NCBI GenBank assembly: GCA_025517465.1
Contig: JAOPKE010000004.1
Span: 324,165-388,164 of the forward strand
Length of the DNA stretch: 64,000 nucleotides
From: Halobacteria archaeon HArc-gm2
GTDB lineage: Archaea > Halobacteriota > Halobacteria > Halobacteriales > Haloarculaceae
Direction: 5' to 3'
In this document: piece after piece, positions 1 to 64,000 of the stretch
Numbering within the stretch: the first letter of the stretch is position 1
Layout of the letters: each line of letters starts with the position of its first letter
Translations under genes and position numbers: made by a program
Notes under the pieces: model-generated
What the model was told of the DNA's origin: nothing
What the model saw: the letters and a program-made list of their open reading frames with translations, nothing else
Databases searched by the model: none

Positions 1-545
1 CGCTCTGTCACGTCGACGCGGCCTGGGGCGGCTTCTACCTCCCCTTCACCGACCACGAGTGGAGTTTCGACCACGCCGCCGTCGACACGCTCACCATCGA
101 CCCGCACAAGGTCGGCCAGGCTGCGGTCCCCGCTGGCGGCCTGCTCGCGAACTCGACCGATCTGCTGGACGAACTCGCCATCGATACGCCCTACCTCGAA
201 TCGACCAGTCAGGTCACGCTCACGGGCACGCGCTCCGGCGCGGGCGTGGCCAGCGCCGTCGCCGCGATGGACGCGCTCTGGCCCGAGGGGTACCGCGAGC
301 AGTACGAGCGCTCGATGGCCAACGCCGAGTGGCTCGCCGACCAGCTGGACGCCCGCGGCCACGACGTCGTCGGCCCCGAGCTACCCCTCGTCGCCGCGGA
401 CCTCTCCGTCCCGATGACGGCCGAACTCCGCGAGCGGGGCTGGCGCGTCTCCAAGACCGGCGCCGGCGAGATGCGCGTCGTCTGTATGCCCCACGTCACC
501 CGGTCGATGCTGCGCTCGTTCGTCGCCGACCTGGACTGGTACTGA
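1..545 (+). CDS. mfnA: MfnA-type PLP-dependent decarboxylase, 3' part only
   Basis: The gene runs in from before the window; the reading frame begins at base 3 and ends in TGA. The visible 180 residues hold the C-terminal half of a group II pyridoxal-phosphate decarboxylase: HVDAAWGGF (the Asp that contacts the PLP ring nitrogen) followed by TIDPHK, whose Lys (about residue 36 of the fragment) should form the PLP Schiff base. In archaea this family (MfnA) decarboxylates L-tyrosine to tyramine for methanofuran, or L-aspartate to beta-alanine for coenzyme A. Haloarchaea lack methanogenesis, so aspartate decarboxylation for CoA is the likelier role; that is inference. Confidence 0.9.
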
Positions 546-1086
546 GTGGAAACTGAGCCGTCTGTTTCTCCACCCGCGTGCGGTGGCGCGCGCTGGCTCG
601 CGCTCTGTCGCGAGCCGAAACTGTGCGAGGGATGAACGAGGAGCGAAGCGACGAGTGAATCGGCTGGGGAGGCGTGTGGCTGTGGTGCGGTCTGTCGTCC
701 TGGTGGAATGAAATGCTCTGTAGGATCGCTCGCCTCCCGGCCTTGGGGGCTGATTTTTGACGGGGTCGAACAACATTACTCAGCTACGATACAACGTTCA
801 TCCGTAGTAAAATCGACAAGTAATGAGTGCTCCCGATGGCAAACTGGTGAGCTAGTTCCAGAGAGCGATTCCGTTCAACACAGACCCAATCAAGCGATCC
901 TACAGAGCAGAATGAAAGGGCGAGGGGCGGTCGACGACGCACGACGAAGCAAGCACGCGAACGGAGTGAGCGCGCACAGCGAGTCGCGCGAGTCGAGCGG
1001 ACCGAGGGCTTTCGAGGTGATTGCGGATCAAGAATCGACTCCTCTCAGATCATTCGAGAGGCATCCGTCCACACGACACAGACACG
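546..1086. other. Gene-free stretch with lower-GC patch and intergenic repeat copy
   Basis: I find no credible gene here. A 186-codon open frame crosses it but has no family features or haloarchaeal acidic composition. Bases about 750-910 are clearly more AT-rich than the surroundings and may be a decayed insertion. Bases 910-1017 are a degenerate copy of the recurrent haloarchaeal intergenic element that also occurs at 23296-23413. Confidence 0.6.
910..1017 (+). repeat. Degenerate copy of haloarchaeal intergenic palindromic element
   Basis: The element starts GAATGAAAGGGCGAG and ends GAGGGCTTTCGAG, with an interior of alternating GCGCG/GAGTGAG/CGAGTCGCGCGAG words. The same layout in reverse complement, better preserved, lies at 23296-23413. 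The terminal arms here pair only partly, so this is probably an older copy. Confidence 0.65.
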
Positions 1087-1341
1087 TTTTTGAAACCACA
1101 GATCGAATCCCCATCCATGCCAGCGACGTGGTCCCCCGAAATGCGCGGCACGATGCCTTTCTTCTAGCACCGGGTGGACCCACTCGACGACGCCTCGCCG
1201 GTAACGCGACGGGGCGGCCGCCGACTGGTGAACCCCGGTGGGTCACCAGCGTCGTACGCACCGAGTAACTGCACCAGTCACGACACAGATGACAGCACCA
1301 AACCCGCGGGTTTTAGGCCCGCATGGAGGTATCGCACACAC
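1087..1341 (+). promoter_or_regulatory. Candidate long structured leader of metG
   Basis: A TATA-like TTTTTGAAA (1087-1095) lies 27 bases before an ATG at 1117. That ATG opens a 16-codon frame (1117-1167) containing three Met codons. A GC-rich region follows with a hairpin at about 1225-1250 (CTGGTGA pairing with TCACCAG), then a perfect 14-base palindrome AAACCCGCGGGTTT (1300-1313), a TTTTAGG at 1311-1317 and a strong Shine-Dalgarno GGAGGT (1325-1330) 11 bases before the metG ATG. The Shine-Dalgarno implies a transcript with a leader rather than a leaderless start. Whether the upstream TATA drives one long leader is inference. Confidence 0.4.
1117..1167 (+). CDS. Possible 16-residue leader peptide upstream of metG
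   Basis: A 16-codon frame, MPATWSPEMRGTMPFF, has its ATG exactly where a leaderless transcript from the TATA-like element at 1087-1095 would begin. Three of 16 codons are Met and the next gene is methionyl-tRNA synthetase, which is suggestive of a leader peptide. No such mechanism is established in haloarchaea to my knowledge, and chance is a serious alternative for so short a frame. Confidence 0.25.
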   Translation: MPATWSPEMRGTMPFF

Positions 1342-3510
1342 ATGAGCCACGACACGCTACCGACCGACAATCCGGCGGTCGTCACGTGCGGGTTGCCCTA
1401 CGCCAACGGCGACCTGCACGTCGGCCACCTCCGGACGTACGTCGTCGGGGACGCCTACTCGCGCGCGCTCGAACGCGTCGGCCAGCAGACCGCCTTCGTG
1501 AGCGGGTCGGACATGCACGGGACGCCCATCGTCGTCAACGCCGCCGAGGAGGGCGTCGACCCCGAGGAGTACGCCCTGGAGTACCACGAGAAGTACGCCG
1601 AGACGTTCCCGAAGTTCAACGTCGCCTTCGACAGCTACGGCCACACCCACGACGAGACGAACACCGAACTCACCCAGTCGTTCGTGGAATCGTGGATCGA
1701 CGGCGACCACGTCTACGAGAAAGAGATCCAGGTGGGATACGATCCCGAGGCCGACCAGTGGCTGCCCGACCGCTTCGTCGAGGGGACCTGCCCCTACTGC
1801 GGCGAGCACGCCCGCGGCGACGAGTGCGACGAGGGGTGCCAGCGTCACCTCGAACCCGGCGAGATCGAGGACCCGGTCTCGACGCTGACGGGCAACCCCG
1901 CCGAGTACCGCTCGCGGGACCACCGGTTCCTCCGCCTGGCGGACTTCCAGGAGTACCTCCAGGGGTTCATCGACCGCCTCGAAGGGACGGACAACGCCCG
2001 CAACCAGCCGCGGGAGTGGATCGAGGGCGAACTGGAGGACCTGTGCATCACGCGGGACCTCGACTGGGGGATCGACTACCCCGGCGACGAGGACAGTGAA
2101 GCCGACGAGGACGCGGACACCGAAGAAGACCTCGTCCTCTACGTCTGGGTCGACGCGCCCATCGAGTACGTCGCCTCGACGAAGCAGTACACCGAGCGGG
2201 TCGGCGCCGACGAGTACGACTGGGAGCAGGTCTGGAAGGTCGACGGCGAGGAGCGCCACGGCACCGAGTGGGACGACGCCTGGACCGACGACGCGGGCGA
2301 AATTATCCACGTCATCGGCCGGGACATCATCCAGCACCACGCCGTCTTCTGGCCGGCCATGCTCCGCGGCGCGGGCTACGCCGAGCCACGGGCCATCCTC
2401 GCGGCGGGCTTCGTCGGCATCGACGGCAAGTCCCTCTCCACCTCGCGCAACCGCGCCGTCTGGGCCGAGGAGTACCTCGACACCGGCTTCCACCCCGACC
2501 TCTTCCGCTACTACACCATCTCGGGCGCCGGCCTCGAATCGGACGTCGACTTCTCCTGGGACCGCTTCGCAGAGCGGGTCAACGGCCAGTTAGTGGGCAA
2601 CGTCGGGAACTTCCTCTACCGCTCGCTCCTGTTCGCCCAGCGCAACTACGGCGGCACCCCCGACGTCGAGACGAGCGACGACGTCGCCGAGCGTATCGAG
2701 GACGCCGTCGCGGAGTTCAGAGAGGCCGTCGCCGACTACGACCTCCGAACTGTCGCCGACGCCGCCGTCGAACTGGCGGACTACGGCAACGAGTACATCC
2801 AGCGCAACGAGCCCTGGAACCTCGTCGACGACAGCCCCGACGAAGCGGCGCAGGTCATCCGCGACTGCGTCCAGCTATCCAAGGCCGTCGCCGTCCTCAT
2901 GCAGCCGGTGCTCCCAGAGAAGGCCCAGGCCGCCTGGGAGCAGCTCGGAGAGAGCGGCACCGTGGAGGACGCCCACCTCGACGCGGCGCTGGAAGCCCCG
3001 CCCGCCGAGTTCGACGAGCCGGAAGAACTGTTCGCCAAGGTCGAAGACGACGAGATCGAGGCGCTCAACGAGGACCTCCGCGATCGCGTGGAGGCTGCGA
3101 ACGAGGGTGACGACGAGGGTGACGAAGCAGACGACGGCGAGGGCGACGGTGAGGCGAGCGACCAGGCCGTCGACCTCGAACCCCTCGAAGACGAGCGCAT
3201 CAGCTTCGAGGACTTCCAGGGGATCGACCTGCGCGTCGGCGAGATCGAGTCGGCCGAACCCATCGAGGACTCGGACAAACTGGTGAAGCTGCAGGTGGAC
3301 ATCGGTCACGAAGTCCGCCAGGTCGTCGCCGGGATCAAACAGCTCCACGACGTCGACGAGCTTCCGGGCACCCGCGTCGTCCTGCTGGCCAACATGGAGA
3401 AGGCCGAACTGTTCGGCACCGAATCCAACGGCATGGTGCTGGCGGCGGGCGACGAGGCCGACCTGCTGACCACCCACGAGGACTCGCCGCTCGGGACGCG
3501 CGTCCACTGA
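1342..3510 (+). CDS. metG: Methionyl-tRNA synthetase with C-terminal tRNA-binding domain
   Basis: This class I synthetase charges tRNA-Met in the cytoplasm. The 722-residue product has the HIGH box as HVGH at residues 26-29 and a zinc knuckle at C150, C153, C162 and C166. The KMSKS loop appears as KSLSTS from residue 363, and a class-typical anticodon-binding helical domain follows. An acidic linker leads to a C-terminal EMAP-II/tRBD-like domain at about 615-722 (ISFEDFQGIDLRVGEI), which binds tRNA and often dimerises. An acidic insertion near residues 250-260 is typical of halophiles. ATG 1342 is chosen because GGAGGT lies 11 bases upstream and the homologous start of the catalytic domain follows at once; the open frame extends further upstream without homology. 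Confidence 0.97.
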   Translation: MSHDTLPTDNPAVVTCGLPYANGDLHVGHLRTYVVGDAYSRALERVGQQTAFVSGSDMHGTPIVVNAAEEGVDPEEYALEYHEKYAETFPKFNVAFDSYGHTHDETNTELTQSFVESWIDGDHVYEKEIQVGYDPEADQWLPDRFVEGTCPYCGEHARGDECDEGCQRHLEPGEIEDPVSTLTGNPAEYRSRDHRFLRLADFQEYLQGFIDRLEGTDNARNQPREWIEGELEDLCITRDLDWGIDYPGDEDSEADEDADTEEDLVLYVWVDAPIEYVASTKQYTERVGADEYDWEQVWKVDGEERHGTEWDDAWTDDAGEIIHVIGRDIIQHHAVFWPAMLRGAGYAEPRAILAAGFVGIDGKSLSTSRNRAVWAEEYLDTGFHPDLFRYYTISGAGLESDVDFSWDRFAERVNGQLVGNVGNFLYRSLLFAQRNYGGTPDVETSDDVAERIEDAVAEFREAVADYDLRTVADAAVELADYGNEYIQRNEPWNLVDDSPDEAAQVIRDCVQLSKAVAVLMQPVLPEKAQAAWEQLGESGTVEDAHLDAALEAPPAEFDEPEELFAKVEDDEIEALNEDLRDRVEAANEGDDEGDEADDGEGDGEASDQAVDLEPLEDERISFEDFQGIDLRVGEIESAEPIEDSDKLVKLQVDIGHEVRQVVAGIKQLHDVDELPGTRVVLLANMEKAELFGTESNGMVLAAGDEADLLTTHEDSPLGTRVH

Positions 3511-3546
3511 GCGGGTCGAAAACTGGGGTCCGACTCCCCACTGCTT

Positions 3547-4332
3547 CTACGGCTGGCTCGCTTCCTGGCTTCGAACTTGCTCGAAGGCTCGCGTCGTCGC
3601 CGCGATACTGAAGACCAGGACGAACGCGGAGGTGACGGCACCGGAGACCGATCCGGCCAGCGGCGAGAAGAGGCCCACGAGCGCCGGCGGGATGCTGGCC
3701 ACGAGACCGACTAGGGCGACCACGAGAGCGAGGCCGATAAGGTCCAGGCGATTACCGCGCGACAGGTCCCAGGCGCGCTCCATCGCGCCGAACGTGTTCC
3801 TGTCCTCGAGGGCGATGGCCTGCCTGACGAAGTAGAAGGACAGCGCCAGGAAGATACCGGGGAGAATCAGGAGGACGAATCCAATCACCGTCGCGATGGC
3901 GACGAGAACGCCCGCGAGGACTCCGTGGAGCGTCACCCACGCGAGGTTCCGGCGGACCAGGGTGGCGGGGATGGTCTGGGTCTCCGCCGACGCGAAGACG
4001 CGGATCGCGACGATCCTGAGCGCTTCCTCGCCGACGGCGAACAGGACGGAGAGCGCGACGACGGTCCCGGGCGGTAACGTCGTCACGTGCCAGTCGACTC
4101 CGTCCGAAGTGACGTCGAAGAGGGGTTCTAGCGGTGAGGGCGTCGTCCCGTCCGTGCTGGTCATTATTTCCGACTGCTCGGTGAAGAACGCCGCGTACGT
4201 CCCGGCAGTCGCTTCGCTGGCGAGCGTTCCGAGGAGTCCGAACGCGACGAACGCCGCGACGAGCAGCAGGCCGTTTCGCTCGAAGGTCCGGGTGAGTCCC
4301 TGCTCGACAGCGTCCAGTACGTGGAGGGCCAT
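3547..4332 (-). CDS. Multi-pass membrane protein of unknown function
   Basis: This 261-residue protein has about six hydrophobic segments with a charged amphipathic start (MALHVLDAVEQGLTRTF). The pattern resembles the haloarchaeal families related to YciC/glycerophosphodiesterase-membrane-domain proteins; I believe annotation pipelines use a DUF7847-type label. The segment from about residue 150 on (LVLILPGIFLALSFYFVRQAI, then a DLSRGNRLD-type loop) matches the typical LPG...Y...L..E/D..G...A..RS pattern of these proteins. It is convergent with metG. There are no catalytic residues I can name. Confidence 0.8.
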   Translation of the reverse strand: MALHVLDAVEQGLTRTFERNGLLLVAAFVAFGLLGTLASEATAGTYAAFFTEQSEIMTSTDGTTPSPLEPLFDVTSDGVDWHVTTLPPGTVVALSVLFAVGEEALRIVAIRVFASAETQTIPATLVRRNLAWVTLHGVLAGVLVAIATVIGFVLLILPGIFLALSFYFVRQAIALEDRNTFGAMERAWDLSRGNRLDLIGLALVVALVGLVASIPPALVGLFSPLAGSVSGAVTSAFVLVFSIAATTRAFEQVRSQEASQP

Positions 4333-4461
4333 AGCGGGTGCATTTCGGGCCGGGATAAATGGTTTCCGTCACGTGGCTGCCGGAATTAGGACAGACCGCT
4401 CGTCGGTTCCTCGTTGGCGGCACGCGAGGCGCTTTAGTAGCGCGACGAACAACCCCTCTGT

Positions 4462-4908
4462 ATGCGAGATGACGCGGGTCGCGGGGCAGACGACGGCGAG
4501 GAGTCCCGGGACGGAACCTGGAGCAGCCCCGGCGGTGACGAGAACGTCAACGGCGACCGACTCGACGAGGAACCGGAACAGGAGTACTACAACCAGCGAT
4601 ACGAGGCCGGGGTCGTGGACGGGGACGACGACGACGGCGGCGACACCGACGACGGTGACGCGCGGTCGTCGGGCGGCAACGTCGCAGGGGAGTTTCGTCC
4701 ATCGGCGACCATCGAACCGGGAACACCGTCGCTGGAGAACTCGCTGTTCGTCGTCTTCGGGGCGTACGTCGCCGTCCTGGGGCTGACGCGGCTGTTCGTC
4801 GACGTCCAGGGGTTCGACGCGCAGGACCTGCTCGTCCTCACGGGCGGGACGTTCCTGGTCGGCCTCGTCCTCTTCGGCTTTTTCGGCGTGTTGACATCCG
4901 ACTCCTGA
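4462..4908 (+). CDS. Small two-TM protein with acidic N-terminal tail
   Basis: The 148-residue product has about 90 disordered, Asp/Glu/Gly-rich residues followed by two membrane helices (about 94-113 and 124-143). It lies directly before the NfeD and SPFH genes in the same direction. A CTTTAG TATA-like element lies about 27 bases before the ATG, so it has its own leaderless promoter. I recognise it only as a conserved haloarchaeal hypothetical (I believe the DUF7312 type). Its place beside the stomatin/NfeD pair suggests a membrane-associated role, which is inference. Confidence 0.8.
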   Translation: MRDDAGRGADDGEESRDGTWSSPGGDENVNGDRLDEEPEQEYYNQRYEAGVVDGDDDDGGDTDDGDARSSGGNVAGEFRPSATIEPGTPSLENSLFVVFGAYVAVLGLTRLFVDVQGFDAQDLLVLTGGTFLVGLVLFGFFGVLTSDS

Positions 4909-4947
4909 CCCCCGACACTTAATTTCGCCGGGACCCTAGCCTCGGAT

Positions 4948-5550
4948 ATGCCGGAACTGTTCAGCGAGTCGATATCCTTCTTCCTGTTCCTGGCCGGCGC
5001 CATCCTCCTCGTCGCGGAGGCGTTCGCGCCGGGTGCTCACCTGTTCGTCCTCGGGGTGGCACTGCTGTCCGCCGGACTGGTGGGACTGTTGCTCCCCGGT
5101 GGGCTGGGTATCTTCGCGCCGATAATCCTCGCCGTCGTCGTGCTGGCCCTGACCGGACTGACGCTCTGGGGCTACCGACGGCTGGACATCTACGGGGGCG
5201 AGGGCGCGGCGGAGACGAGCCACTCCGGGTCGCTCAGGGGCCAGTTCGGGACGGTCACCGAGCGAGTGACCACCACCGAGGGCGAGGTCAAACTCGAAGA
5301 CGGTGGCTTCAACCCCTACTACCGCGCCCGGAGCGTCGAGGGCGAGATCGAGGTCGGGAGCGAGGTCATGGTCGTCGACCCCGGCGGCGGCAACGTGGTG
5401 ACCGTCGAGTCGGTTGCCGAGGGTGACGACATCGACCGCGCGCTCGCACGTGAGCGAGCCGCGTCGGAGCCCGGGGAAGACGCCGAGAGTCCGGAGCGCG
5501 ACGACGACGGGACCCGGGAGACGGACGTCGAGTCAGACCAGGCCTCCTGA
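4948..5550 (+). CDS. nfeD: NfeD-like membrane protein
   Basis: The 200-residue protein has an N-terminal membrane part of two to three helices (about residues 8-75, including the typical FLAGAILLVAEAFAPGAHLF start). A C-terminal beta-rich OB-fold follows at about 95-165 (GTVTERVTTTEGEVKLEDGG, then GSEVMVVDPGGGNVVTVE) and an acidic tail. NfeD proteins accompany SPFH/stomatin proteins and are thought to organise membrane microdomains. The next gene is an SPFH protein, which supports the call. A TATA-like ACTTAATTTC lies about 27 bases upstream of the ATG. Confidence 0.92.
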   Translation: MPELFSESISFFLFLAGAILLVAEAFAPGAHLFVLGVALLSAGLVGLLLPGGLGIFAPIILAVVVLALTGLTLWGYRRLDIYGGEGAAETSHSGSLRGQFGTVTERVTTTEGEVKLEDGGFNPYYRARSVEGEIEVGSEVMVVDPGGGNVVTVESVAEGDDIDRALARERAASEPGEDAESPERDDDGTRETDVESDQAS

Positions 5551-5572
5551 GGCGTGGAAGCACACCGAACAC

Positions 5573-5582
5573 TTTTATTTTA
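5573..5582 (+). promoter_or_regulatory. TATA box of the SPFH gene
   Basis: TTTTATTTTA is centred about 27 bases before the ATG at 5605, which fits a leaderless transcript separate from the nfeD message. Confidence 0.6.
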
Positions 5583-5604
5583 GGGAACCTGAAAACCGAA
5601 CGTT

Positions 5605-6753
5605 ATGCTACCAACAGTGGTCCTCCAGGGTGGCGGCGCCGGAGTCATGTTCGTCGGCGTCATCCTCCTGTTACTCGTTATCGCGCTGGTTTACTCCAGC
5701 ATCGTCATCATCCGACCCTACCAGCAGGGCGCGTACACGGTCCTCGGTTCGTACAACGGCCTGCTCGACCAGGGTATCCACTTCGTCTGGCCCTTCGTCT
5801 CGGACGTGACCCGGTTCGACATGCGTACCCAGACGCTGGACGTCCCCCGTCAGGAAGCGATCACCCGCGACAACTCGCCGGTGACCGCCGACGCCGTCGT
5901 CTACATCAAGGTGATGGACCCGAAGAAGGCGTTCCTCGAGGTCGAGAACTACGAGCGCGCGACCTCCAACCTCGCCCAGACGACGCTCCGCGCCGTGCTG
6001 GGCGACATGGAACTCGACGACACGCTCAACAAACGCGGCGAGATCAACTCCCGCATCCGCCAGGAACTCGACGAACCCACCGACGAGTGGGGGATCCGCG
6101 TCGAGAGCGTCGAGGTCCGCGAGGTCAACCCCTCGAAGGACGTCCAGCAGGCCATGGAGCAACAGACCTCCGCCGAGCGAAAGCGCCGCGCCATGATCCT
6201 GGAAGCCCAGGGTGAACGCCGCAGCGCCGTCGAGACGGCGGAAGGTGACAAACAGTCCAACATCATCCGCGCACAGGGTGAAAAGCAGAGCCAGATCCTC
6301 GAAGCGCAGGGTGACGCCATCTCCACCGTCCTCCGCGCGAAGTCCGCCGAGGCGATGGGCGAGCGCGCCATCATCGACAAGGGGATGGAGACGCTGGAGG
6401 GCATCGGCCAGAGCGAGTCCACGACGTTCGTCCTCCCCCAGGAGGTCACCTCACTCGTCGGCCGCTACGGCAAGCACCTGACCGGCTCCGACGTCAAGGA
6501 GAACGGCCACGTGCTCGAAGGGCTCGAATTCGACGAGGAGTCCCGCGAGATGCTCGGCCTCGACGACATCGAGGAGATCCTCGGTCAGATCGACGCCGAG
6601 GCGGACGTCGACGTCGAAGAGATGGAACAGGCCGCCCAGGCCGTCAAACACGGCGAGGATCCGAACGAAATCTCCGACGCCGACGAGGTCATCGAGGAGA
6701 TGGACCAGGAGTTCAACGCCGACGGCGGGTCGACCGCCTCGGACGAGAACTGA
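5605..6753 (+). CDS. SPFH/band 7 (stomatin-like) membrane protein
   Basis: The 382-residue protein has one N-terminal membrane anchor (about residues 14-36) and an SPFH/PHB domain beginning IIRPYQQGAYTVLG. A long charged helical segment follows with repeated AQGE/AQGD words (about 195-250), typical of stomatin/HflK-type coiled coils. An acidic C-terminal tail of about 70 residues is probably disordered. SPFH proteins form oligomeric cages at the membrane and recruit NfeD partners or proteases; nfeD lies immediately upstream. Which protease, if any, it works with cannot be told from the sequence. Confidence 0.95.
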   Translation: MLPTVVLQGGGAGVMFVGVILLLLVIALVYSSIVIIRPYQQGAYTVLGSYNGLLDQGIHFVWPFVSDVTRFDMRTQTLDVPRQEAITRDNSPVTADAVVYIKVMDPKKAFLEVENYERATSNLAQTTLRAVLGDMELDDTLNKRGEINSRIRQELDEPTDEWGIRVESVEVREVNPSKDVQQAMEQQTSAERKRRAMILEAQGERRSAVETAEGDKQSNIIRAQGEKQSQILEAQGDAISTVLRAKSAEAMGERAIIDKGMETLEGIGQSESTTFVLPQEVTSLVGRYGKHLTGSDVKENGHVLEGLEFDEESREMLGLDDIEEILGQIDAEADVDVEEMEQAAQAVKHGEDPNEISDADEVIEEMDQEFNADGGSTASDEN

Positions 6754-6799
6754 TCCTAGTCGAAGCCGTTTTACACGTCCTCGTCATACCAACGTATCA

Positions 6800-7411
6800 A
6801 TGGGTCGGGATGGTGACGTCGACGAGTCCAAGCGGGCTACCCTCCGGCGGTTCGCCGCACTCGGCGCGGCGAGTCCGCTCGTCCGCTTCTCGGAGAGCGA
6901 AAGCGGGAGCGGGAGCGACGCCCGCGACGCCATCGCCGGCTACCTCTCGACCACGCCGGGCGCCCACTTTTCGAAGATCCGTGACGACCTCCAGCTCGGC
7001 ACCGGCGAGACCCAGCACCACCTCAGGGAACTGGCCGAGAACGGCGCCATCGAGAGCGAGAAGGACGGCGACTATCGCCGGTTCTTCCCCGCCGACCAGT
7101 TCAGCGAGTACGAGAAGGTGACGCTCGGGTACCTCCGACGGGACACCACCCGCGGGATGCTCGTCGCGTTGCTCCGCGACCCGACGACGACGGCGGGGAA
7201 CCTGGCCGACGACCTCGACGTCTCGCGGCCGACGGTCAGCAAGTACGCCGCCGAACTGGAAGCGGCCGGGCTCCTCTCCCGGGAGGACGGCTACGCGGTG
7301 GACGCACCGGAGACGGTGCTGACGCTGGTCGTTCGGTACGCGGATTCGTTCGACACCGACGCCGCCGCCCTCGCCTCGGAGGCGGCGGACCTCCTCGCGT
7401 ACGACCCCTGA
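6800..7411 (+). CDS. Double winged-helix transcriptional regulator
   Basis: The 203-residue protein contains two consecutive winged HTH units. One lies at about 40-95 (HFSKIRDDLQLGTGETQHHL, then GAIESEKDGDYRRFFP). The second lies at about 120-170 (TAGNLADDLDVSRPTVSKYA, then AAGLLSREDGYAVDAP). This arrangement is common in haloarchaeal regulators with two tandem MarR/ArsR-like modules. No ligand domain is visible. A TATA-like GTTTTACA lies 27 bases before the ATG. The target genes are unknown; the SPFH operon upstream is only a positional candidate. Confidence 0.88.
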   Translation: MGRDGDVDESKRATLRRFAALGAASPLVRFSESESGSGSDARDAIAGYLSTTPGAHFSKIRDDLQLGTGETQHHLRELAENGAIESEKDGDYRRFFPADQFSEYEKVTLGYLRRDTTRGMLVALLRDPTTTAGNLADDLDVSRPTVSKYAAELEAAGLLSREDGYAVDAPETVLTLVVRYADSFDTDAAALASEAADLLAYDP

Positions 7412-7563
7412 CCAGGTCGTCTATCGGCTCGACTGGTCTGGACTTAGCACCGTTCTCTAGCGAGCGAACTTACGCCCGGAGTGAGAACGACGTCCGTCGG
7501 GAGCAGTCGCTCGACCCACTGGCAGCGTCGAAAACGAGGCCGTTGCCGAGCAGTCCGCTCTCC

Positions 7564-7806
7564 CTAGGCGGTGACCTTCCACGTCGTCGAGGAAGAGTAG
7601 CCCCACTTTTCGACTTCGACGTCGAACTCGCCGCCCTCGATGGCGGTCATGTTCGTCCCGACTTCCTTGGCCGAGAGGTCGAGTTCGTCGCCGATGAGGC
7701 GTGACTTGAAGTAGGTCTGGGTGTCGGCGTTGTCCCGGAGGAACTCCAGGATGCGGCGTTGCTTGTCCGAGAGGCGAGTGTCCGTCGTCGACGCTGTGGC
7801 GCTCAT
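7564..7806 (-). CDS. Small winged-helix protein of haloarchaeal family
   Basis: This 80-residue protein has one predicted HTH: LSDKQRRILEFLRDNA, then SRLIGDELDLSAKEVGTNM, and a short wing ending in TTWKVTA. It matches a widely conserved haloarchaeal small protein (I believe the DUF7123 type) that behaves like a minimal winged-helix DNA-binding domain. It is transcribed towards the preceding regulator. The upstream 305-base intergenic region separates it from the divergent TRAM gene. Confidence 0.85.
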   Translation of the reverse strand: MSATASTTDTRLSDKQRRILEFLRDNADTQTYFKSRLIGDELDLSAKEVGTNMTAIEGGEFDVEVEKWGYSSSTTWKVTA

Positions 7807-8111
7807 ATCAATCCGTTTGGGGGAAACGGTCTTAGTGGGTTTGGTACAGTCGGTTAACGGCTCGCTTTCTTGCGGTTTTCGCGGTCATCCCGCCGGTATT
7901 CGACCGACCCGCTGCCGTCACTGGTACGGTCGGGTAACCGGCACCTACTCTGCGGAAAGCCCGGTGACGGCACCAGCGGTCCGCGTGAGCGCTCGCGGAT
8001 GCGACAGGCTACCGGAGAAATCGGTACGTCTCTCTAGGGGCGCGAGACCGGGGAGACCGACGTAACATCTTTATCAGTGGCCTTCAATGCGGGGAGTAGA
8101 GGTCTAAAGCT
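7807..8111. promoter_or_regulatory. Divergent intergenic region between small wHTH and TRAM genes
   Basis: The region holds a short hairpin next to the minus-strand start (CGTTT, GGGGG loop, AAACG) and a TTTATC TATA-like element at about 8069-8075 for the plus-strand gene. A GAGGT Shine-Dalgarno at 8098-8102 precedes the GTG start. I see no gene or RNA in the rest. Confidence 0.45.
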
Positions 8112-8513
8112 GTGGAAATCTCAGAGAAACTCTTGTGTCTGTTCAGTGCGGAGGTCTCCGAGGACGGGGACAGCTACGTCGTCGAGGTACCGCGTCGCGA
8201 GGTCGACACCGGATCTATTCAGCCCGGCGAGACCTACCGGGTCGCGCTCATCGCCGCCGACGAGTCCGAGGAGACAAGCGAGGACGGCGGGACGACGACG
8301 GCGCCGACCGAACCCCAGCCGCCGGTCGAAGGCGGCGAGATACGCTACGTGGAGATCGAGGACATCGGCAAGCAGGGCGACGGCATCGCTCGCGTCGAGC
8401 GCGGCTACGTCATCATCGTCCCCGACGCGGAGATCGGCGAGCGCGTCAAAGTCGAGATCAGCGAAGTAAAGTCCAACTTCGCCGTCGGCGAGATAATCGA
8501 CGAAGAGTTCTAG
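8112..8513 (+). CDS. TRAM-domain RNA-binding protein
   Basis: The C-terminal 55-60 residues (EDIGKQGDGIARVERGYVII to the FAVGEIIDE end) form a TRAM beta-barrel, an RNA-binding fold. In archaea stand-alone TRAM proteins act as RNA chaperones, some of them cold-induced. The N-terminal half (about 70 residues: MEISEKLLCLFSAEVSEDGD) is a haloarchaeal addition joined by an acidic linker. It starts at a GTG with GAGGT nine bases upstream, and no ATG in frame gives a better start. Confidence 0.9.
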   Translation: MEISEKLLCLFSAEVSEDGDSYVVEVPRREVDTGSIQPGETYRVALIAADESEETSEDGGTTTAPTEPQPPVEGGEIRYVEIEDIGKQGDGIARVERGYVIIVPDAEIGERVKVEISEVKSNFAVGEIIDEEF

Positions 8514-8552
8514 GCGCTCGTTTCTCCCGCTCGGACGGCCCCGACCGGTCGC

Positions 8553-9245
8553 CTACTCGACTGGCGTCCCGTCCGGCCGTTTCGCGCCTTCCGAATCGTG
8601 GACGACGACCCCCTGGTCGGGGTTCGCCGGCTCGTAGTTCTCCCTGACGTCGATGGCCGACGCCAGTTCTCGTACCGCCCGCTCCCTGAGTGTGGCCGCC
8701 AGTTCCTCGGCGTCCGATCGGGAGATATCCCGGCCGAGGCCCTCACATTCGTGTGCCCGAACCATTCCGGCTTCGTCGACGGCCTCGCCCATCGGCTGAC
8801 TGGTCCCGCCGAGCGCGACGCTGAAGGGGTACGTCTGGCAGATGAGCGGGCGGTCCCCGTGGACGGAGCAGGTGCCGACGCCGTCCTCGTCTTCCCGGTA
8901 GAACGTACAGTCCCCGCAGTCGTCCGTCTGGAGCGCCCACTCGAAGGTCTCGCCCTCGGGACCATCCTCGCCCTCGCGGACGCCGAAGGGCATCGGTCGG
9001 GCGACGTCGCGCCAGTCGTATTCCTTCTCTCCGGCCGCCTGGAGTCGGCGAACCTCTTCGGGCTGGACCGTCGCCGTGTGCGGCTCGGTCTCGCCTTCGT
9101 CGTTCGCCTCGGTGCCCTCGACCTCGTTCGCCTTGCAGCAGGCGCCACAGCGCGTGCACTCGAAGCCGATGCGCTCGATGGCGTCGGCCAGGTCGGCCAC
9201 GTCGAGGGCTCGCGCGCGCTCGAGTTCGGCTTCGAGTGATTCCAC
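8553..9245 (-). CDS. YkgJ-type cysteine-cluster protein
   Basis: The 230-residue protein carries the zinc/iron-chelating cysteine cluster of the YkgJ (CxxCxxCC) family. FECTRCGACCK lies near residue 29, followed by DDCGDCTFY and GTCSVHGDRPLICQTYPF. The real start is taken as GTG at 9245 (VESLEAELERARAL), because the frame upstream lacks homology and would run into the next gene. Family members bind a metal cluster; their exact function is unsettled. It is probably co-transcribed with the upstream MBL-fold gene. Confidence 0.88.
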   Translation of the reverse strand: MESLEAELERARALDVADLADAIERIGFECTRCGACCKANEVEGTEANDEGETEPHTATVQPEEVRRLQAAGEKEYDWRDVARPMPFGVREGEDGPEGETFEWALQTDDCGDCTFYREDEDGVGTCSVHGDRPLICQTYPFSVALGGTSQPMGEAVDEAGMVRAHECEGLGRDISRSDAEELAATLRERAVRELASAIDVRENYEPANPDQGVVVHDSEGAKRPDGTPVE

Positions 9246-9319
9246 GTGAGGGAGTACGTGCCAGCGGTGAAAAGGGGTGCGGAAAGTGAGAGTCGTCTCC
9301 CGCGTAACTTTTCTGGAGA

Positions 9320-10096
9320 CTACGCGGGCTTCGCTCGACGGCCGTCCCACTCGACCCGCCCCTCTGCGGCGAGCTTTTCCAGGTGCGCTCGTACCGTCAC
9401 ACCGGCGAGGTCGCGGACGCCAGCGAGGTCCTTCTCGTAGGCGGCGTCGAGGATGGCGTCCACGAAGGTCGCGCCGGATTCGACTGCGGCGAGCACACGT
9501 CGCTCGCGGTCCAGCCGGTGCTCGATCAGTCGCGCGCACGTTTCGCGCGGGTCGGTCACGACCGCGCCGTGGCCAGGAAGTAGTCTGGCGGGTGCGCGAG
9601 CGTAGACTCGACGAAGAGAGCTCAGGTACGCGCGGACGTCACCCTCTGGCGCGCCCACGACGACGCTGCCCTCGGCGACCGCGAGGTCGCCGACGAGGAG
9701 GTCCCCATCGACGGCGAAGGCGACGTGTTCGGGAGCGTGTCCCGGCATCTCGACGACGTCGACGCTGCCACCGCTCACGGGGATCGTCGTCCCGTCGCGA
9801 AAGGTCCTGTCCGGCGCGATACCGGTCGCCGATTCGAATCCGTCTTCACGGCCCGCCCGTGCCCAGACGGTCGCGTCGAACTCGCTGGCGTACGACGCGA
9901 CGGCGCCGACGTGGTCCGGGTGGTGGTGGGTGACGGCGACGTGTGCGACCGGCCTGTCCGCGAGAGCCTCGTCCAGTGCGGGCGTTCGGCACGCCGGGTC
10001 GACGAGAAGCGCGTCGGAGCGACCGACCACGTACGCGTTCGTCTGGCCGCCGGGGGCGCGGGTTTCGACGTCGACCGGGATTCGCGTGCGTTCCAT
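9320..10096 (-). CDS. Metallo-beta-lactamase-fold hydrolase, LACTB2-like
   Basis: This 258-residue protein has the dinuclear zinc motif THHHPDH (H57, H59, D61, H62), later MPGHAPEH, LLVGDLAV and the C-terminal LLPGHG histidine. Residues after about 195 form a small helical domain (CARLIEHRLDRERRVLAAVE, then LAGVTVRAHLEKLAAEGRVE) of the kind found in LACTB2/RNase-like MBL proteins. Substrates of the archaeal members are not settled; thioesterase, glyoxalase-II-like or nuclease activity are all possible. A 74-base gap separates it from the cysteine-cluster gene downstream. Confidence 0.9.
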   Translation of the reverse strand: MERTRIPVDVETRAPGGQTNAYVVGRSDALLVDPACRTPALDEALADRPVAHVAVTHHHPDHVGAVASYASEFDATVWARAGREDGFESATGIAPDRTFRDGTTIPVSGGSVDVVEMPGHAPEHVAFAVDGDLLVGDLAVAEGSVVVGAPEGDVRAYLSSLRRVYARAPARLLPGHGAVVTDPRETCARLIEHRLDRERRVLAAVESGATFVDAILDAAYEKDLAGVRDLAGVTVRAHLEKLAAEGRVEWDGRRAKPA

Positions 10097-10112
10097 CCAG
10101 TCGCCCGGCAGT

Positions 10113-10382
10113 TCACACCGACAGGAAGTAAACCTGTTTCCGGGCGTCGGAGAAGCTGTAGCGGGAGTCGACCAGGTCGCACTCCTCGAGTCGGTTCAGG
10201 GCGTATCGGACGGTCCGGTCGGGGAGCAGCGACTCCTCGACGAGCTGGCCCTGGGAGAGGGGTTCACCGGACTGGAGGACTTTTGCCACGAGTTTGGCGC
10301 TCGGCGGTAGTTCACGCAGGGTTTCACGGAACGCTTGCTCGGTGAACGGATCAGTCGTGGGTTCCTCGGTGGTCGTGCTCAT
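10113..10382 (-). CDS. Small MarR-like winged-helix regulator
   Basis: The 89-residue product is essentially one winged HTH. ELPPSAKLVAKVLQSGEPLS is followed by the recognition helix LLPDRTVRYALNRLEECDLV and a wing ending DARKQVYFLSV. It lies upstream of the MBL-fold gene with a 16-base gap, so the two may be co-transcribed. The divergent promoter region to the plus strand contains several AT-rich boxes. Confidence 0.87.
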   Translation of the reverse strand: MSTTTEEPTTDPFTEQAFRETLRELPPSAKLVAKVLQSGEPLSQGQLVEESLLPDRTVRYALNRLEECDLVDSRYSFSDARKQVYFLSV

Positions 10383-10544
10383 ACGAAAGCCTGCATCGAC
10401 GTCACTGGTAAAACTTCGCTATATGGAGGTCAATACAATGGAAAGTATACAGTGCATATAATGACCCCTTATATTCCCGGATTCGGGTGATCGATCTGGC
10501 GGTTTCGGCGAACGCTGAAAGGGCTGGCGTGACTCTCTGGGCGT
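10383..10544. promoter_or_regulatory. Divergent promoter region with clustered AT boxes
   Basis: The minus-strand gene has an AGTTTTACC element about 30 bases before its start. Between 10420 and 10475 there are three AT-rich words (CTATATGG, AAGTATACAG, GCATATAATG) in a region otherwise above 60 percent GC. They may be TATA elements or operator half-sites for the adjacent regulator. Confidence 0.4.
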
Positions 10545-10946
10545 ATGGCAGCGATACCCGAGGCGTTCCACGACCTGTTCGAGAAGCGGACGTTCGCCCA
10601 CGTCGCGACGCTGATGGGCGACGACACCCCCCAGGTGACGCCGGTGTGGGTCGATTACGACAGCGACCGCGACCGCCTGTTGCTCAACACCGTCCGCGGG
10701 CGGTTGAAAGAGCGGAACCTCCAGCGGAACCCGAAGGTCGGTGTGAGCATGACGGACCCCGAGGACCCCTACCGGTTCCTCTCGGTCCGGGGCGAGGTCG
10801 ACGCGATGGTCGAAGACGGCGCCGTCGACCACATCGACGAACTTGCCCGGCGGTACATGGACGTCGACGAGTACCCGAACAAGGGGACCGAGGAGGGTGC
10901 CCGCGTCATCGTCGAGATACGGCCCGACCGCGTGGCGACGTCGTAG
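10545..10946 (+). CDS. PPOX-class split-barrel oxidoreductase, probably F420-dependent
   Basis: The 133-residue protein is a single split beta-barrel of the pyridoxamine-5'-phosphate-oxidase-like superfamily. It starts IPEAFHDLFEKRTFAHVATL and contains TPVWVDYDSDRDRLLLNTVRGRLKERNLQRNPKV, here paraphrased as the canonical loop and K/R cluster that binds a flavin or F420 phosphate. FLSVRGEVDAM follows. The form without FMN-specific residues is usually called a PPOX-class F420-dependent enzyme in haloarchaea. The substrate is unknown. Confidence 0.9.
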   Translation: MAAIPEAFHDLFEKRTFAHVATLMGDDTPQVTPVWVDYDSDRDRLLLNTVRGRLKERNLQRNPKVGVSMTDPEDPYRFLSVRGEVDAMVEDGAVDHIDELARRYMDVDEYPNKGTEEGARVIVEIRPDRVATS

Positions 10947-11037
10947 GGACTCGTCGCCGGTTCGCGCCCGGGAACCGCCCGTCCCGGTTGCGTCGAAGCA
11001 GTATCGTTTTATTCCCCGGGTGGGGAAACCTGCTAAC

Positions 11038-11742
11038 GTGAAGGGCCAGGAGTGGTATCAGGCTGACGACGTCGCCGAGGAGTACGATTCGAAGCGCTTC
11101 TCGCGCGGCGGGCGCCTCATCGACAGTCGCGAAAAGGAAGCGGTGCTGGACGCGATCAGCCCCGTCGAGGGGAAGTCCGTCCTCGAAGTCGCCTGCGGGA
11201 CCGGCAGGTTCACCGTGATGCTCGCCGAACGCGGCGCCGACATCGTCGGCCTCGACATCTCCGGGCCGATGCTCCAGCAGGGTCGAACCAAGGCCCAGGC
11301 GGCCGGCGTCGACGACCACGTGGAGTTCATGCGTGGCGACGCCGCGCGCTTGCCGTTCCCCGACGACCACTTCGACGTCGTCATGGCCATGCGGTTTTTC
11401 CACCTCGCGGACACCCCCGCATCCTTCCTCGCCGAACTCCGGCGCGTCTCGAAGGAGCAGGTGGTGTTCGACACGTTCAACCGGTTCTCGACGCGGTCGC
11501 TGTACAACTGGGCGCTGCCGATGGGGTCGCGGCTGTACTCCCGCTGGGAGATCGACCGCCTCCTCGACGGAGCGAACCTGGAACTGGCCAGCGACGAACA
11601 CGACTTCGTCCTGCCCTACGGCTTCTACCGGAAGATCCCGAACAGTCTCGCCGCCGCGTTCCGCTCGCTCGACACCGCCGTCGGAAAGTCGCCCGTCGGC
11701 GACTCGCTGGCCTCCGTGTCGTACTGGGACGCCCGGGTCTGA
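11038..11742 (+). CDS. SAM-dependent class I methyltransferase
   Basis: The 234-residue protein has motif I VLEVACGTGRFTVMLAERG, motif II VGLDISGPML, a GDAARLPFPDDHFDVV motif of the Methyltransf_11 type, and a C-terminal extension without known features. The start is GTG 11038, since a TATA-like CGTTTTATT (11006-11014) lies 27 bases upstream and homology begins at GQEWYQADDVAEEYD. The open frame extends upstream into the previous gene. The substrate cannot be told; small-molecule or quinone-type methylation are possible. Confidence 0.9.
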   Translation: MKGQEWYQADDVAEEYDSKRFSRGGRLIDSREKEAVLDAISPVEGKSVLEVACGTGRFTVMLAERGADIVGLDISGPMLQQGRTKAQAAGVDDHVEFMRGDAARLPFPDDHFDVVMAMRFFHLADTPASFLAELRRVSKEQVVFDTFNRFSTRSLYNWALPMGSRLYSRWEIDRLLDGANLELASDEHDFVLPYGFYRKIPNSLAAAFRSLDTAVGKSPVGDSLASVSYWDARV

Positions 11743-11853
11743 CCGGCCGCGCGCGCCCGCTCCCCCGCGAATCGCTGTCAGACACCGGTACGGACCCCCA
11801 CGGCGGGCGAGAGTGCGCGAACTTTATACGGCTCCGCGGAGCTATTTGCATCT

Positions 11854-12750
11854 ATGCAACTCTCGGTTGTCGTCCCGACGCTCAACGGCCGGGAGGAGCT
11901 GCGGGGCTGTCTCGACGCGCTCGCCGAGCGCGTCCCGGACGCCGAGGTCGTCGTGGTCAACGGCCCCTCTGCGGACGGCACGACGGGTATGGTCCGTGAC
12001 CGGGCGGACGTCGACGTGCTCGTCGAGATCGCAGACCGCACTATCAACGCCGCCCGTAACGCGGGCATCAATCGCGCTACCGGAGACGCCGTCGCACTGC
12101 TGGACCGGACGTTCTCCGTCGAAGACGGCTGGTTCGACGCCGTCCTCGAGGGCCTGACGGAGGCGCCAGTCGTCACCGGCCCCACTCACCAGGAACTCAC
12201 CGCCGGGATGACGACCGAGTCCGAGGAGACGACGACCATCGCCGGACGCGACGTGACGTACTTCAACCCGGGGAACGTCACGTTCACGACCGAGATTCTC
12301 GACGAGTTCGACGGCTTCGACGAGTACCTCGATATCGGCGGGGCCCGCGACCTGGCCCACCGGATCGCCGGGGCCGACTACGACGTCGCCTGGCAGTCGT
12401 CGATGTGCGTCCGTCGCGAGTTCGAGGCCGACGGCGGGATGCGCCGGACGGACTGGACCGCCAAGTACCAGTCGCTGGCCTACCGCCTCGTCAAGAACTA
12501 CGGGTTCCGACCGACCGTCGCCCACCGGGTCGGCGCCCACGCCGCTCGCGACGCCTACGACGGGCTCCGGGACGTGCTTCGGGGCGACGCCGGCGCCTCG
12601 AACTGGCTGGGCACTGGTCGCGAGGTCGCTGGCGGCGTGTCGACCGGTGCCAAGGACGGCGTCGTCGCCCGGTTCCGGGACCACCCGCCGCGCCAGAACC
12701 CCAACGGACGCTCGATGCGCGTGGACCGGGCGGTCGAAGTGTACGAGTAA
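11854..12750 (+). CDS. Family 2 glycosyltransferase
   Basis: This 298-residue GT-A fold protein begins MQLSVVVPTLNGREELRGCL and contains VVVVNGPSADGT, the acceptor-side loop INAARNAGINRATGDAVALLD and later FDEYLDIGGARDLAHRI. The usual DxD metal site appears only as LLDRTF. The C-terminal 90 residues (YGFRPTVAHRVGAHAARDA to the end) are basic-to-acidic and without a membrane anchor. A TTTATA box (11823-11828) lies 27 bases before the ATG. It could build a surface glycan; no partner genes for that pathway are adjacent. Confidence 0.88.
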   Translation: MQLSVVVPTLNGREELRGCLDALAERVPDAEVVVVNGPSADGTTGMVRDRADVDVLVEIADRTINAARNAGINRATGDAVALLDRTFSVEDGWFDAVLEGLTEAPVVTGPTHQELTAGMTTESEETTTIAGRDVTYFNPGNVTFTTEILDEFDGFDEYLDIGGARDLAHRIAGADYDVAWQSSMCVRREFEADGGMRRTDWTAKYQSLAYRLVKNYGFRPTVAHRVGAHAARDAYDGLRDVLRGDAGASNWLGTGREVAGGVSTGAKDGVVARFRDHPPRQNPNGRSMRVDRAVEVYE

Positions 12751-12781
12751 CGTTCGGAGCCGACCGCTCGCTCCCAGAATT

Positions 12782-13591
12782 CTACGGCGCGAGTTCTTCG
12801 ACGACGCGGACGGGATTCTTCGAGAACACCTTCTTCATCGCGTCCTCCGGGACGTCGAGGGTGAGAATCTCCATGACGGCGACGTTGGGATGGGCGCTCG
12901 GTGCGCCGCTGCCGAACAGCACTCTGTCCGGGTGTTCGATGATAGCGCGTTCGAGCGCGTCCCGGTATCGAACGACGCTCGTGTCCAGGTAGCACTGTTC
13001 GTAGGCGTCCAGCAGGTCGATGGACTCGTGCATCAGGTCGCGCTGGAGGGGATGCGCACCGAAGTGCCCGAGGATGACGGGCAGGTCGTATTGCAGGAGG
13101 TGCCGTTCGACGGCCTCGGGCGGGAATTCCAGGCCGCCGTGGACGAGTAGCGGTTTGCCGACGGACTCCAGTTCGGCCATGACCGCCTCGTCCGGGAGCC
13201 CGTCACGCGAGGGGTGGAGTTCGAAGCCGGCGAAGCGGTCGTCGTAGGCGTACTTCTCGACGTCATCGGGGGAGGTGTGGTCCTCCCCGCGCCGGGCCGC
13301 GAGGTTCTTCAGCCGTGACCCGGCGTCGGTGCCGGCCTCGCGCGACCCGTTGATACGGGCGAACGCGACCATCGGGCGACCGACGCTCATCCGGGCCACG
13401 CCGTTGTTGGCCTTGAGATAGCTCCCCTCCCGGTCGCCCGGGTAGACCACCGCGCGGACGACGCCCGCCTGGTGCATCTCCCGCTCCAGTCGCTCCGGGT
13501 CGCCGATGCCGTCGCGGGGACGGAGGGACTCGTCGGGTTCCAGGCGCGCGTGGACGTCGACCACGCGAAATCCGTGCTCCAGCTCCAGCAT
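12782..13591 (-). CDS. Amidohydrolase-fold protein with altered metal ligands
   Basis: The 269-residue protein follows the amidohydrolase_2 TIM-barrel plan: VVDVHARLEP at the first strand, PLLVHGGLEFP, VILGHFGAHP, CYLDTSVV and VLFGSGAPSAHP at the last. Two positions that usually bind zinc are changed. The HxH of strand 1 reads H-A-R, and the conserved Asp of the final GSD motif is Gly. It may thus bind metal differently, or be a non-catalytic or decarboxylase-like member. ATG 13591 gives a full-length domain. Confidence 0.82.
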   Translation of the reverse strand: MLELEHGFRVVDVHARLEPDESLRPRDGIGDPERLEREMHQAGVVRAVVYPGDREGSYLKANNGVARMSVGRPMVAFARINGSREAGTDAGSRLKNLAARRGEDHTSPDDVEKYAYDDRFAGFELHPSRDGLPDEAVMAELESVGKPLLVHGGLEFPPEAVERHLLQYDLPVILGHFGAHPLQRDLMHESIDLLDAYEQCYLDTSVVRYRDALERAIIEHPDRVLFGSGAPSAHPNVAVMEILTLDVPEDAMKKVFSKNPVRVVEELAP

Positions 13592-13697
13592 GGTCCGAGT
13601 GATGCGGTATCGCTGTATTAAACCATCGGCAGCGTCGCCGGTGAGCGCCGGTTCTCGTCCGGGTGTCGCACGCCGTCTCGCCCGCCCGATAGGAAAG

Positions 13698-13734
13698 TTT
13701 TATATAGAACCGCTAACGATGTTTTGAGTGAGGT
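13698..13734 (+). promoter_or_regulatory. Thermosome promoter and Shine-Dalgarno
   Basis: TTTTATATA (13698-13706) is the strongest TATA box of the window. It predicts a start near 13725-13730. GAGGT at 13730-13734 lies eight bases before the ATG, so this transcript would have a short leader with ribosome-binding site. Confidence 0.65.
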
Positions 13735-13742
13735 ATACAGCT

Positions 13743-15326
13743 ATGTCACAGTCCGGTCAGCGACGCATGGGTGGCCAGCCCCTCTTCATCCTCGACGAGG
13801 ACACCCAGCGGACGCACGGGAAGGACGCACAGAGTTCGAACATCGCCGCCGGAAAGGCCGTCAGTGAGTCCGTTCGGACGACACTGGGCCCCCGTGGCAT
13901 GGACAAGATGCTCGTCTCCGACTCGGGCGACGTCGTCATCACGAACGACGGCGCGACCATCCTCGAGGAGATGGACATCGAGCACCCCGCCGCCCAGATG
14001 ATCGTCGAAGTCGCCCAGACCCAGGAAGACGAGGTCGGCGACGGCACGACGACGGCGTCCGTACTCACCGGACAGCTCCTCGCGAAGGCCGAGGACCTGC
14101 TCGACGACGACGTCCACGCGACGACCATCGTCGAGGGGTACTCCCAGGCCGCCGAACTCGCCCAGGAGGCCATCGACGAGGAAGTGCTCGACGACGAACT
14201 CGACGACGAGATCCTCGAGAAGGTCGCCGAGTCCTCCATGACCGGCAAGGGAACCGGCGACGTCGCGGCCCACGCACTGGCCGAGACGGTCGTCGAGGCC
14301 GTCCGACACGCCGACAGCGACGACGGCATCGTCCGCGACAACATCGTCGTCCGGACCCAGACAGGCTCCTCTTCCTCCGCGACGGACCTCATCGAGGGCG
14401 TCGTCATCGAGGAAGAGCCCGTCCACGAGAACATGCCCCGCTCGGTCCAGGACGCCGCTATCGGCGTCGTCGACGCCGACCTGGAGGTACGCGAGAGCAA
14501 CATCGACGCCGAGTACAACGTCTCCAGCGTCGACCAGCTCAACGCCGCCATCGAGGCCGAGGAGTCCGAGCTCCAGGGCTACGCCGAGGATCTCGTCGAC
14601 ACCGGCGTCGACGTCGTCTTCGTCACCGGTGACGTCGACGACCGCGTCGCCGCCCACCTCGCCAAGGCCGGCGTCGTCGCCTTCGACAGCGTGGGCGACG
14701 ACGACGTGCAGGCCATCGTCAACGCCACCGACGCCAACCGCGTCGGCAGCGTCGATACGCTCGAAGACGAGGACATCGGCGCCGCCGACGACGTCAGCGT
14801 CGAGAAGTACGGCGACGACGACCTGACGTTCGTCACCGGCGGCGCCACCGCCGAGTCCGTCACCGTCTTCGCCCGCGGCGGCACCGAACACGTCACCGAC
14901 GAGCTCGAGCGCGCGCTCAACGACGCGCTCGACGTCGTGACGGCCGCCCTCGACAAGGGCGGCGTCGTCCCCGGCGCCGGCGCCACGGAGATCGCCGTCG
15001 CCGACTACGTCCGCAGCGAGACCGCCGGCATCGAGGGCCGCAAGCAACTCGCCGTCGAGGCCTTCGCCGACGCCCTCGACGTGCTCCCGCGCACGCTGGC
15101 CGAGAACACCGGGATGGACCCCATCGACGCGCTCGTCGACCTGCGCAGCCTGCACGAGCAGGAGGGTCGCGCCGGCATCATCAGCGAGGGCCAGACCGGC
15201 GTCATCGACGACCCCGTCGACTACGGCGTCCTCGACCCCGCCGCCGTCAAGCGCGAGGCGGTCGAGAGCGCCACCGAGGCCGCGACGATGATCGCTCGCA
15301 TCGACGACGTCATCTCCGCGAGCTGA
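13743..15326 (+). CDS. Thermosome (group II chaperonin) subunit, divergent
   Basis: The 527-residue protein is an ATP-dependent folding chaperonin subunit. The N terminus ([20 protein letters not shown]), [19 protein letters not shown] and the ATP-site GDGTT (99-103) are canonical, as is the late [18 protein letters not shown]. The apical domain (about 200-375) is unusually acidic and diverged. The C terminus stops at IDDVISAS without the Gly-Met-rich tail found in many haloarchaeal subunits, so this is likely a second- or third-type subunit (CCT3-like) in a hetero-oligomer. ATG 13743 is used because GAGGT lies eight bases upstream. Confidence 0.95.
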
Positions 15327-15451
15327 TCGGTCAAGCGTTTCATCGCGAGACTGCGGCTCGCGGAGATACCGACGCGAGCTGATCGGTCGAGCGTTTTAGC
15401 GCGAGACTGCGGCTCGCGGAGATTCCGACGCGAGCTGATCGGCCGAGCGTT
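15317..15451 (+). repeat. 56-base tandem repeat (2.4 copies) starting inside the thermosome stop
   Basis: Units begin at 15317, 15373 and 15429, each with CGCGAGCTGATCGG; the third is cut off after about 23 bases. Unit 1 overlaps the last codons and the TGA of the thermosome gene, so each repeat copies the gene end. Every full unit contains a CGCGAG/CTCGCG inverted repeat and a T-rich GCGTTT, which could work as repeated transcription terminators. Confidence 0.9.
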
Positions 15452-15786
15452 TTCATTCTTTCACGACGCGTAGCGCCCGCTATCGTCGAGTACTCACAGG
15501 AAAGGGGACAGACGCGCGCGGCGGGATGCCCACGGTAACTGTGGCCGCCGCGCGGGTGTTCGGAAACGGTGCGCTGTCTCGCAAGCGTCGCCCGGCGTGT
15601 ACCGGCTTCCGCGGCACACATCAGTTTAGGCGTGCCTAAAGCACAAAAATCCATCGGTGATTTCCACCTGGTGGGCCCAACACTCAAGCCGGTCGTAGTC
15701 GAAACTGTTGACGAGCCAATACTACTGGAGCCGTTCGCCGACCCGGCAGCAGTCCCTGGATTTCCCTGCTGTCTCTCGCCACTCCA
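15452..15786 (+). promoter_or_regulatory. Upstream region with DtxR-like palindrome
   Basis: No gene is visible. At 15625-15640 lies TTTAGGCGTGCCTAAA, symmetrical except for the two central bases, with TTAGGC/GCCTAA half-sites like those of DtxR/IdeR/SirR iron- or manganese-responsive repressors. It is about 147 bases before the next gene. An AT-rich CACAAAAATCC follows it directly. Control of the downstream gene by metal is inference. Confidence 0.5.
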
Positions 15787-17796
15787 ATGCCCGATTCATC
15801 ACGAACCACGGACCGGCGCGACGCACCGACCGACACCACGCGACGGACCTACCTCCAGGCCGCCGGCGCGCTCGGAGCGGTGTCGCTGATGGGGAGCGCC
15901 GTCGTCGACGACGCGCTCGAACAGCGCGAGGTGCGACAGGTCGCCGACCCGGCCGGGTCGAACCGTCGCGGGGACTTCCTGTGGATGTACGGTGACGTGC
16001 TGGCCGACGAGCGCCGCCGGGCCAACCGCTTCGCATTCGCACGCCGCCACGACCTGGCCGTCGTCGTCCTGATCCGCTCGGCCAACCTCGATTCGAGAGG
16101 CGGGTTGTTCAGGCGAGCGCTCGAAGAGGCGACGGCCGCGGGACTCGACGTCTGGATTCGCGTCGGATTGCTGACGGACGTCACCGCGAAGGCGTTCGTC
16201 GAGGACGCCGATGCCCGCGAGCGCCATCTGGACCGACTCCACGAGGTCTGTCGGATCTACGACGACCTGACCGACGACGGGCGCGTGATACTCTGGGAGG
16301 AGGCGCCCGTGTTCGGCCAGTGGGTCGCGGGCGGCGAGTGGAACGACGCGGCGGTCGAGAACATGCTCGAATACGGCCCGCGAATCTACGCCGCACAGAA
16401 ACGGACCGTCGTCGAGGCGACCACCGACCGCGAGGTGGGCATCTTCTGCCACTTTCCCTACGTCGTCGATTCGAAGAAGCCCGAGGTGTTCGAGACGCTG
16501 ACCGACCGCATCGCAGACCGGGGTGCCAGCCCCGACTTCGCCTTCACCGACTTCTACCGGGGGTGGTACGAGAAGGACGTCGGCCCGGAGGTCGCCGACG
16601 ACGCCGTCAGAAGCCTCGTCGAAAACGCCGGCGCGGCCCTCGGCGGGAAGCCAGTGTTCTACCTCGGGCAGACCCACACGGTCAACCCGAAGCACACGCC
16701 GAGCAAGCAGTCCATCCGGTCGAACCTCAGGGCCTCGCTCGACGCTGGCGCCGCCGGCCTGGGCTGGTACGTGCGCGGGAGCTACGTCCCGACCGAGCAG
16801 GGGTTCGACCCGTTCGTGCCGAACGCGCCCGGCGCCACGTTCGAGGGCCCAGTCGCGACGGACACTGTCGCCCGTGATCTCTTCCTGTACGCCTGGCTCT
16901 CGACGCTGTCCACGCGGCCAGCGTTCGACCCCGCCGACCGGTTCGACCTCTGGCTCCGCGGCGACGAGTTGTCGTTCTACGACCGTCGGGTACGCGCGAG
17001 AGACGGAGACGGCTGGACGTTCATCGGCGACGTCGACGGCTACGTCGACGGGGAGTACCCCTACGGCGGCGGGCCGGACGGGAACGTCGCCGTCGTTCGC
17101 GGCCTCCGGCGGGACCGGTGGCTCGACGGCGACACGCTCGCCCTCCGAATCGCGTCGGGTCAGGCCGCCGACGAGACGACGCTCCGCGACGCGCTCGCGA
17201 TGCCCTGTGACCCCGACGCCTACGTCGCCGAACACGAGGCGGCGTCGCTGTTAGCGGGCGACAGTCGGGTAGAACGATTCTCGCTCGGTTCGAGCGACGA
17301 ACAGGTGCCGCTCGCTCCCGGTGGCACTCGACGACTGGAGGTCCCCATCGAGCGGCCGAATCCTCCGTCGCTCCACGGGCTCCGGCACCCCGAATCGCTC
17401 GACGCGATTCGGGACCTGCAGTCGGCCGAGCGACGTGAGGGGTTCGACCGGCGCGACCACTTCGACCTCTGGCTCCACGGATCGGGTCTCTCCGGACGGG
17501 AGACACTCCCGGGAATCGAGGACGGAGCGGGAGTGCCGAAGTCTCCGGCCGACGAAAGCGTCACGGCCGTCAGTTCCGACTCGGTCGCGCTGTGCTACGG
17601 CCTCCGGCGCGACCGGTTCCTCGACGACGGACTGCGACTGGCAACCGCCGAGACCGAACCGGCCGTCAGACGCGCTTACGCGATGCCCTACGCCGGGAGC
17701 GAGACGTTCCGGTCGGCCTCGGCTGCGGTGGAACTGCTCGCCGAGCAACCGGGAGAGGTCGCGACGTACAGCCTCGACGCCGTAGACCTGCGGTAG
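15787..17796 (+). CDS. Tat-exported TIM-barrel-like protein with duplicated C-terminal module
   Basis: The 669-residue product starts with a twin-arginine signal (RRTYLQAAGALGAVSLMG, residues about 19-36). Residues about 55-370 look like a glycoside-hydrolase-type barrel, with FLWMYGDV, VVVLIRSANL, VILWEEAPVFGQW, FAFTDFYRGWYEKD and GLGWYVRG strands rich in Trp and acidic residues. Two related modules follow (about 375-500 and 545-665). Each has FDLWLxG...LS, then V...GLRRDR.LD...L.LA, then an A(Y/L)AMP word and a closing LLA. I do not know the family or substrate. A cell-surface or secreted enzyme acting on polysaccharide is a reasonable guess, not shown. Confidence 0.8.
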   Translation: MPDSSRTTDRRDAPTDTTRRTYLQAAGALGAVSLMGSAVVDDALEQREVRQVADPAGSNRRGDFLWMYGDVLADERRRANRFAFARRHDLAVVVLIRSANLDSRGGLFRRALEEATAAGLDVWIRVGLLTDVTAKAFVEDADARERHLDRLHEVCRIYDDLTDDGRVILWEEAPVFGQWVAGGEWNDAAVENMLEYGPRIYAAQKRTVVEATTDREVGIFCHFPYVVDSKKPEVFETLTDRIADRGASPDFAFTDFYRGWYEKDVGPEVADDAVRSLVENAGAALGGKPVFYLGQTHTVNPKHTPSKQSIRSNLRASLDAGAAGLGWYVRGSYVPTEQGFDPFVPNAPGATFEGPVATDTVARDLFLYAWLSTLSTRPAFDPADRFDLWLRGDELSFYDRRVRARDGDGWTFIGDVDGYVDGEYPYGGGPDGNVAVVRGLRRDRWLDGDTLALRIASGQAADETTLRDALAMPCDPDAYVAEHEAASLLAGDSRVERFSLGSSDEQVPLAPGGTRRLEVPIERPNPPSLHGLRHPESLDAIRDLQSAERREGFDRRDHFDLWLHGSGLSGRETLPGIEDGAGVPKSPADESVTAVSSDSVALCYGLRRDRFLDDGLRLATAETEPAVRRAYAMPYAGSETFRSASAAVELLAEQPGEVATYSLDAVDLR

Positions 17797-17813
17797 ACTC
17801 CTCTTGTTCCCCC

Positions 17814-18584
17814 TCAGTACTCCAGTTCGACGCGCGAGCCCGTATCGACGCGAAACGCCTCGTCCCCCCGGCCGCGGTTGACCGCGAGTTCCACGTTGCC
17901 GTGGCTCCCGACGGTGACGAGTCGGTCGCCCGGGCCGACGCGAGCGTACGTCCTGCGGACCGGCGCCGGTTCGCCGTTGATCCGGACCTGCTCGCCGAAC
18001 CTGTCGGCGACGGCGTCGCCCGGGACGTTGGTGACGACGTTGCCGAAGCCGTCGACGACCAGTGCCTCGCCGCTGGCACCCGTCTCGCTCACGGTCGCCG
18101 TCGGGAACTGCAGGTCTACGAAGGCGTCCGTCGGGACGAACCCGTCGTCCTCGTGGAAGCGGTCGACGCCCGCCTCGTGGACGGTAGCTGCGGCCGGGGC
18201 GAACACGTCCCGGCCGTGGAACGTGCTGCTCTCGGGGTCGTCCACGGCGATTCGGAAGACGTCCAAGTCGTCGTAATCGGGTCCGTTCGCGAGCGCCCGT
18301 GCGGCCGGGAGGAGCACGCCGTTGTCGGGGCCGACGAGCGCGTGGTCGCCCGCGCGGACGACGATAGCATCCCGGTCGGTGCCGACGCCCGGGTCGACGA
18401 CAACGAGGTGGACAGCGGGCGGGAAGTGCGGGAGCACCTCGCGGAGCCAGAACGCGGCCGCGCGAACGTCCTGCCGGGGGAAGTCGTGGGCCACGTCGAC
18501 GAGGCGGGCGTCGGATTGCCGGAGAATGACTCCCTTCATCGCCGCGGGATACGGCGACCCGAAGTCGGAGCTGAGCGTGATCAT
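17814..18584 (-). CDS. SAM hydroxide adenosyltransferase (S-adenosylmethionine hydrolase)
   Basis: The 256-residue protein belongs to the DUF62/SAM-hydroxide-hydrolase family related to fluorinase. It starts MITLSSDFGSPYPAAMKGVI and has VVDPGVGTDRDAIVVRA, GPDNGVL, FHGRDVFAPAAA and VVDGFGNVVTNV. The enzyme splits SAM to adenosine and methionine with water or hydroxide. Its gene starts three bases after the nadM stop, so the two are translationally linked. The shared theme may be adenine-nucleotide or cofactor balance, which is inference. Confidence 0.93.
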   Translation of the reverse strand: MITLSSDFGSPYPAAMKGVILRQSDARLVDVAHDFPRQDVRAAAFWLREVLPHFPPAVHLVVVDPGVGTDRDAIVVRAGDHALVGPDNGVLLPAARALANGPDYDDLDVFRIAVDDPESSTFHGRDVFAPAAATVHEAGVDRFHEDDGFVPTDAFVDLQFPTATVSETGASGEALVVDGFGNVVTNVPGDAVADRFGEQVRINGEPAPVRRTYARVGPGDRLVTVGSHGNVELAVNRGRGDEAFRVDTGSRVELEY

Positions 18585-18587
18585 CGC

Positions 18588-19166
18588 TCAGTCGTCGTCG
18601 CGTCGCGCGCTCTCGCCGCCAGAACCGTTCTTGGCCTCCCAGCGCTCGACGACGTCGTCCTCGGCGACCGTGCGGAGGCGCTGGATGCCGTTTATCTCCT
18701 CGATGGTCTCGACGACGGCGTCCGGGACCCGGTCCCGCCAGGTCTCGCCGTCGATCATCCGCTGGCGGATGTCGCTGCCCTCCAGGCGGTCGCGCTCGAA
18801 CATGCTCGACTGGCGGACCTCGATGCCGGCCTCCTCGAACAGCTGGACGACGAGGGGGTTGTTCGAGTAGGCGACCTCGAAGCTCGGGCTCATACTCTGG
18901 ACGTGGCTCACCCAGACGGAGTTGCGGTTCAGGTCCTCGATAGGGACGACGTAGGTCACGAGGTCGTGTTCGCGCTCGTACTCGCGGACGGCCTTGGTGA
19001 TCATCATGATGCGCTCGCCTGCAGTGAACGGGTCGTGGGCAGAGTGGGAGTCGCCGGCGCTCCCGATGCCGAGGACGAGTTCGTCCACCTCGTCGGCGAT
19101 GGTCGAGACCATCGTGTGATGGCCGTTGTGGTACGGCTGGAAGCGTCCGATGTAGAAGCCGCGCAT
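18588..19166 (-). CDS. nadM: Archaeal NMN adenylyltransferase
   Basis: This nucleotidyltransferase makes NAD from nicotinamide mononucleotide and ATP. The 192-residue protein has GRFQPYHNGHH at residues 8-18 (the HxGH active site), VLGIGSAGDSHSAHDPFTAGER, IPIEDLNR-type VPIEDLNRNSVWV, YSNNPLV and the C-terminal SDIRQRMIDGETW (ISSTxxR-like ATP loop). A short acidic tail is haloarchaeal. It is the first gene of a two-gene unit and is divergent from lonB, with a shared 169-base promoter region. Confidence 0.96.
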   Translation of the reverse strand: MRGFYIGRFQPYHNGHHTMVSTIADEVDELVLGIGSAGDSHSAHDPFTAGERIMMITKAVREYEREHDLVTYVVPIEDLNRNSVWVSHVQSMSPSFEVAYSNNPLVVQLFEEAGIEVRQSSMFERDRLEGSDIRQRMIDGETWRDRVPDAVVETIEEINGIQRLRTVAEDDVVERWEAKNGSGGESARRDDD

Positions 19167-19287
19167 ACTCCCCCTCCGGCGCCGCGTCTAAAAAAGGCGA
19201 CGAGTGTTTCGGCAGGCGCCCACCGAGACGGTCGTTGGGCCGGAGTACGGCGGTTATGCACCCCATTCGGAGCGGCGCGAGGGGAGA

Positions 19288-19297
19288 AAGTATATCA
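19288..19297 (+). promoter_or_regulatory. TATA box of lonB
   Basis: AAGTATATCA predicts transcription starting near 19315-19320, leaving a leader of about 18 bases without a clear Shine-Dalgarno before ATG 19336. Confidence 0.55.
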
Positions 19298-19335
19298 GTG
19301 GACAGTCCTTCCGATCCGATGTTACCAACCGTTCT

Positions 19336-21453
19336 ATGAGCGACAATAGAGACACTGACGACACTCCCGACTCCGAGCGGGAGGTGACCGAGCCCACGCC
19401 GGACGAGGAGTCCGGTAGCGACGTCGTCGTCCCGGACGAGGAGGACCGGGCGACGGCGGACGACGGCTTCGCCGACGAGGGCGACGACGCCCCCGAGCCG
19501 GGCGACCAGCCCGACCTGGGGAGCGAAGTCGAACTCGAAGGCGAAGCGACGTTCGACGAGGCCGAGGAGGCCGGCGTCCTCGGTGGACTCGAGGTCGAGT
19601 CCACCGAAGACATCGAGGTTCCCGACCGCCTCGTCGACCAGGTCATCGGGCAGGACCACGCCCGTGACGTCATCAAGAAGGCCGCCAAGCAACGCCGGCA
19701 CGTCATGATGATCGGCTCGCCCGGGACGGGCAAGTCGATGCTGGCCAAAGCGATGAGTCAGCTGCTGCCGAAAGAAGAACTGCAGGACGTTCTCGTCTAC
19801 CACAACCCCGACGACGGCAACGAGCCGAAGGTCCGCACCGTCCCCGCGGGCAAGGGCGAACAGATCGTCGACGCCCACAAGGAGGAGGCCCGCAAGCGCA
19901 ACCAGATGCGGACCTTCCTGATGTGGATCATCATCGCCATCGTCATCGGCTACGCGCTGATCATCGTCCAGCAGATCCTGCTGGGCATCCTCGCGGCTGG
20001 CGTCATCTACCTCGCCTTCCGCTACGGGTCGCGCGGCAACGACGCGATGATCCCGAACCTGCTGATCAACACCGCGAACCAGCAGACCGCCCCGTTCAAG
20101 GACGCCACGGGCGCCCACGCCGGTGCGCTGCTGGGCGACGTTCGCCACGACCCGTTCCAGTCCGGCGGGATGGAGACCCCGAGCCACGACCGCGTGGAGT
20201 CGGGCAACATCCACGAGGCCAACAAGGGCGTGCTGTTCATCGACGAGATCAACACGCTCGACGTCCGCAGCCAGCAGAAGCTGATGACGGCCATCCAGGA
20301 GGGCGAGTTCTCCATCACGGGCCAGTCCGAGCGCTCCTCGGGCGCGATGGTCCAGACCGAGCCCGTCCCCTGTGACTTCACGATGGTCGCGGCGGGGAAC
20401 CTCGACGCCATGGAGAACATGCACCCCGCGCTGCGCTCCCGTATCAAGGGGTACGGCTACGAGGTGTACATGGACGACACCATCGAGGACACCCCCGAGA
20501 TGCGCCGCAAGCTCGCCCGCTTCATCGCCCAGGAGGTCGAGAAGGACGGGCGCCTGCCCCACTTCACCCGGGACGCCATCGAGGAGGTCATCCTCGAAGC
20601 GCGCCGCCGCGCCGGCCGGAAGGGTCACCTGACCCTCAAGCTGCGCGAACTCGGCGGCCTCGTCCGCGTCGCTGGCGACATCGCCCGCGCCGAGGACCAG
20701 GAGATGACCACTCGCGACGACGTCCTGCAGGCCAAGAGCCGCAGTCGCTCCATCGAGCAGCAGCTCGCCGACGACTACATCGAGCGCCGCAAGGACTACG
20801 AGCTCACGGTCAACCAGGGCGACGTCATCGGGCGCGTCAACGGACTCGCCGTCATGGGCGAGGACAGCGGCATCGTCCTCCCCGTCATGGCCGAAGTCGC
20901 CCCGTCACAGGGACCAGGACAGGTCATCGCTACCGGGCAGCTCAAGGAGATGGCCGAAGAGGCCGTCCAGAACGTCTCGGCGATCATCAAGAAGTTCTCC
21001 GACGAGGACATCTCGGAGAAGGACATCCACATCCAGTTCGTCCAGGCCGGTGAAGGCGGCGTCGACGGCGACTCCGCCTCCATCACGGTGGCGACCGCCG
21101 TCATCAGCGCCCTGGAGGACATCCCGATCGAACAGCACCTCGCCATGACCGGCTCCCTGTCGGTCCGGGGCGACGTGCTCCCGGTCGGCGGCGTCACCCA
21201 CAAGATCGAGGCCGCGGCCAAGTCCGGCCTCGACACGGTCATCATCCCCAAGGCGAACGAGCAGGACGTGATGATCGAAGAGGAGTACGAGGACCAGATC
21301 GAGATCATCCCGGTCTCGCACATCAGCGAGGTCCTCGACGTCGCGCTCGCCGGCGAACCCGAGAAGGACTCGCTGGTCGACCGGCTCAAGTCCATCACGG
21401 GCAAGGCCCTCGAACAGCGGGAAGTCGGAGGCGGCAGTCCCAGCCCGCAGTAG
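19336..21453 (+). CDS. lonB: Membrane-anchored ATP-dependent protease LonB
   Basis: This is the archaeal membrane Lon, which degrades damaged and regulatory proteins. The 705-residue protein has an acidic N-terminal extension of about 90 residues, Walker A GSPGTGKS (127-134), two membrane helices inserted in the AAA module (about 196-236) and Walker B VLFIDE (299-304). The C-terminal Ser-Lys protease domain has S580 in DGDSAS and K623 in GGVTHK, 43 residues apart as in the A. fulgidus enzyme. ATG 19336 is chosen because the longer frame upstream has no homology and the TATA box lies inside it. In haloarchaea LonB is essential and affects carotenoid and membrane physiology. Confidence 0.97.
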   Translation: MSDNRDTDDTPDSEREVTEPTPDEESGSDVVVPDEEDRATADDGFADEGDDAPEPGDQPDLGSEVELEGEATFDEAEEAGVLGGLEVESTEDIEVPDRLVDQVIGQDHARDVIKKAAKQRRHVMMIGSPGTGKSMLAKAMSQLLPKEELQDVLVYHNPDDGNEPKVRTVPAGKGEQIVDAHKEEARKRNQMRTFLMWIIIAIVIGYALIIVQQILLGILAAGVIYLAFRYGSRGNDAMIPNLLINTANQQTAPFKDATGAHAGALLGDVRHDPFQSGGMETPSHDRVESGNIHEANKGVLFIDEINTLDVRSQQKLMTAIQEGEFSITGQSERSSGAMVQTEPVPCDFTMVAAGNLDAMENMHPALRSRIKGYGYEVYMDDTIEDTPEMRRKLARFIAQEVEKDGRLPHFTRDAIEEVILEARRRAGRKGHLTLKLRELGGLVRVAGDIARAEDQEMTTRDDVLQAKSRSRSIEQQLADDYIERRKDYELTVNQGDVIGRVNGLAVMGEDSGIVLPVMAEVAPSQGPGQVIATGQLKEMAEEAVQNVSAIIKKFSDEDISEKDIHIQFVQAGEGGVDGDSASITVATAVISALEDIPIEQHLAMTGSLSVRGDVLPVGGVTHKIEAAAKSGLDTVIIPKANEQDVMIEEEYEDQIEIIPVSHISEVLDVALAGEPEKDSLVDRLKSITGKALEQREVGGGSPSPQ

Positions 21454-21457
21454 AATC

Positions 21458-22318
21458 GTGACCAGGTGGGCCGCATTCGTCGGCCTCACCGGCGTCGTCG
21501 TGACGCTGTTACTTATTCTCGCGCGCCTCTCACAGACCGTCGTCAGCGACCGCACCGCCGTCTCACACGCCACCAGCTCCCGTCCCTTCGGAGATACGCG
21601 GTCCCGGCGCGACGCCGAGACGGACCCGGTCATCCCGCGATTCGACCGACCGGGTGAGCGCGGGTGGCCGGCAGACGCGAGCGCGAGGCGGACGGACGTC
21701 GACCCCCACGACCTCTCGACCGGGGCGCTGCTCGCGAACGTCGTCTTCACGCAGGGCGTCTTCGGTGCCCTGCTCGCCGGCGGCGCGGTCTACTTTCGAA
21801 TACCGCTCGCGGGGCTCGGCGTCGGCCCGACACCGCTTGCCGCGGGCGGCCTCGGGGTCGCAGCGGGCGTCGCCTTCGGAATCGTCCTCTGGCTGGGGAA
21901 CGAGGCGGCCGGGCGCGTGGCCGAAGTGGCGGGCGCGGGCTACGACGAGTCCCTCCGGGCGATGCTCGCTCCCGACTCGCTCGGCGGGTGGATCATCCTG
22001 CTCGGCGTCGTGCTCCCGACCATCGCGTTCGTCGAGGAGTTCATCTTCCGGGCGGCCGCCGTCGGCGCCGTCGCGGCCGGCTTCGGCATCTCGCCGTGGC
22101 TGCCCGCCGTCGTCTCGTCGCTCGCCTTCGGCGTCGCCCACGGCGCACAGGGTCGCGTCGGCGTCGTCGTGACGGGGACGCTCGGCTTCGCGCTCGCGGC
22201 GGGGTTCGTCCTCACCGAGAGCCTGCTCGTCGTCGTCGTGGCCCACTACCTCGTCAACGCGCTGGAACTGGTCGTCCACGAGGGCCTCGGCGTCGGCCGG
22301 GGCGCTGAACACGTTTAA
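21458..22318 (+). CDS. CPBP-family intramembrane metalloprotease
   Basis: The 286-residue membrane protein has the Abi/CAAX-protease signature: EE at 193-194 with R198 (FVEEFIFR), H228 in FGVAHG, and a last motif AHYLVN. Members cleave substrates in the membrane or process prenylated or bacteriocin-like peptides. It starts at a GTG only four bases after the lonB stop, so co-translation with the LonB protease is likely. Residues about 30-85 form a hydrophilic, Arg/Asp-rich loop after the first helix. Confidence 0.9.
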   Translation: MTRWAAFVGLTGVVVTLLLILARLSQTVVSDRTAVSHATSSRPFGDTRSRRDAETDPVIPRFDRPGERGWPADASARRTDVDPHDLSTGALLANVVFTQGVFGALLAGGAVYFRIPLAGLGVGPTPLAAGGLGVAAGVAFGIVLWLGNEAAGRVAEVAGAGYDESLRAMLAPDSLGGWIILLGVVLPTIAFVEEFIFRAAAVGAVAAGFGISPWLPAVVSSLAFGVAHGAQGRVGVVVTGTLGFALAAGFVLTESLLVVVVAHYLVNALELVVHEGLGVGRGAEHV

Positions 22319-22343
22319 CACGGGCCGTCCCCACCACCCGGCA

Positions 22344-22727
22344 ATGGCCGACCCTTTCGACATCGAAACGCCGACGCAACGACGAATCATCCTGGCCGCC
22401 CTCGTCGTCTATCTCGCGCTGTTCCTCGTCCAGTACGTCACGGGGAGTGACCTCGCAACCGCGGCCGCCGACCTGCTGCTCGCGGCACTGGTGGTTCCGG
22501 CGTCCGTCTACGTGATCCAGCGGGCGAGGGAGCAGCGAGAGACTGACCAGCTCGCCGTCGTGACCGGCGCTGCCTTCCTCGTCGCGGGCCTCACCATCGG
22601 CTACGAGGGGCTGGCGACGCTCGGCGTCGTCCCCGTCAACGCCGCCGTGTCGCTGCTCGGGACGGTCGCGCTGCTCGCCGCGTTCGTGCTGTACCTCTAC
22701 CAGCGGAGTCAGTCGCGACCCCGATAG
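22344..22727 (+). CDS. Small four-helix membrane protein
   Basis: This 127-residue protein has about four hydrophobic helices (near 16-33, 39-56, 68-87 and 95-117) joined by short charged loops. Arg/Gln-rich QRAREQRETDQ lies in the middle. It is 25 bases downstream of the CPBP gene in the same direction and may be the last gene of the lonB unit. I recognise no family. Confidence 0.75.
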   Translation: MADPFDIETPTQRRIILAALVVYLALFLVQYVTGSDLATAAADLLLAALVVPASVYVIQRAREQRETDQLAVVTGAAFLVAGLTIGYEGLATLGVVPVNAAVSLLGTVALLAAFVLYLYQRSQSRPR

Positions 22728-22749
22728 AAAGCGACCGTCCGCACGTTAC

Positions 22750-23208
22750 TCAGAGGTCTTCCAGGGACCGCAGTTTCTGTTCGACTTCCGGTGGTGCGCC
22801 GCTCGGCCCGTCCCGGACGCGGTGGTCGGGGATAAGGAGCGGAATCGGGTTCGCCGCCAGCGCCTCGCGGACCGTCGTCAGGTCCTCGTCCTCGTTCGGG
22901 TCGAGGCCGGCGGCCATCTGCGCGACCTGCTGGACGCTCCCCTGCTCGCCGTAGGGAATCTCGCGCACCGCTTCGAGCACGTTGCGGTAGTCAGTCGGCA
23001 CCGTGAGTCCGATCTGGGCGTCGGCGAAGCTGTCCTCGGCGCCCTGGAGGTAGGCGTCGATCCGCTCGAGCACCGGGTGGTCGTCCGTGGCGTCCTCGTC
23101 GGGCGTGACGGGAAACGAACAGCTGATGACCTTCTCGCCTGCCGCACCGATCTGGACGAACCGGTCGAGATACGCCGACTCGCGCGCGTAGATCCCCGCG
23201 TCTTCCAT
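22750..23208 (-). CDS. Alkyltransferase-like (MGMT-fold) protein lacking the catalytic cysteine
   Basis: The 152-residue protein has the O6-alkylguanine-DNA alkyltransferase C-terminal fold: VLEAVREIPYGEQGSVQQVA (helix-turn-helix with the Tyr-Gly turn), ALAANPIPLLIP and then PDHRV at 127-131. In true MGMT the last motif is PCHRV with the acceptor Cys; here residue 128 is Asp. It therefore cannot accept alkyl groups and resembles alkyltransferase-like (ATL) proteins, which bind O6-alkylguanine and hand it to nucleotide excision repair. ATG 23208 is preferred, because the 21 upstream residues are not conserved-looking. Confidence 0.85.
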   Translation of the reverse strand: MEDAGIYARESAYLDRFVQIGAAGEKVISCSFPVTPDEDATDDHPVLERIDAYLQGAEDSFADAQIGLTVPTDYRNVLEAVREIPYGEQGSVQQVAQMAAGLDPNEDEDLTTVREALAANPIPLLIPDHRVRDGPSGAPPEVEQKLRSLEDL

Positions 23209-23295
23209 AGTATCGGGTCGGGACCGTGGACCTTCAAGATTTGCGTGTGAGAGGAGTGATGCCTGCTGCAACGAAACTCGAAAGCGCTAATACGG

Positions 23296-23413
23296 TCTCG
23301 AAAGCCCCGAGTGGCTGGACTCGCGCGACTCGCTGCGCGCCTCGTCACTCACTCCGTTCGTTCCTCGGTGCTAGCTTCGCCGGGCTTCGTCCAGCCACTC
23401 GCCCCTTTCATTC
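23296..23413 (-). repeat. Haloarchaeal intergenic palindromic element, well-preserved copy
   Basis: Twelve-base terminal arms CGAGTGGCTGGA (23308-23319) and TCCAGCCACTCG (23390-23401) pair perfectly around an interior with CGCGCGACTCGCTGCGCGC and TCACTCACTCCG words. In reverse complement it begins GAATGAAAGGGGCGAG and ends GGGGCTTTCGAGA, the same layout as 910-1017. I see no coding capacity or target-site duplication. Confidence 0.8.
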
Positions 23414-23450
23414 CTCCTGTCTGTCGGTTGTCCGAGCCGGTGTCGCAACT

Positions 23451-23470
23451 CTTATGTACATATCTGTACG
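23451..23470 (+). promoter_or_regulatory. trp promoter with two TGTAC-type boxes over the TATA element
   Basis: TGTACA (23455-23460) and TGTACG (23465-23470) are ten bases apart and overlap the TATA region CTTATGTACATAT, which is centred about 27 bases before ATG 23484. The pair also forms GTACA-N4-TGTAC, an inverted repeat. TGTACA is the TRP-box consensus bound by the TrpY repressor in Methanothermobacter; use of the same word here is an inference from similarity. Confidence 0.55.
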
Positions 23471-23483
23471 TTAGTGTTCGGTA

Positions 23484-24259
23484 ATGAACTCCAGTGAGGG
23501 TGAGATAGCACCGGCGGTGCAGTCGATACTCGACGCGGCCCGCGAGCGGGGCGGCGCCGAGGGTCGGCGCTCCGTCGACGCGCAGTCGCTTCCGGCGGCG
23601 TTCGAGGCCGCCGAGGCGGACGGACGGGTGCCGATCATCGCCGAGGTGAAACCGACGAGCCCGACGACGGACGGCGAGCGGACCGACGACCCGGTCGAAC
23701 TCGCCGAGCAGATGGTCGCGGGCGGCGCCGCCGCCCTGTCGGTACTGACCGAACCCGAGCACTTCGGCGGGTCGCCGGAGACGCTCGAACGCGTGCGCGC
23801 GGCCGTCGACGTCCCGGTACTGCGGAAGGACTTCGTGCTGCACGAGGAACAACTGGACGTCGTCGAATCCGACGTTATCCTGCTGATCGTTCGGTTCCTG
23901 CACGAGGAGAACACCGACGACCTGGCGGACCTGCTCGACGCCGCGCGCGAACGGGGCTTCCAGGTGCTCGTCGAAACCCACACCGCCGACGAAGTCGAGG
24001 AAGCCATCGAGGCAGGCGCGGAGATCGTCGGCGTGAACAACCGCGACCTCGCGGAACTGGAAGTCGACCTGGAGACGTTCGAGGACGTCGCTCCCTCGGT
24101 CCCGGAGAACGTCACCCTGATAGCGGAGAGCGGCATATCGACGCCCGACGACGTCGCGCGGATGCGCGCGGCCGGCGCCGACGCCCTGCTCGTCGGCTCG
24201 GCGATAATGGACGGAGACGTGACCGAGAACACGCGCGAACTGACGACGACGGAGCAATC

Positions 24260-24263
<4 letters not shown>
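23484..24263 (+). CDS. trpC: Indole-3-glycerol-phosphate synthase
   Basis: This TIM-barrel enzyme closes the indole ring of tryptophan. The 259-residue protein has AEVKPTSP with catalytic K56, VLRKDF with K115, [26 protein letters not shown] and the closing IAESGIS/VGSAIM phosphate loop. Its stop overlaps the trpB start by four bases (ATGA). It heads a trpCBA operon without the earlier genes trpE, G, D and F, which must lie elsewhere, as is common in haloarchaea. Confidence 0.96.
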
Positions 24264-25503
<1,240 letters not shown>

Positions 25504-25507
<4 letters not shown>

Positions 25508-26334
25508 GTCTGGAAGCCGTGTTCGCCGACGAACCCGCCTTCGTCCCCTACCTCGCGGCGGGCGACCCGGACTACGACTCGTCCATCGAGTACGTCGAGG
25601 CGCTGGCTCGCGGCGGCGCGGACGTCATCGAACTCGGCCTCCCGTTCTCGGAGCCCATCGCCGAGGGGCCGACCATCCAGGAGGCCGTCGTCCGGTCGCT
25701 GGAAGCGGGGATGACGCCCGAACGGTTCTTCGAGTTCGTCGAAGACCTGGACGTCGACGTCCCGCTGGTCTGTATGACCTACTACAACCTCATCTACCAG
25801 TACGGTACGGAGGAGGGACCACGCCCGTTCGTCGAGCGAGCGGCCGAGGTGGGCATCCAGGGATTCGTCGTTCCGGACCTGCCAGCGGAAGAGGCAGGAC
25901 CACTCCGGGAGGCGTGCGACGAGTTCGGCCTCGACCTCGTGTTCATCGTCGCGCCGACGACCGAGGGCGAGCGCCTCGAACGGATGATGGAGCACGTCTC
26001 TGGCTACGTCTACGTTCAGGCCCGCCTGGGCGTGACGGGCGCGCGCGACGACGTCTCGGACCACACCGAGCAGTCGCTGGCCCGACTCGCCCAGTGGGAC
26101 GTCCCGAAGGCCGTCGGCTTCGGTATCAAGACCGGCGACCACGCCGAGCGCATCGTCTCGGCGGGCGCGGACGGCATCATCGTCGGAAGTGCACTGGTGG
26201 ATATCATCGCCGAGGGCCACGAGAACGGCGACGACGTCGCGGACGTGGCGGAACGACTCGAAACAAAGGCGCGGGAACTCAAAGACGGCGCGCTCCGCGG
26301 GGCACAGAATCGACCGCAACCGGAAGGCAAATAG
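25504..26334 (+). CDS. trpA: Tryptophan synthase alpha subunit
   Basis: This subunit cleaves indole-3-glycerol phosphate to indole and glyceraldehyde 3-phosphate. The 276-residue protein has [10 protein letters not shown], catalytic E43 in [29 protein letters not shown] and GFGIKTGDH. The second catalytic acid, Asp60 of the enterobacterial enzyme, is Glu here (E54 in IAEGPTIQ). I believe this change is usual in haloarchaea. Reaction chemistry should be kept because the carboxylate remains. Confidence 0.96.
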
Positions 26335-26360
26335 TCGTACTTGCCACACTCTATCACAAC

Positions 26361-27167
26361 ATGACTGCTGGCAAAGCTGCACGACTCGACCGGATCGGGA
26401 CAGACGGGAAGCACCTCGTCGTCCCGATGGACCACGGCGTCACGATGGGCGCCGTGGACGGTCTCGTGGACCTCGAATCGACAGTTTCGGACATCACCGA
26501 CGGCGGCGCCGACGCCGTCCTCACACAGCGCGGCGTCGCGGGTCGCGTCCATCCCAACCTCGGCGGCGCGGGCTACATCGTCCACCTGAACGGCTCGACG
26601 ACCATCGGCCCGGACGAGGCCGACAAGCGCCCGACCGGCACCGTCGAGGACGCCATCCGCGCCGGCGCCGACGCCGTCTCGTTCCACATCAACGTCGGCT
26701 CCGACCACGAGCCCGACCAGATAACGGGCCTCTCGGAGGTCACCAGCGCCGCCGAACGCTACGGCCTCCCCGTGCTCGCGATGACGTACGCGCGCGGCCA
26801 CGACGTCCGCAACGACGACCCCGAACTGTTCGCCGAGGACCTGGGCCACGCCGTCCGCCTCGGCGAGGAACTCGGCGCCGACGTCGTCAAGACCGCCTAC
26901 AGCGGCTCGCCGGAGACCTTCGAGCGCGTCGTCGAGTCGACATCGCTCCCGGTCGTCATCGCCGGCGGCTCGCGCGGCACGGACGAGGAGACCCTCGACA
27001 TGGTCCGCGGAGCGATGGACGCCGGCGGCGCCGGCGTCTCGATGGGCCGCTCTATCTTCCAGCACGAGGAGCCCGGCCAGATTACCCGCGCCGTCTCCAA
27101 GGTCGTCCACGACGACGCGGAGGCCGCCGACGCGCTGCGCGAGGTCGGCCTCGCCGTGGAAGCCTGA
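26361..27167 (+). CDS. 2-amino-3,7-dideoxy-D-threo-hept-6-ulosonate (ADTH) synthase
   Basis: The 268-residue aldolase-fold protein is the first enzyme of the archaeal DHQ route. It condenses a 6-deoxy-5-ketofructose phosphate with aspartate semialdehyde. Features are LVVPMDHGVTMG (D24, H25), AVLTQRGV, ADAVSFHINVG, Schiff-base Lys K177 in ADVVKTAY, and the VVIAGGSRGTDEE phosphate loop. It starts 26 bases after trpA, so it is probably co-transcribed with tryptophan synthesis. ATG 26361 matches the family start; the longer frame overlaps trpA. Confidence 0.93.
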   Translation: MTAGKAARLDRIGTDGKHLVVPMDHGVTMGAVDGLVDLESTVSDITDGGADAVLTQRGVAGRVHPNLGGAGYIVHLNGSTTIGPDEADKRPTGTVEDAIRAGADAVSFHINVGSDHEPDQITGLSEVTSAAERYGLPVLAMTYARGHDVRNDDPELFAEDLGHAVRLGEELGADVVKTAYSGSPETFERVVESTSLPVVIAGGSRGTDEETLDMVRGAMDAGGAGVSMGRSIFQHEEPGQITRAVSKVVHDDAEAADALREVGLAVEA

Positions 27168-27249
27168 GAGAATCGCGCCACCGCTCGCTTCACTCGCATC
27201 ACCGATATCGACCGCTCCGTTCCATTCTCCGTCTCTCCAGCGACTGTTT

Positions 27250-27948
27250 CTAGATGACGCCGTGCAGGTCAGTCATCGAGTCGAGCCGATGGGTCGGGGC
27301 CGGGTCTGGATCGCTCGGAAGTTCCGCAGACGGGAGCTCCCGCCGCGGTACCCAGGCCGACGCCATCCCGGCATTGTGGGCACCGACGACGTCGGCCCCG
27401 TGTGAGTCGCCCACCTTGAGTGTCGCGTCCGCGCGCACGCCGAGTTCGTCGAGCGCCGTCCGGAACGGGACCGGGTCGGGTTTCGGGACGACGCCCGCCG
27501 AAGGGTCGCAGTACACTTCGACGTCGAAGTGGTCCGTGATGCCCAGCGCGGCCTGCTTCGCCCGCTGAGTCTCCCGGCCGCCGTTGGTCACGAGGGCGAG
27601 GTCGTATCGTTCCCGAGCGTACTCCAGGGCGTCTCGGGCGCCGACGCGAAACGACACGGCGGTAGGATCGTGGGCTTCCACGTACGCCTCGGCGACAGCC
27701 GTGATGGTCGCCGCTGATGGATCGGTCCCTGCACGGTCGGCCGACGCGCCGAAGCGGAAGCACTGGAACTCGACGTCGGAATCGGCCGGTGGAAGGTCCG
27801 CCGGGTCTACCGCGGCGACGTCGGCGGCCGAGAACAACGGATCAGTGTCGGCGCGCGCGAAGGCAGCGTCGAGAAGCTCCGCTGGGTCCTGATCGGACAC
27901 GCAAAGCGTTCCGTCGAGGTCGAAGCAGACGGCGTCGAACCCCGTCAT
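27250..27948 (-). CDS. HAD-superfamily hydrolase
   Basis: The 232-residue protein has all four HAD motifs. FDLDGT carries nucleophile D10 and acid D12, LVTNGG is motif II, VPKPDP gives the motif III Lys, and KVGDSHGADVVGA is motif IV. The alpha-helical cap at about 20-95 puts it in the subfamily IA phosphatases (phosphoglycolate- or pyrimidine-5'-nucleotidase-like). The substrate is unknown. It is convergent with the ADTH synthase gene and is read after the MinD-like gene on the minus strand. Confidence 0.92.
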   Translation of the reverse strand: MTGFDAVCFDLDGTLCVSDQDPAELLDAAFARADTDPLFSAADVAAVDPADLPPADSDVEFQCFRFGASADRAGTDPSAATITAVAEAYVEAHDPTAVSFRVGARDALEYARERYDLALVTNGGRETQRAKQAALGITDHFDVEVYCDPSAGVVPKPDPVPFRTALDELGVRADATLKVGDSHGADVVGAHNAGMASAWVPRRELPSAELPSDPDPAPTHRLDSMTDLHGVI

Positions 27949-27995
27949 TTCAACCTCGTACTCGAGAGGTGACTGTAAACGTTGGCGTCCGCGCG

Positions 27996-29240
27996 CTACC
28001 CGGAGCGGCGAAGGAGTGCCGTGACCCGGCCGGCCAGCGAGTCCGGGGATTCGTCGTCCGCGTTGGCATCGGCGTCGTCCGCGTCTCCCCGATTCTCGGC
28101 GTCTGATTCGTCCGACGCTGGTGAGTCGGTTGACCCCGTGGCGTCGTTCCCGGCGGAGTCGGCGCCATCGGTCGACCGGTCCGCCGACTCCACGTCGAGT
28201 ATCGACGCGTCGCCGCCGTCCGACGTGAGCGAGCGGACGGCTCGGTTCCCTCGGTCGCGAGTCACGACGTCGATTTCCGTGCGATCGTGTTCGTCGGCGG
28301 TCTCGGTGTCGCCAGCGCCGGGGAACGTCCACCCGTCGGCCTCCAGCGTCTCCTTCGACGGCGGTGGCGTCGCCGGTTCGTCGGGTGCTCTCGTCGGCTC
28401 GTGCCCGGCGTCCGATCCGGTCGGTGTGGTCTCGGTAGTAGGCTCGTTGACCGCGGCGAATTCGTCGGCCGACGTCTCGGACTCCACAGCTGCCGTTCCC
28501 TCGGGTTCGTCGGATTCGAGTCGCGATTCGGCGAGTGACGCCGCGCCGTCGACGTAGGCCCGGGCCGCGTCGCTCTCGGGGAGCCGTTCGACCACCGGCA
28601 CGCCGGCGTCCTGTGACTCGTGGATAGACGCGTCCTGGGGCACCTTGCAGAGGAGGGGGACCTCCAGAAAACCGGCGAGGCGGTCCGACCCGGGCGAGGA
28701 TCCGGTTCCGTCCTGTGTGAGCACGAGACCGGCGACTTCGCCGCCACGCTTCTCGACGATGGTGCGGGTCTTCTCCGTGTCCCTGACGGAGGCGACCCGC
28801 GGCGTGGAGACGAGGATTGTCCTATCGGCCACCGAGACGGCCGTCGTCGTCGCGCTGTTGACGCCCGCGCCGGTGTCGAGGACGACGACGTCGAAGCGGT
28901 CCCGGAGCGTCTCGATGGCGTCCGGGAGGTGGTTCATGTCGATAGCACCGAGTGCGTCGAGCGCGGTGCCGCTCGGGGCGACCGTCGCGCCGCCGGGGGC
29001 GTCGTAGAGGGCCGCTGTGACCGGGACGTCGCCAGCGAGCACGTCGTGCATCGACGGGTCGGCCTCGTCGTCGAAATCGAGTGCGAGGAAGTCCACGACG
29101 TTCGCCATCGCCAGGTCCAGTTCCACGACGACGACGTCGAGGTTTCGGGCGGCGAGTGAAGTTCCAAGATTGATACTGGTCGTCGTCTTACCGACGCCCC
29201 CCTTGGCACTGGCCACGGCGAACACCGTGCAATCTGGCAT
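27996..29240 (-). CDS. MinD/ParA-like ATPase with long disordered acidic tail
   Basis: The 414-residue protein has the deviant Walker A KGGVGKTT (13-20), VVVELDLAMANV (Walker A' Asp), DVVVLDTGAG (Walker B) and later VLTQDG. This is the MinD-like type of which haloarchaea have several. They position flagella, chemosensory arrays or other polar structures rather than the Z-ring. Residues about 245-395 are low-complexity Asp/Glu/Ser/Thr. A short amphipathic end, SLAGRVTALLRRSG, looks like a membrane-targeting helix as in bacterial MinD. The latter is inference. Confidence 0.92.
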   Translation of the reverse strand: MPDCTVFAVASAKGGVGKTTTSINLGTSLAARNLDVVVVELDLAMANVVDFLALDFDDEADPSMHDVLAGDVPVTAALYDAPGGATVAPSGTALDALGAIDMNHLPDAIETLRDRFDVVVLDTGAGVNSATTTAVSVADRTILVSTPRVASVRDTEKTRTIVEKRGGEVAGLVLTQDGTGSSPGSDRLAGFLEVPLLCKVPQDASIHESQDAGVPVVERLPESDAARAYVDGAASLAESRLESDEPEGTAAVESETSADEFAAVNEPTTETTPTGSDAGHEPTRAPDEPATPPPSKETLEADGWTFPGAGDTETADEHDRTEIDVVTRDRGNRAVRSLTSDGGDASILDVESADRSTDGADSAGNDATGSTDSPASDESDAENRGDADDADANADDESPDSLAGRVTALLRRSG

Positions 29241-29397
29241 CTACCGCTAGCCAGTGTGACCAGCACCGTAATTATTACGCCTGATATCAAAGAGAGGGTA
29301 CGTCGGTCGGCGGCCGAGTCTATCGGTGGTACAGTGGCGTTCGCCGACCGCCCGACCGTGCACCACCGTTTTGGTATCGACCGCCGTGTTCTCGGCC

Positions 29398-30186
29398 ATG
29401 GGAGACGCGACCTTCGACTTCGACGGGGAGACGGTAATCGTGACCGGCGGCAGTTCCGGCATCGGGCGGGCGACGGCCGTCGCCTTCGGCGAGGCGGGCG
29501 CCACCGTCGTCGTCGCCGACATCCGCGAAGCCCCGAAGGACCTCGACGCGGAGGTGGCGACCCACGAACTGATCCGCGAGCGCGGCGGGACTGCGGAGTA
29601 CGTGGAGACCGACGTCTCGGACCCGGACGACGTCGAGAGCGTCGTCGCGGCGGCCCGCGAACTCGGCGGCGTCGACGTGATGGTCAACAACGCCGCCCTG
29701 TTCGCCGGCGGCGGGATCAGGGACCTCGACGTCGACGACTTCGACGCGATGTTGCGCGTCAACGCCCGGGGCGTCATGCTCGGAACCCAGGTCGCCGCCA
29801 ACGACATGCTCGACCGGGACAAGTCGGGCTGTATCGTCAACACCGCCTCGATCAGCTCGACGTACGCCCAGTACGGCCAGGTGGGCTACGACGCGACCAA
29901 GGGCGCGGTCCGGATGCTCACCCGCGGCGCCGCCCTCGACCTGGCCGAGACGGGCGTCCGGGTCAACGCCGTCGCACCCGGGCAGATCGCGACCGAGTTT
30001 CTCGAGGGATGGACCGAGGAGGCCCAGGAGTCCGTCGACTCGGACGGATTTCTCAAGGATATCCCGATGGGACGGGCCGGGACGCCAGCGGACGTCGCGC
30101 CGGTCATCTGCTACCTCGCCAGCGACGCCGCGGGCTACACCACCGGCGAACTCCTCCACGTCGACGGCGGCTGGCACGTCTGCTAG
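29398..30186 (+). CDS. Short-chain dehydrogenase/reductase
   Basis: This classical SDR of 262 residues has the cofactor motif TGGSSGIG, ADIRE (Asp after strand 2, favouring NAD), NNAA, SISSTY, the YDATK active site, and VNAVAPGQIATEF. The C-terminal LHVDGGWHV is typical of the FabG-like group. ATG 29398 is used because a TTTTGGTA element lies 27 bases upstream. The gene is 49 bases before DHQ synthase, but no functional link is evident. Confidence 0.92.
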   Translation: MGDATFDFDGETVIVTGGSSGIGRATAVAFGEAGATVVVADIREAPKDLDAEVATHELIRERGGTAEYVETDVSDPDDVESVVAAARELGGVDVMVNNAALFAGGGIRDLDVDDFDAMLRVNARGVMLGTQVAANDMLDRDKSGCIVNTASISSTYAQYGQVGYDATKGAVRMLTRGAALDLAETGVRVNAVAPGQIATEFLEGWTEEAQESVDSDGFLKDIPMGRAGTPADVAPVICYLASDAAGYTTGELLHVDGGWHVC

Positions 30187-30234
30187 GTTCGAGGATCCGC
30201 CACGTTCAAGCCCCGCCGCTGCAGACGTGGTGCT

Positions 30235-31401
30235 ATGACACGATCCGTGTGGCTCAAGGCCGACAGCTCTGTCGGCGACTGGGAGGCCAGGAAGCGACGC
30301 ATCACCGCCGGCCTGGAGGCCGGCGTCGACTGGGTTCTCGTCGACGAGGTCGACGTCGACCGCGTGCGCGACCTGGGCGAAGTCAACGTGGCCGCGTTCT
30401 CCAGCGACGACGTCCACGTGATGGACGCCGAGGCCGCCGACGTCGATGCCGACGCCACCATCGTCGGCAAGGACGGCGAGGGCGACGGGACCGTCGACCT
30501 GCCCAACGACTTCTCGGGCTCGGCCGACCTCTCCGCGCTCCGCCAGGACAGCGCCAGGCCGCAGGGCGGCTACGTCCGGATCCGCGGCAAAGAGTACGAG
30601 GAGTTCGCCGAGGCCGTCGCCGACGAGTCCGAGTTCACCATCGTCATCGGCGACGACTGGCAGATCATCCCCCTGGAGAACCTCATCGCCCGTGTCGGCG
30701 ACGACACCGAGCTCGTCACGGGCGTCCAGACCGCCGAAGACGCCCGCACCGCCTACGAGACGCTCGAACTCGGCGCCGACGGCGTCCTGCTCGACTCTGA
30801 CGACCCCGACGAGATTCGCCGCACCGTCGAGGTCCGCGACGAGATGGGCCGCGAGACCCTGGACATGCAGTGGGCCGAGGTCACCGACGTCGAGCAGACC
30901 GGGTCGGCCGACCGCGTCTGTATCGACACCGGCAATCTCATGGAACACGACGAGGGGATGCTCGTCGGCTCGATGGCCCGCGGGCTCTTCTTCGTCCACG
31001 CCGAGACTGCCGAGTCCCCCTACGTCGCCTCCCGCCCCTTCCGCGTCAACGCCGGCGCGGTCCACGCCTACGTCCGCACGCCCGATGGCGGCACGAAGTA
31101 CCTCTCCGAGCTCCAGAGCGGCGACGAGGTCCAGGTCGTCGACGCGAACGGCAACACCCGCGAGGCCATCGTCGGCCGCGCCAAGATAGAGAAGCGCCCG
31201 ATGTTCCGCGTCCAGGCAGAGACGGAGGGCGGGGACCGCATCGAGACGCTCCTCCAGAACGCCGAGACCATCAAGATCCGGACCCGCGACGGGCGCAAGG
31301 CCGTCACCGACCTCGAGTCCGGCGACGAAATCCTCGTCTATCTCGAGGACGCCGCACGGCACTTCGGTGAGGCCGTCGAAGAGTCGATCATCGAAAAGTA
31401 G
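30235..31401 (+). CDS. 3-dehydroquinate synthase II
   Basis: The 388-residue protein is the archaeal AroB'-type enzyme. It oxidatively deaminates and cyclises ADTH to 3-dehydroquinate with NAD. It starts RSVWLKAD and has KRRITAGLEAGVDWVLVDE, LENLIAR, ADGVLLD, VCIDTGNLMEHDEGMLVGS, FRVNAGAVHAYV and GRAKIEKRPM. Together with ADTH synthase at 26361-27167 it replaces the DAHP route of bacteria. The segment from about 275 on (GGTKYLSELQSGDEVQVVD) is the conserved beta-rich second domain. Confidence 0.96.
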   Translation: MTRSVWLKADSSVGDWEARKRRITAGLEAGVDWVLVDEVDVDRVRDLGEVNVAAFSSDDVHVMDAEAADVDADATIVGKDGEGDGTVDLPNDFSGSADLSALRQDSARPQGGYVRIRGKEYEEFAEAVADESEFTIVIGDDWQIIPLENLIARVGDDTELVTGVQTAEDARTAYETLELGADGVLLDSDDPDEIRRTVEVRDEMGRETLDMQWAEVTDVEQTGSADRVCIDTGNLMEHDEGMLVGSMARGLFFVHAETAESPYVASRPFRVNAGAVHAYVRTPDGGTKYLSELQSGDEVQVVDANGNTREAIVGRAKIEKRPMFRVQAETEGGDRIETLLQNAETIKIRTRDGRKAVTDLESGDEILVYLEDAARHFGEAVEESIIEK

Positions 31402-31551
31402 CGGTTCACCGTCTGAGAACTGCACAGCGGTTTTTACCCCAGGTAGGGATGTCGAGCGAACCCCAATCGCCTGGGTCATCGATCCTCGTCCGAACGCGAG
31501 GGGTCCCGTTCCGCTGCCTGACGACACGCCTCAGTCGGTGTTCCTACTGGC

Positions 31552-33318
31552 TCAGGCGGCGGGTTCTGTCGTCGAGCCGACGTCTGCTTCTGACGTCGCG
31601 ACGCCGGTCACCTCGAACCTGGCGCCGCTGTCACTGTTCTCGGTGATAGCGACCGACCAGTCGTGGGCGTCGGCGATGGACTGGACGATGGCGAGCCCGA
31701 ATCCGGTGCCCTCGTCGACCGTGGAGTACCCGTACTCGAAGACGGCGTCGCGTTCGTCTTCCGTGATGCCGGGGCCGTCGTCCGCGACGAAGAAGCCCGA
31801 TCCCGGGCCGACGTTCGCCCCCGCACTGAGGCGGCCGACGGTGACGCGGTGGCCGCCGTGATCGGCCGCGTTGCGGAAGAGGTTCTCCAGCAGGGTTCTG
31901 AGTCGGGAACGGTCGGCGAGCACTCGATACTGGTCGTCGACCTCGACCGACAGGGTCGCGTCGCCGGTGTCGGACGTCTCCCAGGCGTCGGCGGCGACGC
32001 CCCGGAGCGAGACGGGAGCCGAGTCCGACACTGCGTCGCCGTTCCGGGCGAGCCTCAGCAGGTCGTCGATGGTCGTATCGATGCGGTCCAGCGCCTCCCT
32101 CGATTTTCGGAGGTGTTCGCTGTCGCCGTCCTCCCGTTCGAGTTCGAGCCGACCCATCGCGACCGAAACCGGATTCCGGAGGTCGTGGGAGAGCACGGAC
32201 GCGAACTGTTCGAGCCGTTCGGTCTTCCGTTCGAGTTCGGTGGAGTACTCGACCAGGGTCGTGACGTCGCTGACGATGAGACCGTATCCGTATCGACGCC
32301 CGCCGCGGGATATCTCGGAGGTCGTGACGTTGAAACTGCGCGTCTCGCCGTCGACGGATCGACGGACTGCACCGACGAACGGCGAGATCGACTCGCCGAC
32401 GCCGTGGTCGCTGGCCTCGGGCGTCCAGTCGGCGGACCCGACCAGGACCGGACAGACGTCGTCGAGCGGACGCCCGATCCTGCCGTCGAGCGAGGGAAAG
32501 AGGGCGAGTGCGCGAGCGTTGTAGTCGACGAGGCGCCTGTCCGTGTTCACGACGATCACTGCGTCGTCGACGGAGTCGAAGAGGGAATCCCGGGCCAGCG
32601 GCGCCACCGCGAACAGGCGTGTCCGGTACAGCGACCCCGCGACGAGGACGCCGAAGACGCCCGAGCCGAAGATGCCGTAGGGGAAGTTACGGACCGGAGC
32701 GAACGGCGTGTACGCGAGCATGGCAAGCAGGAGGATGATGGGTAAGCCCGCCAGCAAGGCCGCCGACTGCCAGCGCGACGATCGCCGAGAGAACACCGAC
32801 AACCGGATGAGGAGTGCAAATCCCGTGAGTATGCCCAGCGTGGTCAGCACCAGGAAGGATTCGTTGAGCGGCGTGACTGCCGCGTAGCGGAACGTGAACG
32901 GTTCGGTCTGCACCGTCCAGTCGGTGAACATCAGTCCGTGGACCGAGTCGGTCACCGAGAGGACGAACGGGACGACGCCGGCCAGCCAGAGAACGAGCCG
33001 GACCCGCGCCGTCATCCAGTGGTCTCGACCGGTGTAATATATCGCGAAGGCGAGCCAGACGGGCGCGCTCGCGGGAAACAGCCCGTGCCAGGCCCCCACG
33101 AGCAGTTCCTCGACGGCCGCCGACGAGACGAGCAGCTGGACGGCGACGAGCGCAGCCATCGTCGCGTGGATCCGGAGCAGCAGGACCATCGTCCGCGCGG
33201 CGCCCTCGTCGGACTGTCTGGAGACCCAGCGTGCCACCGCAATCGATACGCCGGCGGTCACCACCAGCCCGAGGAGGTGGAGGAGATATCCCGGAGCATC
33301 GACTGGGAACTGGAGCAC
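31552..33318 (-). CDS. 7TM-type sensor histidine kinase with PAS domain
   Basis: The 588-residue membrane kinase has about seven helices in residues 8-233 (HisK_N_7TM type) and a PAS domain at about 240-355 (LFDSVDDAVIVVNTDRRLVD). HisKA follows with phospho-acceptor H378 in VLSHDLRNP, then the ATPase domain with N483 (NLFRNAADH), DDGPGI (513-518) and GTGFGLAI (537-544). No receiver domain or response regulator is adjacent. The ligand is unknown; 7TM sensors of this kind usually sense small molecules or membrane state. Confidence 0.95.
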   Translation of the reverse strand: MLQFPVDAPGYLLHLLGLVVTAGVSIAVARWVSRQSDEGAARTMVLLLRIHATMAALVAVQLLVSSAAVEELLVGAWHGLFPASAPVWLAFAIYYTGRDHWMTARVRLVLWLAGVVPFVLSVTDSVHGLMFTDWTVQTEPFTFRYAAVTPLNESFLVLTTLGILTGFALLIRLSVFSRRSSRWQSAALLAGLPIILLLAMLAYTPFAPVRNFPYGIFGSGVFGVLVAGSLYRTRLFAVAPLARDSLFDSVDDAVIVVNTDRRLVDYNARALALFPSLDGRIGRPLDDVCPVLVGSADWTPEASDHGVGESISPFVGAVRRSVDGETRSFNVTTSEISRGGRRYGYGLIVSDVTTLVEYSTELERKTERLEQFASVLSHDLRNPVSVAMGRLELEREDGDSEHLRKSREALDRIDTTIDDLLRLARNGDAVSDSAPVSLRGVAADAWETSDTGDATLSVEVDDQYRVLADRSRLRTLLENLFRNAADHGGHRVTVGRLSAGANVGPGSGFFVADDGPGITEDERDAVFEYGYSTVDEGTGFGLAIVQSIADAHDWSVAITENSDSGARFEVTGVATSEADVGSTTEPAA

Positions 33319-33555
33319 GCCTGGCTCTTTGCTGAGAACCGAAATAGCCGTTGTGCCCCATACTCAGGATCGATACTCGGACCGCACCGGGCTGTCGTGG
33401 ATCGATGCTGGATCATCGGACGGCGAGCGAATTTACGTGGATAACAGTGGGAACGATCGCCGTAGCGAGATACCACGAACGATAATCAGAGGTTAGCAGT
33501 CGACTAAAGGGGAACAGTCAGTCGAAAGCCTTCGGTCGGGACGTCGCTCCGTCAG
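33319..33555. other. Intergenic region upstream of the histidine kinase gene
   Basis: This 237-base spacer lies between the kinase start and the stop of the next minus-strand gene. It is somewhat AT-richer than the coding DNA and probably holds the kinase promoter. I see no open frame or repeat. Confidence 0.4.
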
Positions 33556-33966
33556 TCACTCCAGGGGTTCGAGGCGCGTCGTGCACCAGTGACAGAATTC
33601 CAGGTCCTCGTCGACCTCGCGGCCGCAGTGGGGACAGGAGACGCCCTCTTCGGTCGCCGCCTGCTGGTTTCCCCGGGTCGCGATCCAGTAGGCGTCGGCC
33701 ATCGAGAGCGCGGTTATCGCAAAGAGCGCGAGTCGGCTGGGAGCATCGACCTGATCGGCCGCCATCCGCGAGGCTTCGAGGACAGACGTCACGGTCACCT
33801 CTGCCGGCATGGGGGGCACGGGTACCAGAAGTTCCGTCGCCGCGAACATCAGTCCAAACCAGACGACGGCCCGAAGCCACTCGCGGAGATAGACGTGTCC
33901 GAGACCGGGAGAGAGTAACGCCAGTGCAGCGGCCAGCCAGGGCCGCCTTCGCTTGGTTTCAGCCAC
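33556..33966 (-). CDS. Membrane protein with C-terminal zinc ribbon
   Basis: The 136-residue protein has an N-terminal LSPGLGHVYLREWLRAVVW motif typical of small TM2/zinc-ribbon membrane proteins, about three helices, and a rubredoxin-like knuckle SCPHCG...FCHWCTT at residues 110-131. It starts at GTG within the inverted repeat AGCCAC-CGTA-GTGGCT. A TATA-like GATTAACG lies about 27-30 bases upstream on the minus strand. The function is unknown; I believe the family is DUF7575. Confidence 0.85.
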   Translation of the reverse strand: MAETKRRRPWLAAALALLSPGLGHVYLREWLRAVVWFGLMFAATELLVPVPPMPAEVTVTSVLEASRMAADQVDAPSRLALFAITALSMADAYWIATRGNQQAATEEGVSCPHCGREVDEDLEFCHWCTTRLEPLE

Positions 33967-34014
33967 CGTAGTGGCTCAATCGCGTTCCGACGTACGTTAA
34001 TCTTCCGCACCGAC

Positions 34015-34140
34015 CTTTTTTCGTGGGGGGCATCGCGCTCGCCTCCGGCGAGCGCTCAACCCCCCACAAAAAACGTCGATGAAAAAAGGCCGAACTCGCC
34101 TCCGGCGAGTTCGGGGGAAACGGCGCGCTTCGCGCGCCGT
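34015..34140. terminator. Three consecutive perfect hairpins with three-base loops
   Basis: Hairpin A has stem GCGCTCGCC/GGCGAGCGC with TCC loop (34035-34055) inside outer arms GTGGGGGG/CCCCCCAC and T/A runs (34015-34074). Hairpin B is CCGAACTCGCC/GGCGAGTTCGG with TCC loop (34090-34114). Hairpin C is ACGGCGCGC/GCGCGCCGT with TTC loop (34120-34140). They lie just downstream of aroD (minus strand) and upstream of the zinc-ribbon membrane gene, so termination of aroD is a likely role. Three in a row exceeds what termination needs. Confidence 0.6.
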
Positions 34141-34197
34141 ATGCTTGACGCGACTACAACCGCTCCGCAACCGGCCCGAAATCGCTCAGTCTCCAAA

Positions 34198-34887
34198 CTA
34201 CTCCCTGCTCTTGAGCTGGTCGATCAGTTCCCGGAGCGTCTCCAGGTCGTACTGGCCTGGCGCCGTGGCGTTTTCGGGGCGGACGGGAGCGTACCCGATC
34301 TTCGAGCCGTACAGCGGCGCGACGGCGCGGGAGTGGCGACCTGCCTCACCCATGGCCATCGTCGCGACGGCGTGGCCGCGGCTGGTCTTGGCCTCCGTGG
34401 CGGAGAGCAAGGCCAGGACGTCGGTGGGTTCGTTCGCGGTGGTGGCCACCTTGCCGACGTCGCCGTGTTTGCAGGCCCGGGTGAGCCACTCCTCGATTTC
34501 CTCGCGGTTTGGTGTCCGTTCGAAATCGTGGGCCGAGACGATAACGGTGGTGTCGAGCCCTCTCGCCGCCTCGACGACGCGGTCGGCGTTGTACGCTCCC
34601 TCACCCACGAGCGCCCCGAGTTCGACGTCGACGGCCTCGACGGCGTCGTACTCGACGGCGGTCTCCAGGGCGTCCAGCCGGTCCGCGGTGTCGGGGGCGT
34701 CGCCGCCCTCCCACTCCACGCGGTTGGTCACCAGCAGCGGGAGCTCACCGTCGTACTCGGCGAGTTTGTCGATCGGATCCGTCGCCAGGTCCATCCGGTA
34801 CTCCAGGATATCGGCGTGGGAGCGGGCTGCCGGCTCGTCGTAGATGTCGCCCGTCGCCGCCGAGAGAACGAACGAGTCGAAGTCCAT
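34198..34887 (-). CDS. aroD: 3-dehydroquinate dehydratase, type I
   Basis: The 229-residue TIM-barrel protein dehydrates 3-dehydroquinate through a Schiff base. H120 (VIVSAHDFERTP) and K146 (DVGKVATTAN) are the catalytic pair, with EYRMDL near residue 30 binding substrate and GRHSRAVAPLYGSKIGYAP closing the site. It continues the pathway begun by ADTH synthase and DHQ synthase II in this window, although it is 3 kb from the latter and on the other strand. Confidence 0.96.
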   Translation of the reverse strand: MDFDSFVLSAATGDIYDEPAARSHADILEYRMDLATDPIDKLAEYDGELPLLVTNRVEWEGGDAPDTADRLDALETAVEYDAVEAVDVELGALVGEGAYNADRVVEAARGLDTTVIVSAHDFERTPNREEIEEWLTRACKHGDVGKVATTANEPTDVLALLSATEAKTSRGHAVATMAMGEAGRHSRAVAPLYGSKIGYAPVRPENATAPGQYDLETLRELIDQLKSRE

Positions 34888-35054
34888 GCCGACGGTTTCA
34901 CCCGTCCGGGATTTATCAATTTGCCTTCAGCGAGCACCGCTCTCCCTCGGCTGGGAACGGGGTATCCGTGAGGCCCATCGGCGTCGGCCCGGCCACCGTG
35001 CTCCAGTTGCCCTCATCGACGGGATTTACTCGTCGGCGTTCGAGCCACCGACCG

Positions 35055-35759
35055 ATGCCTGCGTACGACCGCTCGCTCTCGACGGGGTTCGAGGTCATCG
35101 ACCGCTGGTCGGGCGGCGTCGGCTGGCTCGCCCATCCCGACGAGGCCGGAGAACGCGCGAGTCACGCCATCGCCGCCGACGATGGCCTCTGGCTCGTCGA
35201 CCCGGTCGACGCCCAGGGGGTCGACGACCTGCTCGCCGAGTACGGCGACGTCGCCGGCGTGGCGGTCCTCTCGAACTACCACGCGAGAGACGCCGACGCG
35301 TTCGCGAACCGCCACGACGTCGCCGTCCACGTCCCGCGCGGGATGGACCGGGTCGAAGAACGGATCGACGCGCCGGTCGAGTGGACCGACGCTGTACCTG
35401 GGCCAGCGGGGTTCGAGACGACCGCCGTCGAACCGCTCTCGCTGTACCAGGCGGTCGTCGCGTACCGGCCGGCCGACGGGACGCTGATCGTCCCGGACCT
35501 GCTCTCGTCGGGCTCGGGCTACCCGGTCGGTGACGAGCGCGTGGGCGTGATGCTCGGGAGCCGACTCTTCCCGCCGCGGGAGGTGTTCGCTGACATCGAG
35601 CCGGAGCGCATCCTCTTCGGCCACGGACGAGGCGTGTTCGAGGCTGCCGACGAAGCGCTCGACGACGCCCTAGACGGCGCACGACGTCGGCTCCCGCGGG
35701 CGCTCGCCGCGAACTTCGGGACGAACCTTCGGCTGTTCGTCTCGTCGATGGTCGACTGA
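35055..35759 (+). CDS. Metallo-beta-lactamase-fold protein with altered metal motif
   Basis: The 234-residue protein follows the MBL fold: GVGWLAHPDE, LWLVDPVDA, a VAVLSNYHARDADAFA strand where HxHxDH is expected, LYQAVVAYRPADGTLIVPDLL and FGHGRGVFEAADEAL at the end. Only one His of the HxHxDH motif is kept (NYHARDAD) and the usual GD after strand 8 is PD. It is probably a catalytically altered or inactive member. ATG 35055 is taken because the longer frame starts in a region without homology. Confidence 0.78.
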   Translation: MPAYDRSLSTGFEVIDRWSGGVGWLAHPDEAGERASHAIAADDGLWLVDPVDAQGVDDLLAEYGDVAGVAVLSNYHARDADAFANRHDVAVHVPRGMDRVEERIDAPVEWTDAVPGPAGFETTAVEPLSLYQAVVAYRPADGTLIVPDLLSSGSGYPVGDERVGVMLGSRLFPPREVFADIEPERILFGHGRGVFEAADEALDDALDGARRRLPRALAANFGTNLRLFVSSMVD

Positions 35760-35822
35760 TGGACGGCGAGAACGAGTAACGACAGCCTGGCGAGACCAGG
35801 CGTGATCCGGCGTGATCCGGTG

Positions 35823-36722
35823 TTACCGGCTCCGAATGAGGCTCTGTAGCTCGTTGACCTTGGCGGCCTGTTGCTCGTTGGCGGCGGCGATCTGTTCGAT
35901 CTCTTCGGCCACCTCCTCCGCGCTCTCGGCGGTCATGTCGATCATGCTCGCGACCTCCTCGGTGGAGGCCGCCTGCTCGTCCGTCGCGGAGGCGACCTCT
36001 TCGGCGCCCTGGGCGGCCTCGCGGACCGCCTCGTCGATCTCCTTGAGGATACCGACCGCGTCCTCGACCTGGTCGATGCCCTCCTCGACCTGGTCGTTGG
36101 CGTGCTCGATGCTGTCGACGGTGTCGTCGGTGTCGGATTTGATGTTCGAGACCAGCTGTTCGATCTCGGCGGCGTTCTGCTGGGACTCCTCGGCGAGTGA
36201 CTTGACTTCGTCGGCGACGACGGCGAACCCCTGGCCGGCCTCACCGGCGCGGGCCGCCTCGATCGAGGCGTTGAGCGCCAGCATGTTCGTCTGGTCCGCG
36301 ATGTCGTTGATAACCTCGACGATCTCGTCGATCTCGTCGATGCGGTCGCGCAGTTGGCGGACGTCCTGGGAGACGTCGGTGTTGGCGTCGTCGACCGACT
36401 CCATCGCTTCGATGGCGTCGTCGGCGGCCTCACGCCCGTCGTCGGCGAGGTGTCGCGCCTGGTCGCTGACGGCTTTCACCTGGCTCGCACTGGAGGCGAC
36501 TTCCTCGACCGTCGCCGAGAGGTTCGACACCTCGCCGGCGACCTCGCGCATGTTCTCGGACTGGTCGTTGGCCAGGTCGCTGATAGACTGGGAGCTCTGG
36601 GAGACGTTCTCGGACGCTGCCAGCAGCTCGTCGATAGCGGCGCCGAGCTCGCCGTCGTCGAGCGTGTCCATCGACGGCGACGTCATCTCGACACCCCCGT
36701 CGGGGCTGGGGTCTGGATCCAT
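35823..36722 (-). CDS. Soluble methyl-accepting chemotaxis-type transducer without sensor
   Basis: The 299-residue protein consists almost only of the MCP four-helix signalling domain. The hairpin tip [28 protein letters not shown] is described here in parts: [13 protein letters not shown], then [14 protein letters not shown]. It has heptad-patterned coiled coil on both sides with Gln/Glu pairs suited to methylation. There is no membrane helix, HAMP or PAS domain. Such proteins dock onto CheA/CheW arrays in the cytoplasm. The sensing input would have to come from a partner or from the 30-residue acidic N terminus. Confidence 0.93.
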
Positions 36723-36827
36723 GCTACAGAAAGCGATGCGGACCGGATTAAGCGTGACTGCGCAGTTATCAGGAGTGATTCTTTCGGTGAGAGACCGGCG
36801 AGGAATCGGGTGTGGTCGAAACCCGGA

Positions 36828-37793
36828 TCAGGCCGCAGGGAGCCCCTGTTCGGCTTCGAGGAGTTCGTGGTAGCGGTTCCGGATGGTCACTTCCGAGATG
36901 TCGGCGACCTCGCTGACGGCCGCCTGCGTCGTCTTCTCGTTGGTGAGCAAGGCGGCGGCGTAGACGGCCGCTGCGGCGAGACCGACGGGGGACTTGCCGG
37001 AGTGGACGCCCTGTTGCTTGGCGTTCTGGAGCAGCTGTCGGGCGCGATGTTCGGCCTCGTCGGACATATCGAGCGAGGAGGCAAAGCGTGGGACGTAGCT
37101 CTCGGGATCGGCCGGGGCGACCTCCAGGCCGAGTTCGCGGACGACGTAGCGGTAGGTCCGTGCGATCTCGGACTTCTCGACGCGGGAGACGTCGGTGATT
37201 TCGTCGAGCGAGCGCGGAACGCCGGCCTGGCGCGCGGCGGCGTAGACGGAGGCCGTCGAGACGCCCTCGATCGACCGGCCGGGCAGGAGGTTCTCGTCGA
37301 GCGCACGACGATAGATGACCGACGCGGTCTCGCGGACGTTCTCGGGAAGACCGAGTGCACTGGCCATTCGGTCGATCTCGCCGAGCGCCTGCTTGAGGTT
37401 ACGCTCCTTGGAGTCTCGAGTGCGGAACCGCTCGTTCCACTTGCGGAGGCGCTGCATCTTCTGGCGCTGCTTGGCGCCCAGCGAGTTGCCGTAGGCGTCC
37501 TTGTCGCGCCAGTCGATGTTGGTCGACAGCCCCTTGTCGTGCATCATGTTCGTCGTCGGGGCGCCGACGCGCGACTTGCTGTCCTTCTCGCTGGAGTCGA
37601 AGGCGCGCCACTCCGGGCCGCGGTCGATCTCGCCCTCGTCGACGACGAGTCCGCAGTCGTCACAGACCGTCTCGCCGTGTTCCTCGTCGGCGATCAGGTG
37701 CCCCGAACACTCGGGGCAGGCCGCCGACGTGTGCTGTTCCTCCGTCTCGTCCGTGCGTTCTCTCGTTCGCGTTCTGGTGTTCTCGTCGCTCAT
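36828..37793 (-). CDS. tfb: Transcription initiation factor IIB
   Basis: TFB bridges TBP-bound promoter DNA and RNA polymerase. The 321-residue protein has the zinc ribbon at C26, C29, C44 and C47, the B-reader/linker RVGAPTTNMMHDKGLSTNI, and two cyclin folds. These are NLKQALGEIDRMASALGL on and ESYVPRFASSLDMSDEAEHR on; the second ends in the BRE-recognising HTH AAVSEVADISEVTIRNRYHE. Haloarchaea carry several TFBs; which paralogue this is cannot be told. ATG 37793 follows a TATATTTT (37830-37837) by about 40 bases. Confidence 0.97.
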   Translation of the reverse strand: MSDENTRTRTRERTDETEEQHTSAACPECSGHLIADEEHGETVCDDCGLVVDEGEIDRGPEWRAFDSSEKDSKSRVGAPTTNMMHDKGLSTNIDWRDKDAYGNSLGAKQRQKMQRLRKWNERFRTRDSKERNLKQALGEIDRMASALGLPENVRETASVIYRRALDENLLPGRSIEGVSTASVYAAARQAGVPRSLDEITDVSRVEKSEIARTYRYVVRELGLEVAPADPESYVPRFASSLDMSDEAEHRARQLLQNAKQQGVHSGKSPVGLAAAAVYAAALLTNEKTTQAAVSEVADISEVTIRNRYHELLEAEQGLPAA

Positions 37794-37929
37794 TGTACGG
37801 GGCAGACGCTCCGGGCAGGAAGGTTCCTGAAAATATACCGACGTACGACGGCCGATATACCCGGGCGCCCGGTTGGTACCAATACAATGAGTTCGAAAAG
37901 CATTTAAAGATTTTGGTACGGTAGTGCGA
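37794..37929. promoter_or_regulatory. tfb promoter region with several TATA words and palindromes
   Basis: On the minus strand three TATA-like words precede tfb: TATATTTT (37837-37830), GTATATC (about 37860-37854) and TTTAAA (37908-37903). Between them lie two perfect palindromes, CCGGGCGCCCGG (37861-37872) and TTGGTACCAA (37873-37882). The word TTGGTAC recurs at 37913-37919. This is a dense arrangement compared with other promoters of the window and suggests regulated or multiple initiation. Confidence 0.5.
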
Positions 37930-37989
37930 ATGCCACGCACACGGGCCGACGACCGGGTTTGTGACTCGTTACCGCACCCATTCAAATAG
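37930..37989 (+). CDS. Possible 19-residue leaderless micro-ORF opposite tfb
   Basis: The frame MPRTRADDRVCDSLPHPFK begins at an ATG 27 bases downstream of the symmetrical TTTAAA at 37903-37908, exactly where a leaderless message would start. The TATA word is palindromic and could equally serve tfb. I see no known family, and chance remains plausible. Confidence 0.2.
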   Translation: MPRTRADDRVCDSLPHPFK

Positions 37990-38041
37990 CATCTGGTACG
38001 TTCCCGGTCACCGGAAGGGAGAGCGCCGACTGGCTCCTGTA

Positions 38042-39904
38042 TCAGTCCTGCGGCGTGGGTTCTGCCTCGACGTCACTGGCGTTCCGGCTCTCCTCGACGG
38101 CCGTCGTCAGCGAGACGTTGAGCCAGGTCATCGACGCCAGGCCGCCGAGGATGGTGACGGCGTTCTTGACGGCGTGGTCGACGATGGAGATCGCGAGTGC
38201 GACCGGGGCCGAGACGCCCGTCATCCCGACGACGATGAGGGTGAACGCGCCCTCGTAGAGGCCGATACCACCCGGGGATAGCGGAAGGATCTTCGCGAGG
38301 TTCCCGACGCTGACCGCGAAGAACGCCGCCGCGACCAGGGAGGCGGTGATCTCCCACTGGGTATCGGGACCGGAGAACGCCGCGAAGATAACGACGGCCG
38401 TCAGCACGTCGACGACCCAGATGAGGAGGCTGCCGACGCCGACCCGGAAGAAGGCGCCGCGGTCGCCCACCACGGTCTCGACGTCGCCGACGAACTGCTC
38501 GATGACGCCCGAGACGTAGGCCGCGTAGGAGTCGTTGCTCACGGCGGTGACGGCCCGATGGACGAGGTTGCTCTCGCGCCGGGCGTTGACGACGATGACG
38601 GCGACGCCGGCGATGGCCGCGACGCCGACGGCAGCGGCGACCTGGAGCGCCGTCCGCGCCGCGGCAGCGGGGTCGAGCGTGTCGTCACCGACCTGGACCG
38701 GCGGGACGTCGGCGGCGATGGCCTCGGCGATCTGTTCGGTGCCGCCCGTCAGGACGAGCCCGACCAGGACGCTCCCGGCCAGCACTGTGATGGCGAGCAG
38801 GTCGAAGACGCGTTCGATGGCCAGCGACGCGAAGCCGGTCGGATAGGGGATCGAACGGCGGGCCTTGACGACGTACGCACGGACGCCGTCCCCGAGCCGG
38901 GCCGGGAACACGAGGTTCCCCGTCTGACTGATGAAGATGGCACCGGTGAGGAACCAGGTGTCGCCGTCGTGGCCCAGGCGGTCGAGGATGTCGCGATACC
39001 GGAGCCCGCGCAGCGGCCACGAGAGGAGGTAGACGACCCCGGAGGCGGCGACGATACCGACGTCCGCCCCGCCGATGGCGTCCAGCACCGCCGAGGGGTC
39101 GAAGACGACGGTGACCGCCAGCACCAGCGCGGCGATGACGAGCAGCGACCCGGCCGTCATGCTCACCTTCCGCGTTATCCGGGGACTCACCGAGAGTTGC
39201 CACCAGGTCCGGAGAATCTGGCTCCCCATCCCGAACACGTCACGGACGAGGTCGACCTTGGTGTCGCCCTTGGGCTCCCAGTCGACGGGGAACTCCTTCA
39301 CACGGAAACCCGTCCGCTGTGCGCGCACGAGCATCTCCGTGTCCCAGAACCAGTGTTCGTCCTGGACGTCGTCGTCCAGCGCCTCGAAGGCCTCGCGGGA
39401 GAACGCCTTGAACCCGCACTGGTGGTCCCGCAGGTCCGACCGGAGGAAGAAGCGAACGAGCGTGTTGAATCCCAGACTGGGCACGCCCCGCTTGGCCGGC
39501 CGGTCGGCCGTCTTCTCGGGCATCCAGCGCGACCCCGTTGCCACGTCGTACTCGCCCGACCGGATCGATTCGATCAACTCTTCGAGGTGGCCCATGTCCG
39601 TGGCCAGGTCCGTGTCGAAGTACGCCAGCGTCTCGCCCTCGGCGCGGTGGAAGGCGTACTCCAGCGCGCCACCGCGGCCGAGCCGCTCGTCTGAGTGGAT
39701 GTGGCGAACCCGGTCGTCCTCACCCGCCAGCCGCGTCGCGATTTCCGGCGTCCGGTCGTCGCAGCCGTCCTCGGCCACGATGACCTCGAACGACCCGGCC
39801 GGCAGGAACGAGGCGAGCGTCGACAGCGTCACCTCGACGGTCCCCTCGATGGTGGCCTCTTCGTTGTAGGCCGGGAGGACGACGCTCACCTCGACGTTGC
39901 TCAT
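38042..39904 (-). CDS. AglD-like fusion: dolichol-phosphate glycosyltransferase plus flippase-like membrane domain
   Basis: The 620-residue protein has an N-terminal GT2 domain (about 1-230: SVVLPAYNEEATIEGTV, VAEDGCDDRT, LGRGGALEYAF, YFDTDLATDM, DHQCGFKAFSREAF). It charges dolichol phosphate with a sugar. A C-terminal UPF0104/LPG-synthase-type membrane region of about eight helices follows (250-600), with FPARLGDGVRAYVVKARR and LPLSPGGIGLYEGAFT. This architecture matches Haloferax AglD, which adds the last hexose of the S-layer N-glycan. The other agl genes are not in the window. Confidence 0.93.
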   Translation of the reverse strand: MSNVEVSVVLPAYNEEATIEGTVEVTLSTLASFLPAGSFEVIVAEDGCDDRTPEIATRLAGEDDRVRHIHSDERLGRGGALEYAFHRAEGETLAYFDTDLATDMGHLEELIESIRSGEYDVATGSRWMPEKTADRPAKRGVPSLGFNTLVRFFLRSDLRDHQCGFKAFSREAFEALDDDVQDEHWFWDTEMLVRAQRTGFRVKEFPVDWEPKGDTKVDLVRDVFGMGSQILRTWWQLSVSPRITRKVSMTAGSLLVIAALVLAVTVVFDPSAVLDAIGGADVGIVAASGVVYLLSWPLRGLRYRDILDRLGHDGDTWFLTGAIFISQTGNLVFPARLGDGVRAYVVKARRSIPYPTGFASLAIERVFDLLAITVLAGSVLVGLVLTGGTEQIAEAIAADVPPVQVGDDTLDPAAAARTALQVAAAVGVAAIAGVAVIVVNARRESNLVHRAVTAVSNDSYAAYVSGVIEQFVGDVETVVGDRGAFFRVGVGSLLIWVVDVLTAVVIFAAFSGPDTQWEITASLVAAAFFAVSVGNLAKILPLSPGGIGLYEGAFTLIVVGMTGVSAPVALAISIVDHAVKNAVTILGGLASMTWLNVSLTTAVEESRNASDVEAEPTPQD

Positions 39905-39958
39905 ACGGGGACGTGGAGCGGGGTCGAAAAGTACCTTCTGTTCGCTGACTCGTCTGGA

Positions 39959-41677
39959 TCAGTCCGCCCCTTCCGGCGACTGGACGGTGACGAACTGGTC
40001 GAGGTCCGCGTCGAACTCGCTGACGGACTCGTAGGGCCGGTTCACGACGACGTCGCCGGCGGTGCTCTTGCCGATGCCCGGAATCGCCGTCAGTTCGTCC
40101 ATCGACGCGGAGTTCAAGTCGAGCGGGTGAGGGACGCCGCCCACGGAGCGGTAGCCGTGGTCGGTGATGGCGACGTCGAGCACCTGCCCGAGTTCGCGCT
40201 CGCCCGGAATCGCGACGAGCAGGGGGTAGGTCCCGAGCTGTCGGCCGAACGTTTTGCCGTCCTGGTGGTACTCCAGGTGGACGTCGGGAAGGATAGTCCC
40301 GGGCGGCGCGACGCGCTTGAGCATCGGGTTGTCTATCTCCTCGCGGACCTCTTCCTTGTACTGTTTGAACAGCTGTTTGTGGTCGTTGGCGATGTCGGCG
40401 CCGGTCTCGGCCATGTCGGTGCCCTCGAAGGCCATCACCTGCCGGATGTTGATCCGCCGAAGCATGTACCCCTCGTCGAGGACGCGCTGGAGGAACCGCT
40501 TGTTGTGTTCGAACGTCTCGCGGCGCTCGCCTTTCAGCCCGTGGAGCAGGTTGATGCCGGGGAGGAGTTTGGGGAGTCGGCGCGGGGCGTCGTCGCCGAA
40601 ACTCGGGCCGTCGCCGGGTTCCTCTCCCGGGCGCCAGCCGGCCTCCTCGTTGACGATGCGGACCGCCTCGAAACACTGATCGGCGGTGACGTTCAGGTTG
40701 TTCTCCTCCTGGACGAGCGGGTCCGCGGATTCGAGCCCGAACGCCGCCGTGTCCCCGGGCGTGTTGTGCTCGGCGATGATCCGTATTCCCTCGCGGGCCT
40801 TCTCCGGCCACTTCACGACCGTGATGGGGTTCATGTTGTCCAGGTGCAGTGTCTCCAGGTCCGGGGCCACCTTGCGGATGCCGCCGTACAGCTCCCGGAG
40901 GGCGTCGGGGTTCGGCGCCTCGCCGTCGCCGCCGTAGGCGAGGATGTCCGCCTGGCGGCCGATGCGGAAGTGCTTCACGCCCCGGTCCGACAGCGCGTCC
41001 ACCTCGTCGACGACGCTCGCTGGGGGGCGGAAGTCCGGATCGCCGTACATCGGTTCGGTACAGAAGGAACACCGGTAGGCACACCCGCGTGAAGTCTCCA
41101 GTTCGGCGATGAGGTAGTCCGGGTGGTTTGGGTGCTGCTCCACGACGAAGGCACCCTTGCGCGCCCAGCGAGTCTCCTCGGGGACGCCCCGGTAGCGGTT
41201 CTCGAACCCTTCGAGACCGTTCGAGACGAGGTCGTAGGCTGCCGCCTCGACGTCGGCCATCGCCAGGAAGTCGAAGTCCAGGTCGTCGCGAGCGGTCTCG
41301 CTGGCCCCCTCGTTGGCCTCGCCGACGCCGAAGCGGACGGGCCCGCCCATCATCGAGACGCCGTCGGCGGTCCAGGCCATCCGGCGGACTTCGTCGGGTT
41401 CGGCGGGCGTCCCGCCGACGTACTTGCCGGGGACGGTCATCCCCCCGACGTAGATCAGCAGGTCCGCCTTCTCGACGTCCTGCCAGCGCGAGCCGTCGTC
41501 ACGCAGGCCGTCGATAGTGTGGTACGTTATCTGCGATTCGGGTACGCCGGCGTCGACGAGGGCGCCGGCGGTGTAGCGCGGGTACGTCGAGACGTACGGC
41601 GGGACCCCGAAGTGCGCGGGCTCGTCGACGTAGCCGTCGACGACCGTGACCGAGAGGTCGGCGGGGTCGGCAGTCAT
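39959..41677 (-). CDS. Radical SAM protein with C-terminal helix-hairpin-helix
   Basis: The 572-residue protein has an N-terminal UPF0313/YgiQ-like region (ERP.. style DGYVDEPAHFGVPPYVSTYPRY) and the 4Fe-4S ligands C199, C203 and C206 in RGCAYRCSFC. The radical SAM barrel continues through LHLDNMNPI and LPGINLLHGL. A C-terminal HhH segment at about 518-550 (LNSASMDELTAIPGIGKSTA) suggests contact with nucleic acid. This domain pair is widespread in archaea; the reaction is unknown to me, and modification of RNA is a reasonable inference. Confidence 0.92.
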   Translation of the reverse strand: MTADPADLSVTVVDGYVDEPAHFGVPPYVSTYPRYTAGALVDAGVPESQITYHTIDGLRDDGSRWQDVEKADLLIYVGGMTVPGKYVGGTPAEPDEVRRMAWTADGVSMMGGPVRFGVGEANEGASETARDDLDFDFLAMADVEAAAYDLVSNGLEGFENRYRGVPEETRWARKGAFVVEQHPNHPDYLIAELETSRGCAYRCSFCTEPMYGDPDFRPPASVVDEVDALSDRGVKHFRIGRQADILAYGGDGEAPNPDALRELYGGIRKVAPDLETLHLDNMNPITVVKWPEKAREGIRIIAEHNTPGDTAAFGLESADPLVQEENNLNVTADQCFEAVRIVNEEAGWRPGEEPGDGPSFGDDAPRRLPKLLPGINLLHGLKGERRETFEHNKRFLQRVLDEGYMLRRINIRQVMAFEGTDMAETGADIANDHKQLFKQYKEEVREEIDNPMLKRVAPPGTILPDVHLEYHQDGKTFGRQLGTYPLLVAIPGERELGQVLDVAITDHGYRSVGGVPHPLDLNSASMDELTAIPGIGKSTAGDVVVNRPYESVSEFDADLDQFVTVQSPEGAD

Positions 41678-41776
41678 GGACGCGGGTAGTCGCCGGAGGC
41701 GTAAAACCGTGTCTGGTCCGTCCTCGCGACCCCCGCTCCCGAAAGCTGTTTGTCCCGTCCGGGCCTACGTGTCGGT

Positions 41777-41935
41777 ATGCCAGCCACTCTGGAGGTCGTC
41801 TGCGAGAACGAGGACTGTACGCTCGACATGTTCGAACTCCACTACACCTACGACATGCCCGACGACGTCGGCGTGTCGGACTTCGAGTGCCCCTACTGCG
41901 ACACGACCGAGGAACTCCGGGAGGTCGAACTGTGA
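41777..41935 (+). CDS. 52-residue zinc-finger-like protein
   Basis: MPATLEVVCENEDCTLDMFE carries one CxxxxC knuckle and FECPYCDTTEEL the second, a C4 zinc-ribbon pattern. The gene ends one base into the next gene's ATG (TGATG), so it is translationally coupled to the Hsp20 gene. I believe this is the haloarchaeal DUF7559 type. ATG 41777 is chosen over an upstream one without conserved sequence. A role in protein quality control is inferred only from its neighbour. Confidence 0.85.
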   Translation: MPATLEVVCENEDCTLDMFELHYTYDMPDDVGVSDFECPYCDTTEELREVEL

Positions 41936-42471
41936 TGCGGCAACTCACCCGATCAATCGGCGACACCATCTTCGAGAACATCGGACGCGCGGCGGGCCGC
42001 TTTCAGGAGAACCGTCCCCTCCCAGCCGACGTGCTGGAGAGCGACGACGCGTACCTCGTCGTCTTCGACGCCCCCGGCGTCACCGCGACGGACGTCCAGG
42101 TCCGCTACGTCGAGGACCGCGTCGAGGTCCGCATCGACCGCTTCCGGGACTTCCACGACGGCTTCGAGATGGTGTACCCCGGCCGCGGCCTCTCGCTCGC
42201 GGGCAGCGCCACGCTCCCCGAGGGTGTGACGGTGGACACCGAATCGGCGACCGCCACCCTCCGCGACGACGGGACGCTCCAGGTTCGAATCCCCAAAGGC
42301 AGGAGCGAACCCGGCAGCGCCGAGGAGGACCTCGGCGACGAGATAGACGACACGGTCGAAGAGGCCGACGAACGCGAGGGCGCCGGCACCGAAGTCGGCG
42401 ACGACGACGATTCCGACGAAGACGCCGCTGCAGACGGCGGCCACCAGAACGAGACCGACCGGGGAGAGTAA
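41935..42471 (+). CDS. Hsp20/alpha-crystallin small heat-shock protein
   Basis: The 178-residue protein has an alpha-crystallin domain at about 30-125. It contains DAYLVVFDAPGVTATDVQVRY, VEVRIDRFRDFHDGFEMVYP, the LSLAGSATLPEGVTVDTESA strand and GTLQVRIPKG. The tail of about 55 residues is acidic and disordered. Small Hsps hold unfolding proteins for refolding by ATP-dependent chaperones such as the thermosome, which is also in this window. The start overlaps the previous stop by one base. Confidence 0.92.
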   Translation: MRQLTRSIGDTIFENIGRAAGRFQENRPLPADVLESDDAYLVVFDAPGVTATDVQVRYVEDRVEVRIDRFRDFHDGFEMVYPGRGLSLAGSATLPEGVTVDTESATATLRDDGTLQVRIPKGRSEPGSAEEDLGDEIDDTVEEADEREGAGTEVGDDDDSDEDAAADGGHQNETDRGE

Positions 42472-42491
42472 GGCGGGAGGCGTCGCCCCAC

Positions 42492-43595
42492 CTACTCCTC
42501 GTCGAGCGCCATCCCTTCTATCACGTCGAACTCCTCGTCGCCGTCGAACCGGCCCGGGTCGTAGTGGGCCACCGAACCGTCGTTATCGCCGAGCATCTGC
42601 GCGGCCACGCGCTCGCCCATCGCCGGCGAGCGCATGAAGCCATGGCCGTGCCAGCCCGTGGCGACGGAGAGGCCGTCGGCGACTTCGCCCAGCAGCGGGT
42701 CGCGGTCCGGCGTCGCGGTACAGAGCCCGGCCCAGGAGCGGTTCACGTCCGGAGCGAGCGTCGTCGCCACGCGAACGCGCTCCAGGGCGCTCTCCAGGAA
42801 GGAGTCGTCGGCGTCGCGGTCCCACTCGTTCGGGTCGACCGGGTGGGCGCCGTCGCCGACGAACAGCCCGCCGTCCCGCGGTCGCCAGTAGACGTGCTGC
42901 GTCGCGTCGTAGGTCATCGGCAGCGTCGCGTGGAGCGGTTCTGTGACGAGCGCCTGCGCCCGATAGGCCTTCAGCGCCAGCGAGACGCCGACGTCGGCGA
43001 CGATTGGCTTCGTCTCCGGCCCCGCCGCGACGAGGACGGCGTCGAACGCTTCGGTCCCGGTGGGCGAGTCGACGGTCGTCGGGCCGTCGAGGGAGACGGG
43101 CGCGTCCGTACGGACGTCGACGCCGGCAGAGCGGAGGTCGTCGGCGACGACGGCGGCGTACTCCTCGGGGTCCACGTGGCCCGCTTCGTGGGCGATGGCG
43201 GCGACGGCGACATCGTCGGTCCGGAGCTGCGGATACCGCTCGGCCAGGGCCTCCGGGTCGACGAGATCGACGTTCCGGCCGTGGGCCTGCATCCGGGGCA
43301 CCTGCTCACGGATGGCGTCGGCGTTCGCGTCGTCGCCCTCACGAGCGAGCCAGACGTACGGACACTCCGTGAGGACGCCCAGTTCGCGAAAGCGCCGGAG
43401 TGACTCCGCGCCGATTTCCGCGTCCAGGTCCTCTGCGAAGGCGTCGTAGCAGATGCCCGCCGCGCGGCCGGTGCTCCCGCTAGCGATTCCCTCCCGCTCG
43501 TAGAGGACGACCTCGGCGTCCGCACCGGATTTCGCGAGGCGGTGGGCAGCGGCGAGTCCGACCGCGCCGCCGCCGACGACGGCGGCGCGGGTCAT
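42492..43595 (-). CDS. FAD-dependent DAO-family oxidoreductase
   Basis: The 367-residue protein starts with the dinucleotide motif VVGGGAVGLAAAHRLAKSGA and follows the D-amino-acid oxidase/glycine oxidase/DadA plan: GSTGRAAGICYD, HEAGHVDPEEYAAVVAD, VLVAAGPETKP, VYWRPRDGGLFVGDG and the closing GLCTATPDRDPLLGEV...GWHGHGFMRSPAMG. It probably oxidises an amino acid or N-methyl amine. It starts 16 bases after the stop of the luciferase-fold gene on the same strand, so they form an operon. Confidence 0.93.
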   Translation of the reverse strand: MTRAAVVGGGAVGLAAAHRLAKSGADAEVVLYEREGIASGSTGRAAGICYDAFAEDLDAEIGAESLRRFRELGVLTECPYVWLAREGDDANADAIREQVPRMQAHGRNVDLVDPEALAERYPQLRTDDVAVAAIAHEAGHVDPEEYAAVVADDLRSAGVDVRTDAPVSLDGPTTVDSPTGTEAFDAVLVAAGPETKPIVADVGVSLALKAYRAQALVTEPLHATLPMTYDATQHVYWRPRDGGLFVGDGAHPVDPNEWDRDADDSFLESALERVRVATTLAPDVNRSWAGLCTATPDRDPLLGEVADGLSVATGWHGHGFMRSPAMGERVAAQMLGDNDGSVAHYDPGRFDGDEEFDVIEGMALDEE

Positions 43596-43611
43596 CGGGC
43601 CATCACCACCA

Positions 43612-44391
43612 TCAGGAGAGCACCGGGTCGAGGCCGCGGGCGGGATAGGCGACGACGGTGTCGGCGCCCACCGCCTCGAGTTGCGAGACGCGCGCTGCGA
43701 CCGTCTCCACGTCGCCGACCAGCGCGTAGTCCCTGACCGCCTGGCTCAGCACCTCGCGCGCTCGTCCCCGGGCGTCGGCACCGGGCGCCGCGTCGGCCGG
43801 TAGTGCGTCGCGAACGGGCTTCCGGCGAGCGGCGTACTCCCCGACGGCGTCGAGAATGGCGTCCTCGTCGTCGGTGAGCACCGTCGGCGCGTAGACGGCG
43901 ATATGGCCGTCGAAGCCCGCGCTCCGGAGCGCCTCGATATCGCGCGCGGCCGACGGCCCGAGCAGTTCGAACTGGGTGCCGCCGACGGCCATGGCGAGTC
44001 GCTCGACGCCCTCGGTGCCGACCCAGGGGTCCGTGGTCTGCGCCGCTGCCTCTCGGAGCCGCGGCGCGACTGCCCGCGACGCCTCGGCCTCGGAGAGGTA
44101 CGCCGGGTGGCCCGCGACGAGGATGGACCCGACGCGCTCGGGCATCGCCGCCAGCCGCGAGTCGTCGCCCAGCGGGTCGAAGCCGTCGGCCCGTACCGGC
44201 GTCGTGAGGCGAACTTCGCGGTCGTCGGCGAGTCCATCGAGAACCTCCAGGTCCGGCAGGTGCTCGACGCCCTCGTAGTCGACCGTCACGACGTCGACGG
44301 CCAGCGCCGACGCTCGCGAGACGTCGACCTCGCTGGGTTTCAGCGCGACCGCGTCGATACCCGCCGCCGTGAGCGTCGTCCCTGTGAGCAT
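43612..44391 (-). CDS. Luciferase-fold protein of haloarchaeal family
   Basis: The 259-residue protein appears to be a shortened bacterial-luciferase-like TIM barrel. DVVTVDYEGVEHLPDLEVL and VGSILVAGHPAYLSEAEASRAVAPRL are barrel strands. The end YALVGDVETVAARVSQLEAVGADTVVAYP matches the C-terminal G-T/D-x-E-x-V-A-x-R motif of F420- or FMN-dependent luciferase-like enzymes. I believe annotation uses a DUF7388-type name. It is upstream of, and probably co-transcribed with, the FAD oxidoreductase gene. ATG 44391 matches the first barrel strand. Confidence 0.8.
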   Translation of the reverse strand: MLTGTTLTAAGIDAVALKPSEVDVSRASALAVDVVTVDYEGVEHLPDLEVLDGLADDREVRLTTPVRADGFDPLGDDSRLAAMPERVGSILVAGHPAYLSEAEASRAVAPRLREAAAQTTDPWVGTEGVERLAMAVGGTQFELLGPSAARDIEALRSAGFDGHIAVYAPTVLTDDEDAILDAVGEYAARRKPVRDALPADAAPGADARGRAREVLSQAVRDYALVGDVETVAARVSQLEAVGADTVVAYPARGLDPVLS

Positions 44392-44979
44392 GGTTGTCCG
44401 GGCGAGCGCGCCCGTTTGGTTGCGCTCTCGTACCCCTCCGCCGCCCAAAGTCCTGTCGGAGTACTGTGAACGCCACCGTTGCGGGGCGAAAGGGAGCGGG
44501 GCTGAAGGAAGCGCGATTCGGCGCGGACGGGGTGGCGCGGAGTCGTTCGAGAGAGCGAAGCTCTCTCGTGATGACGAAAATCGCTCCGCGATTTTCGGAC
44601 CACGCCACCTATTGCGCGAACGGCGCAGCCGTGAGCGACGCGCCGAATCCGGGGAGGTTTGGTGGAGCCATTCGTGAGCGCAGGAAGGCGCCGAGCGAAG
44701 CGAGGGGCCTTCGGATGAGCGAACGGCGAGCAAAGCGAGCCGTGAGCTCGGGCCGGAGCGAACGCGGAGGCCGCGCGAGCGATGCTGTGCCTGGAGGAAT
44801 GGAAGGGCGAGGCGCGCTCGTCGCCGCCCCGACGAAGTAAGGACCGCAGCCGTCAGGCGAGGACCGCAACGAGTCGCGGCGGTACGAGCGCGCCGAGGGC
44901 TTCCCTCTGTCGTCGGTAGTCCCTCTGTCGTCGGTACTCACTGCGGACTCCCGGTAGCAGTGAACTCCAACAAAAACTC
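44392..44979. other. Gene-free stretch with palindromes and low-complexity filler
   Basis: No gene is supported in these 588 bases. Two perfect three-base-loop hairpins stand out: CGAGAGAGC/GCTCTCTCG with GAA loop (44548-44568) and CGAAAATCGC/GCGATTTTCG with TCC loop (44575-44597). The rest (about 44640-44860) is the GAGCGAAGCGAG/GCCGTGAGC type of filler seen in other haloarchaeal spacers. A short direct repeat CCCTCTGTCGTCGGTA occurs twice near 44910-44940. Confidence 0.6.
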
Positions 44980-45606
44980 CTAGCGCACCTGATCACGGAC
45001 GCTCTCGGGCAGGTCGTCGTCCGGCCCAGCGACCCTATCAGGCTCCGGGGGCATCTCCCAGTCAGTCGCGAGCTCAAGGAACTGCACGAGCATCCGGGCC
45101 GTCGCGCCCCAGACGGTGTAGCCGTCGACGTAGAAGAAGTGCAGGCGGATGTCGCCGTAGTAGGGGTGGTCCCGGCGCTCGGACTCGTAGTTCCCGTGGT
45201 CGACCAGTTCGCGAACGGGCAGGACGACCACCTCGGCGACTTCGTCCACGTCAGTCGGCACGTACTCGCGGTCGGGAATGCGCACCACGAACGGCCTGAC
45301 GGAGTAATTCGAGACGGTGCGGATGTCGTCCACCCGGCCGACGACGTGGACGGCCTGGGGGTCCAGGCCGACCTCCTCGTTTGCCTCCCGGAGCGCGGTC
45401 CGGAGGAGGTCGTCGTCCTCGGGCTCGCGCCCGCCGCCGGGGAAGCTCATCTGGCCGGGGTGGTCGGACAGGTGGTCGGCGCGCTTGGTGAACAGCACGT
45501 AGTACTCGCCGGGGTCGCGTTCGATTACGGGTACCACGACCGCCGCTTCGCGGTCCTCGCCGGTGACCGCCTCCGCGTCGAAGTCGGCGACCCGGTCGAA
45601 GTCCAT
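44980..45606 (-). CDS. Nudix hydrolase, CoA-pyrophosphatase-like
   Basis: The 208-residue protein has MSFPGGGREPEDDD and the Nudix box G59 to L81, ending REANEEVGL. The first acidic position of the box is Asp instead of Glu. The upstream VLFTKRADHLSDHPGQMSFPGG matches the NUDT7/8-type CoA diphosphatase signature, so cleavage of CoA or related dinucleotides is likely. ATG 45606 is preferred; an AAATTAAGG element lies about 27 bases upstream on the minus strand. Confidence 0.9.
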   Translation of the reverse strand: MDFDRVADFDAEAVTGEDREAAVVVPVIERDPGEYYVLFTKRADHLSDHPGQMSFPGGGREPEDDDLLRTALREANEEVGLDPQAVHVVGRVDDIRTVSNYSVRPFVVRIPDREYVPTDVDEVAEVVVLPVRELVDHGNYESERRDHPYYGDIRLHFFYVDGYTVWGATARMLVQFLELATDWEMPPEPDRVAGPDDDLPESVRDQVR

Positions 45607-45760
45607 GCCAAGAGCGTGGGTGGGCACGGCCTTAATTTGCTCGGGGACGGACTCGGGGACGAAACCCGGAAAAGCATCTGTAATTACCCGTGGCGAGGAC
45701 GTCAAAGGGAGATTCCTGATCAGCACGTTTTTGTAAAACGGATAACACCCCTGTCGCACG

Positions 45761-47032
45761 ATGAAATCTGACGGGGTGAGCCGGCGGCAGGTTCTGCGAA
45801 CGACCGTGGGGTACGTCGGCGTCGGGATGCTCGGGTACGGGTCGAGTCGGCCCACGCGTGCCCAGTCCGCCGAGACGTGGTCCCAGTTCGGCTACGACGA
45901 CGCGAACACGCGGCACGCGCCCGAGAACACGGGCCCCGTCACAGACATCTCCCAGCAGTGGGCCGTCGAGACGGGCGACGGGGTGTGGTCGTCACCAGCA
46001 GTGGCTGACGGCACTGTCTACGTCGGAAGTGGCGACCACAACGTGTACGCACTGGACGCAGCCGACGGCACCGAGCAGTGGGCTTTCGACGCGGGTGGAT
46101 CAGTGTCCTCATCGCCCACTGTGGCCGACGGCACCGTCTACTTCGGGAGTAACGACAACAAGGTGTACGCACTGGATGCGGCCGACGGTACCGAACAATG
46201 GTCCTTCAAGACGGGCGATTGGGTGTACTCGTCGCCGGCAGTGGCCGACGGCGTCGTCTACGTTGGGAGTAAGGACAACATGGTGTACGCGCTGGACGCG
46301 GCCGAGGGTACTGAGCAGTGGACCTTCGAGACCGGCGACACGGTTCGCTCATCGCCGGCAGTGGCCGACGGCACCGTCTACGTCGGGAGTAACGACGATA
46401 GCGTATACGCGCTAGACGCGGCCGATGGCACCGAGCAGTGGACGGTCGACACGGGCAGCCCGGTGTACTACTCGTCACCGGCAGTGGCCGACGGCACTGT
46501 TTACGTTGGAAGTGGTCGGAGTCTGTACGCGCTGGACGCGGTCGACGGCACCAACCAGTGGACCCTCCTGATGAACAACGACGTGGGCTCATCGCCGGCA
46601 GTGGCCGACGGCACCGTCTACGTCGGAAGTGCCGACTACAACGTGTACGCGCTGGACGCGGCCGACGGCACCGAGCAGTGGACATTCTACACTGGGCTCG
46701 ACGTCTACTCGGCGCCGGCAGTGGCCGACGACGTCGTCTACGTGGGTAGTTATGATTACAGCGTGTACGCGCTGAACGCGGCCGACGGCACCGAGCAGTG
46801 GGCCGTCGAGACGGGCGACACCGTACCCTCGTCGCCGGCAGTGGCCGACGGCACCGTCTACGTTGGGAGTGAGGACAACTCGGTCTATGCAATACAGGGC
46901 TCCCCGGGGACGCCGAAAAGCGAGCCGACAGACGACTCCGGGCCGGGATTCGGACTACTCAGTGCAGCGGTGGGCTCGGGGTTGGCCGGTCTCTCCAGGG
47001 CACTCTCGACGGACCGTGATTCGGACAAGTGA
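45761..47032 (+). CDS. Tat-exported eight-repeat PQQ-type beta-propeller
   Basis: The 423-residue protein has a twin-arginine signal (SRRQVLRTTVGYVGVGML) and eight repeats of about 40 residues with consensus SSPAVADGTVYVGS...VYALDAADGTEQW. Each is a blade of a PQQ-dehydrogenase/BamB-like propeller. It lacks PQQ ligands I can recognise, so a scaffold or binding role is likelier than an enzyme. A Gly-rich hydrophobic segment (GFGLLSAAVGSGLAGLSRAL) near the C terminus may be a weak membrane anchor. A TATA-like TTTTTGTAAAA lies about 27 bases before the ATG. Confidence 0.93.
   Translation: MKSDGVSRRQVLRTTVGYVGVGMLGYGSSRPTRAQSAETWSQFGYDDANTRHAPENTGPVTDISQQWAVETGDGVWSSPAVADGTVYVGSGDHNVYALDAADGTEQWAFDAGGSVSSSPTVADGTVYFGSNDNKVYALDAADGTEQWSFKTGDWVYSSPAVADGVVYVGSKDNMVYALDAAEGTEQWTFETGDTVRSSPAVADGTVYVGSNDDSVYALDAADGTEQWTVDTGSPVYYSSPAVADGTVYVGSGRSLYALDAVDGTNQWTLLMNNDVGSSPAVADGTVYVGSADYNVYALDAADGTEQWTFYTGLDVYSAPAVADDVVYVGSYDYSVYALNAADGTEQWAVETGDTVPSSPAVADGTVYVGSEDNSVYAIQGSPGTPKSEPTDDSGPGFGLLSAAVGSGLAGLSRALSTDRDSDK
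45970..46880 (+). repeat. Near-identical 120-base repeats inside the propeller gene
   Basis: The segment coding GCAGTGGCCGACGGCACCGT recurs about every 120 bases, with only scattered changes. The coding repeats are thus alike at DNA level and not only at protein level. This points to recent expansion or gene conversion. Confidence 0.85.
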
Positions 47033-47116
47033 ACGCAGTGCTGGGGTCGCTGCAAGAGTATCGATGAACGAGGAACGCGAACCCCTGGATAGCCCCTACA
47101 AGCGCCAGTACCGCTC

Positions 47117-47605
47117 TCAGGACTCTCCTTCTTGTGCCTCGACCAACTGAGCGCGCGCGCCGGAGACGTCAACGTCGCCCCACACCTCCAGTTCGTAGCT
47201 GACGTCGAGCAGGCGGTCGACGAACTCGTCGTTACCGCTGCGGAGCGCGACGACGCTCTCCTCCCGGAAGCGGTCGGCGACGGCGGCGGTCAGGACCTCT
47301 CGGTCGACGTCGCGCTCGGGGACGTCCATGATGTGCGGGAGATCGGCGCCGCCTTCGGGAATCTCCGGGAACGCCGTCGGGCCGGGGACGAGCAGTCGCT
47401 CGGCGTCGTCGCCGTCACCGCTCTCGCCGGGCTGGAACCCGACGAGGTGGTACGACGCGACGGCGTCGTCGATGGCGTCGTCCGGACGCTCCAGTTCGTC
47501 GGCGCGCTTGAACGCCAGTTCGGCCAGCGCGTCCGCAAGCTCCGATCGGGTCAACGCACCGAAGACGTCGACGACCCCCGCGAGTTCGTCCGCCGTTACC
47601 TCCAT
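47117..47605 (-). CDS. Conserved haloarchaeal protein of unknown function
   Basis: The 162-residue acidic protein is largely helical. VTADELAGVVDVFGALTRSELADALAELAF resembles a short HTH-like helical bundle, followed by LLVPGPTAFPEIPEGGADLPHIMDVPERDVDRE and a second helical half. I believe it is the DUF7109 type. It has no membrane helix or catalytic motif that I recognise. It is convergent with the propeller gene. Confidence 0.82.
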   Translation of the reverse strand: MEVTADELAGVVDVFGALTRSELADALAELAFKRADELERPDDAIDDAVASYHLVGFQPGESGDGDDAERLLVPGPTAFPEIPEGGADLPHIMDVPERDVDREVLTAAVADRFREESVVALRSGNDEFVDRLLDVSYELEVWGDVDVSGARAQLVEAQEGES

Positions 47606-47752
47606 GGATAGTGGGCTGACGGCGACGGACTTGAGGATTCTGTCTGGCTCGCGGGACGACGGACTGTTCGAAGGAAGTCAGCGTCGGGAAAAACCGGGTC
47701 CGGTCGGACCGGACGAGTTACGCACTGTACGGAACTGCGGGAATCGGGCGCG

Positions 47753-47866
47753 TCAGTCGGCGCCGTGGAGGGGCAGGAAACCGCAGTTGGCGCAGCCGTT
47801 GTGTTTGGTGGTCTGATAGCTCAGCTGCTGGCCGCAGTTCGCACAGGTGTAGTGGTCTTGTTTCAT
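47753..47866 (-). CDS. 37-residue zinc-ribbon microprotein
   Basis: A 37-codon frame encodes MKQDHYTCANCGQQL followed by a second CANCG near residue 26, a rubrerythrin/rubredoxin-like CxxC...CxxC zinc knuckle. It is too short for usual gene-length cut-offs but has a clean ATG, strong cysteine spacing and haloarchaeal composition. Tiny zinc-finger proteins of this kind are numerous in haloarchaea and some affect biofilm or motility. The function of this one is unknown. Confidence 0.8.
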   Translation of the reverse strand: MKQDHYTCANCGQQLSYQTTKHNGCANCGFLPLHGAD

Positions 47867-48036
47867 TATCAGCATATGGTCGCGGGGAGCCTATGAAGGT
47901 TGCGTGAGTCGCCGTCCCGTGAAAACCGTTCGCGTGCGGCAGTTTTTCTTGCGAAAACCTCCCACAGCGCTCCTCCCGGCCGTTCGGCTCACGAACCTGT
48001 TAGCAATCGTAAAAAGGCTGCGTCGGGCTCGACCGG

Positions 48037-49152
48037 CTATTCGGCCGTCGCCTCGTCGGTGGCTCGATTCGACAACTCCCGGACCGCCTCCGGATCGAGT
48101 TCGCAGTCGCTCCATGCGGGGAGGCGACGGTCCTCGCCCGGCGCCCCGACCGCAGCGGCGTACTGGTCGACCTGGTCGCGCTCGCCAGAGGAGTCGTACT
48201 CCAGGTCGTTGAACGCCGCGTCGGCGGCGTACTGGTCGATAGTCGCCCGGGCGACGTCGCGATAGGCGGCTGCCAGCACGTCGTAGTCCAGGTCGACGCC
48301 CCGCTCCGCGAGCGCACGAAACAGCGCCGCGCCGACCTCGGCGCACATGTCGCCGAGGCCCTCGGGCCCGCCCACGGCTCGGTGGTCGTGTTCGTGGGTC
48401 CCGAGGTCGACCTGCGCAGAACCCTCGAAACCCGCCGCGTCGTAAGCATCGCCGAGCGTGCCGATTTCGAGCCCCCAGCCGGGCTGGACGCGGAGCGAGC
48501 GGACCACGTCGCTCGTCGCGGCGAACTCGCCGGCCAGCGCGTAGCGGAACGCCAGCAGGTAGTCGACGAGCGGGTGGTCGGTCTCCTCGTCGAGCGCCCG
48601 GAGCAGTGGCCGGACGAACAGCCGGAAGAGGCGGCCGTAGAGCCGGCCGTTCTCCACGCGGGCGTAGTAGCCCTTCGAGAACTGAAAACCGTTGGCCAGC
48701 GGAAAGAGGAGTTTCGGGACGTGGGCCACGGAGTAAGTCGTCGCGTCCGCGTCGTGGACGACGACGTAGTCGTGGCGCGCGGCGACGCCAAGCGCCAGCC
48801 AGACGTCTCGTCCCTTTCCTGGGTCCCGCCCCATTCCCGCACCCCCGCCCAGTCCGCGCTCGTCGAGGTGGGATTCGACCGCCGGCGCGTTGCACCACAG
48901 CACCTCGCCGTCGAGGTCGAAGCTGTCGACCCAGCGGACGACGTCGCCGACCTGGTCCGGTGCGGCCCGCAGCGCGACGTACACGCGCGCCGGATCGACC
49001 CGTTCGAGCCGCGAGAAGACGCGCTCGGCGGCGAGGCTGGCGTGGTCCCGCTCCGTGAGCGGGACGACGACGGCGGCCCGGTCGGTCGGGGCTGCCGGCA
49101 CCGTCCCGTCGAAGTCGTGGAGCGTCGCGATCCGCTCCTGGACGTACTCCAT
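48037..49152 (-). CDS. GpgS-like glycosyltransferase
   Basis: The 371-residue protein belongs to the glucosyl/mannosyl-3-phosphoglycerate-synthase-like GT group. It has AAVVVPLTERDHASLAAERV, a KGRDVWLALGVAARHDYVVVHDADA strand with the D-x-D metal site, FQFSKGYYARVENGRLYGRLFRLFVRPLLRAL and GWGLEIGTLGDAYD. Homologues make glucosyl- or mannosylglycerate precursors, which are compatible solutes. That role in a salt-in halophile is uncertain. ATG 49152 is the start because the frame upstream is not conserved-looking and overlaps the divergent promoter. Confidence 0.88.
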   Translation of the reverse strand: MEYVQERIATLHDFDGTVPAAPTDRAAVVVPLTERDHASLAAERVFSRLERVDPARVYVALRAAPDQVGDVVRWVDSFDLDGEVLWCNAPAVESHLDERGLGGGAGMGRDPGKGRDVWLALGVAARHDYVVVHDADATTYSVAHVPKLLFPLANGFQFSKGYYARVENGRLYGRLFRLFVRPLLRALDEETDHPLVDYLLAFRYALAGEFAATSDVVRSLRVQPGWGLEIGTLGDAYDAAGFEGSAQVDLGTHEHDHRAVGGPEGLGDMCAEVGAALFRALAERGVDLDYDVLAAAYRDVARATIDQYAADAAFNDLEYDSSGERDQVDQYAAAVGAPGEDRRLPAWSDCELDPEAVRELSNRATDEATAE

Positions 49153-49272
49153 CGGCCGCGGGTAGCGCGAGCGCGGCCAAAAACCTCCCGTTCCGACCAC
49201 GGTGCACGGACGGGCCCCGAGTCCGAGAGACGGCACTCCGGCGACCGGTTTCCCGACCAACCCGCCGCGACC

Positions 49273-49279
49273 TTTTTAT
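49273..49279 (+). promoter_or_regulatory. TATA box of the 56-residue zinc-finger gene
   Basis: TTTTTAT is centred 27 bases before the ATG at 49303, as in leaderless haloarchaeal messages. Confidence 0.6.
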
Positions 49280-49302
49280 GCGATGGTCTCGCAAGCTTGG
49301 CT

Positions 49303-49473
49303 ATGAAATCTGTGCGCAAGGGGCTCCGAGCCGGGGATATCGAGAAAGACACCTACGAGCGGCTAGCCTGCGCCAACTGCGAGGAGGCACTCGCCACAGA
49401 GAACGACCCGGACCAGGTGGGGAAAGTCCGCGTCTGTCCCGAGTGCGGCACGGAGTGGAAGGAAGTCGGGTAA
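49303..49473 (+). CDS. 56-residue zinc-finger protein, HVO_0758 type
   Basis: MKSVRKGLRAGDIEKDTYERLACANCEEAL, given here in parts, has the knuckle CANC near residue 24 and the second knuckle CPEC near residue 46 before GTEWKEVG. It matches a small conserved haloarchaeal zinc-finger family, which I recall as HVO_0758-like. The longer frame on this strand is a shadow of the divergent glycosyltransferase. The basic N terminus and zinc ribbon suggest nucleic-acid binding, as inference. Confidence 0.88.
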   Translation: MKSVRKGLRAGDIEKDTYERLACANCEEALATENDPDQVGKVRVCPECGTEWKEVG

Positions 49474-49562
49474 GCGGCCCGTTCATAGCCCTCCGACGGT
49501 CCCACTGCATCGACCGATCCGCCGAACGAGCCCGCCCTGACTTCTTCTCTCCCGCGTTTCAC

Positions 49563-50648
49563 TCACTCGAACACCGAGTCGAACGCATCGGCGCCCAGCG
49601 GCTCGTACGTCCCAGCCGCGACGTTCTCGGCGACGTGGGCCGGGGACCCCATTCCGACGAGCGACGAAGTGACGCCCGGCGCGCTCCGGGCGAAGTTGAT
49701 CGCCCGCTGGGCGGCCGTCTCACCGGAGAGCTTCGCCGCGACGTCCTGGGGAAGCCCGTCGGCGAGCTGGCCCTGCATCATCGACGCGCTCGTGAACACG
49801 TCGATGCCCGCCTCGTGGGCGAACTCCAGGGCCGACTGGGGACCCTCGGGCCCCTCGTGGGCTTCGACGGTGAACGCGTCTGCCATCTGCACGTTGAAGG
49901 GGAGCTGAATCGCCCGGAAGTGGGTGGCGTCGGCGCCGGCCGAATCGGCCGCCGACCGGGCGCGACGGACGACCTCCGGCAAGGAGAGGTAGCTGTCGTG
50001 GTCTTCGGGTACCCGGAACCCCTCCCACGTCGCGACGCCGTAGTGGCGGATGTCACCGTCGGCGACGCGCTCCTCCAGTCGCTCGAAGGTGGCTTCGAGC
50101 TGGTCGTACACCGCCTCGGCCGACCGCTCGGCGAGTTGCGTCTCGGGGTTGTGGACGTAGTAGAGGTCGATGGTGTCGAGGTGGAGATTCGACAGCGACC
50201 GGTCCAGCTGGTCGTCGACGAACCCCGGCGCGATGGCGTGCTGTCCCCGTACCAGGTCTTCGCGGTCGACGACACCCGGCTCCACGTACTCCTCGAGGAC
50301 GTACTGGCCCGGATCGGTGGGGCGCTCACGGTCGAACGGGACGAACCCGCCTTTCGTCGCGACGAGTGCCGCCTCCCGATCGATGTCGGCGTCCCGGACG
50401 GCGTCGCCGACCACGCGCTCGGAGCGCTGGTTCCGGTAGTTTATCGCCGTGTCGACGACGTTGATACCGGATTCCAGCGCCTCGACGATAGCGTCGTGAT
50501 ACCGGTCGTCGCGCTCGTCGGTCGAATCGCCGAGATACGTGCCGACGCCGATGCTGGAGACGACGCAATCGGCGTACCGGCGGAAGAACGTGCGGGCGAA
50601 CTCGCCGTGGTCGTCGCGGTACGCCCAGGTCGCCGTCTGCGTGGCCAT
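49563..50648 (-). CDS. Aldo/keto reductase
   Basis: The 361-residue (beta/alpha)8 protein has the catalytic tetrad D and Y in NVVDTAINYRNQRSE, K in ALVATKGGF and H in YYVHNPETQ. It has a long loop around residues 105-150 and the late SSLVGMGSPAHVAENV cofactor segment. It resembles the YajO/L-galactose-dehydrogenase side of the family. The substrate is unknown. It is 66 bases after the start region of the DHH gene on the same strand order and may be independent. Confidence 0.92.
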   Translation of the reverse strand: MATQTATWAYRDDHGEFARTFFRRYADCVVSSIGVGTYLGDSTDERDDRYHDAIVEALESGINVVDTAINYRNQRSERVVGDAVRDADIDREAALVATKGGFVPFDRERPTDPGQYVLEEYVEPGVVDREDLVRGQHAIAPGFVDDQLDRSLSNLHLDTIDLYYVHNPETQLAERSAEAVYDQLEATFERLEERVADGDIRHYGVATWEGFRVPEDHDSYLSLPEVVRRARSAADSAGADATHFRAIQLPFNVQMADAFTVEAHEGPEGPQSALEFAHEAGIDVFTSASMMQGQLADGLPQDVAAKLSGETAAQRAINFARSAPGVTSSLVGMGSPAHVAENVAAGTYEPLGADAFDSVFE

Positions 50649-50714
50649 ACCGCAGCGTAGGACGCTTGGCCTGAAAACTGCTGGTACTCGAACCGACGCC
50701 GGGCGAGCGGGCGT

Positions 50715-51908
50715 CTAGATGTCGCCCGACATGGCGTCGAAGAGTCGCTCGGTGAAGTCCTGGCGGAGGACACCCTCGCTCGGGCCGATGCCCTCCATGT
50801 GCTCGATGGAGAGCTGACCGCCGCCCATGCGGGCGTGGCCGCCGGCGGTCCCCATCGGGATGTCGTCGACGACGTTGTCGAGCACCTTCCCCATGTGGAC
50901 GCGGTCGTCCCGGGAGCGCCCGGAGAGGTGGAGCGTCCCGTCCTTCTCACCGAGGACGACCACGGCGGTGACGCCCTCGAGTTTCATCAGTTCATCGGCG
51001 GCCTGCGGGATGGCGTCGACGTTCGACACCTCGCCGACGTCGCTGACCGCGAATGCGTTACGTACCGTCCGGCTGGTGATGGCACGGGCCTTCACGTCGA
51101 GCACTTCGGCGTCGACCTGCGGGTTGGCGATGCGGTCGAGGCGGTCCTCGTCGATCCCTTCGTACAGGTACTCCGCGGCGTGGAACTCCGCGGGCGAACA
51201 GCCCTTCGTGAGGTGTTTGGTGTCGGACTGGATGCCGTAGAGGAGCCCGGTCGCGAGCTGGACGGGGAGTCCGTCCCCGCCGTCCTCGCCCGAGTCGTCG
51301 CCGTTCTCGTCAGCACCGGGCTTCTCCGGCTCCCAGCCGAGCGTCTCGAAGTACTCGGCGAAGATAGTGGCGCAGGCGCCGTGGTCGGCCCTGACGTCCG
51401 TGAACTCGGCGCCCTCGCCGTCACCAGGGTGGTGGTCGATGACCGCGACGGGGTCGACGCCTTCGGCGCCGGGGAACCCGCGAGCCTCGTTGTGGTCGAC
51501 CAGGACGACGCCGTCGCCGTCGAGTTCCCCCGCGCTGTCGATCTGTTCGAAGTTGACGTCGAGCACGGTCTCGAACGCCCGGTTCTCCTGGTGGCGGATC
51601 TGGCCGGGGTAGTTGAGCGTCGTCTCCGTACCGACGGTCTCGGCGAGCTCGCCGACGGCCAGCGCCGACGACATCGCGTCCGGGTCCGGATTCGGGTGCA
51701 TCAACACGGAGATCCGGTCGTGTTCGGCGAGCGTCTCGCGAAGGGTCTCTGCCGGCGTCGAACGCAAGTAGCCAACGAGCCAGCGGAGCCCCGCCAGTAC
51801 GAGTACCAGCGCGACGAAGATGGCGGCGACTTCCAGCGGTGACTCGGGGGTGACCGGCGCGAGTGCGTCGATCACGTCCTGGAGGGACCCCACAGCCCTA
51901 GGCGACAT
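50715..51908 (-). CDS. Membrane-anchored DHH-family phosphoesterase
   Basis: The 397-residue protein has one N-terminal membrane helix (about 24-46) and a DHH domain: LMHPNPDPDAMSSAL, VVLVDHNE and VAVIDHHPGDG. Its DHHA1 domain ends in TAGGHARMGGGQLSIE. Such enzymes act on short oligonucleotides, pAp or cyclic dinucleotides (NrnA/GdpP-like). The membrane anchor favours a signalling or RNA-turnover role at the membrane. ATG 51908 begins the conserved N terminus. Confidence 0.9.
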   Translation of the reverse strand: MSPRAVGSLQDVIDALAPVTPESPLEVAAIFVALVLVLAGLRWLVGYLRSTPAETLRETLAEHDRISVLMHPNPDPDAMSSALAVGELAETVGTETTLNYPGQIRHQENRAFETVLDVNFEQIDSAGELDGDGVVLVDHNEARGFPGAEGVDPVAVIDHHPGDGEGAEFTDVRADHGACATIFAEYFETLGWEPEKPGADENGDDSGEDGGDGLPVQLATGLLYGIQSDTKHLTKGCSPAEFHAAEYLYEGIDEDRLDRIANPQVDAEVLDVKARAITSRTVRNAFAVSDVGEVSNVDAIPQAADELMKLEGVTAVVVLGEKDGTLHLSGRSRDDRVHMGKVLDNVVDDIPMGTAGGHARMGGGQLSIEHMEGIGPSEGVLRQDFTERLFDAMSGDI

Positions 51909-52085
51909 ACGCGATAGGAGTTGGCCCCGACGACCATGAAGGTTCCCCACTCAGCCGGACGGAGCGACCTCCCACTCGAACGACTAGCCCTCTTGCGGTT
52001 TCTGGGCGTTCGGGTCAGAACAGAGACGGGACCGCCACGGAAGCGAAACTGGTCCCCGTCGTGCCGGTCAGCCCGTCGAAGCCAG
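51909..52085. other. Spacer between DHH and epimerase genes
   Basis: This 177-base spacer probably contains the DHH promoter on the minus strand. No gene or repeat is visible. Confidence 0.35.
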
Positions 52086-52979
52086 TCAGCCGTTCTTGAC
52101 GGCCGCGTCGATGGCTGCCCGGTACCCCTCCCGGAACGTCGGGAAGCGGAACTCGTAGCCCAGGTCCCGGAGTCGGTCGTTCGAACAGCGCTTGCTGGTC
52201 ACGATGCGCCGGCGAGCCGCGTCCGAGAGGTCCCCGTCCGCGAGTCGCTCCGCCTTCGTCCGCTTGGGTGGTCGCTCGACGCCGCACTCGTCGGCCAGCC
52301 AGTCGGCGAACGTCCACTTTGCAACCGGTTCGTCGTCCACCACGAGGACGACGTCGCCGCGCGCCAGGTCCTCGCTCAACAGGTACCGGACCGTTCTGGC
52401 GGCGTCGTCCCGGTGGACCATGTTGAGGTACCCCTCAGTGACCGGGCCGTCGAGGTACCGGTCGAGCCGGTACCGGTCCGGCCCGTAGAGGCCGGCGTAG
52501 CGGGCGACGGTCCCGTCGATGCCCCACTCCGCCGCCGCATCGCGCGCGACGCGTTCGGCCTCCGCGAGGACGCGGGTCTTCTCGGTGGTCGGATCGAGCG
52601 GCGTCTCCTCGTCGACCCAGCCGCCGTCGTGGTCGCCGTAGACGCCCGTACTCGACGTGTACACCAGTCGGTCCGGGGCGTCGTCGCGCGCACCGAAGTG
52701 GTCGACGACGGTTCGCAATCCCTCGACGTAGATTTCGCGGGCCGCCTCGGCACCGCGGCCGCCCGAACTCGCGGCGAAGACGAGCGCGTCGGCGTCCGGC
52801 ACCTTGCCCAGCGAGTCCGAGTCCGTGACGTCGGCCTGAACCCCCACACCACCTACGTCCTCGACGGCGTCGACGCCCGCCGACGACCGCCTGACGCCGA
52901 CGACGTCGTGGTCACGTTCCGCGAGCTGTCTGCACAGTTCGAGTCCGACGTAGCCACAGCCCAGAATCGCGACGCGCAT
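52086..52979 (-). CDS. Extended SDR, NAD-dependent epimerase/dehydratase-like
   Basis: The 297-residue protein has ILGCGYVGLELCRQLAERDH (Rossmann GxxGxxG variant), VYTSSTGVYG, an Arg-rich VARYAGLYGPDR segment and NMVHRDDAARTVRYLL. The catalytic YxxxK motif is not conserved at the usual place: the residues after TSSTGVYG lack a clear Y-x3-K. It is thus likely an atypical SDR of the YeeZ/GalE-like group. It starts three bases after the preceding gene's stop. Confidence 0.88.
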   Translation of the reverse strand: MRVAILGCGYVGLELCRQLAERDHDVVGVRRSSAGVDAVEDVGGVGVQADVTDSDSLGKVPDADALVFAASSGGRGAEAAREIYVEGLRTVVDHFGARDDAPDRLVYTSSTGVYGDHDGGWVDEETPLDPTTEKTRVLAEAERVARDAAAEWGIDGTVARYAGLYGPDRYRLDRYLDGPVTEGYLNMVHRDDAARTVRYLLSEDLARGDVVLVVDDEPVAKWTFADWLADECGVERPPKRTKAERLADGDLSDAARRRIVTSKRCSNDRLRDLGYEFRFPTFREGYRAAIDAAVKNG

Positions 52980-52982
52980 CCG

Positions 52983-53411
52983 TCACCCTTTCCGCTGCTC
53001 GATGTACTGGTGGAGCAGGGCGTACTCGGCCAGCGTCATCGGGAACCGGCCCTCGACTTTCTGCTGGATCTCCTTGGGTTCGAGGGCGCCGTCGACCCCA
53101 GAGGCGAGGGTCTCCACGTCGAGCACCGCCGTCGTCATCCCCATGAGGAGTATGTCCCGGGCCTCGGCCGCGACGGCGTCGGCCGACGGCCGGTCCTCGT
53201 CGAGCGCGAGCACGGCCGTCGCCTCCTCGAGCGTGACCTCTGGCGAGTCGCCCGCCTCGAGCGACTCGACGGTTTCGCGGTCCAGCACAGTCTCCTCGGC
53301 GACCGTCTCGACGCCGACCTGGTCGATCGTCTCGGCGAGCAGGGCCTCGTACCCGCGCCGTAGCTCTTCGGGCGTCCGCTCGCCTGCGTCCGGGAACTCC
53401 CCTCGTATCAT
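52983..53411 (-). CDS. Haloarchaeal protein of unknown function (DUF5791 type)
   Basis: The 142-residue acidic protein is mostly helical: ERTPEELRRGYEALLAETID, VGVETVAEETVLDRETVESL and a C-terminal ALLHQYIEQRKG. It matches, as far as I recall, DUF5791, a conserved haloarchaeal family. The first half has an HTH-like rhythm. It overlaps no other gene and is followed within three bases by the epimerase-like gene, so the two form an operon. ATG 53411 is the first Met at the conserved start. Confidence 0.85.
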   Translation of the reverse strand: MIRGEFPDAGERTPEELRRGYEALLAETIDQVGVETVAEETVLDRETVESLEAGDSPEVTLEEATAVLALDEDRPSADAVAAEARDILLMGMTTAVLDVETLASGVDGALEPKEIQQKVEGRFPMTLAEYALLHQYIEQRKG

Positions 53412-53481
53412 GCACGCCGCTAGCTGTCGGGGGTACAAATCAGTTTGTTCCGCCGCAAACGGGCCGACCCTTTCCCGACTC

Positions 53482-56400
53482 TCAGCTCGGCCCCGACTCG
53501 GGCCAGCCGTCGGATCGCTCGTCCACGTTCCCGTCCCGGTCGCCGACGCCGCTCTTCCCGGGCGGGACGACCACCACGATCGTCGTCGAGACGTCGAAGT
53601 CGACGCGCGTAGCCCGGCCGAGTCGCTCTTTCTCCCCGTCGTCGTCGACGTCCAGCCTGACTTCGCCCCCGTCGCGGGCGTACGCGAGGTCGCTCCCGGG
53701 CTCACTGGGTCTGCCGCGGTCGGCCCGTATTCCGAAGCGGGCGTACTCCCCCCTGACCGTCACGTGCCAGACGTTGGTCGTCGCGTACCAGGCCGTGAAC
53801 GGCGGTGCGAGCGGCAGCCCCGACGGTACTTTGTCGAAGGACTCGTTGGTGACGCGCTGGATGCCGCGCTCGGTGGCGTTTTTCGCGATCCGTCGCGTGA
53901 GCTCGGTCGCGACGTCGCGAGTCACCGTCCGACTCCGGTTGACGGCCTCGCTCTCGGGCTTCGCCGCGTCCGTCCGGAGCGCGGTCTCGGTCCGCCGTTC
54001 CAGTTCCAGCCGGAGACGGTCCTCCCGCGTCTCGTCCAGTGACTCCCGGTCGGCGGCCGCGGCGGCGACCGCGGGGCTGGCTGACCCGTTCGACAGTGCC
54101 AGCGCGCGCGCCGCGGTCGTGTCCCATCGAGAGAGCCCGTGGGCGACGATTTCGCGTCGTTCCGCATCGCCGTCACCGACGCCCTGTTCGGCCAGCGTCA
54201 GGCGCATCCCCCGTCGGACGTACCGGTTGCCGTCCGCCACTTCCGTCCGGAGGGCGTCGCGTCGCTCCCGGACCGCGCTCGCGTTCCGTCGTTCGAGCGT
54301 CGCGTTGGCCGCCCGGAGCGTTCGGGCCGCCGTCGCGAGGCGGACGGTCCCGCCTGACCCAATCACCTCGTCGACGACCGTGTCGGCGACGTCATCGTAC
54401 GGCGCGGTGACGACGTTGACGTTCCGGGCCACCAGCGGGTGGGCCGGCCCGTCGAGCGCCGGCACCCGCTCGCTGTCGATTTCGGCCCGGGTCAGGTACG
54501 ACGGTGCGCTGTCGACCCGCATCCTGACTGGCCCAGCCGGCCCCTCGAACGCCGGCCGACGCTCAGGCGACGACGCCCGCGGGACGTCCATCCCCGCCTG
54601 GAGTTCCGAGAGCGAGCCGCTTCCGCGCTCCTCCAGCGACTCGCCGAGCCGACTCCCGCGATTCCGTCGTTCGGCCGCCTGCTCGTCGAGGCGTTCCAGC
54701 ACGCGGTCGAGGTAGGCGACCCGGGCAGCGATTCGCGCCTTCGTCGCGACGCCGTCGTAGGTGGCCGGCGCGTCGACGAAGGCCGCTCGCTGGCCACGGA
54801 TCCGGTCGGCGAGCATCGCCGGCGGATTCACCTCGAACGAGCCCACTGCGCCGCGTTCGACGCGGACTTCCACGTCCCGAACCCGCTCGCGAAGGCCCAT
54901 CAGGTCCCGGTAGACCCACCGGTAGAGACCGTCCGGGCGGTCCCCCTCGACGCGAACCGGATCCGTGTCGAGCGTCCCGGTCGCGGCCCGGGCCACGACG
55001 ACCTCCGTACCGCCCCGGCTCGTCACCAGACTGTCGACGGCCTCGTCCCGGACGTCGGCCATGTTCGGCCCGTCGAGCGGTCCTTCGCCGTGCTCGTGGA
55101 CGGTCGGGACGGCGTTGCCGGGCGCTCGTTCACTGGTGGTGTGGCGCCCGACCACGGCGACCGCGACGCGCCGCGTCTCGGTGGCCTCGGTCGCCGTCGT
55201 TCGCGTCTCGTTCCCGCGGCGCCACGTCCGGACGCGCGTCCGGTCGACGTCGACCTCCCGGCCGTAGCTTTCGAGCCGGTGCCAGCCCGTCGTCGAGACC
55301 GGCGGGGCGACGTCCGCAGCTTCGACGTCGGTGGTCACGGCCTGGTCGTCGTCGACCAGCGTCCAGTTTGCCCCAGGAGACTCCGGCGCTGCCGGTCGGT
55401 CGCCACCGACGTGGTCGACGTCGCTGACGAGACGCACGTCCGCGCTGTAGACCGTGGCGATCGATTCGTTCACGTCTCCGTCCACGACGACGTCGAGGAA
55501 CGCGTCGTCGGCCGTCTCGTTCACACCGACCGGCATCTCGTCGTCCCGCCGGGTTCCCCCGGGCGGTTCCAGCCCCTGGATGTCGTTCGGCGGTGGCTTC
55601 GTGGGAGAATCGAGGGCGTTCTGTACCGGCGGTGCCTCTGCCCCACTTGCACCGAGCAGTTCGCTCCCCGCGAGCTTGCCCGTCTCCACGGCCAGCGTCC
55701 GCCGTCCGACGCCGTCGCTCGTGCCGATGGTCTCACGCTGGACGTCGAGCAACCCCGCGTTCGTCGCCAGCGCGACGTACCGGTTAGTCACGACGTTGTC
55801 TATCGGCGCGCCGCCGTACTGGGCGTAGCCGCGGGCCCAGGTGAGCGCGTACAGCTGTGCGGTCAGTCGCTGGTCGAGCCCAGGCTTCGTCACGCCAGCG
55901 TCGAGCTGTCGCTGGTACGCGCTCACGCGGTCGTGCATGCCCAGGACGGGCGTCCCGACGACGAGCGTCGGCGAGACGCGCTCTTCGGTCAGGACGCGAC
56001 CGTTCCGCGTAGCGGTCAGGGTGACGTTCTCGACCCGGACGCGCAACGTCGTTCCGTTCTCGTCCGCGCGTTCGACGTGGACACGGCGTTTCGCCGCACG
56101 AAGACCGGTCGCGTCTGCCACGGGCGGCAGTGACGCGTGGACGCGAACGTCACCGCGCCGACGCTCGACGTCCTGCAACCGGTCGCGCGCGGCGAGATAG
56201 ACACGGATCCGGAGCGAGTCGCGGAACGGCACGGACTCGTTCAGCGTCCGACCGGCAGTGGTGTTCACCCGTTCGACCACCGGTTCTCTGGCCGCGTCCT
56301 CGCTCGCTTCCCTGATCGCCTCGCGGAGGGCAGTCTGGGTATCGGCGGTCGCGCCGTCGAGGGCCTTCGAGACCGCCGGCTCGGCCGGTAGCACTCGCGG

Positions 56401-56490
56401 CTGGCTCGTCGCGGCGATGGTCGCGCTGGTGACCAGCAACAGCACGCCCACGAGCGCGAACGGTATCCGGCCGCGGTCGGACCGGCTCAC
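53482..56490 (-). CDS. Large single-TM surface protein of Tad-like cluster (DUF7286 type)
   Basis: The 1,002-residue protein has one N-terminal hydrophobic helix (about 9-28: RGRIPFALVGVLLLVTSATI) and a long extracellular-looking part rich in Asp, Arg, Thr and Val, with many N-x-S/T sites. The start is taken as GTG 56490 because its GTGA overlaps the TGA of the preceding gene by three bases, the usual coupling in this cluster; a GTG three codons upstream is also possible. The N-terminal R-G-hydrophobic pattern resembles pilin-like proteins. It could be a tip or adhesin-like substrate of the neighbouring ATPase/TadC machine. Confidence 0.85.
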   Translation of the reverse strand: MSRSDRGRIPFALVGVLLLVTSATIAATSQPRVLPAEPAVSKALDGATADTQTALREAIREASEDAAREPVVERVNTTAGRTLNESVPFRDSLRIRVYLAARDRLQDVERRRGDVRVHASLPPVADATGLRAAKRRVHVERADENGTTLRVRVENVTLTATRNGRVLTEERVSPTLVVGTPVLGMHDRVSAYQRQLDAGVTKPGLDQRLTAQLYALTWARGYAQYGGAPIDNVVTNRYVALATNAGLLDVQRETIGTSDGVGRRTLAVETGKLAGSELLGASGAEAPPVQNALDSPTKPPPNDIQGLEPPGGTRRDDEMPVGVNETADDAFLDVVVDGDVNESIATVYSADVRLVSDVDHVGGDRPAAPESPGANWTLVDDDQAVTTDVEAADVAPPVSTTGWHRLESYGREVDVDRTRVRTWRRGNETRTTATEATETRRVAVAVVGRHTTSERAPGNAVPTVHEHGEGPLDGPNMADVRDEAVDSLVTSRGGTEVVVARAATGTLDTDPVRVEGDRPDGLYRWVYRDLMGLRERVRDVEVRVERGAVGSFEVNPPAMLADRIRGQRAAFVDAPATYDGVATKARIAARVAYLDRVLERLDEQAAERRNRGSRLGESLEERGSGSLSELQAGMDVPRASSPERRPAFEGPAGPVRMRVDSAPSYLTRAEIDSERVPALDGPAHPLVARNVNVVTAPYDDVADTVVDEVIGSGGTVRLATAARTLRAANATLERRNASAVRERRDALRTEVADGNRYVRRGMRLTLAEQGVGDGDAERREIVAHGLSRWDTTAARALALSNGSASPAVAAAAADRESLDETREDRLRLELERRTETALRTDAAKPESEAVNRSRTVTRDVATELTRRIAKNATERGIQRVTNESFDKVPSGLPLAPPFTAWYATTNVWHVTVRGEYARFGIRADRGRPSEPGSDLAYARDGGEVRLDVDDDGEKERLGRATRVDFDVSTTIVVVVPPGKSGVGDRDGNVDERSDGWPESGPS

Positions 56491-57392
56491 GGCGACCACG
56501 TCCTGACGGTGACGTCGACGGTGTCGGTCTCGACCGCACGCGCGGCCGCACCGGGCGATCCGAATCGCGACTCCACATCGGCGACGAGTCGGTCACGCAG
56601 CGCCGTCCGAAGGCGGTCGTTCGAGACGGAGACGTTCGTCTCCTCGATCGTCGGCGGTTCGGCGCCGAACAGCGTCGCAGCCCGGCGATACCGCTGGTCC
56701 GTGAGTGCGTCACCCGGATACGAGCCCCGGAGCGCCAGTTGGGTCTCTCGCGGCGGGAACAGACCGTGGACGACGGCGTCGGCGACGACCGTCGCGACGC
56801 CCCGGAATCCGTCCTCCTCGGCCGCTCGTTCGGCCCGTTCTCGACTCGCCGGGAATCCGCTGTCGACCGTCAGCGTAGCGGCGTGTACGTCGACGTCTCG
56901 TGGCGGTTCGTCACCGACGCGCGTCGTACCGACGAGGTGTGCGTCGTCGTACGGTTCCCAGGTCACTTCGACGCTGGTCCGCACGCCCCGCCGACCGAGC
57001 CGGTCCCGGACCGTCGACGAGAGTCGGCGCTCGAACTCGTCGCTGGCGTGGGAGAGTTGCTCGCCGTCGCTGGCGACGTTTCCGACGGCCGCGTCTGCGA
57101 GCAACGACGCGAGCGTGCCGTGGGCAGTCCGTTCGAAGCCACTCCCATCCGTCCGGTGGAACGTCACGCCGTCGGCTTCGGCAGCCGTCGCCGGAGCCAG
57201 CGAGTAGTCGACCGTCGCCGTGGTCGTCGCCAGGAGCCTGGCGTCTTCGGCGGCCGGGTTCCCCGACCCCGGACGCTCGTGGCTCTCCGCCTGCATCGTT
57301 CCGGTACCGGCGACTAACGTGGCGATAGCGCCGCCGACGAGCAGGAGGAAGACCGTCGCGTCGACGACCGTACTGACCGCTCTCACGTCCAT
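56487..57392 (-). CDS. Pilin-like single-TM protein (DUF7284 type)
   Basis: The 301-residue protein starts MDVRAVSTVVDATVFLLLVG. R-A before a run of about 20 hydrophobic residues is close to the class III signal cut by the archaeal prepilin peptidase PibD. The body is acidic and mostly beta-like without Cys. Its start overlaps the end of the preceding gene by ten bases; an alternative GTG start two codons in would give a four-base GTGA overlap. It is probably a minor pilin or secreted component of the machine. Confidence 0.85.
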   Translation of the reverse strand: MDVRAVSTVVDATVFLLLVGGAIATLVAGTGTMQAESHERPGSGNPAAEDARLLATTTATVDYSLAPATAAEADGVTFHRTDGSGFERTAHGTLASLLADAAVGNVASDGEQLSHASDEFERRLSSTVRDRLGRRGVRTSVEVTWEPYDDAHLVGTTRVGDEPPRDVDVHAATLTVDSGFPASRERAERAAEEDGFRGVATVVADAVVHGLFPPRETQLALRGSYPGDALTDQRYRRAATLFGAEPPTIEETNVSVSNDRLRTALRDRLVADVESRFGSPGAAARAVETDTVDVTVRTWSP

Positions 57393-57772
57393 ACCCTCAC
57401 TCGGAGTGTCCCGGTTCGGACCTGCGTTGGATCGACCCGAACCCCGAGTCGTTTGCGCGCACTGTCCGCGTTCGCGGGCACTGGGGGGCCCGCACGCCAT
57501 CGATCGTCCTCCGTGGTCAACGTTACGTTCGTCCGGTAGCCTCCGGGCCCGTTCGCCTGTCCGTCGTCGATCCGATCGGGAAGCGCGACGGCGGACGGGG
57601 CCAACGCGTCCTCGACGGGTTCGATGGCCGACGCCGCGACGTTTCGCTCCGACGAGGGGGCCAGCTCCGCGTCGAGCACGCCGACGTAGAGGCTCAGCCC
57701 GAGACAGACGGCGACGACCGCCACGAGGGCCGCGAGGGGCTCCGTCTGGGCCCTACCCGACGAGCGTGACAT
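57383..57772 (-). CDS. Small pilin-like protein (DUF7285 type)
   Basis: The 129-residue protein begins MSRSSGRAQTEPLAALVAVVAVCLG. R-A before Q-T-E-P and a hydrophobic helix again resembles a class III signal, with a Glu close to the processed N terminus as in type IV pilins. The exposed part is about 95 residues. It overlaps the gene before it by 20 bases and the one after by 10, which indicates one translational unit. Confidence 0.85.
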   Translation of the reverse strand: MSRSSGRAQTEPLAALVAVVAVCLGLSLYVGVLDAELAPSSERNVAASAIEPVEDALAPSAVALPDRIDDGQANGPGGYRTNVTLTTEDDRWRAGPPVPANADSARKRLGVRVDPTQVRTGTLRVRVWT

Positions 57773-58220
57773 TCACGTGCCTCCAGGTGACGCGTCGGAT
57801 GGTCAATCGGGCCGGTGCCGGTCGCCAGCCGGTTTTCTCTTCGCTGGCTGCTGACGCTGCGTCGGCGAACGCCGCTGGCGAGTCGAACGCCGATCGCGGG
57901 CTGTCTCCGTCGAGTACGCGTTCCAGTCGGTCGTCAGCAACGGCCGGCGTCACCGAATAGGCGAACGTCGCGTGTGCGCGGCCGCCGTCGTTTTCGAGTC
58001 CGACCTGCGTCGGTCCGAGTCGGAATCGGTCGGCCGCCGGGAGCGGGTGCGTCCCGACGGCACCAGAGGGACCCACGGCGACGGCGTCGACGGCGTTGGC
58101 CGCAGCCCTCGCGTCCGGCGGCGCGGAACTCGGGAGTCCGACCCCGACGCCGAACACCGCGAGACTGACCGCACCGACGCCGAACCACACGTACGTCGAA
58201 TCTACCGGGACGTCGAACAT
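57753..58220 (-). CDS. Single-TM protein heading the substrate half (DUF7283 type)
   Basis: The 155-residue protein has one N-terminal helix (about 10-29: VWFGVGAVSLAVFGVGVGL) without a basic class III motif and an acidic soluble part. A TTTAAAA box lies exactly 27 bases before its ATG, so it starts a separate leaderless message for the four downstream genes. It overlaps the next gene by 20 bases. The function is unknown; it may be a minor pseudopilin or assembly factor. Confidence 0.83.
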   Translation of the reverse strand: MFDVPVDSTYVWFGVGAVSLAVFGVGVGLPSSAPPDARAAANAVDAVAVGPSGAVGTHPLPAADRFRLGPTQVGLENDGGRAHATFAYSVTPAVADDRLERVLDGDSPRSAFDSPAAFADAASAASEEKTGWRPAPARLTIRRVTWRHVNVTLVG

Positions 58221-58243
58221 GGGCGTCCTGGCCCCGTCATCCG

Positions 58244-58250
58244 TTTTAAA
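58244..58250 (-). promoter_or_regulatory. Internal promoter of the Tad-like cluster
   Basis: On the minus strand TTTAAAA is centred 27 bases before the ATG at 58220. The left arm of the 16-base inverted repeat (58256-58271) lies directly upstream of this box, at the place of a BRE or an operator. Confidence 0.6.
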
Positions 58251-58255
58251 CCTTC

Positions 58256-58394
58256 ATAGTGGTGGTTGTAAACCCGTACCGGCGTCCGGACGAACATGGC
58301 GAGTCCGGGCTCGGGAGACGAGTGCAGCGAGTCTCCCGGCGTTCGACGTGGCCCGTGCCGGCGAATGTCGGTGAAAAGTTACAACCACCACTAT
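58256..58394. repeat. 139-base element bounded by a perfect 16-base inverted repeat
   Basis: ATAGTGGTGGTTGTAA (58256-58271) and its exact reverse complement TTACAACCACCACTAT (58379-58394) flank 107 bases. Inside is a second perfect hairpin, CGGGAGAC with GTCTCCCG around 11 bases (about 58312-58338). The right arm ends on the first base of the tadC-like stop codon; the left arm abuts the downstream promoter. It may be a foldback (MITE-like) insertion, a terminator, or paired operator sites. Confidence 0.85.
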
Positions 58395-60112
58395 CAGACG
58401 GTAAGACCGGTACCAACGAACGCGGCCAGGTACGTCGCCGTGGCGGCCAGCAGTGCGAGTCCCACGCGGTAGCCCACGAGCGCGCGGTCGAAGCCTCGCG
58501 AGAGACCGGTCGAGAGTGCCGTCAGGATGGCGGCGAGGACGAGCACGTACGCCCCGACGACGAGGCCGAGGCCATCGGCCGCCCCACCGCTGGCGAGTGG
58601 TCCGGCCGACCCCATCGCCCCCGCGAGTGCGACCGTCGCACCCCCGACGAGCGGGCCGAAGATGGCGGCGGTGTTCGCGAGCGTCCGCGTCACCTGTTCG
58701 ACCGAGCGACGCGCCTCGGCCTCCACGGCGGCGAGTTCCTGGAGGTGCTCGCCCATCGCGGTGACGGCCGCACCGGCCGGTGGTCCCTCCGCTGCCGCCA
58801 GCGCGAGCAGGGTCGCGCTACTGCGCACTCGGTCGCTTGGGATCGCTTCGAGAGCGCCGTTCGGCCCGAGAAATGCCGTCTCCACGCCGACGCCGAGCAG
58901 TCGCTGCCGACGGGCCGCGGCTGCCAGGAGTTCGCCCGTCGGCCCCGGAACGTCGTCGGCGACGCCGGCCACCGCCGACTCGACGGACTCGCCACGTTCG
59001 ACGCGACGACCGAGCAGCGCCAGTGCGTCACTCAGCCCGTCTTCGACTTCACTGACCGATTCGCGTACCTGGACGATCGGTCGGTAGTGAACGACGAGTG
59101 TGGCTCCGGCCCCTGTACCAGTGACGGCGACCGGTGTCGCCCACGGCGGAAACACCAGCGACGCGGTCCACCACGAGAGTGCGGCCGCGAGGCACCCGAC
59201 GAGTGGGCCCGGCCAGCGACGGGCGGGGACGTCCGGATGAGACCGTTGGACCGTGGTCGGTGGAAACGCGACCGGTCGGCGAGCGAGGAGCCAGACACTC
59301 GCCCCCAGCAGGCAGAGCGGAAGCAAGAGGTCGTAGACCAGGGCGACGATCCGGAGTGGTGCGGGGAGGCCGGCCGCTCGGAGCGCCGGCAGCAGTGACA
59401 CGAGCGCCAGGGGGAGCAGGACGCCGAAGGCGTAGACCGCCGTCGCCGGGCCCCGGATCGATCCCGCGAAGTCGGCCATCCGATCCCGCGTCGCGTCCAG
59501 GACTGTGCCCCGGGCGCGTTCGAGCGTCGCGGACCGCTGGTCGGCGGGGACGGTCCCAGCGCTCTCGACGAGTGTACACGCCCGCTCCAGTGCAGGGAAC
59601 CAGGGCTTCCACTCCGCGACGAACCCGGCGAATCCGGTCTCGGGGCCGGCCGCCGAGCGCCGAACGTGGGCATCGAGACTGCTGGCCAGGGTCCCCTCGC
59701 TCGTCGCTGCGGCGAACTGTGCCGCCCGCTCGGGCGACGGCGCCAGTTCCATCGACAGCGCCGCCCGGGTAACGAGCGAGGGAGCGGATCCCAGGGCGCG
59801 CGTTCGCTTCGCCCGCGCGAGCGCGAGCGGTAGGACCGGCCCGCCGACTGCGACGGCCGTCGCGAGCGCCAGGAACGGCGCGGCCACGATCGGTGTACTC
59901 CGGGTGACAGTCGTGGCGACGAATCCCATCACCGCGAGCGCGACGGCTGCGGCGTACGAGGCGCGATGGACCGTCTCACCGTCGACGTCGGCGCCGACGA
60001 ACGCCAGCGCCCTGTCGAGTTCGTCGTCGACGCTCACCGGGCCTGGCCAGAGGCGTGCGGCCGATTCGAGGACGTGGATCAACACGGGCCGGCGTCCGTC
60101 GGTTCGGCCCAC
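58394..60112 (-). CDS. Double-length TadC-like membrane platform protein
   Basis: The 572-residue protein has two halves, each with a cytoplasmic helical GspF/TadC-type domain and membrane helices. Hydrophobic segments lie near 52-105, 230-285, 310-340 and 480-570. The cytoplasmic parts are LERARGTVLDATRDRMADFA and VEDGLSDALALLGRRVERGESVESA. Such proteins anchor the assembly ATPase in the membrane. Two fused platform modules are typical of archaeal pili (cf. FlaJ/PilC arrangement). The ATG at 60112 overlaps the ATPase gene by 34 bases; GTG 60085 with a seven-base overlap is an alternative start. Confidence 0.9.
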   Translation of the reverse strand: MGRTDGRRPVLIHVLESAARLWPGPVSVDDELDRALAFVGADVDGETVHRASYAAAVALAVMGFVATTVTRSTPIVAAPFLALATAVAVGGPVLPLALARAKRTRALGSAPSLVTRAALSMELAPSPERAAQFAAATSEGTLASSLDAHVRRSAAGPETGFAGFVAEWKPWFPALERACTLVESAGTVPADQRSATLERARGTVLDATRDRMADFAGSIRGPATAVYAFGVLLPLALVSLLPALRAAGLPAPLRIVALVYDLLLPLCLLGASVWLLARRPVAFPPTTVQRSHPDVPARRWPGPLVGCLAAALSWWTASLVFPPWATPVAVTGTGAGATLVVHYRPIVQVRESVSEVEDGLSDALALLGRRVERGESVESAVAGVADDVPGPTGELLAAAARRQRLLGVGVETAFLGPNGALEAIPSDRVRSSATLLALAAAEGPPAGAAVTAMGEHLQELAAVEAEARRSVEQVTRTLANTAAIFGPLVGGATVALAGAMGSAGPLASGGAADGLGLVVGAYVLVLAAILTALSTGLSRGFDRALVGYRVGLALLAATATYLAAFVGTGLTV

Positions 60113-61956
60113 GTCGGTTCGCCGGGGACCCCCGTTTCCGCCCGGAGCGAACGCTCGCGTTCGGCCAGCGTCGCCAGAAACTGTGCGTACGTCTCCCCGG
60201 ACTCGGTCAGGGACGGAACGAGGCGGCTGTTCCCCCTGTCGATGCGTCCGGTCGGTCGGAGTTCGCCGTCCTCCAGTACGAACAACGGCGCGAACCGAAC
60301 GCCCGCGTCGCCGTCGACGACCGCCTCGATGCTGGCGACGCGACGGCCTCGGTCGCCACCGTCGTCGTACGGTTCGAGCGTCACCACGAGGTCGGTCGTC
60401 GCGAAGGACGACTCCGGAACGCCGAGGTCGGAGACGACGCGCTCTCTGACGCGCTCGCCGCCGTCGCCGTGGATGGTGCCGAGGACGGCGCTCCCGTTCG
60501 CACCGACGCGCATGGCTTCGTAGAGCACGGCGGCCTCTTCACCCCGGACCTCGCCGACGACGAGGGCGCCCTCGCCGAGTCGGAGTCCCGTTCGCAACGC
60601 TTCCGCTGGCGTAATTCCCGGCCCGTCGCCGCCGTTTGCGCGCAAAGACTGGACGTCCCGCCCCGCAGCCTGGAGCGCGTCGACCGGGAGTTCGGGCGTG
60701 TCCTCGACGACGAGCGTCCGGACCGTCGGGGCGAGTTCCCACAGGAGCGCACCGAGCATCGTCGTCTTGCCGGCGCCGCGGGTGCCAGCGAGGAGCGTGG
60801 CGGCGGCCCGCTCGACAGCCAGCGAGAGGAACGCGGCGGCGTCCGGCGGGAGCGTGTCGTTGGAGACGAGGCGCTGGAGCGTCCAGGTGTCCCGGTCGTG
60901 GGCGCGAAAGGCGAAGGCCAGTCCGTCGCTGGCCGGCTCCGTCGTCGCGGCGACGCGGACACGGCGGTCCCCGACAGTCGCCGTGGCGTCGAGCGTCGGG
61001 TTCGCACGCGAGAACGCGCGGCCGCTCCGGAGACGAAACTGGGAGGCCAGCGCGTCGGCACCCCGCCGGGACACCCGGACGTTCGTCCGGCGAAGCTCGC
61101 CGTCGACGCGGACGGTGAGCGGCGTCTCCGTGACGGGCGCGTTCGCGAAGACGTCGGAGACGCGCCCGTCGGCGAACAGGTCGGCGAGTACCCCGAGGTC
61201 GCTCGTGTGCTTTTCGAGGACCGCACCGAGTCGGTCGACCGGGTCCCGTTCGCTCGCAACGCGCCGGACGGCCCGCCTTGGCGCCCGCTCGCCGCCGACT
61301 GCCCCGCTCGCGAGGAACTCCCGTGCCCGGGCGAGCGTCGCGATGGCCGCCTCCTCGAGATCCAGTTCGACTGGTTCGAGGTGATAGACGTCGAGTTCGC
61401 TCCCGGGCCGTTCGTACAGGCGAACCCTCGCGTCCGTCGAGAGGGTCCTGACGCCCTCGAAGTTCGCGTCCGGCGGCGGCGCGGTCCGGAGGCGTGCGTT
61501 GCCGATGCGCAGGCCGAGGGATGGCCTCAGGGCGTCGTCGTACCCGTCGACGCGCTGGGCGCCTAGCGCCAGTCCGGATTCGGCCGCCACATCGGCGACC
61601 GGGGGTGCTCGTCCCGTGGCCTCGTGGGCCGCCGACAGCGGGTCCGACGTGGCCAGGTCGGCCAGCCGGTCGTCGTGGAACGCGACGCGGTCGGCGAACC
61701 GACCGGCGGCGACGAGCAGGGCCGCCGCGTCGTCGAGGTACGCCCGCTCGAGCCCGTCGTGACGGGTGACGACGGCGTCCACGTCGACGTCCCGGAGCGC
61801 GTCGACGACGGTCCGGCGGCAGTTCGGTTCAGACACCAGCCGTCCCCGTCCCGGGCAGTTCCCGGCGTCGACGACGAGCCGGTCTCGTCTCACGGTCGGT
61901 TCACACGCGCACTCGCCGACCGCTTCGCCGTCGCCGGTCGGTAACCACCGTCGCAT
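60079..61956 (-). CDS. Type II/IV secretion ATPase (TadA/PilB-like)
   Basis: The 625-residue motor protein powers pilus assembly or secretion. Walker A is GTRGAGKT (391-398), the Asp box LVVEDTPELP, Walker B LVVGEVRGEEA (465-475) and the His box LGTIHGDGGERV. The N-terminal domain of about 230 residues contains C16, C18, C34 and C46, perhaps a metal site. ATG 61956 is chosen because RRWLPTGDG begins the conserved-looking part; ATG 61977 is an alternative. Both overlap the previous gene, which fits the coupled layout of this cluster. Confidence 0.93.
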   Translation of the reverse strand: MRRWLPTGDGEAVGECACEPTVRRDRLVVDAGNCPGRGRLVSEPNCRRTVVDALRDVDVDAVVTRHDGLERAYLDDAAALLVAAGRFADRVAFHDDRLADLATSDPLSAAHEATGRAPPVADVAAESGLALGAQRVDGYDDALRPSLGLRIGNARLRTAPPPDANFEGVRTLSTDARVRLYERPGSELDVYHLEPVELDLEEAAIATLARAREFLASGAVGGERAPRRAVRRVASERDPVDRLGAVLEKHTSDLGVLADLFADGRVSDVFANAPVTETPLTVRVDGELRRTNVRVSRRGADALASQFRLRSGRAFSRANPTLDATATVGDRRVRVAATTEPASDGLAFAFRAHDRDTWTLQRLVSNDTLPPDAAAFLSLAVERAAATLLAGTRGAGKTTMLGALLWELAPTVRTLVVEDTPELPVDALQAAGRDVQSLRANGGDGPGITPAEALRTGLRLGEGALVVGEVRGEEAAVLYEAMRVGANGSAVLGTIHGDGGERVRERVVSDLGVPESSFATTDLVVTLEPYDDGGDRGRRVASIEAVVDGDAGVRFAPLFVLEDGELRPTGRIDRGNSRLVPSLTESGETYAQFLATLAERERSLRAETGVPGEPTWAEPTDAGPC

Positions 61957-62428
61957 GTGCCCCGCTGGTCCCGTCATCGCTTGTAAAGGTCCGGACCGTG
62001 ACGATGGGCGCGGTCCGGTTGCCATCCAGTGAGAGCACGAGCCGGTGTCTCTCCGCTCCTTCGAGCGTCAGCGGCGTACCGTCACCCGTCCGTAGTGGAA
62101 CCTCCGGAAGGTGACGCACTCGCTGTCTGCCGCCCGTTGCCGTCCAGGTGAGCCGTCCACCGCCAGCGGTCCGGGACTGGCCGATCGTGACAGCGTCGAC
62201 GCCCGCGTCGCTCCAGCTTCGTGCAGGCAACCGAATTTCGACGACGCGTCGGGCCCCGTCCTCGGTGGGATCGTCGGTGGCCAGCAGGTCCGTCGCCGCC
62301 CGTTCGAGCGCGCGTAGCTCCGTCCCGACCGTCGTTTCGGTGTGTTCCAGACGCGCCTCGTCGATGGCCGGGAGACTCGCGCCCAGCAGGGCGGTCGTGA
62401 GCACGACGGCAAGTACCACCCGTATCAT
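61901..62428 (-). CDS. Single-TM protein of Tad-like cluster (DUF7311 type)
   Basis: The 175-residue protein starts MIRVVLAVVLTTALLGASLP, a membrane helix or signal, followed by a helical stalk (IDEARLEHTETTVGTELRALERAATDL). A beta-rich domain comes next, ending in an Arg-rich tail. The helix-plus-stalk start resembles TadE-like pseudopilins and minor pilins. Its ATG overlaps the stop of the coiled-coil gene by four bases, and its end overlaps the ATPase gene by 56. Confidence 0.85.
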   Translation of the reverse strand: MIRVVLAVVLTTALLGASLPAIDEARLEHTETTVGTELRALERAATDLLATDDPTEDGARRVVEIRLPARSWSDAGVDAVTIGQSRTAGGGRLTWTATGGRQRVRHLPEVPLRTGDGTPLTLEGAERHRLVLSLDGNRTAPIVTVRTFTSDDGTSGAHATVVTDRRRRSGRRVRV

Positions 62429-62952
62429 CCGAACGTTCGCCGGATTCGCGCTACCAGGCCGTCGCCACCGGCGTTGCCATCGTCGCGGTCGCTGCCGTCT
62501 TTCCCGGCGTCGCTGTCGCCACCGGTATCGCCGTTTGCCTCCGTCCTGTCGTCCGCCCACTGTCGGTCGGGTGAACTGTCCCGGGGCTGTCGGGTGTCTC
62601 GACCGAGAACTGACGAACGAGGGGGATCGGTTGCGTCGACGGAACCAGCGTCTGATCGTCCTGCGTCGTCGATCCGCGCTTCGAGGCGCTCGACGGCAGC
62701 CAGCGCAGCGTCGGCGCGCTGTTCGACGTCTTCGTTGACCGAGCGAACGTTGCCGACGTAGCCGCGAAGCGCCTGCGTCGACGCCTCGAGTTCGGCGATT
62801 CGGTCCTCCGCTTCGTCGAGTCGGGCCGCCAGTTCGTCGATCCGGTTCGCCTGGTCGCCTGCGGCTCGGAGGGAATCGACGTCGTGGTCGCCGTCGGTCA
62901 GTGATCGCTCGACCGCGCGCAATCGGCGCTGCAGCGCTTCGTCGTCGGACAT
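62425..62952 (-). CDS. Coiled-coil protein heading the Tad-like cluster (DUF7310 type)
   Basis: The 175-residue protein has an N-terminal coiled coil (about 5-90: QRRLRAVERSL, RIDELAARLDEAEDRIAELE, VEQRADAALAAVERLEARID). A disordered acidic Ser/Asp/Gly linker follows, then a basic amphipathic end, GLVARIRRTFG, that may bind the membrane. It is the first gene of the cluster and is divergent from cetZ with only 79 bases between. ATG 62952 is used; the frame upstream reads into the shared promoter. It could link the ATPase to a cytoskeletal or polar partner. Confidence 0.85.
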   Translation of the reverse strand: MSDDEALQRRLRAVERSLTDGDHDVDSLRAAGDQANRIDELAARLDEAEDRIAELEASTQALRGYVGNVRSVNEDVEQRADAALAAVERLEARIDDAGRSDAGSVDATDPPRSSVLGRDTRQPRDSSPDRQWADDRTEANGDTGGDSDAGKDGSDRDDGNAGGDGLVARIRRTFG

Positions 62953-63031
62953 GGGCCGTCTGGTCCCGTCCCGGTACTTGAACCCCGGGAGCGGGGCAAC
63001 GTTGATTAGTCGCCCTGTAGAGCCATGTGGT
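62953..63031. promoter_or_regulatory. Shared divergent promoter of the Tad-like cluster and cetZ
   Basis: Within 79 bases lie a GTTCAAGTA element about 27 bases before the coiled-coil gene (minus strand) and a TTGATTAGT element about 27 bases before cetZ (plus strand). So short a shared region makes joint regulation possible. Confidence 0.45.
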
Positions 63032-64000
63032 ATGAAAGTCGTCCTGATAGGGGTTGGACAGGCCGGGGGGAAAGTCACCCAGGCCCTCGCGGAGTTCGAT
63101 TACGACATGGGTTTCGAGGCGGTGAAAGGCGCGCTCGCTGTCAACACGGCCGAAGCGGACCTCCGTGAACTCGACATCGACACGTCCCTCATCGGCCAGG
63201 ACCGGGTCAAGGGTCACGGCGTCGGCGGCGACAACGAACTTGGCGCCGAGATCATGCAGGAGAACGCCACCGAAGTGATGGGCGACCTCGACGGTCGCAT
63301 CACCTCCCAGGCCGAGGCCGTCGTCGTCGTCGCTGGCCTCGGCGGCGGCACCGGCTCCGGCGGCGCACCGATGCTCACCCGCGAACTCCAGCGCATCTAC
63401 GACGTCCCCGTCTACGTGCTCGGCGTCCTCCCCGGGCGCGACGAGGGCGGTATCTACCAGGCCAACGCCGGCCGGTCGCTGAAGACCTGCGTCCGCGAGG
63501 CCGACTCGCTGATCCTCATCGACAACGACGCCTGGAAGGCCGCCGACGACAGTCTCGAAGCCGGCTTCGACCGCATCAACGACGCCATCGCCCAGCGCGT
63601 CGGCCTGCTGTTCGCTGCCGGCGAGGCCGTCGAGGGCGTCGGCGAGAGCGTCGTCGACTCCTCCGAGATCATCAACACCCTCAAGAACGGCGGCATCGCC
63701 TCCATCGGCTACGCCGCCGCCCCCGCCAGCGAGGATGCGGGCGAGAACATCTCCGTCATCACCAGCGTCACCCGCAACGCGCTGATGACGAGCATGAGCC
63801 TCCCCGACGCGACGGAGGCCGACGCCGGCCTCCTCGTCGTCGCCGGCCACCCCGAGCGCATCTCGCGGAAGGGCGTCGAACGCGCGCGAAAGTGGATGGA
63901 GGACGAGACCGGTAGCCTCGAAGTGCGGGGCGGCGACTTCCCCATCGACAGCGAGAAGATCGCTTCGCTCGTCCTGCTCGGCGGCGTCGAACGCTCGGCC
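63032..64000 (+). CDS. CetZ tubulin-like GTPase, 5' part
   Basis: The gene runs off the end of the window after 323 codons. It has GVGQAGGKV at residues 7-15, the tubulin/FtsZ signature AGLGGGTGSGG (101-111), VYVLGVLPGRDEGG and IDNDAWKAADDSLEAGFDRINDA (the T7-loop side). The QAGGK start, the N-terminal GxGxxGG and the absence of FtsZ-typical sequence place it in the archaeal CetZ group. CetZ1 controls cell shape and motility in Haloferax. Which CetZ paralogue this is cannot be told. Confidence 0.95.
   Translation, partial: MKVVLIGVGQAGGKVTQALAEFDYDMGFEAVKGALAVNTAEADLRELDIDTSLIGQDRVKGHGVGGDNELGAEIMQENATEVMGDLDGRITSQAEAVVVVAGLGGGTGSGGAPMLTRELQRIYDVPVYVLGVLPGRDEGGIYQANAGRSLKTCVREADSLILIDNDAWKAADDSLEAGFDRINDAIAQRVGLLFAAGEAVEGVGESVVDSSEIINTLKNGGIASIGYAAAPASEDAGENISVITSVTRNALMTSMSLPDATEADAGLLVVAGHPERISRKGVERARKWMEDETGSLEVRGGDFPIDSEKIASLVLLGGVERSA

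Follow-up and report, generated by a model that had tools for sequence, protein, structure and literature searches.

Regulatory RNAs that spare iron are a classic bacterial solution to iron shortage. The bacterial examples RyhB, PrrF, FsrA, MrsI, and IsrR are mutually unrelated, according to the part of the source available to us (PMC9410917). Haloarchaea control iron through regulators of the DtxR family, and the candidate described here would share this type of control with the Idr, SirR, and TroR regulons; unlike it, those regulons come with no mention of a regulated RNA in the accessible portion of the report on them (PMC11349517). No archaeal iron-sparing RNA was found in the open-access literature, a scope outside which the primary papers on Idr/TroR and archaeal DtxR regulons fall.

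We analyzed a stretch of 64,000 nucleotides from the haloarchaeon HArc-gm2 (the window). Our preferred reading, to which we give a probability of about 0.8, is that a small RNA, repressed by a DtxR-family protein and induced by iron starvation, blocks translation of a [2Fe-2S] ferredoxin and would thereby be an archaeal functional analogue of RyhB. What carries this reading, at the level of sequence, is the operator, its recurrence together with the RNA, the rebuilt stems of the RNA, and a perfect, co-changing match to the ferredoxin gene.

The palindrome and a putative promoter

DtxR/IdeR-type operators are interrupted palindromes with a TTAGGN4CCTAA-like motif. An element of this kind stands in the window within the following arrangement:

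15644 to 15651, minus strand: TATA-like box GATTTTTG of a putative minus-strand promoter, directly upstream of the palindrome, an arrangement repeated in relatives
15625 to 15640, no strand assigned: DtxR/IdeR-type palindrome TTTAGGCGTGCCTAAA, the putative operator, an exact motif with half-sites kept in the congener G191 and present upstream of all 24 RNA copies
15500 to 15624, minus strand: candidate iron-regulated small RNA, recognized by conservation against G191 and by homologues in 23 other genomes

The earlier note had described a near-symmetrical palindrome with the half-sites of DtxR/IdeR repressors, and this description holds: 14 of the 16 positions are symmetric, and the element is an exact instance of TTTAGGN4CCTAAA. 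In G191 the half-sites are unchanged, and the differences are confined to spacer bases. The exact motif occurs at 6 places in the 4.25-Mb genome and its reversed control at none. When up to two mismatches were allowed, the whole genome showed no enrichment (23 places versus 42 for the control), and therefore just the near-exact form of the palindrome is informative.

The note had also pointed to iron-uptake genes as the place to look for further copies, and it is there that most were found. Of the five other exact sites, three lie 4 to 5 bp ahead of Peripla_BP_2 binding-protein genes and one lies at an ABC-transport operon. Two of these sites share a locus, L038, where an ABC ATPase and a FecCD permease adjoin the periplasmic-type binding-protein genes. 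One is at L039, 14 bp before an operon of solute-binding protein, permease, and ATPase; of the two at L040, one is 5 bp before a binding-protein gene and the other precedes a FAD/thioredoxin-reductase-like gene. Sites with one mismatch were found in the gap following a ferritin-family DpsA gene (L041) and in the upstream region of a Zip transporter gene (L042). Together with the Peripla_BP_2, FecCD, and ABC operons at exact sites, these are metal-uptake or storage genes. Judged by gene content, the exact palindromes are a putative iron or metal regulon, mostly at iron-uptake operons, and this genome context supports reading the palindrome in the window as a DtxR/IdeR-type site with an iron response. 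A palindrome was also seen in G164 (L098, about 5819 to 5834), 4 bp before ATGTGTGCCGG, which is followed by an ABC ATPase gene; the start there resembles that of the window RNA, by short sequence only.

On the minus strand of the window the order is ATTTTTGTGC, palindrome, and conserved block, and this order is repeated in other genomes, where CTTTTTGTGT, ATTTTTGTGC, or TTATTACT precedes the palindrome. The natural reading would be an archaeal promoter in which the repressor site separates TATA box and start site. The 5' end of the candidate RNA is placed by its spacing from the TATA box, and its 3' end, near 15500, is uncertain; the transcript would be roughly 120 nt long in the window and longer in the second genus. 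Between the window and G191, the block is identical at 119 of 120 positions and the promoter at 43 of 45, versus 81 of 101 immediately downstream of the block and 74 of 101 on the far side of the promoter. Across the 28 loci examined, the exact palindrome is upstream in 24, as an iron-responsive promoter would have it; that all 24 carriers have it is partly a matter of definition, because the 4 loci without a palindrome were counted as nonmembers.

A recurrent candidate RNA and the ferredoxin start codon

Comparison of congeners brought out two conserved words, GTGGGCAT(C) and GTCTGTCCC, separated by a variable stretch. The pattern GTGGGCATN{7,37}GTCTGTCCC, which contains no palindrome, was searched in 392 genomes of the order and matched in 26, and 22 of those 26 have the exact TTTAGGN4CCTAAA on the same strand 69 to 190 bp upstream. 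The invariance of both words and of the tail element is partly built into this search pattern, which is not so for the palindrome. The matches in G065, G224, G092, and G318 had no upstream palindrome and were dropped as family members. An earlier pattern had given 13 matches, 7 with a palindrome; the 6 without one, several of them in coding sequence (by eye, an Mrp-type ATPase), were likewise dropped. A sequence-only model (R1) run over 106 family genomes added G259 and ranked first G313, already known from the congener comparison; it gave many weak matches, from which just those with an upstream palindrome were kept.

The carriers thus total 24, the window genome and 23 other haloarchaeal genomes of three genera, each with the palindrome 69 to 190 bp upstream of the core. 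The loci differ, adjoining the thermosome gene in one genus and lying elsewhere in the others. The downstream gene runs in the opposite direction in the window and in G259, so that there the RNA does not serve as a gene's leader. Rfam covariance models gave no match at the gathering score in the window, and none on the RNA. In another family, G027 (L100, 5831 to 5890) has the TATA-palindrome arrangement with GTCTGTCCC 33 nt downstream and without GTGGGCAT; this may be a divergent relative of the RNA.

The core of the candidate RNA is predicted to be a hairpin with these parts:

15545 to 15554, minus strand: 5' arm of the core hairpin, CGCGCGGCGG, from the stem test
15525 to 15537, minus strand: anti-ferredoxin loop, UACCGUGGGCAUC, complementary to GATGCCCACGGTA at the ferredoxin start
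15515 to 15524, minus strand: 3' arm of the core hairpin, CCGCCGCGCG, from the stem test
15505 to 15513, minus strand: conserved tail element, GUCUGUCCC, with an invariance partly built into the search pattern

A perfect stem of 7 to 10 bp surrounds the loop in eight of nine representatives, and apart from close pairs the stem sequences differ. Examples are CGCGCGGCGG/CCGCCGCGCG in the window, GATTCCGG/CCGGAATC in G286, CGCCCCGGC/GCCGGGGCG in G366, CGCGGCGACG/CGTCGCCGCG in G162, and CAGCGACGG/CCGTCGCTG in its congener G230. Eight of the nine beat at least 97% of 2,000 shuffles (0 to 57 of 2,000 reach the observed value), the shuffles being mononucleotide shuffles, which are weaker than dinucleotide shuffles. 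The exception is G259, with a stem of only 5 bp that 784 of 2,000 shuffles equal. This test stands in place of a formal covariation count because the MAFFT alignments (A1, A2, and A4) leave the stems unaligned. A single-sequence fold of the region was no better than shuffles (z, -0.34). Within the loop, the ends UACC and GCAUC are unpaired, and the middle GUGG is in a weak inner stem.

Reverse-complemented, the loop reads GATGCCCACGG and includes a start codon. A search of four genomes with this sequence yielded 22 matches, of which 2 are the RNA genes themselves and 3 fall exactly on start codons. These three are one gene in three genera, encoding MPTVEYLNYEV..., a [2Fe-2S] ferredoxin (PDB 1DOI; E value, 8.8e-78). 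None of the remaining 17 is on a called start codon, the gene caller being a crude one that called no gene at all around several of them. G103 gave no ferredoxin match to GATGCCCACGG; its RNA has the loop CUGUGGGCAUC, and so the ferredoxin genes of G103, G172, G059, and G313 were predicted to start with GATGCCCACAG (CCCACA). The prediction was fixed before the genes were read, and that start was found in all four. The loop CUGUGGGCAUC thus coincides with a ferredoxin Thr3 codon ACA instead of ACG. This change from C to U in the loop and from ACG to ACA in the gene is one event on the tree.

Ferredoxin starts were read in 18 of the 24 carriers, leaving out G230, G233, G241, G274, G327, and G366, and in all 18, which represent few independent lineages (about five), the loop is perfectly complementary to the ferredoxin start codon region over 11 to 15 nt. 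The match is 13 nt long for the window genome and G191, 12 nt for G259, and 15 nt for G286; ten genomes of the second genus and the four congeners each have 11 nt. Conserved antisense complementarity to the mRNA of an iron protein, with one co-change, is what these predicted pairings amount to. Among 32 genomes with no detected RNA, codons 2 and 3 vary, being CCC ACG in 4 (among them the congener G265) and CCC ACA in 2. Against 736 other gene starts of its own genome, drawn from 954 kb of partly overlapping stretches, the loop has a longest match of 9 nt, versus 13 for the ferredoxin, and the whole RNA has one of at most 11. The 13-nt helix of loop and ferredoxin has an energy of about -24.5 kcal/mol. 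RNAduplex energies failed to single out the ferredoxin, which ranked 26th of 137 starts with the whole RNA and 26th of 137 with the core alone, and in G313, 116 of 193 other starts had an equal or better energy. This energy is uninformative because the sequences are GC rich, and it is therefore the perfect, conserved, and co-changing match that bears the ferredoxin claim.

While iron is plentiful, a DtxR-family repressor, presumably of the Idr or TroR type, would be bound between TATA box and start site and keep the RNA off. With iron short, the repressor would leave, and the RNA would be made and fold into its hairpin, with a loop complementary to the first 11 to 15 nt, AUG included, of the [2Fe-2S] ferredoxin mRNA. 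Pairing would begin between the unpaired GCAUC and GAUGC, a stretch containing the AUG, and the weak inner stem would open. The duplex would mask the start codon of the probably leaderless mRNA and block initiation, and the lower ferredoxin synthesis would spare iron. The ferredoxin upstream regions look leaderless, and in the parts of the studies available to us 72% of haloarchaeal mRNAs are reported to be so (PMC5867862, PMC6560208).

It is unlikely that the RNA is real and iron regulated while its match to the ferredoxin is secondary, the RNA stabilizing or activating the ferredoxin mRNA or acting through its conserved elements on other targets or on a protein. The tail GUCUGUCCC is conserved without explanation, with no convincing target gene among the 736 starts, and pairing at a start codon does not by itself fix the sign of regulation. 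Against this, start-codon occlusion by methanogen small RNAs lowers translation, as far as the accessible text goes (PMC6560208). Ferredoxin proteins of Haloferax volcanii, including fdx HVO_2995, fall about twofold on iron starvation, as iron sparing predicts, in the available part of that report (PMC11349517); this drop shows only that the direction is plausible, because it comes from another genus in which the RNA was not sought by name.

The neighboring exported protein and the peptide reading

One further feature adjoins the palindrome:

15787 to 17796, plus strand: exported TIM-barrel protein with a predicted glycoside-hydrolase-like fold, a neighbor and probably not the regulated gene

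The earlier note had taken this gene as the only one downstream of the palindrome. It is indeed the next gene on the plus strand, with a twin-arginine-type N terminus (RRTYLQAAGALGA), a predicted barrel, and two repeated C-terminal modules (by eye, FDLWLxG ... LRRDR(W/F)LD ... AMP), but the promoter-like TATA box and the conserved noncoding block on the minus strand had been overlooked. The open reading frame has no match in Pfam, NCBIfam, or PHROGs. Its AlphaFold model (mean pLDDT, 75.4) has a barrel fold, and the best Foldseek matches are to GH164 (E value, 9.4e-8; TM score, 0.33) and then to other barrel glycosidases. The protein is predicted to have the barrel fold of GH-A-type glycoside hydrolases, with a putative catalytic role; E172, a candidate for the catalytic glutamate pair, is invariant. 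The protein evolves fast, showing 77% identity to its G191 counterpart versus 99% for the neighboring thermosome.

That the palindrome regulates this protein as a member of the iron response is highly improbable. The gene is the next one on the plus strand, and G191 retains gene and site together; however, the palindrome is about 145 bp from the ATG, whereas clear functional sites are 4 to 14 bp from their starts, and its promoter-like side faces the minus strand. Of 23 distinct orthologous loci, where the motif had been expected, 22 lack it, G191 being the sole exception. The 23 derive from 30 examined (19 plus 11, seven on the same contigs), and the count is without L036, a 49-residue match, and L037, a second fragment of G070. 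In four congeners (L093, L094, L096, and L097) the exported gene is missing between the thermosome and SAM-hydrolase genes, yet palindromes and a related block are present there; the corresponding interval of G265 has neither of the two. Given the spacing and the missing sites, the exported protein is an unsupported and improbable target, and the site probably belongs to the minus-strand RNA gene. Behind the thermosome stop codon lie tandem copies, each of about 62 bp, of that gene's 3' end (15315 to 15450 in the window; L095, intergenic), three in the window and about four in G265. In L093, L094, and L097, the RNA gene is followed, in the same orientation, by a lipoprotein-like gene of about 800 amino acids that has palindromes of its own; L096 has only a remnant.

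Least probable is that the minus-strand transcript is a small mRNA, for an iron-regulated small protein or a leader peptide, and not a regulatory RNA: an ATG does follow the palindrome by 4 to 8 nt in seven of nine representatives (15619 to 15621, minus strand, in the window), as at real repressor targets, but the peptides are unrelated and 38 to 93 amino acids long, the loop falls in varying frames or outside the first open reading frame, a single-base indel disrupts the frame between the window and G191, and the conserved part is the loop, which is matched to the ferredoxin. No open reading frame is conserved among the RNA representatives, and the distance between the two conserved words (20, 21, 36, 39, 42, 48, or 52 nt) shifts the frame. 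By these comparisons, the conserved block behaves as a structured small-RNA gene would.

Comparison with known regulatory RNAs

The hairpin family of one haloarchaeal family, predicted to be DtxR controlled and to shut off a leaderless ferredoxin mRNA by pairing loop to start codon, with loop and codons co-evolving, is likely the first archaeal iron-sparing regulatory RNA. RNAs driven by such palindromes, with re-evolved loops, may extend to other haloarchaeal families, G027 with its palindrome and GTCTGTCCC being a lead. RNA control of leaderless mRNAs is an open question in haloarchaea, and a named target, a prediction at the level of base pairs, and a natural co-change make it directly testable here, in species that we take to be cultivable (Halomicrobium and Haloarcula types).

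The comparisons that follow draw on the portions of the cited sources available to us. Among haloarchaeal RNAs, Haloferax volcanii sRNA132 (phosphate; PMC6560208) and sRNA479 (zinc transport; cited in PMC11218638) are likewise intergenic small RNAs, tied to nutrient and to metal supply, respectively; they differ in nutrient and targets, and no DtxR box is described for them in those portions. Methanosarcina mazei sRNA162 is an archaeal small RNA that also occludes a start codon, but its target mRNA has a ribosome-binding site and is not iron related (PMC3510493, PMC6560208). MrsI of Mycobacterium tuberculosis is predicted to be repressed by IdeR and so would answer to a DtxR-family regulator too (PMC9410917); it belongs to another domain of life, and the likeness drawn is one of regulator. 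The closest functional parallels are RyhB, PrrF, FsrA, and IsrR, in which an RNA controlled by an iron repressor base-pairs with messages for iron-sulfur proteins and spares iron (PMC9410917). Those RNAs are bacterial and have a Fur operator, whereas the candidate is archaeal with a DtxR-type operator and is likened to them by function, with no relation in sequence expected, and its predicted pairing, unlike theirs, joins a hairpin loop to a leaderless mRNA at its start codon.
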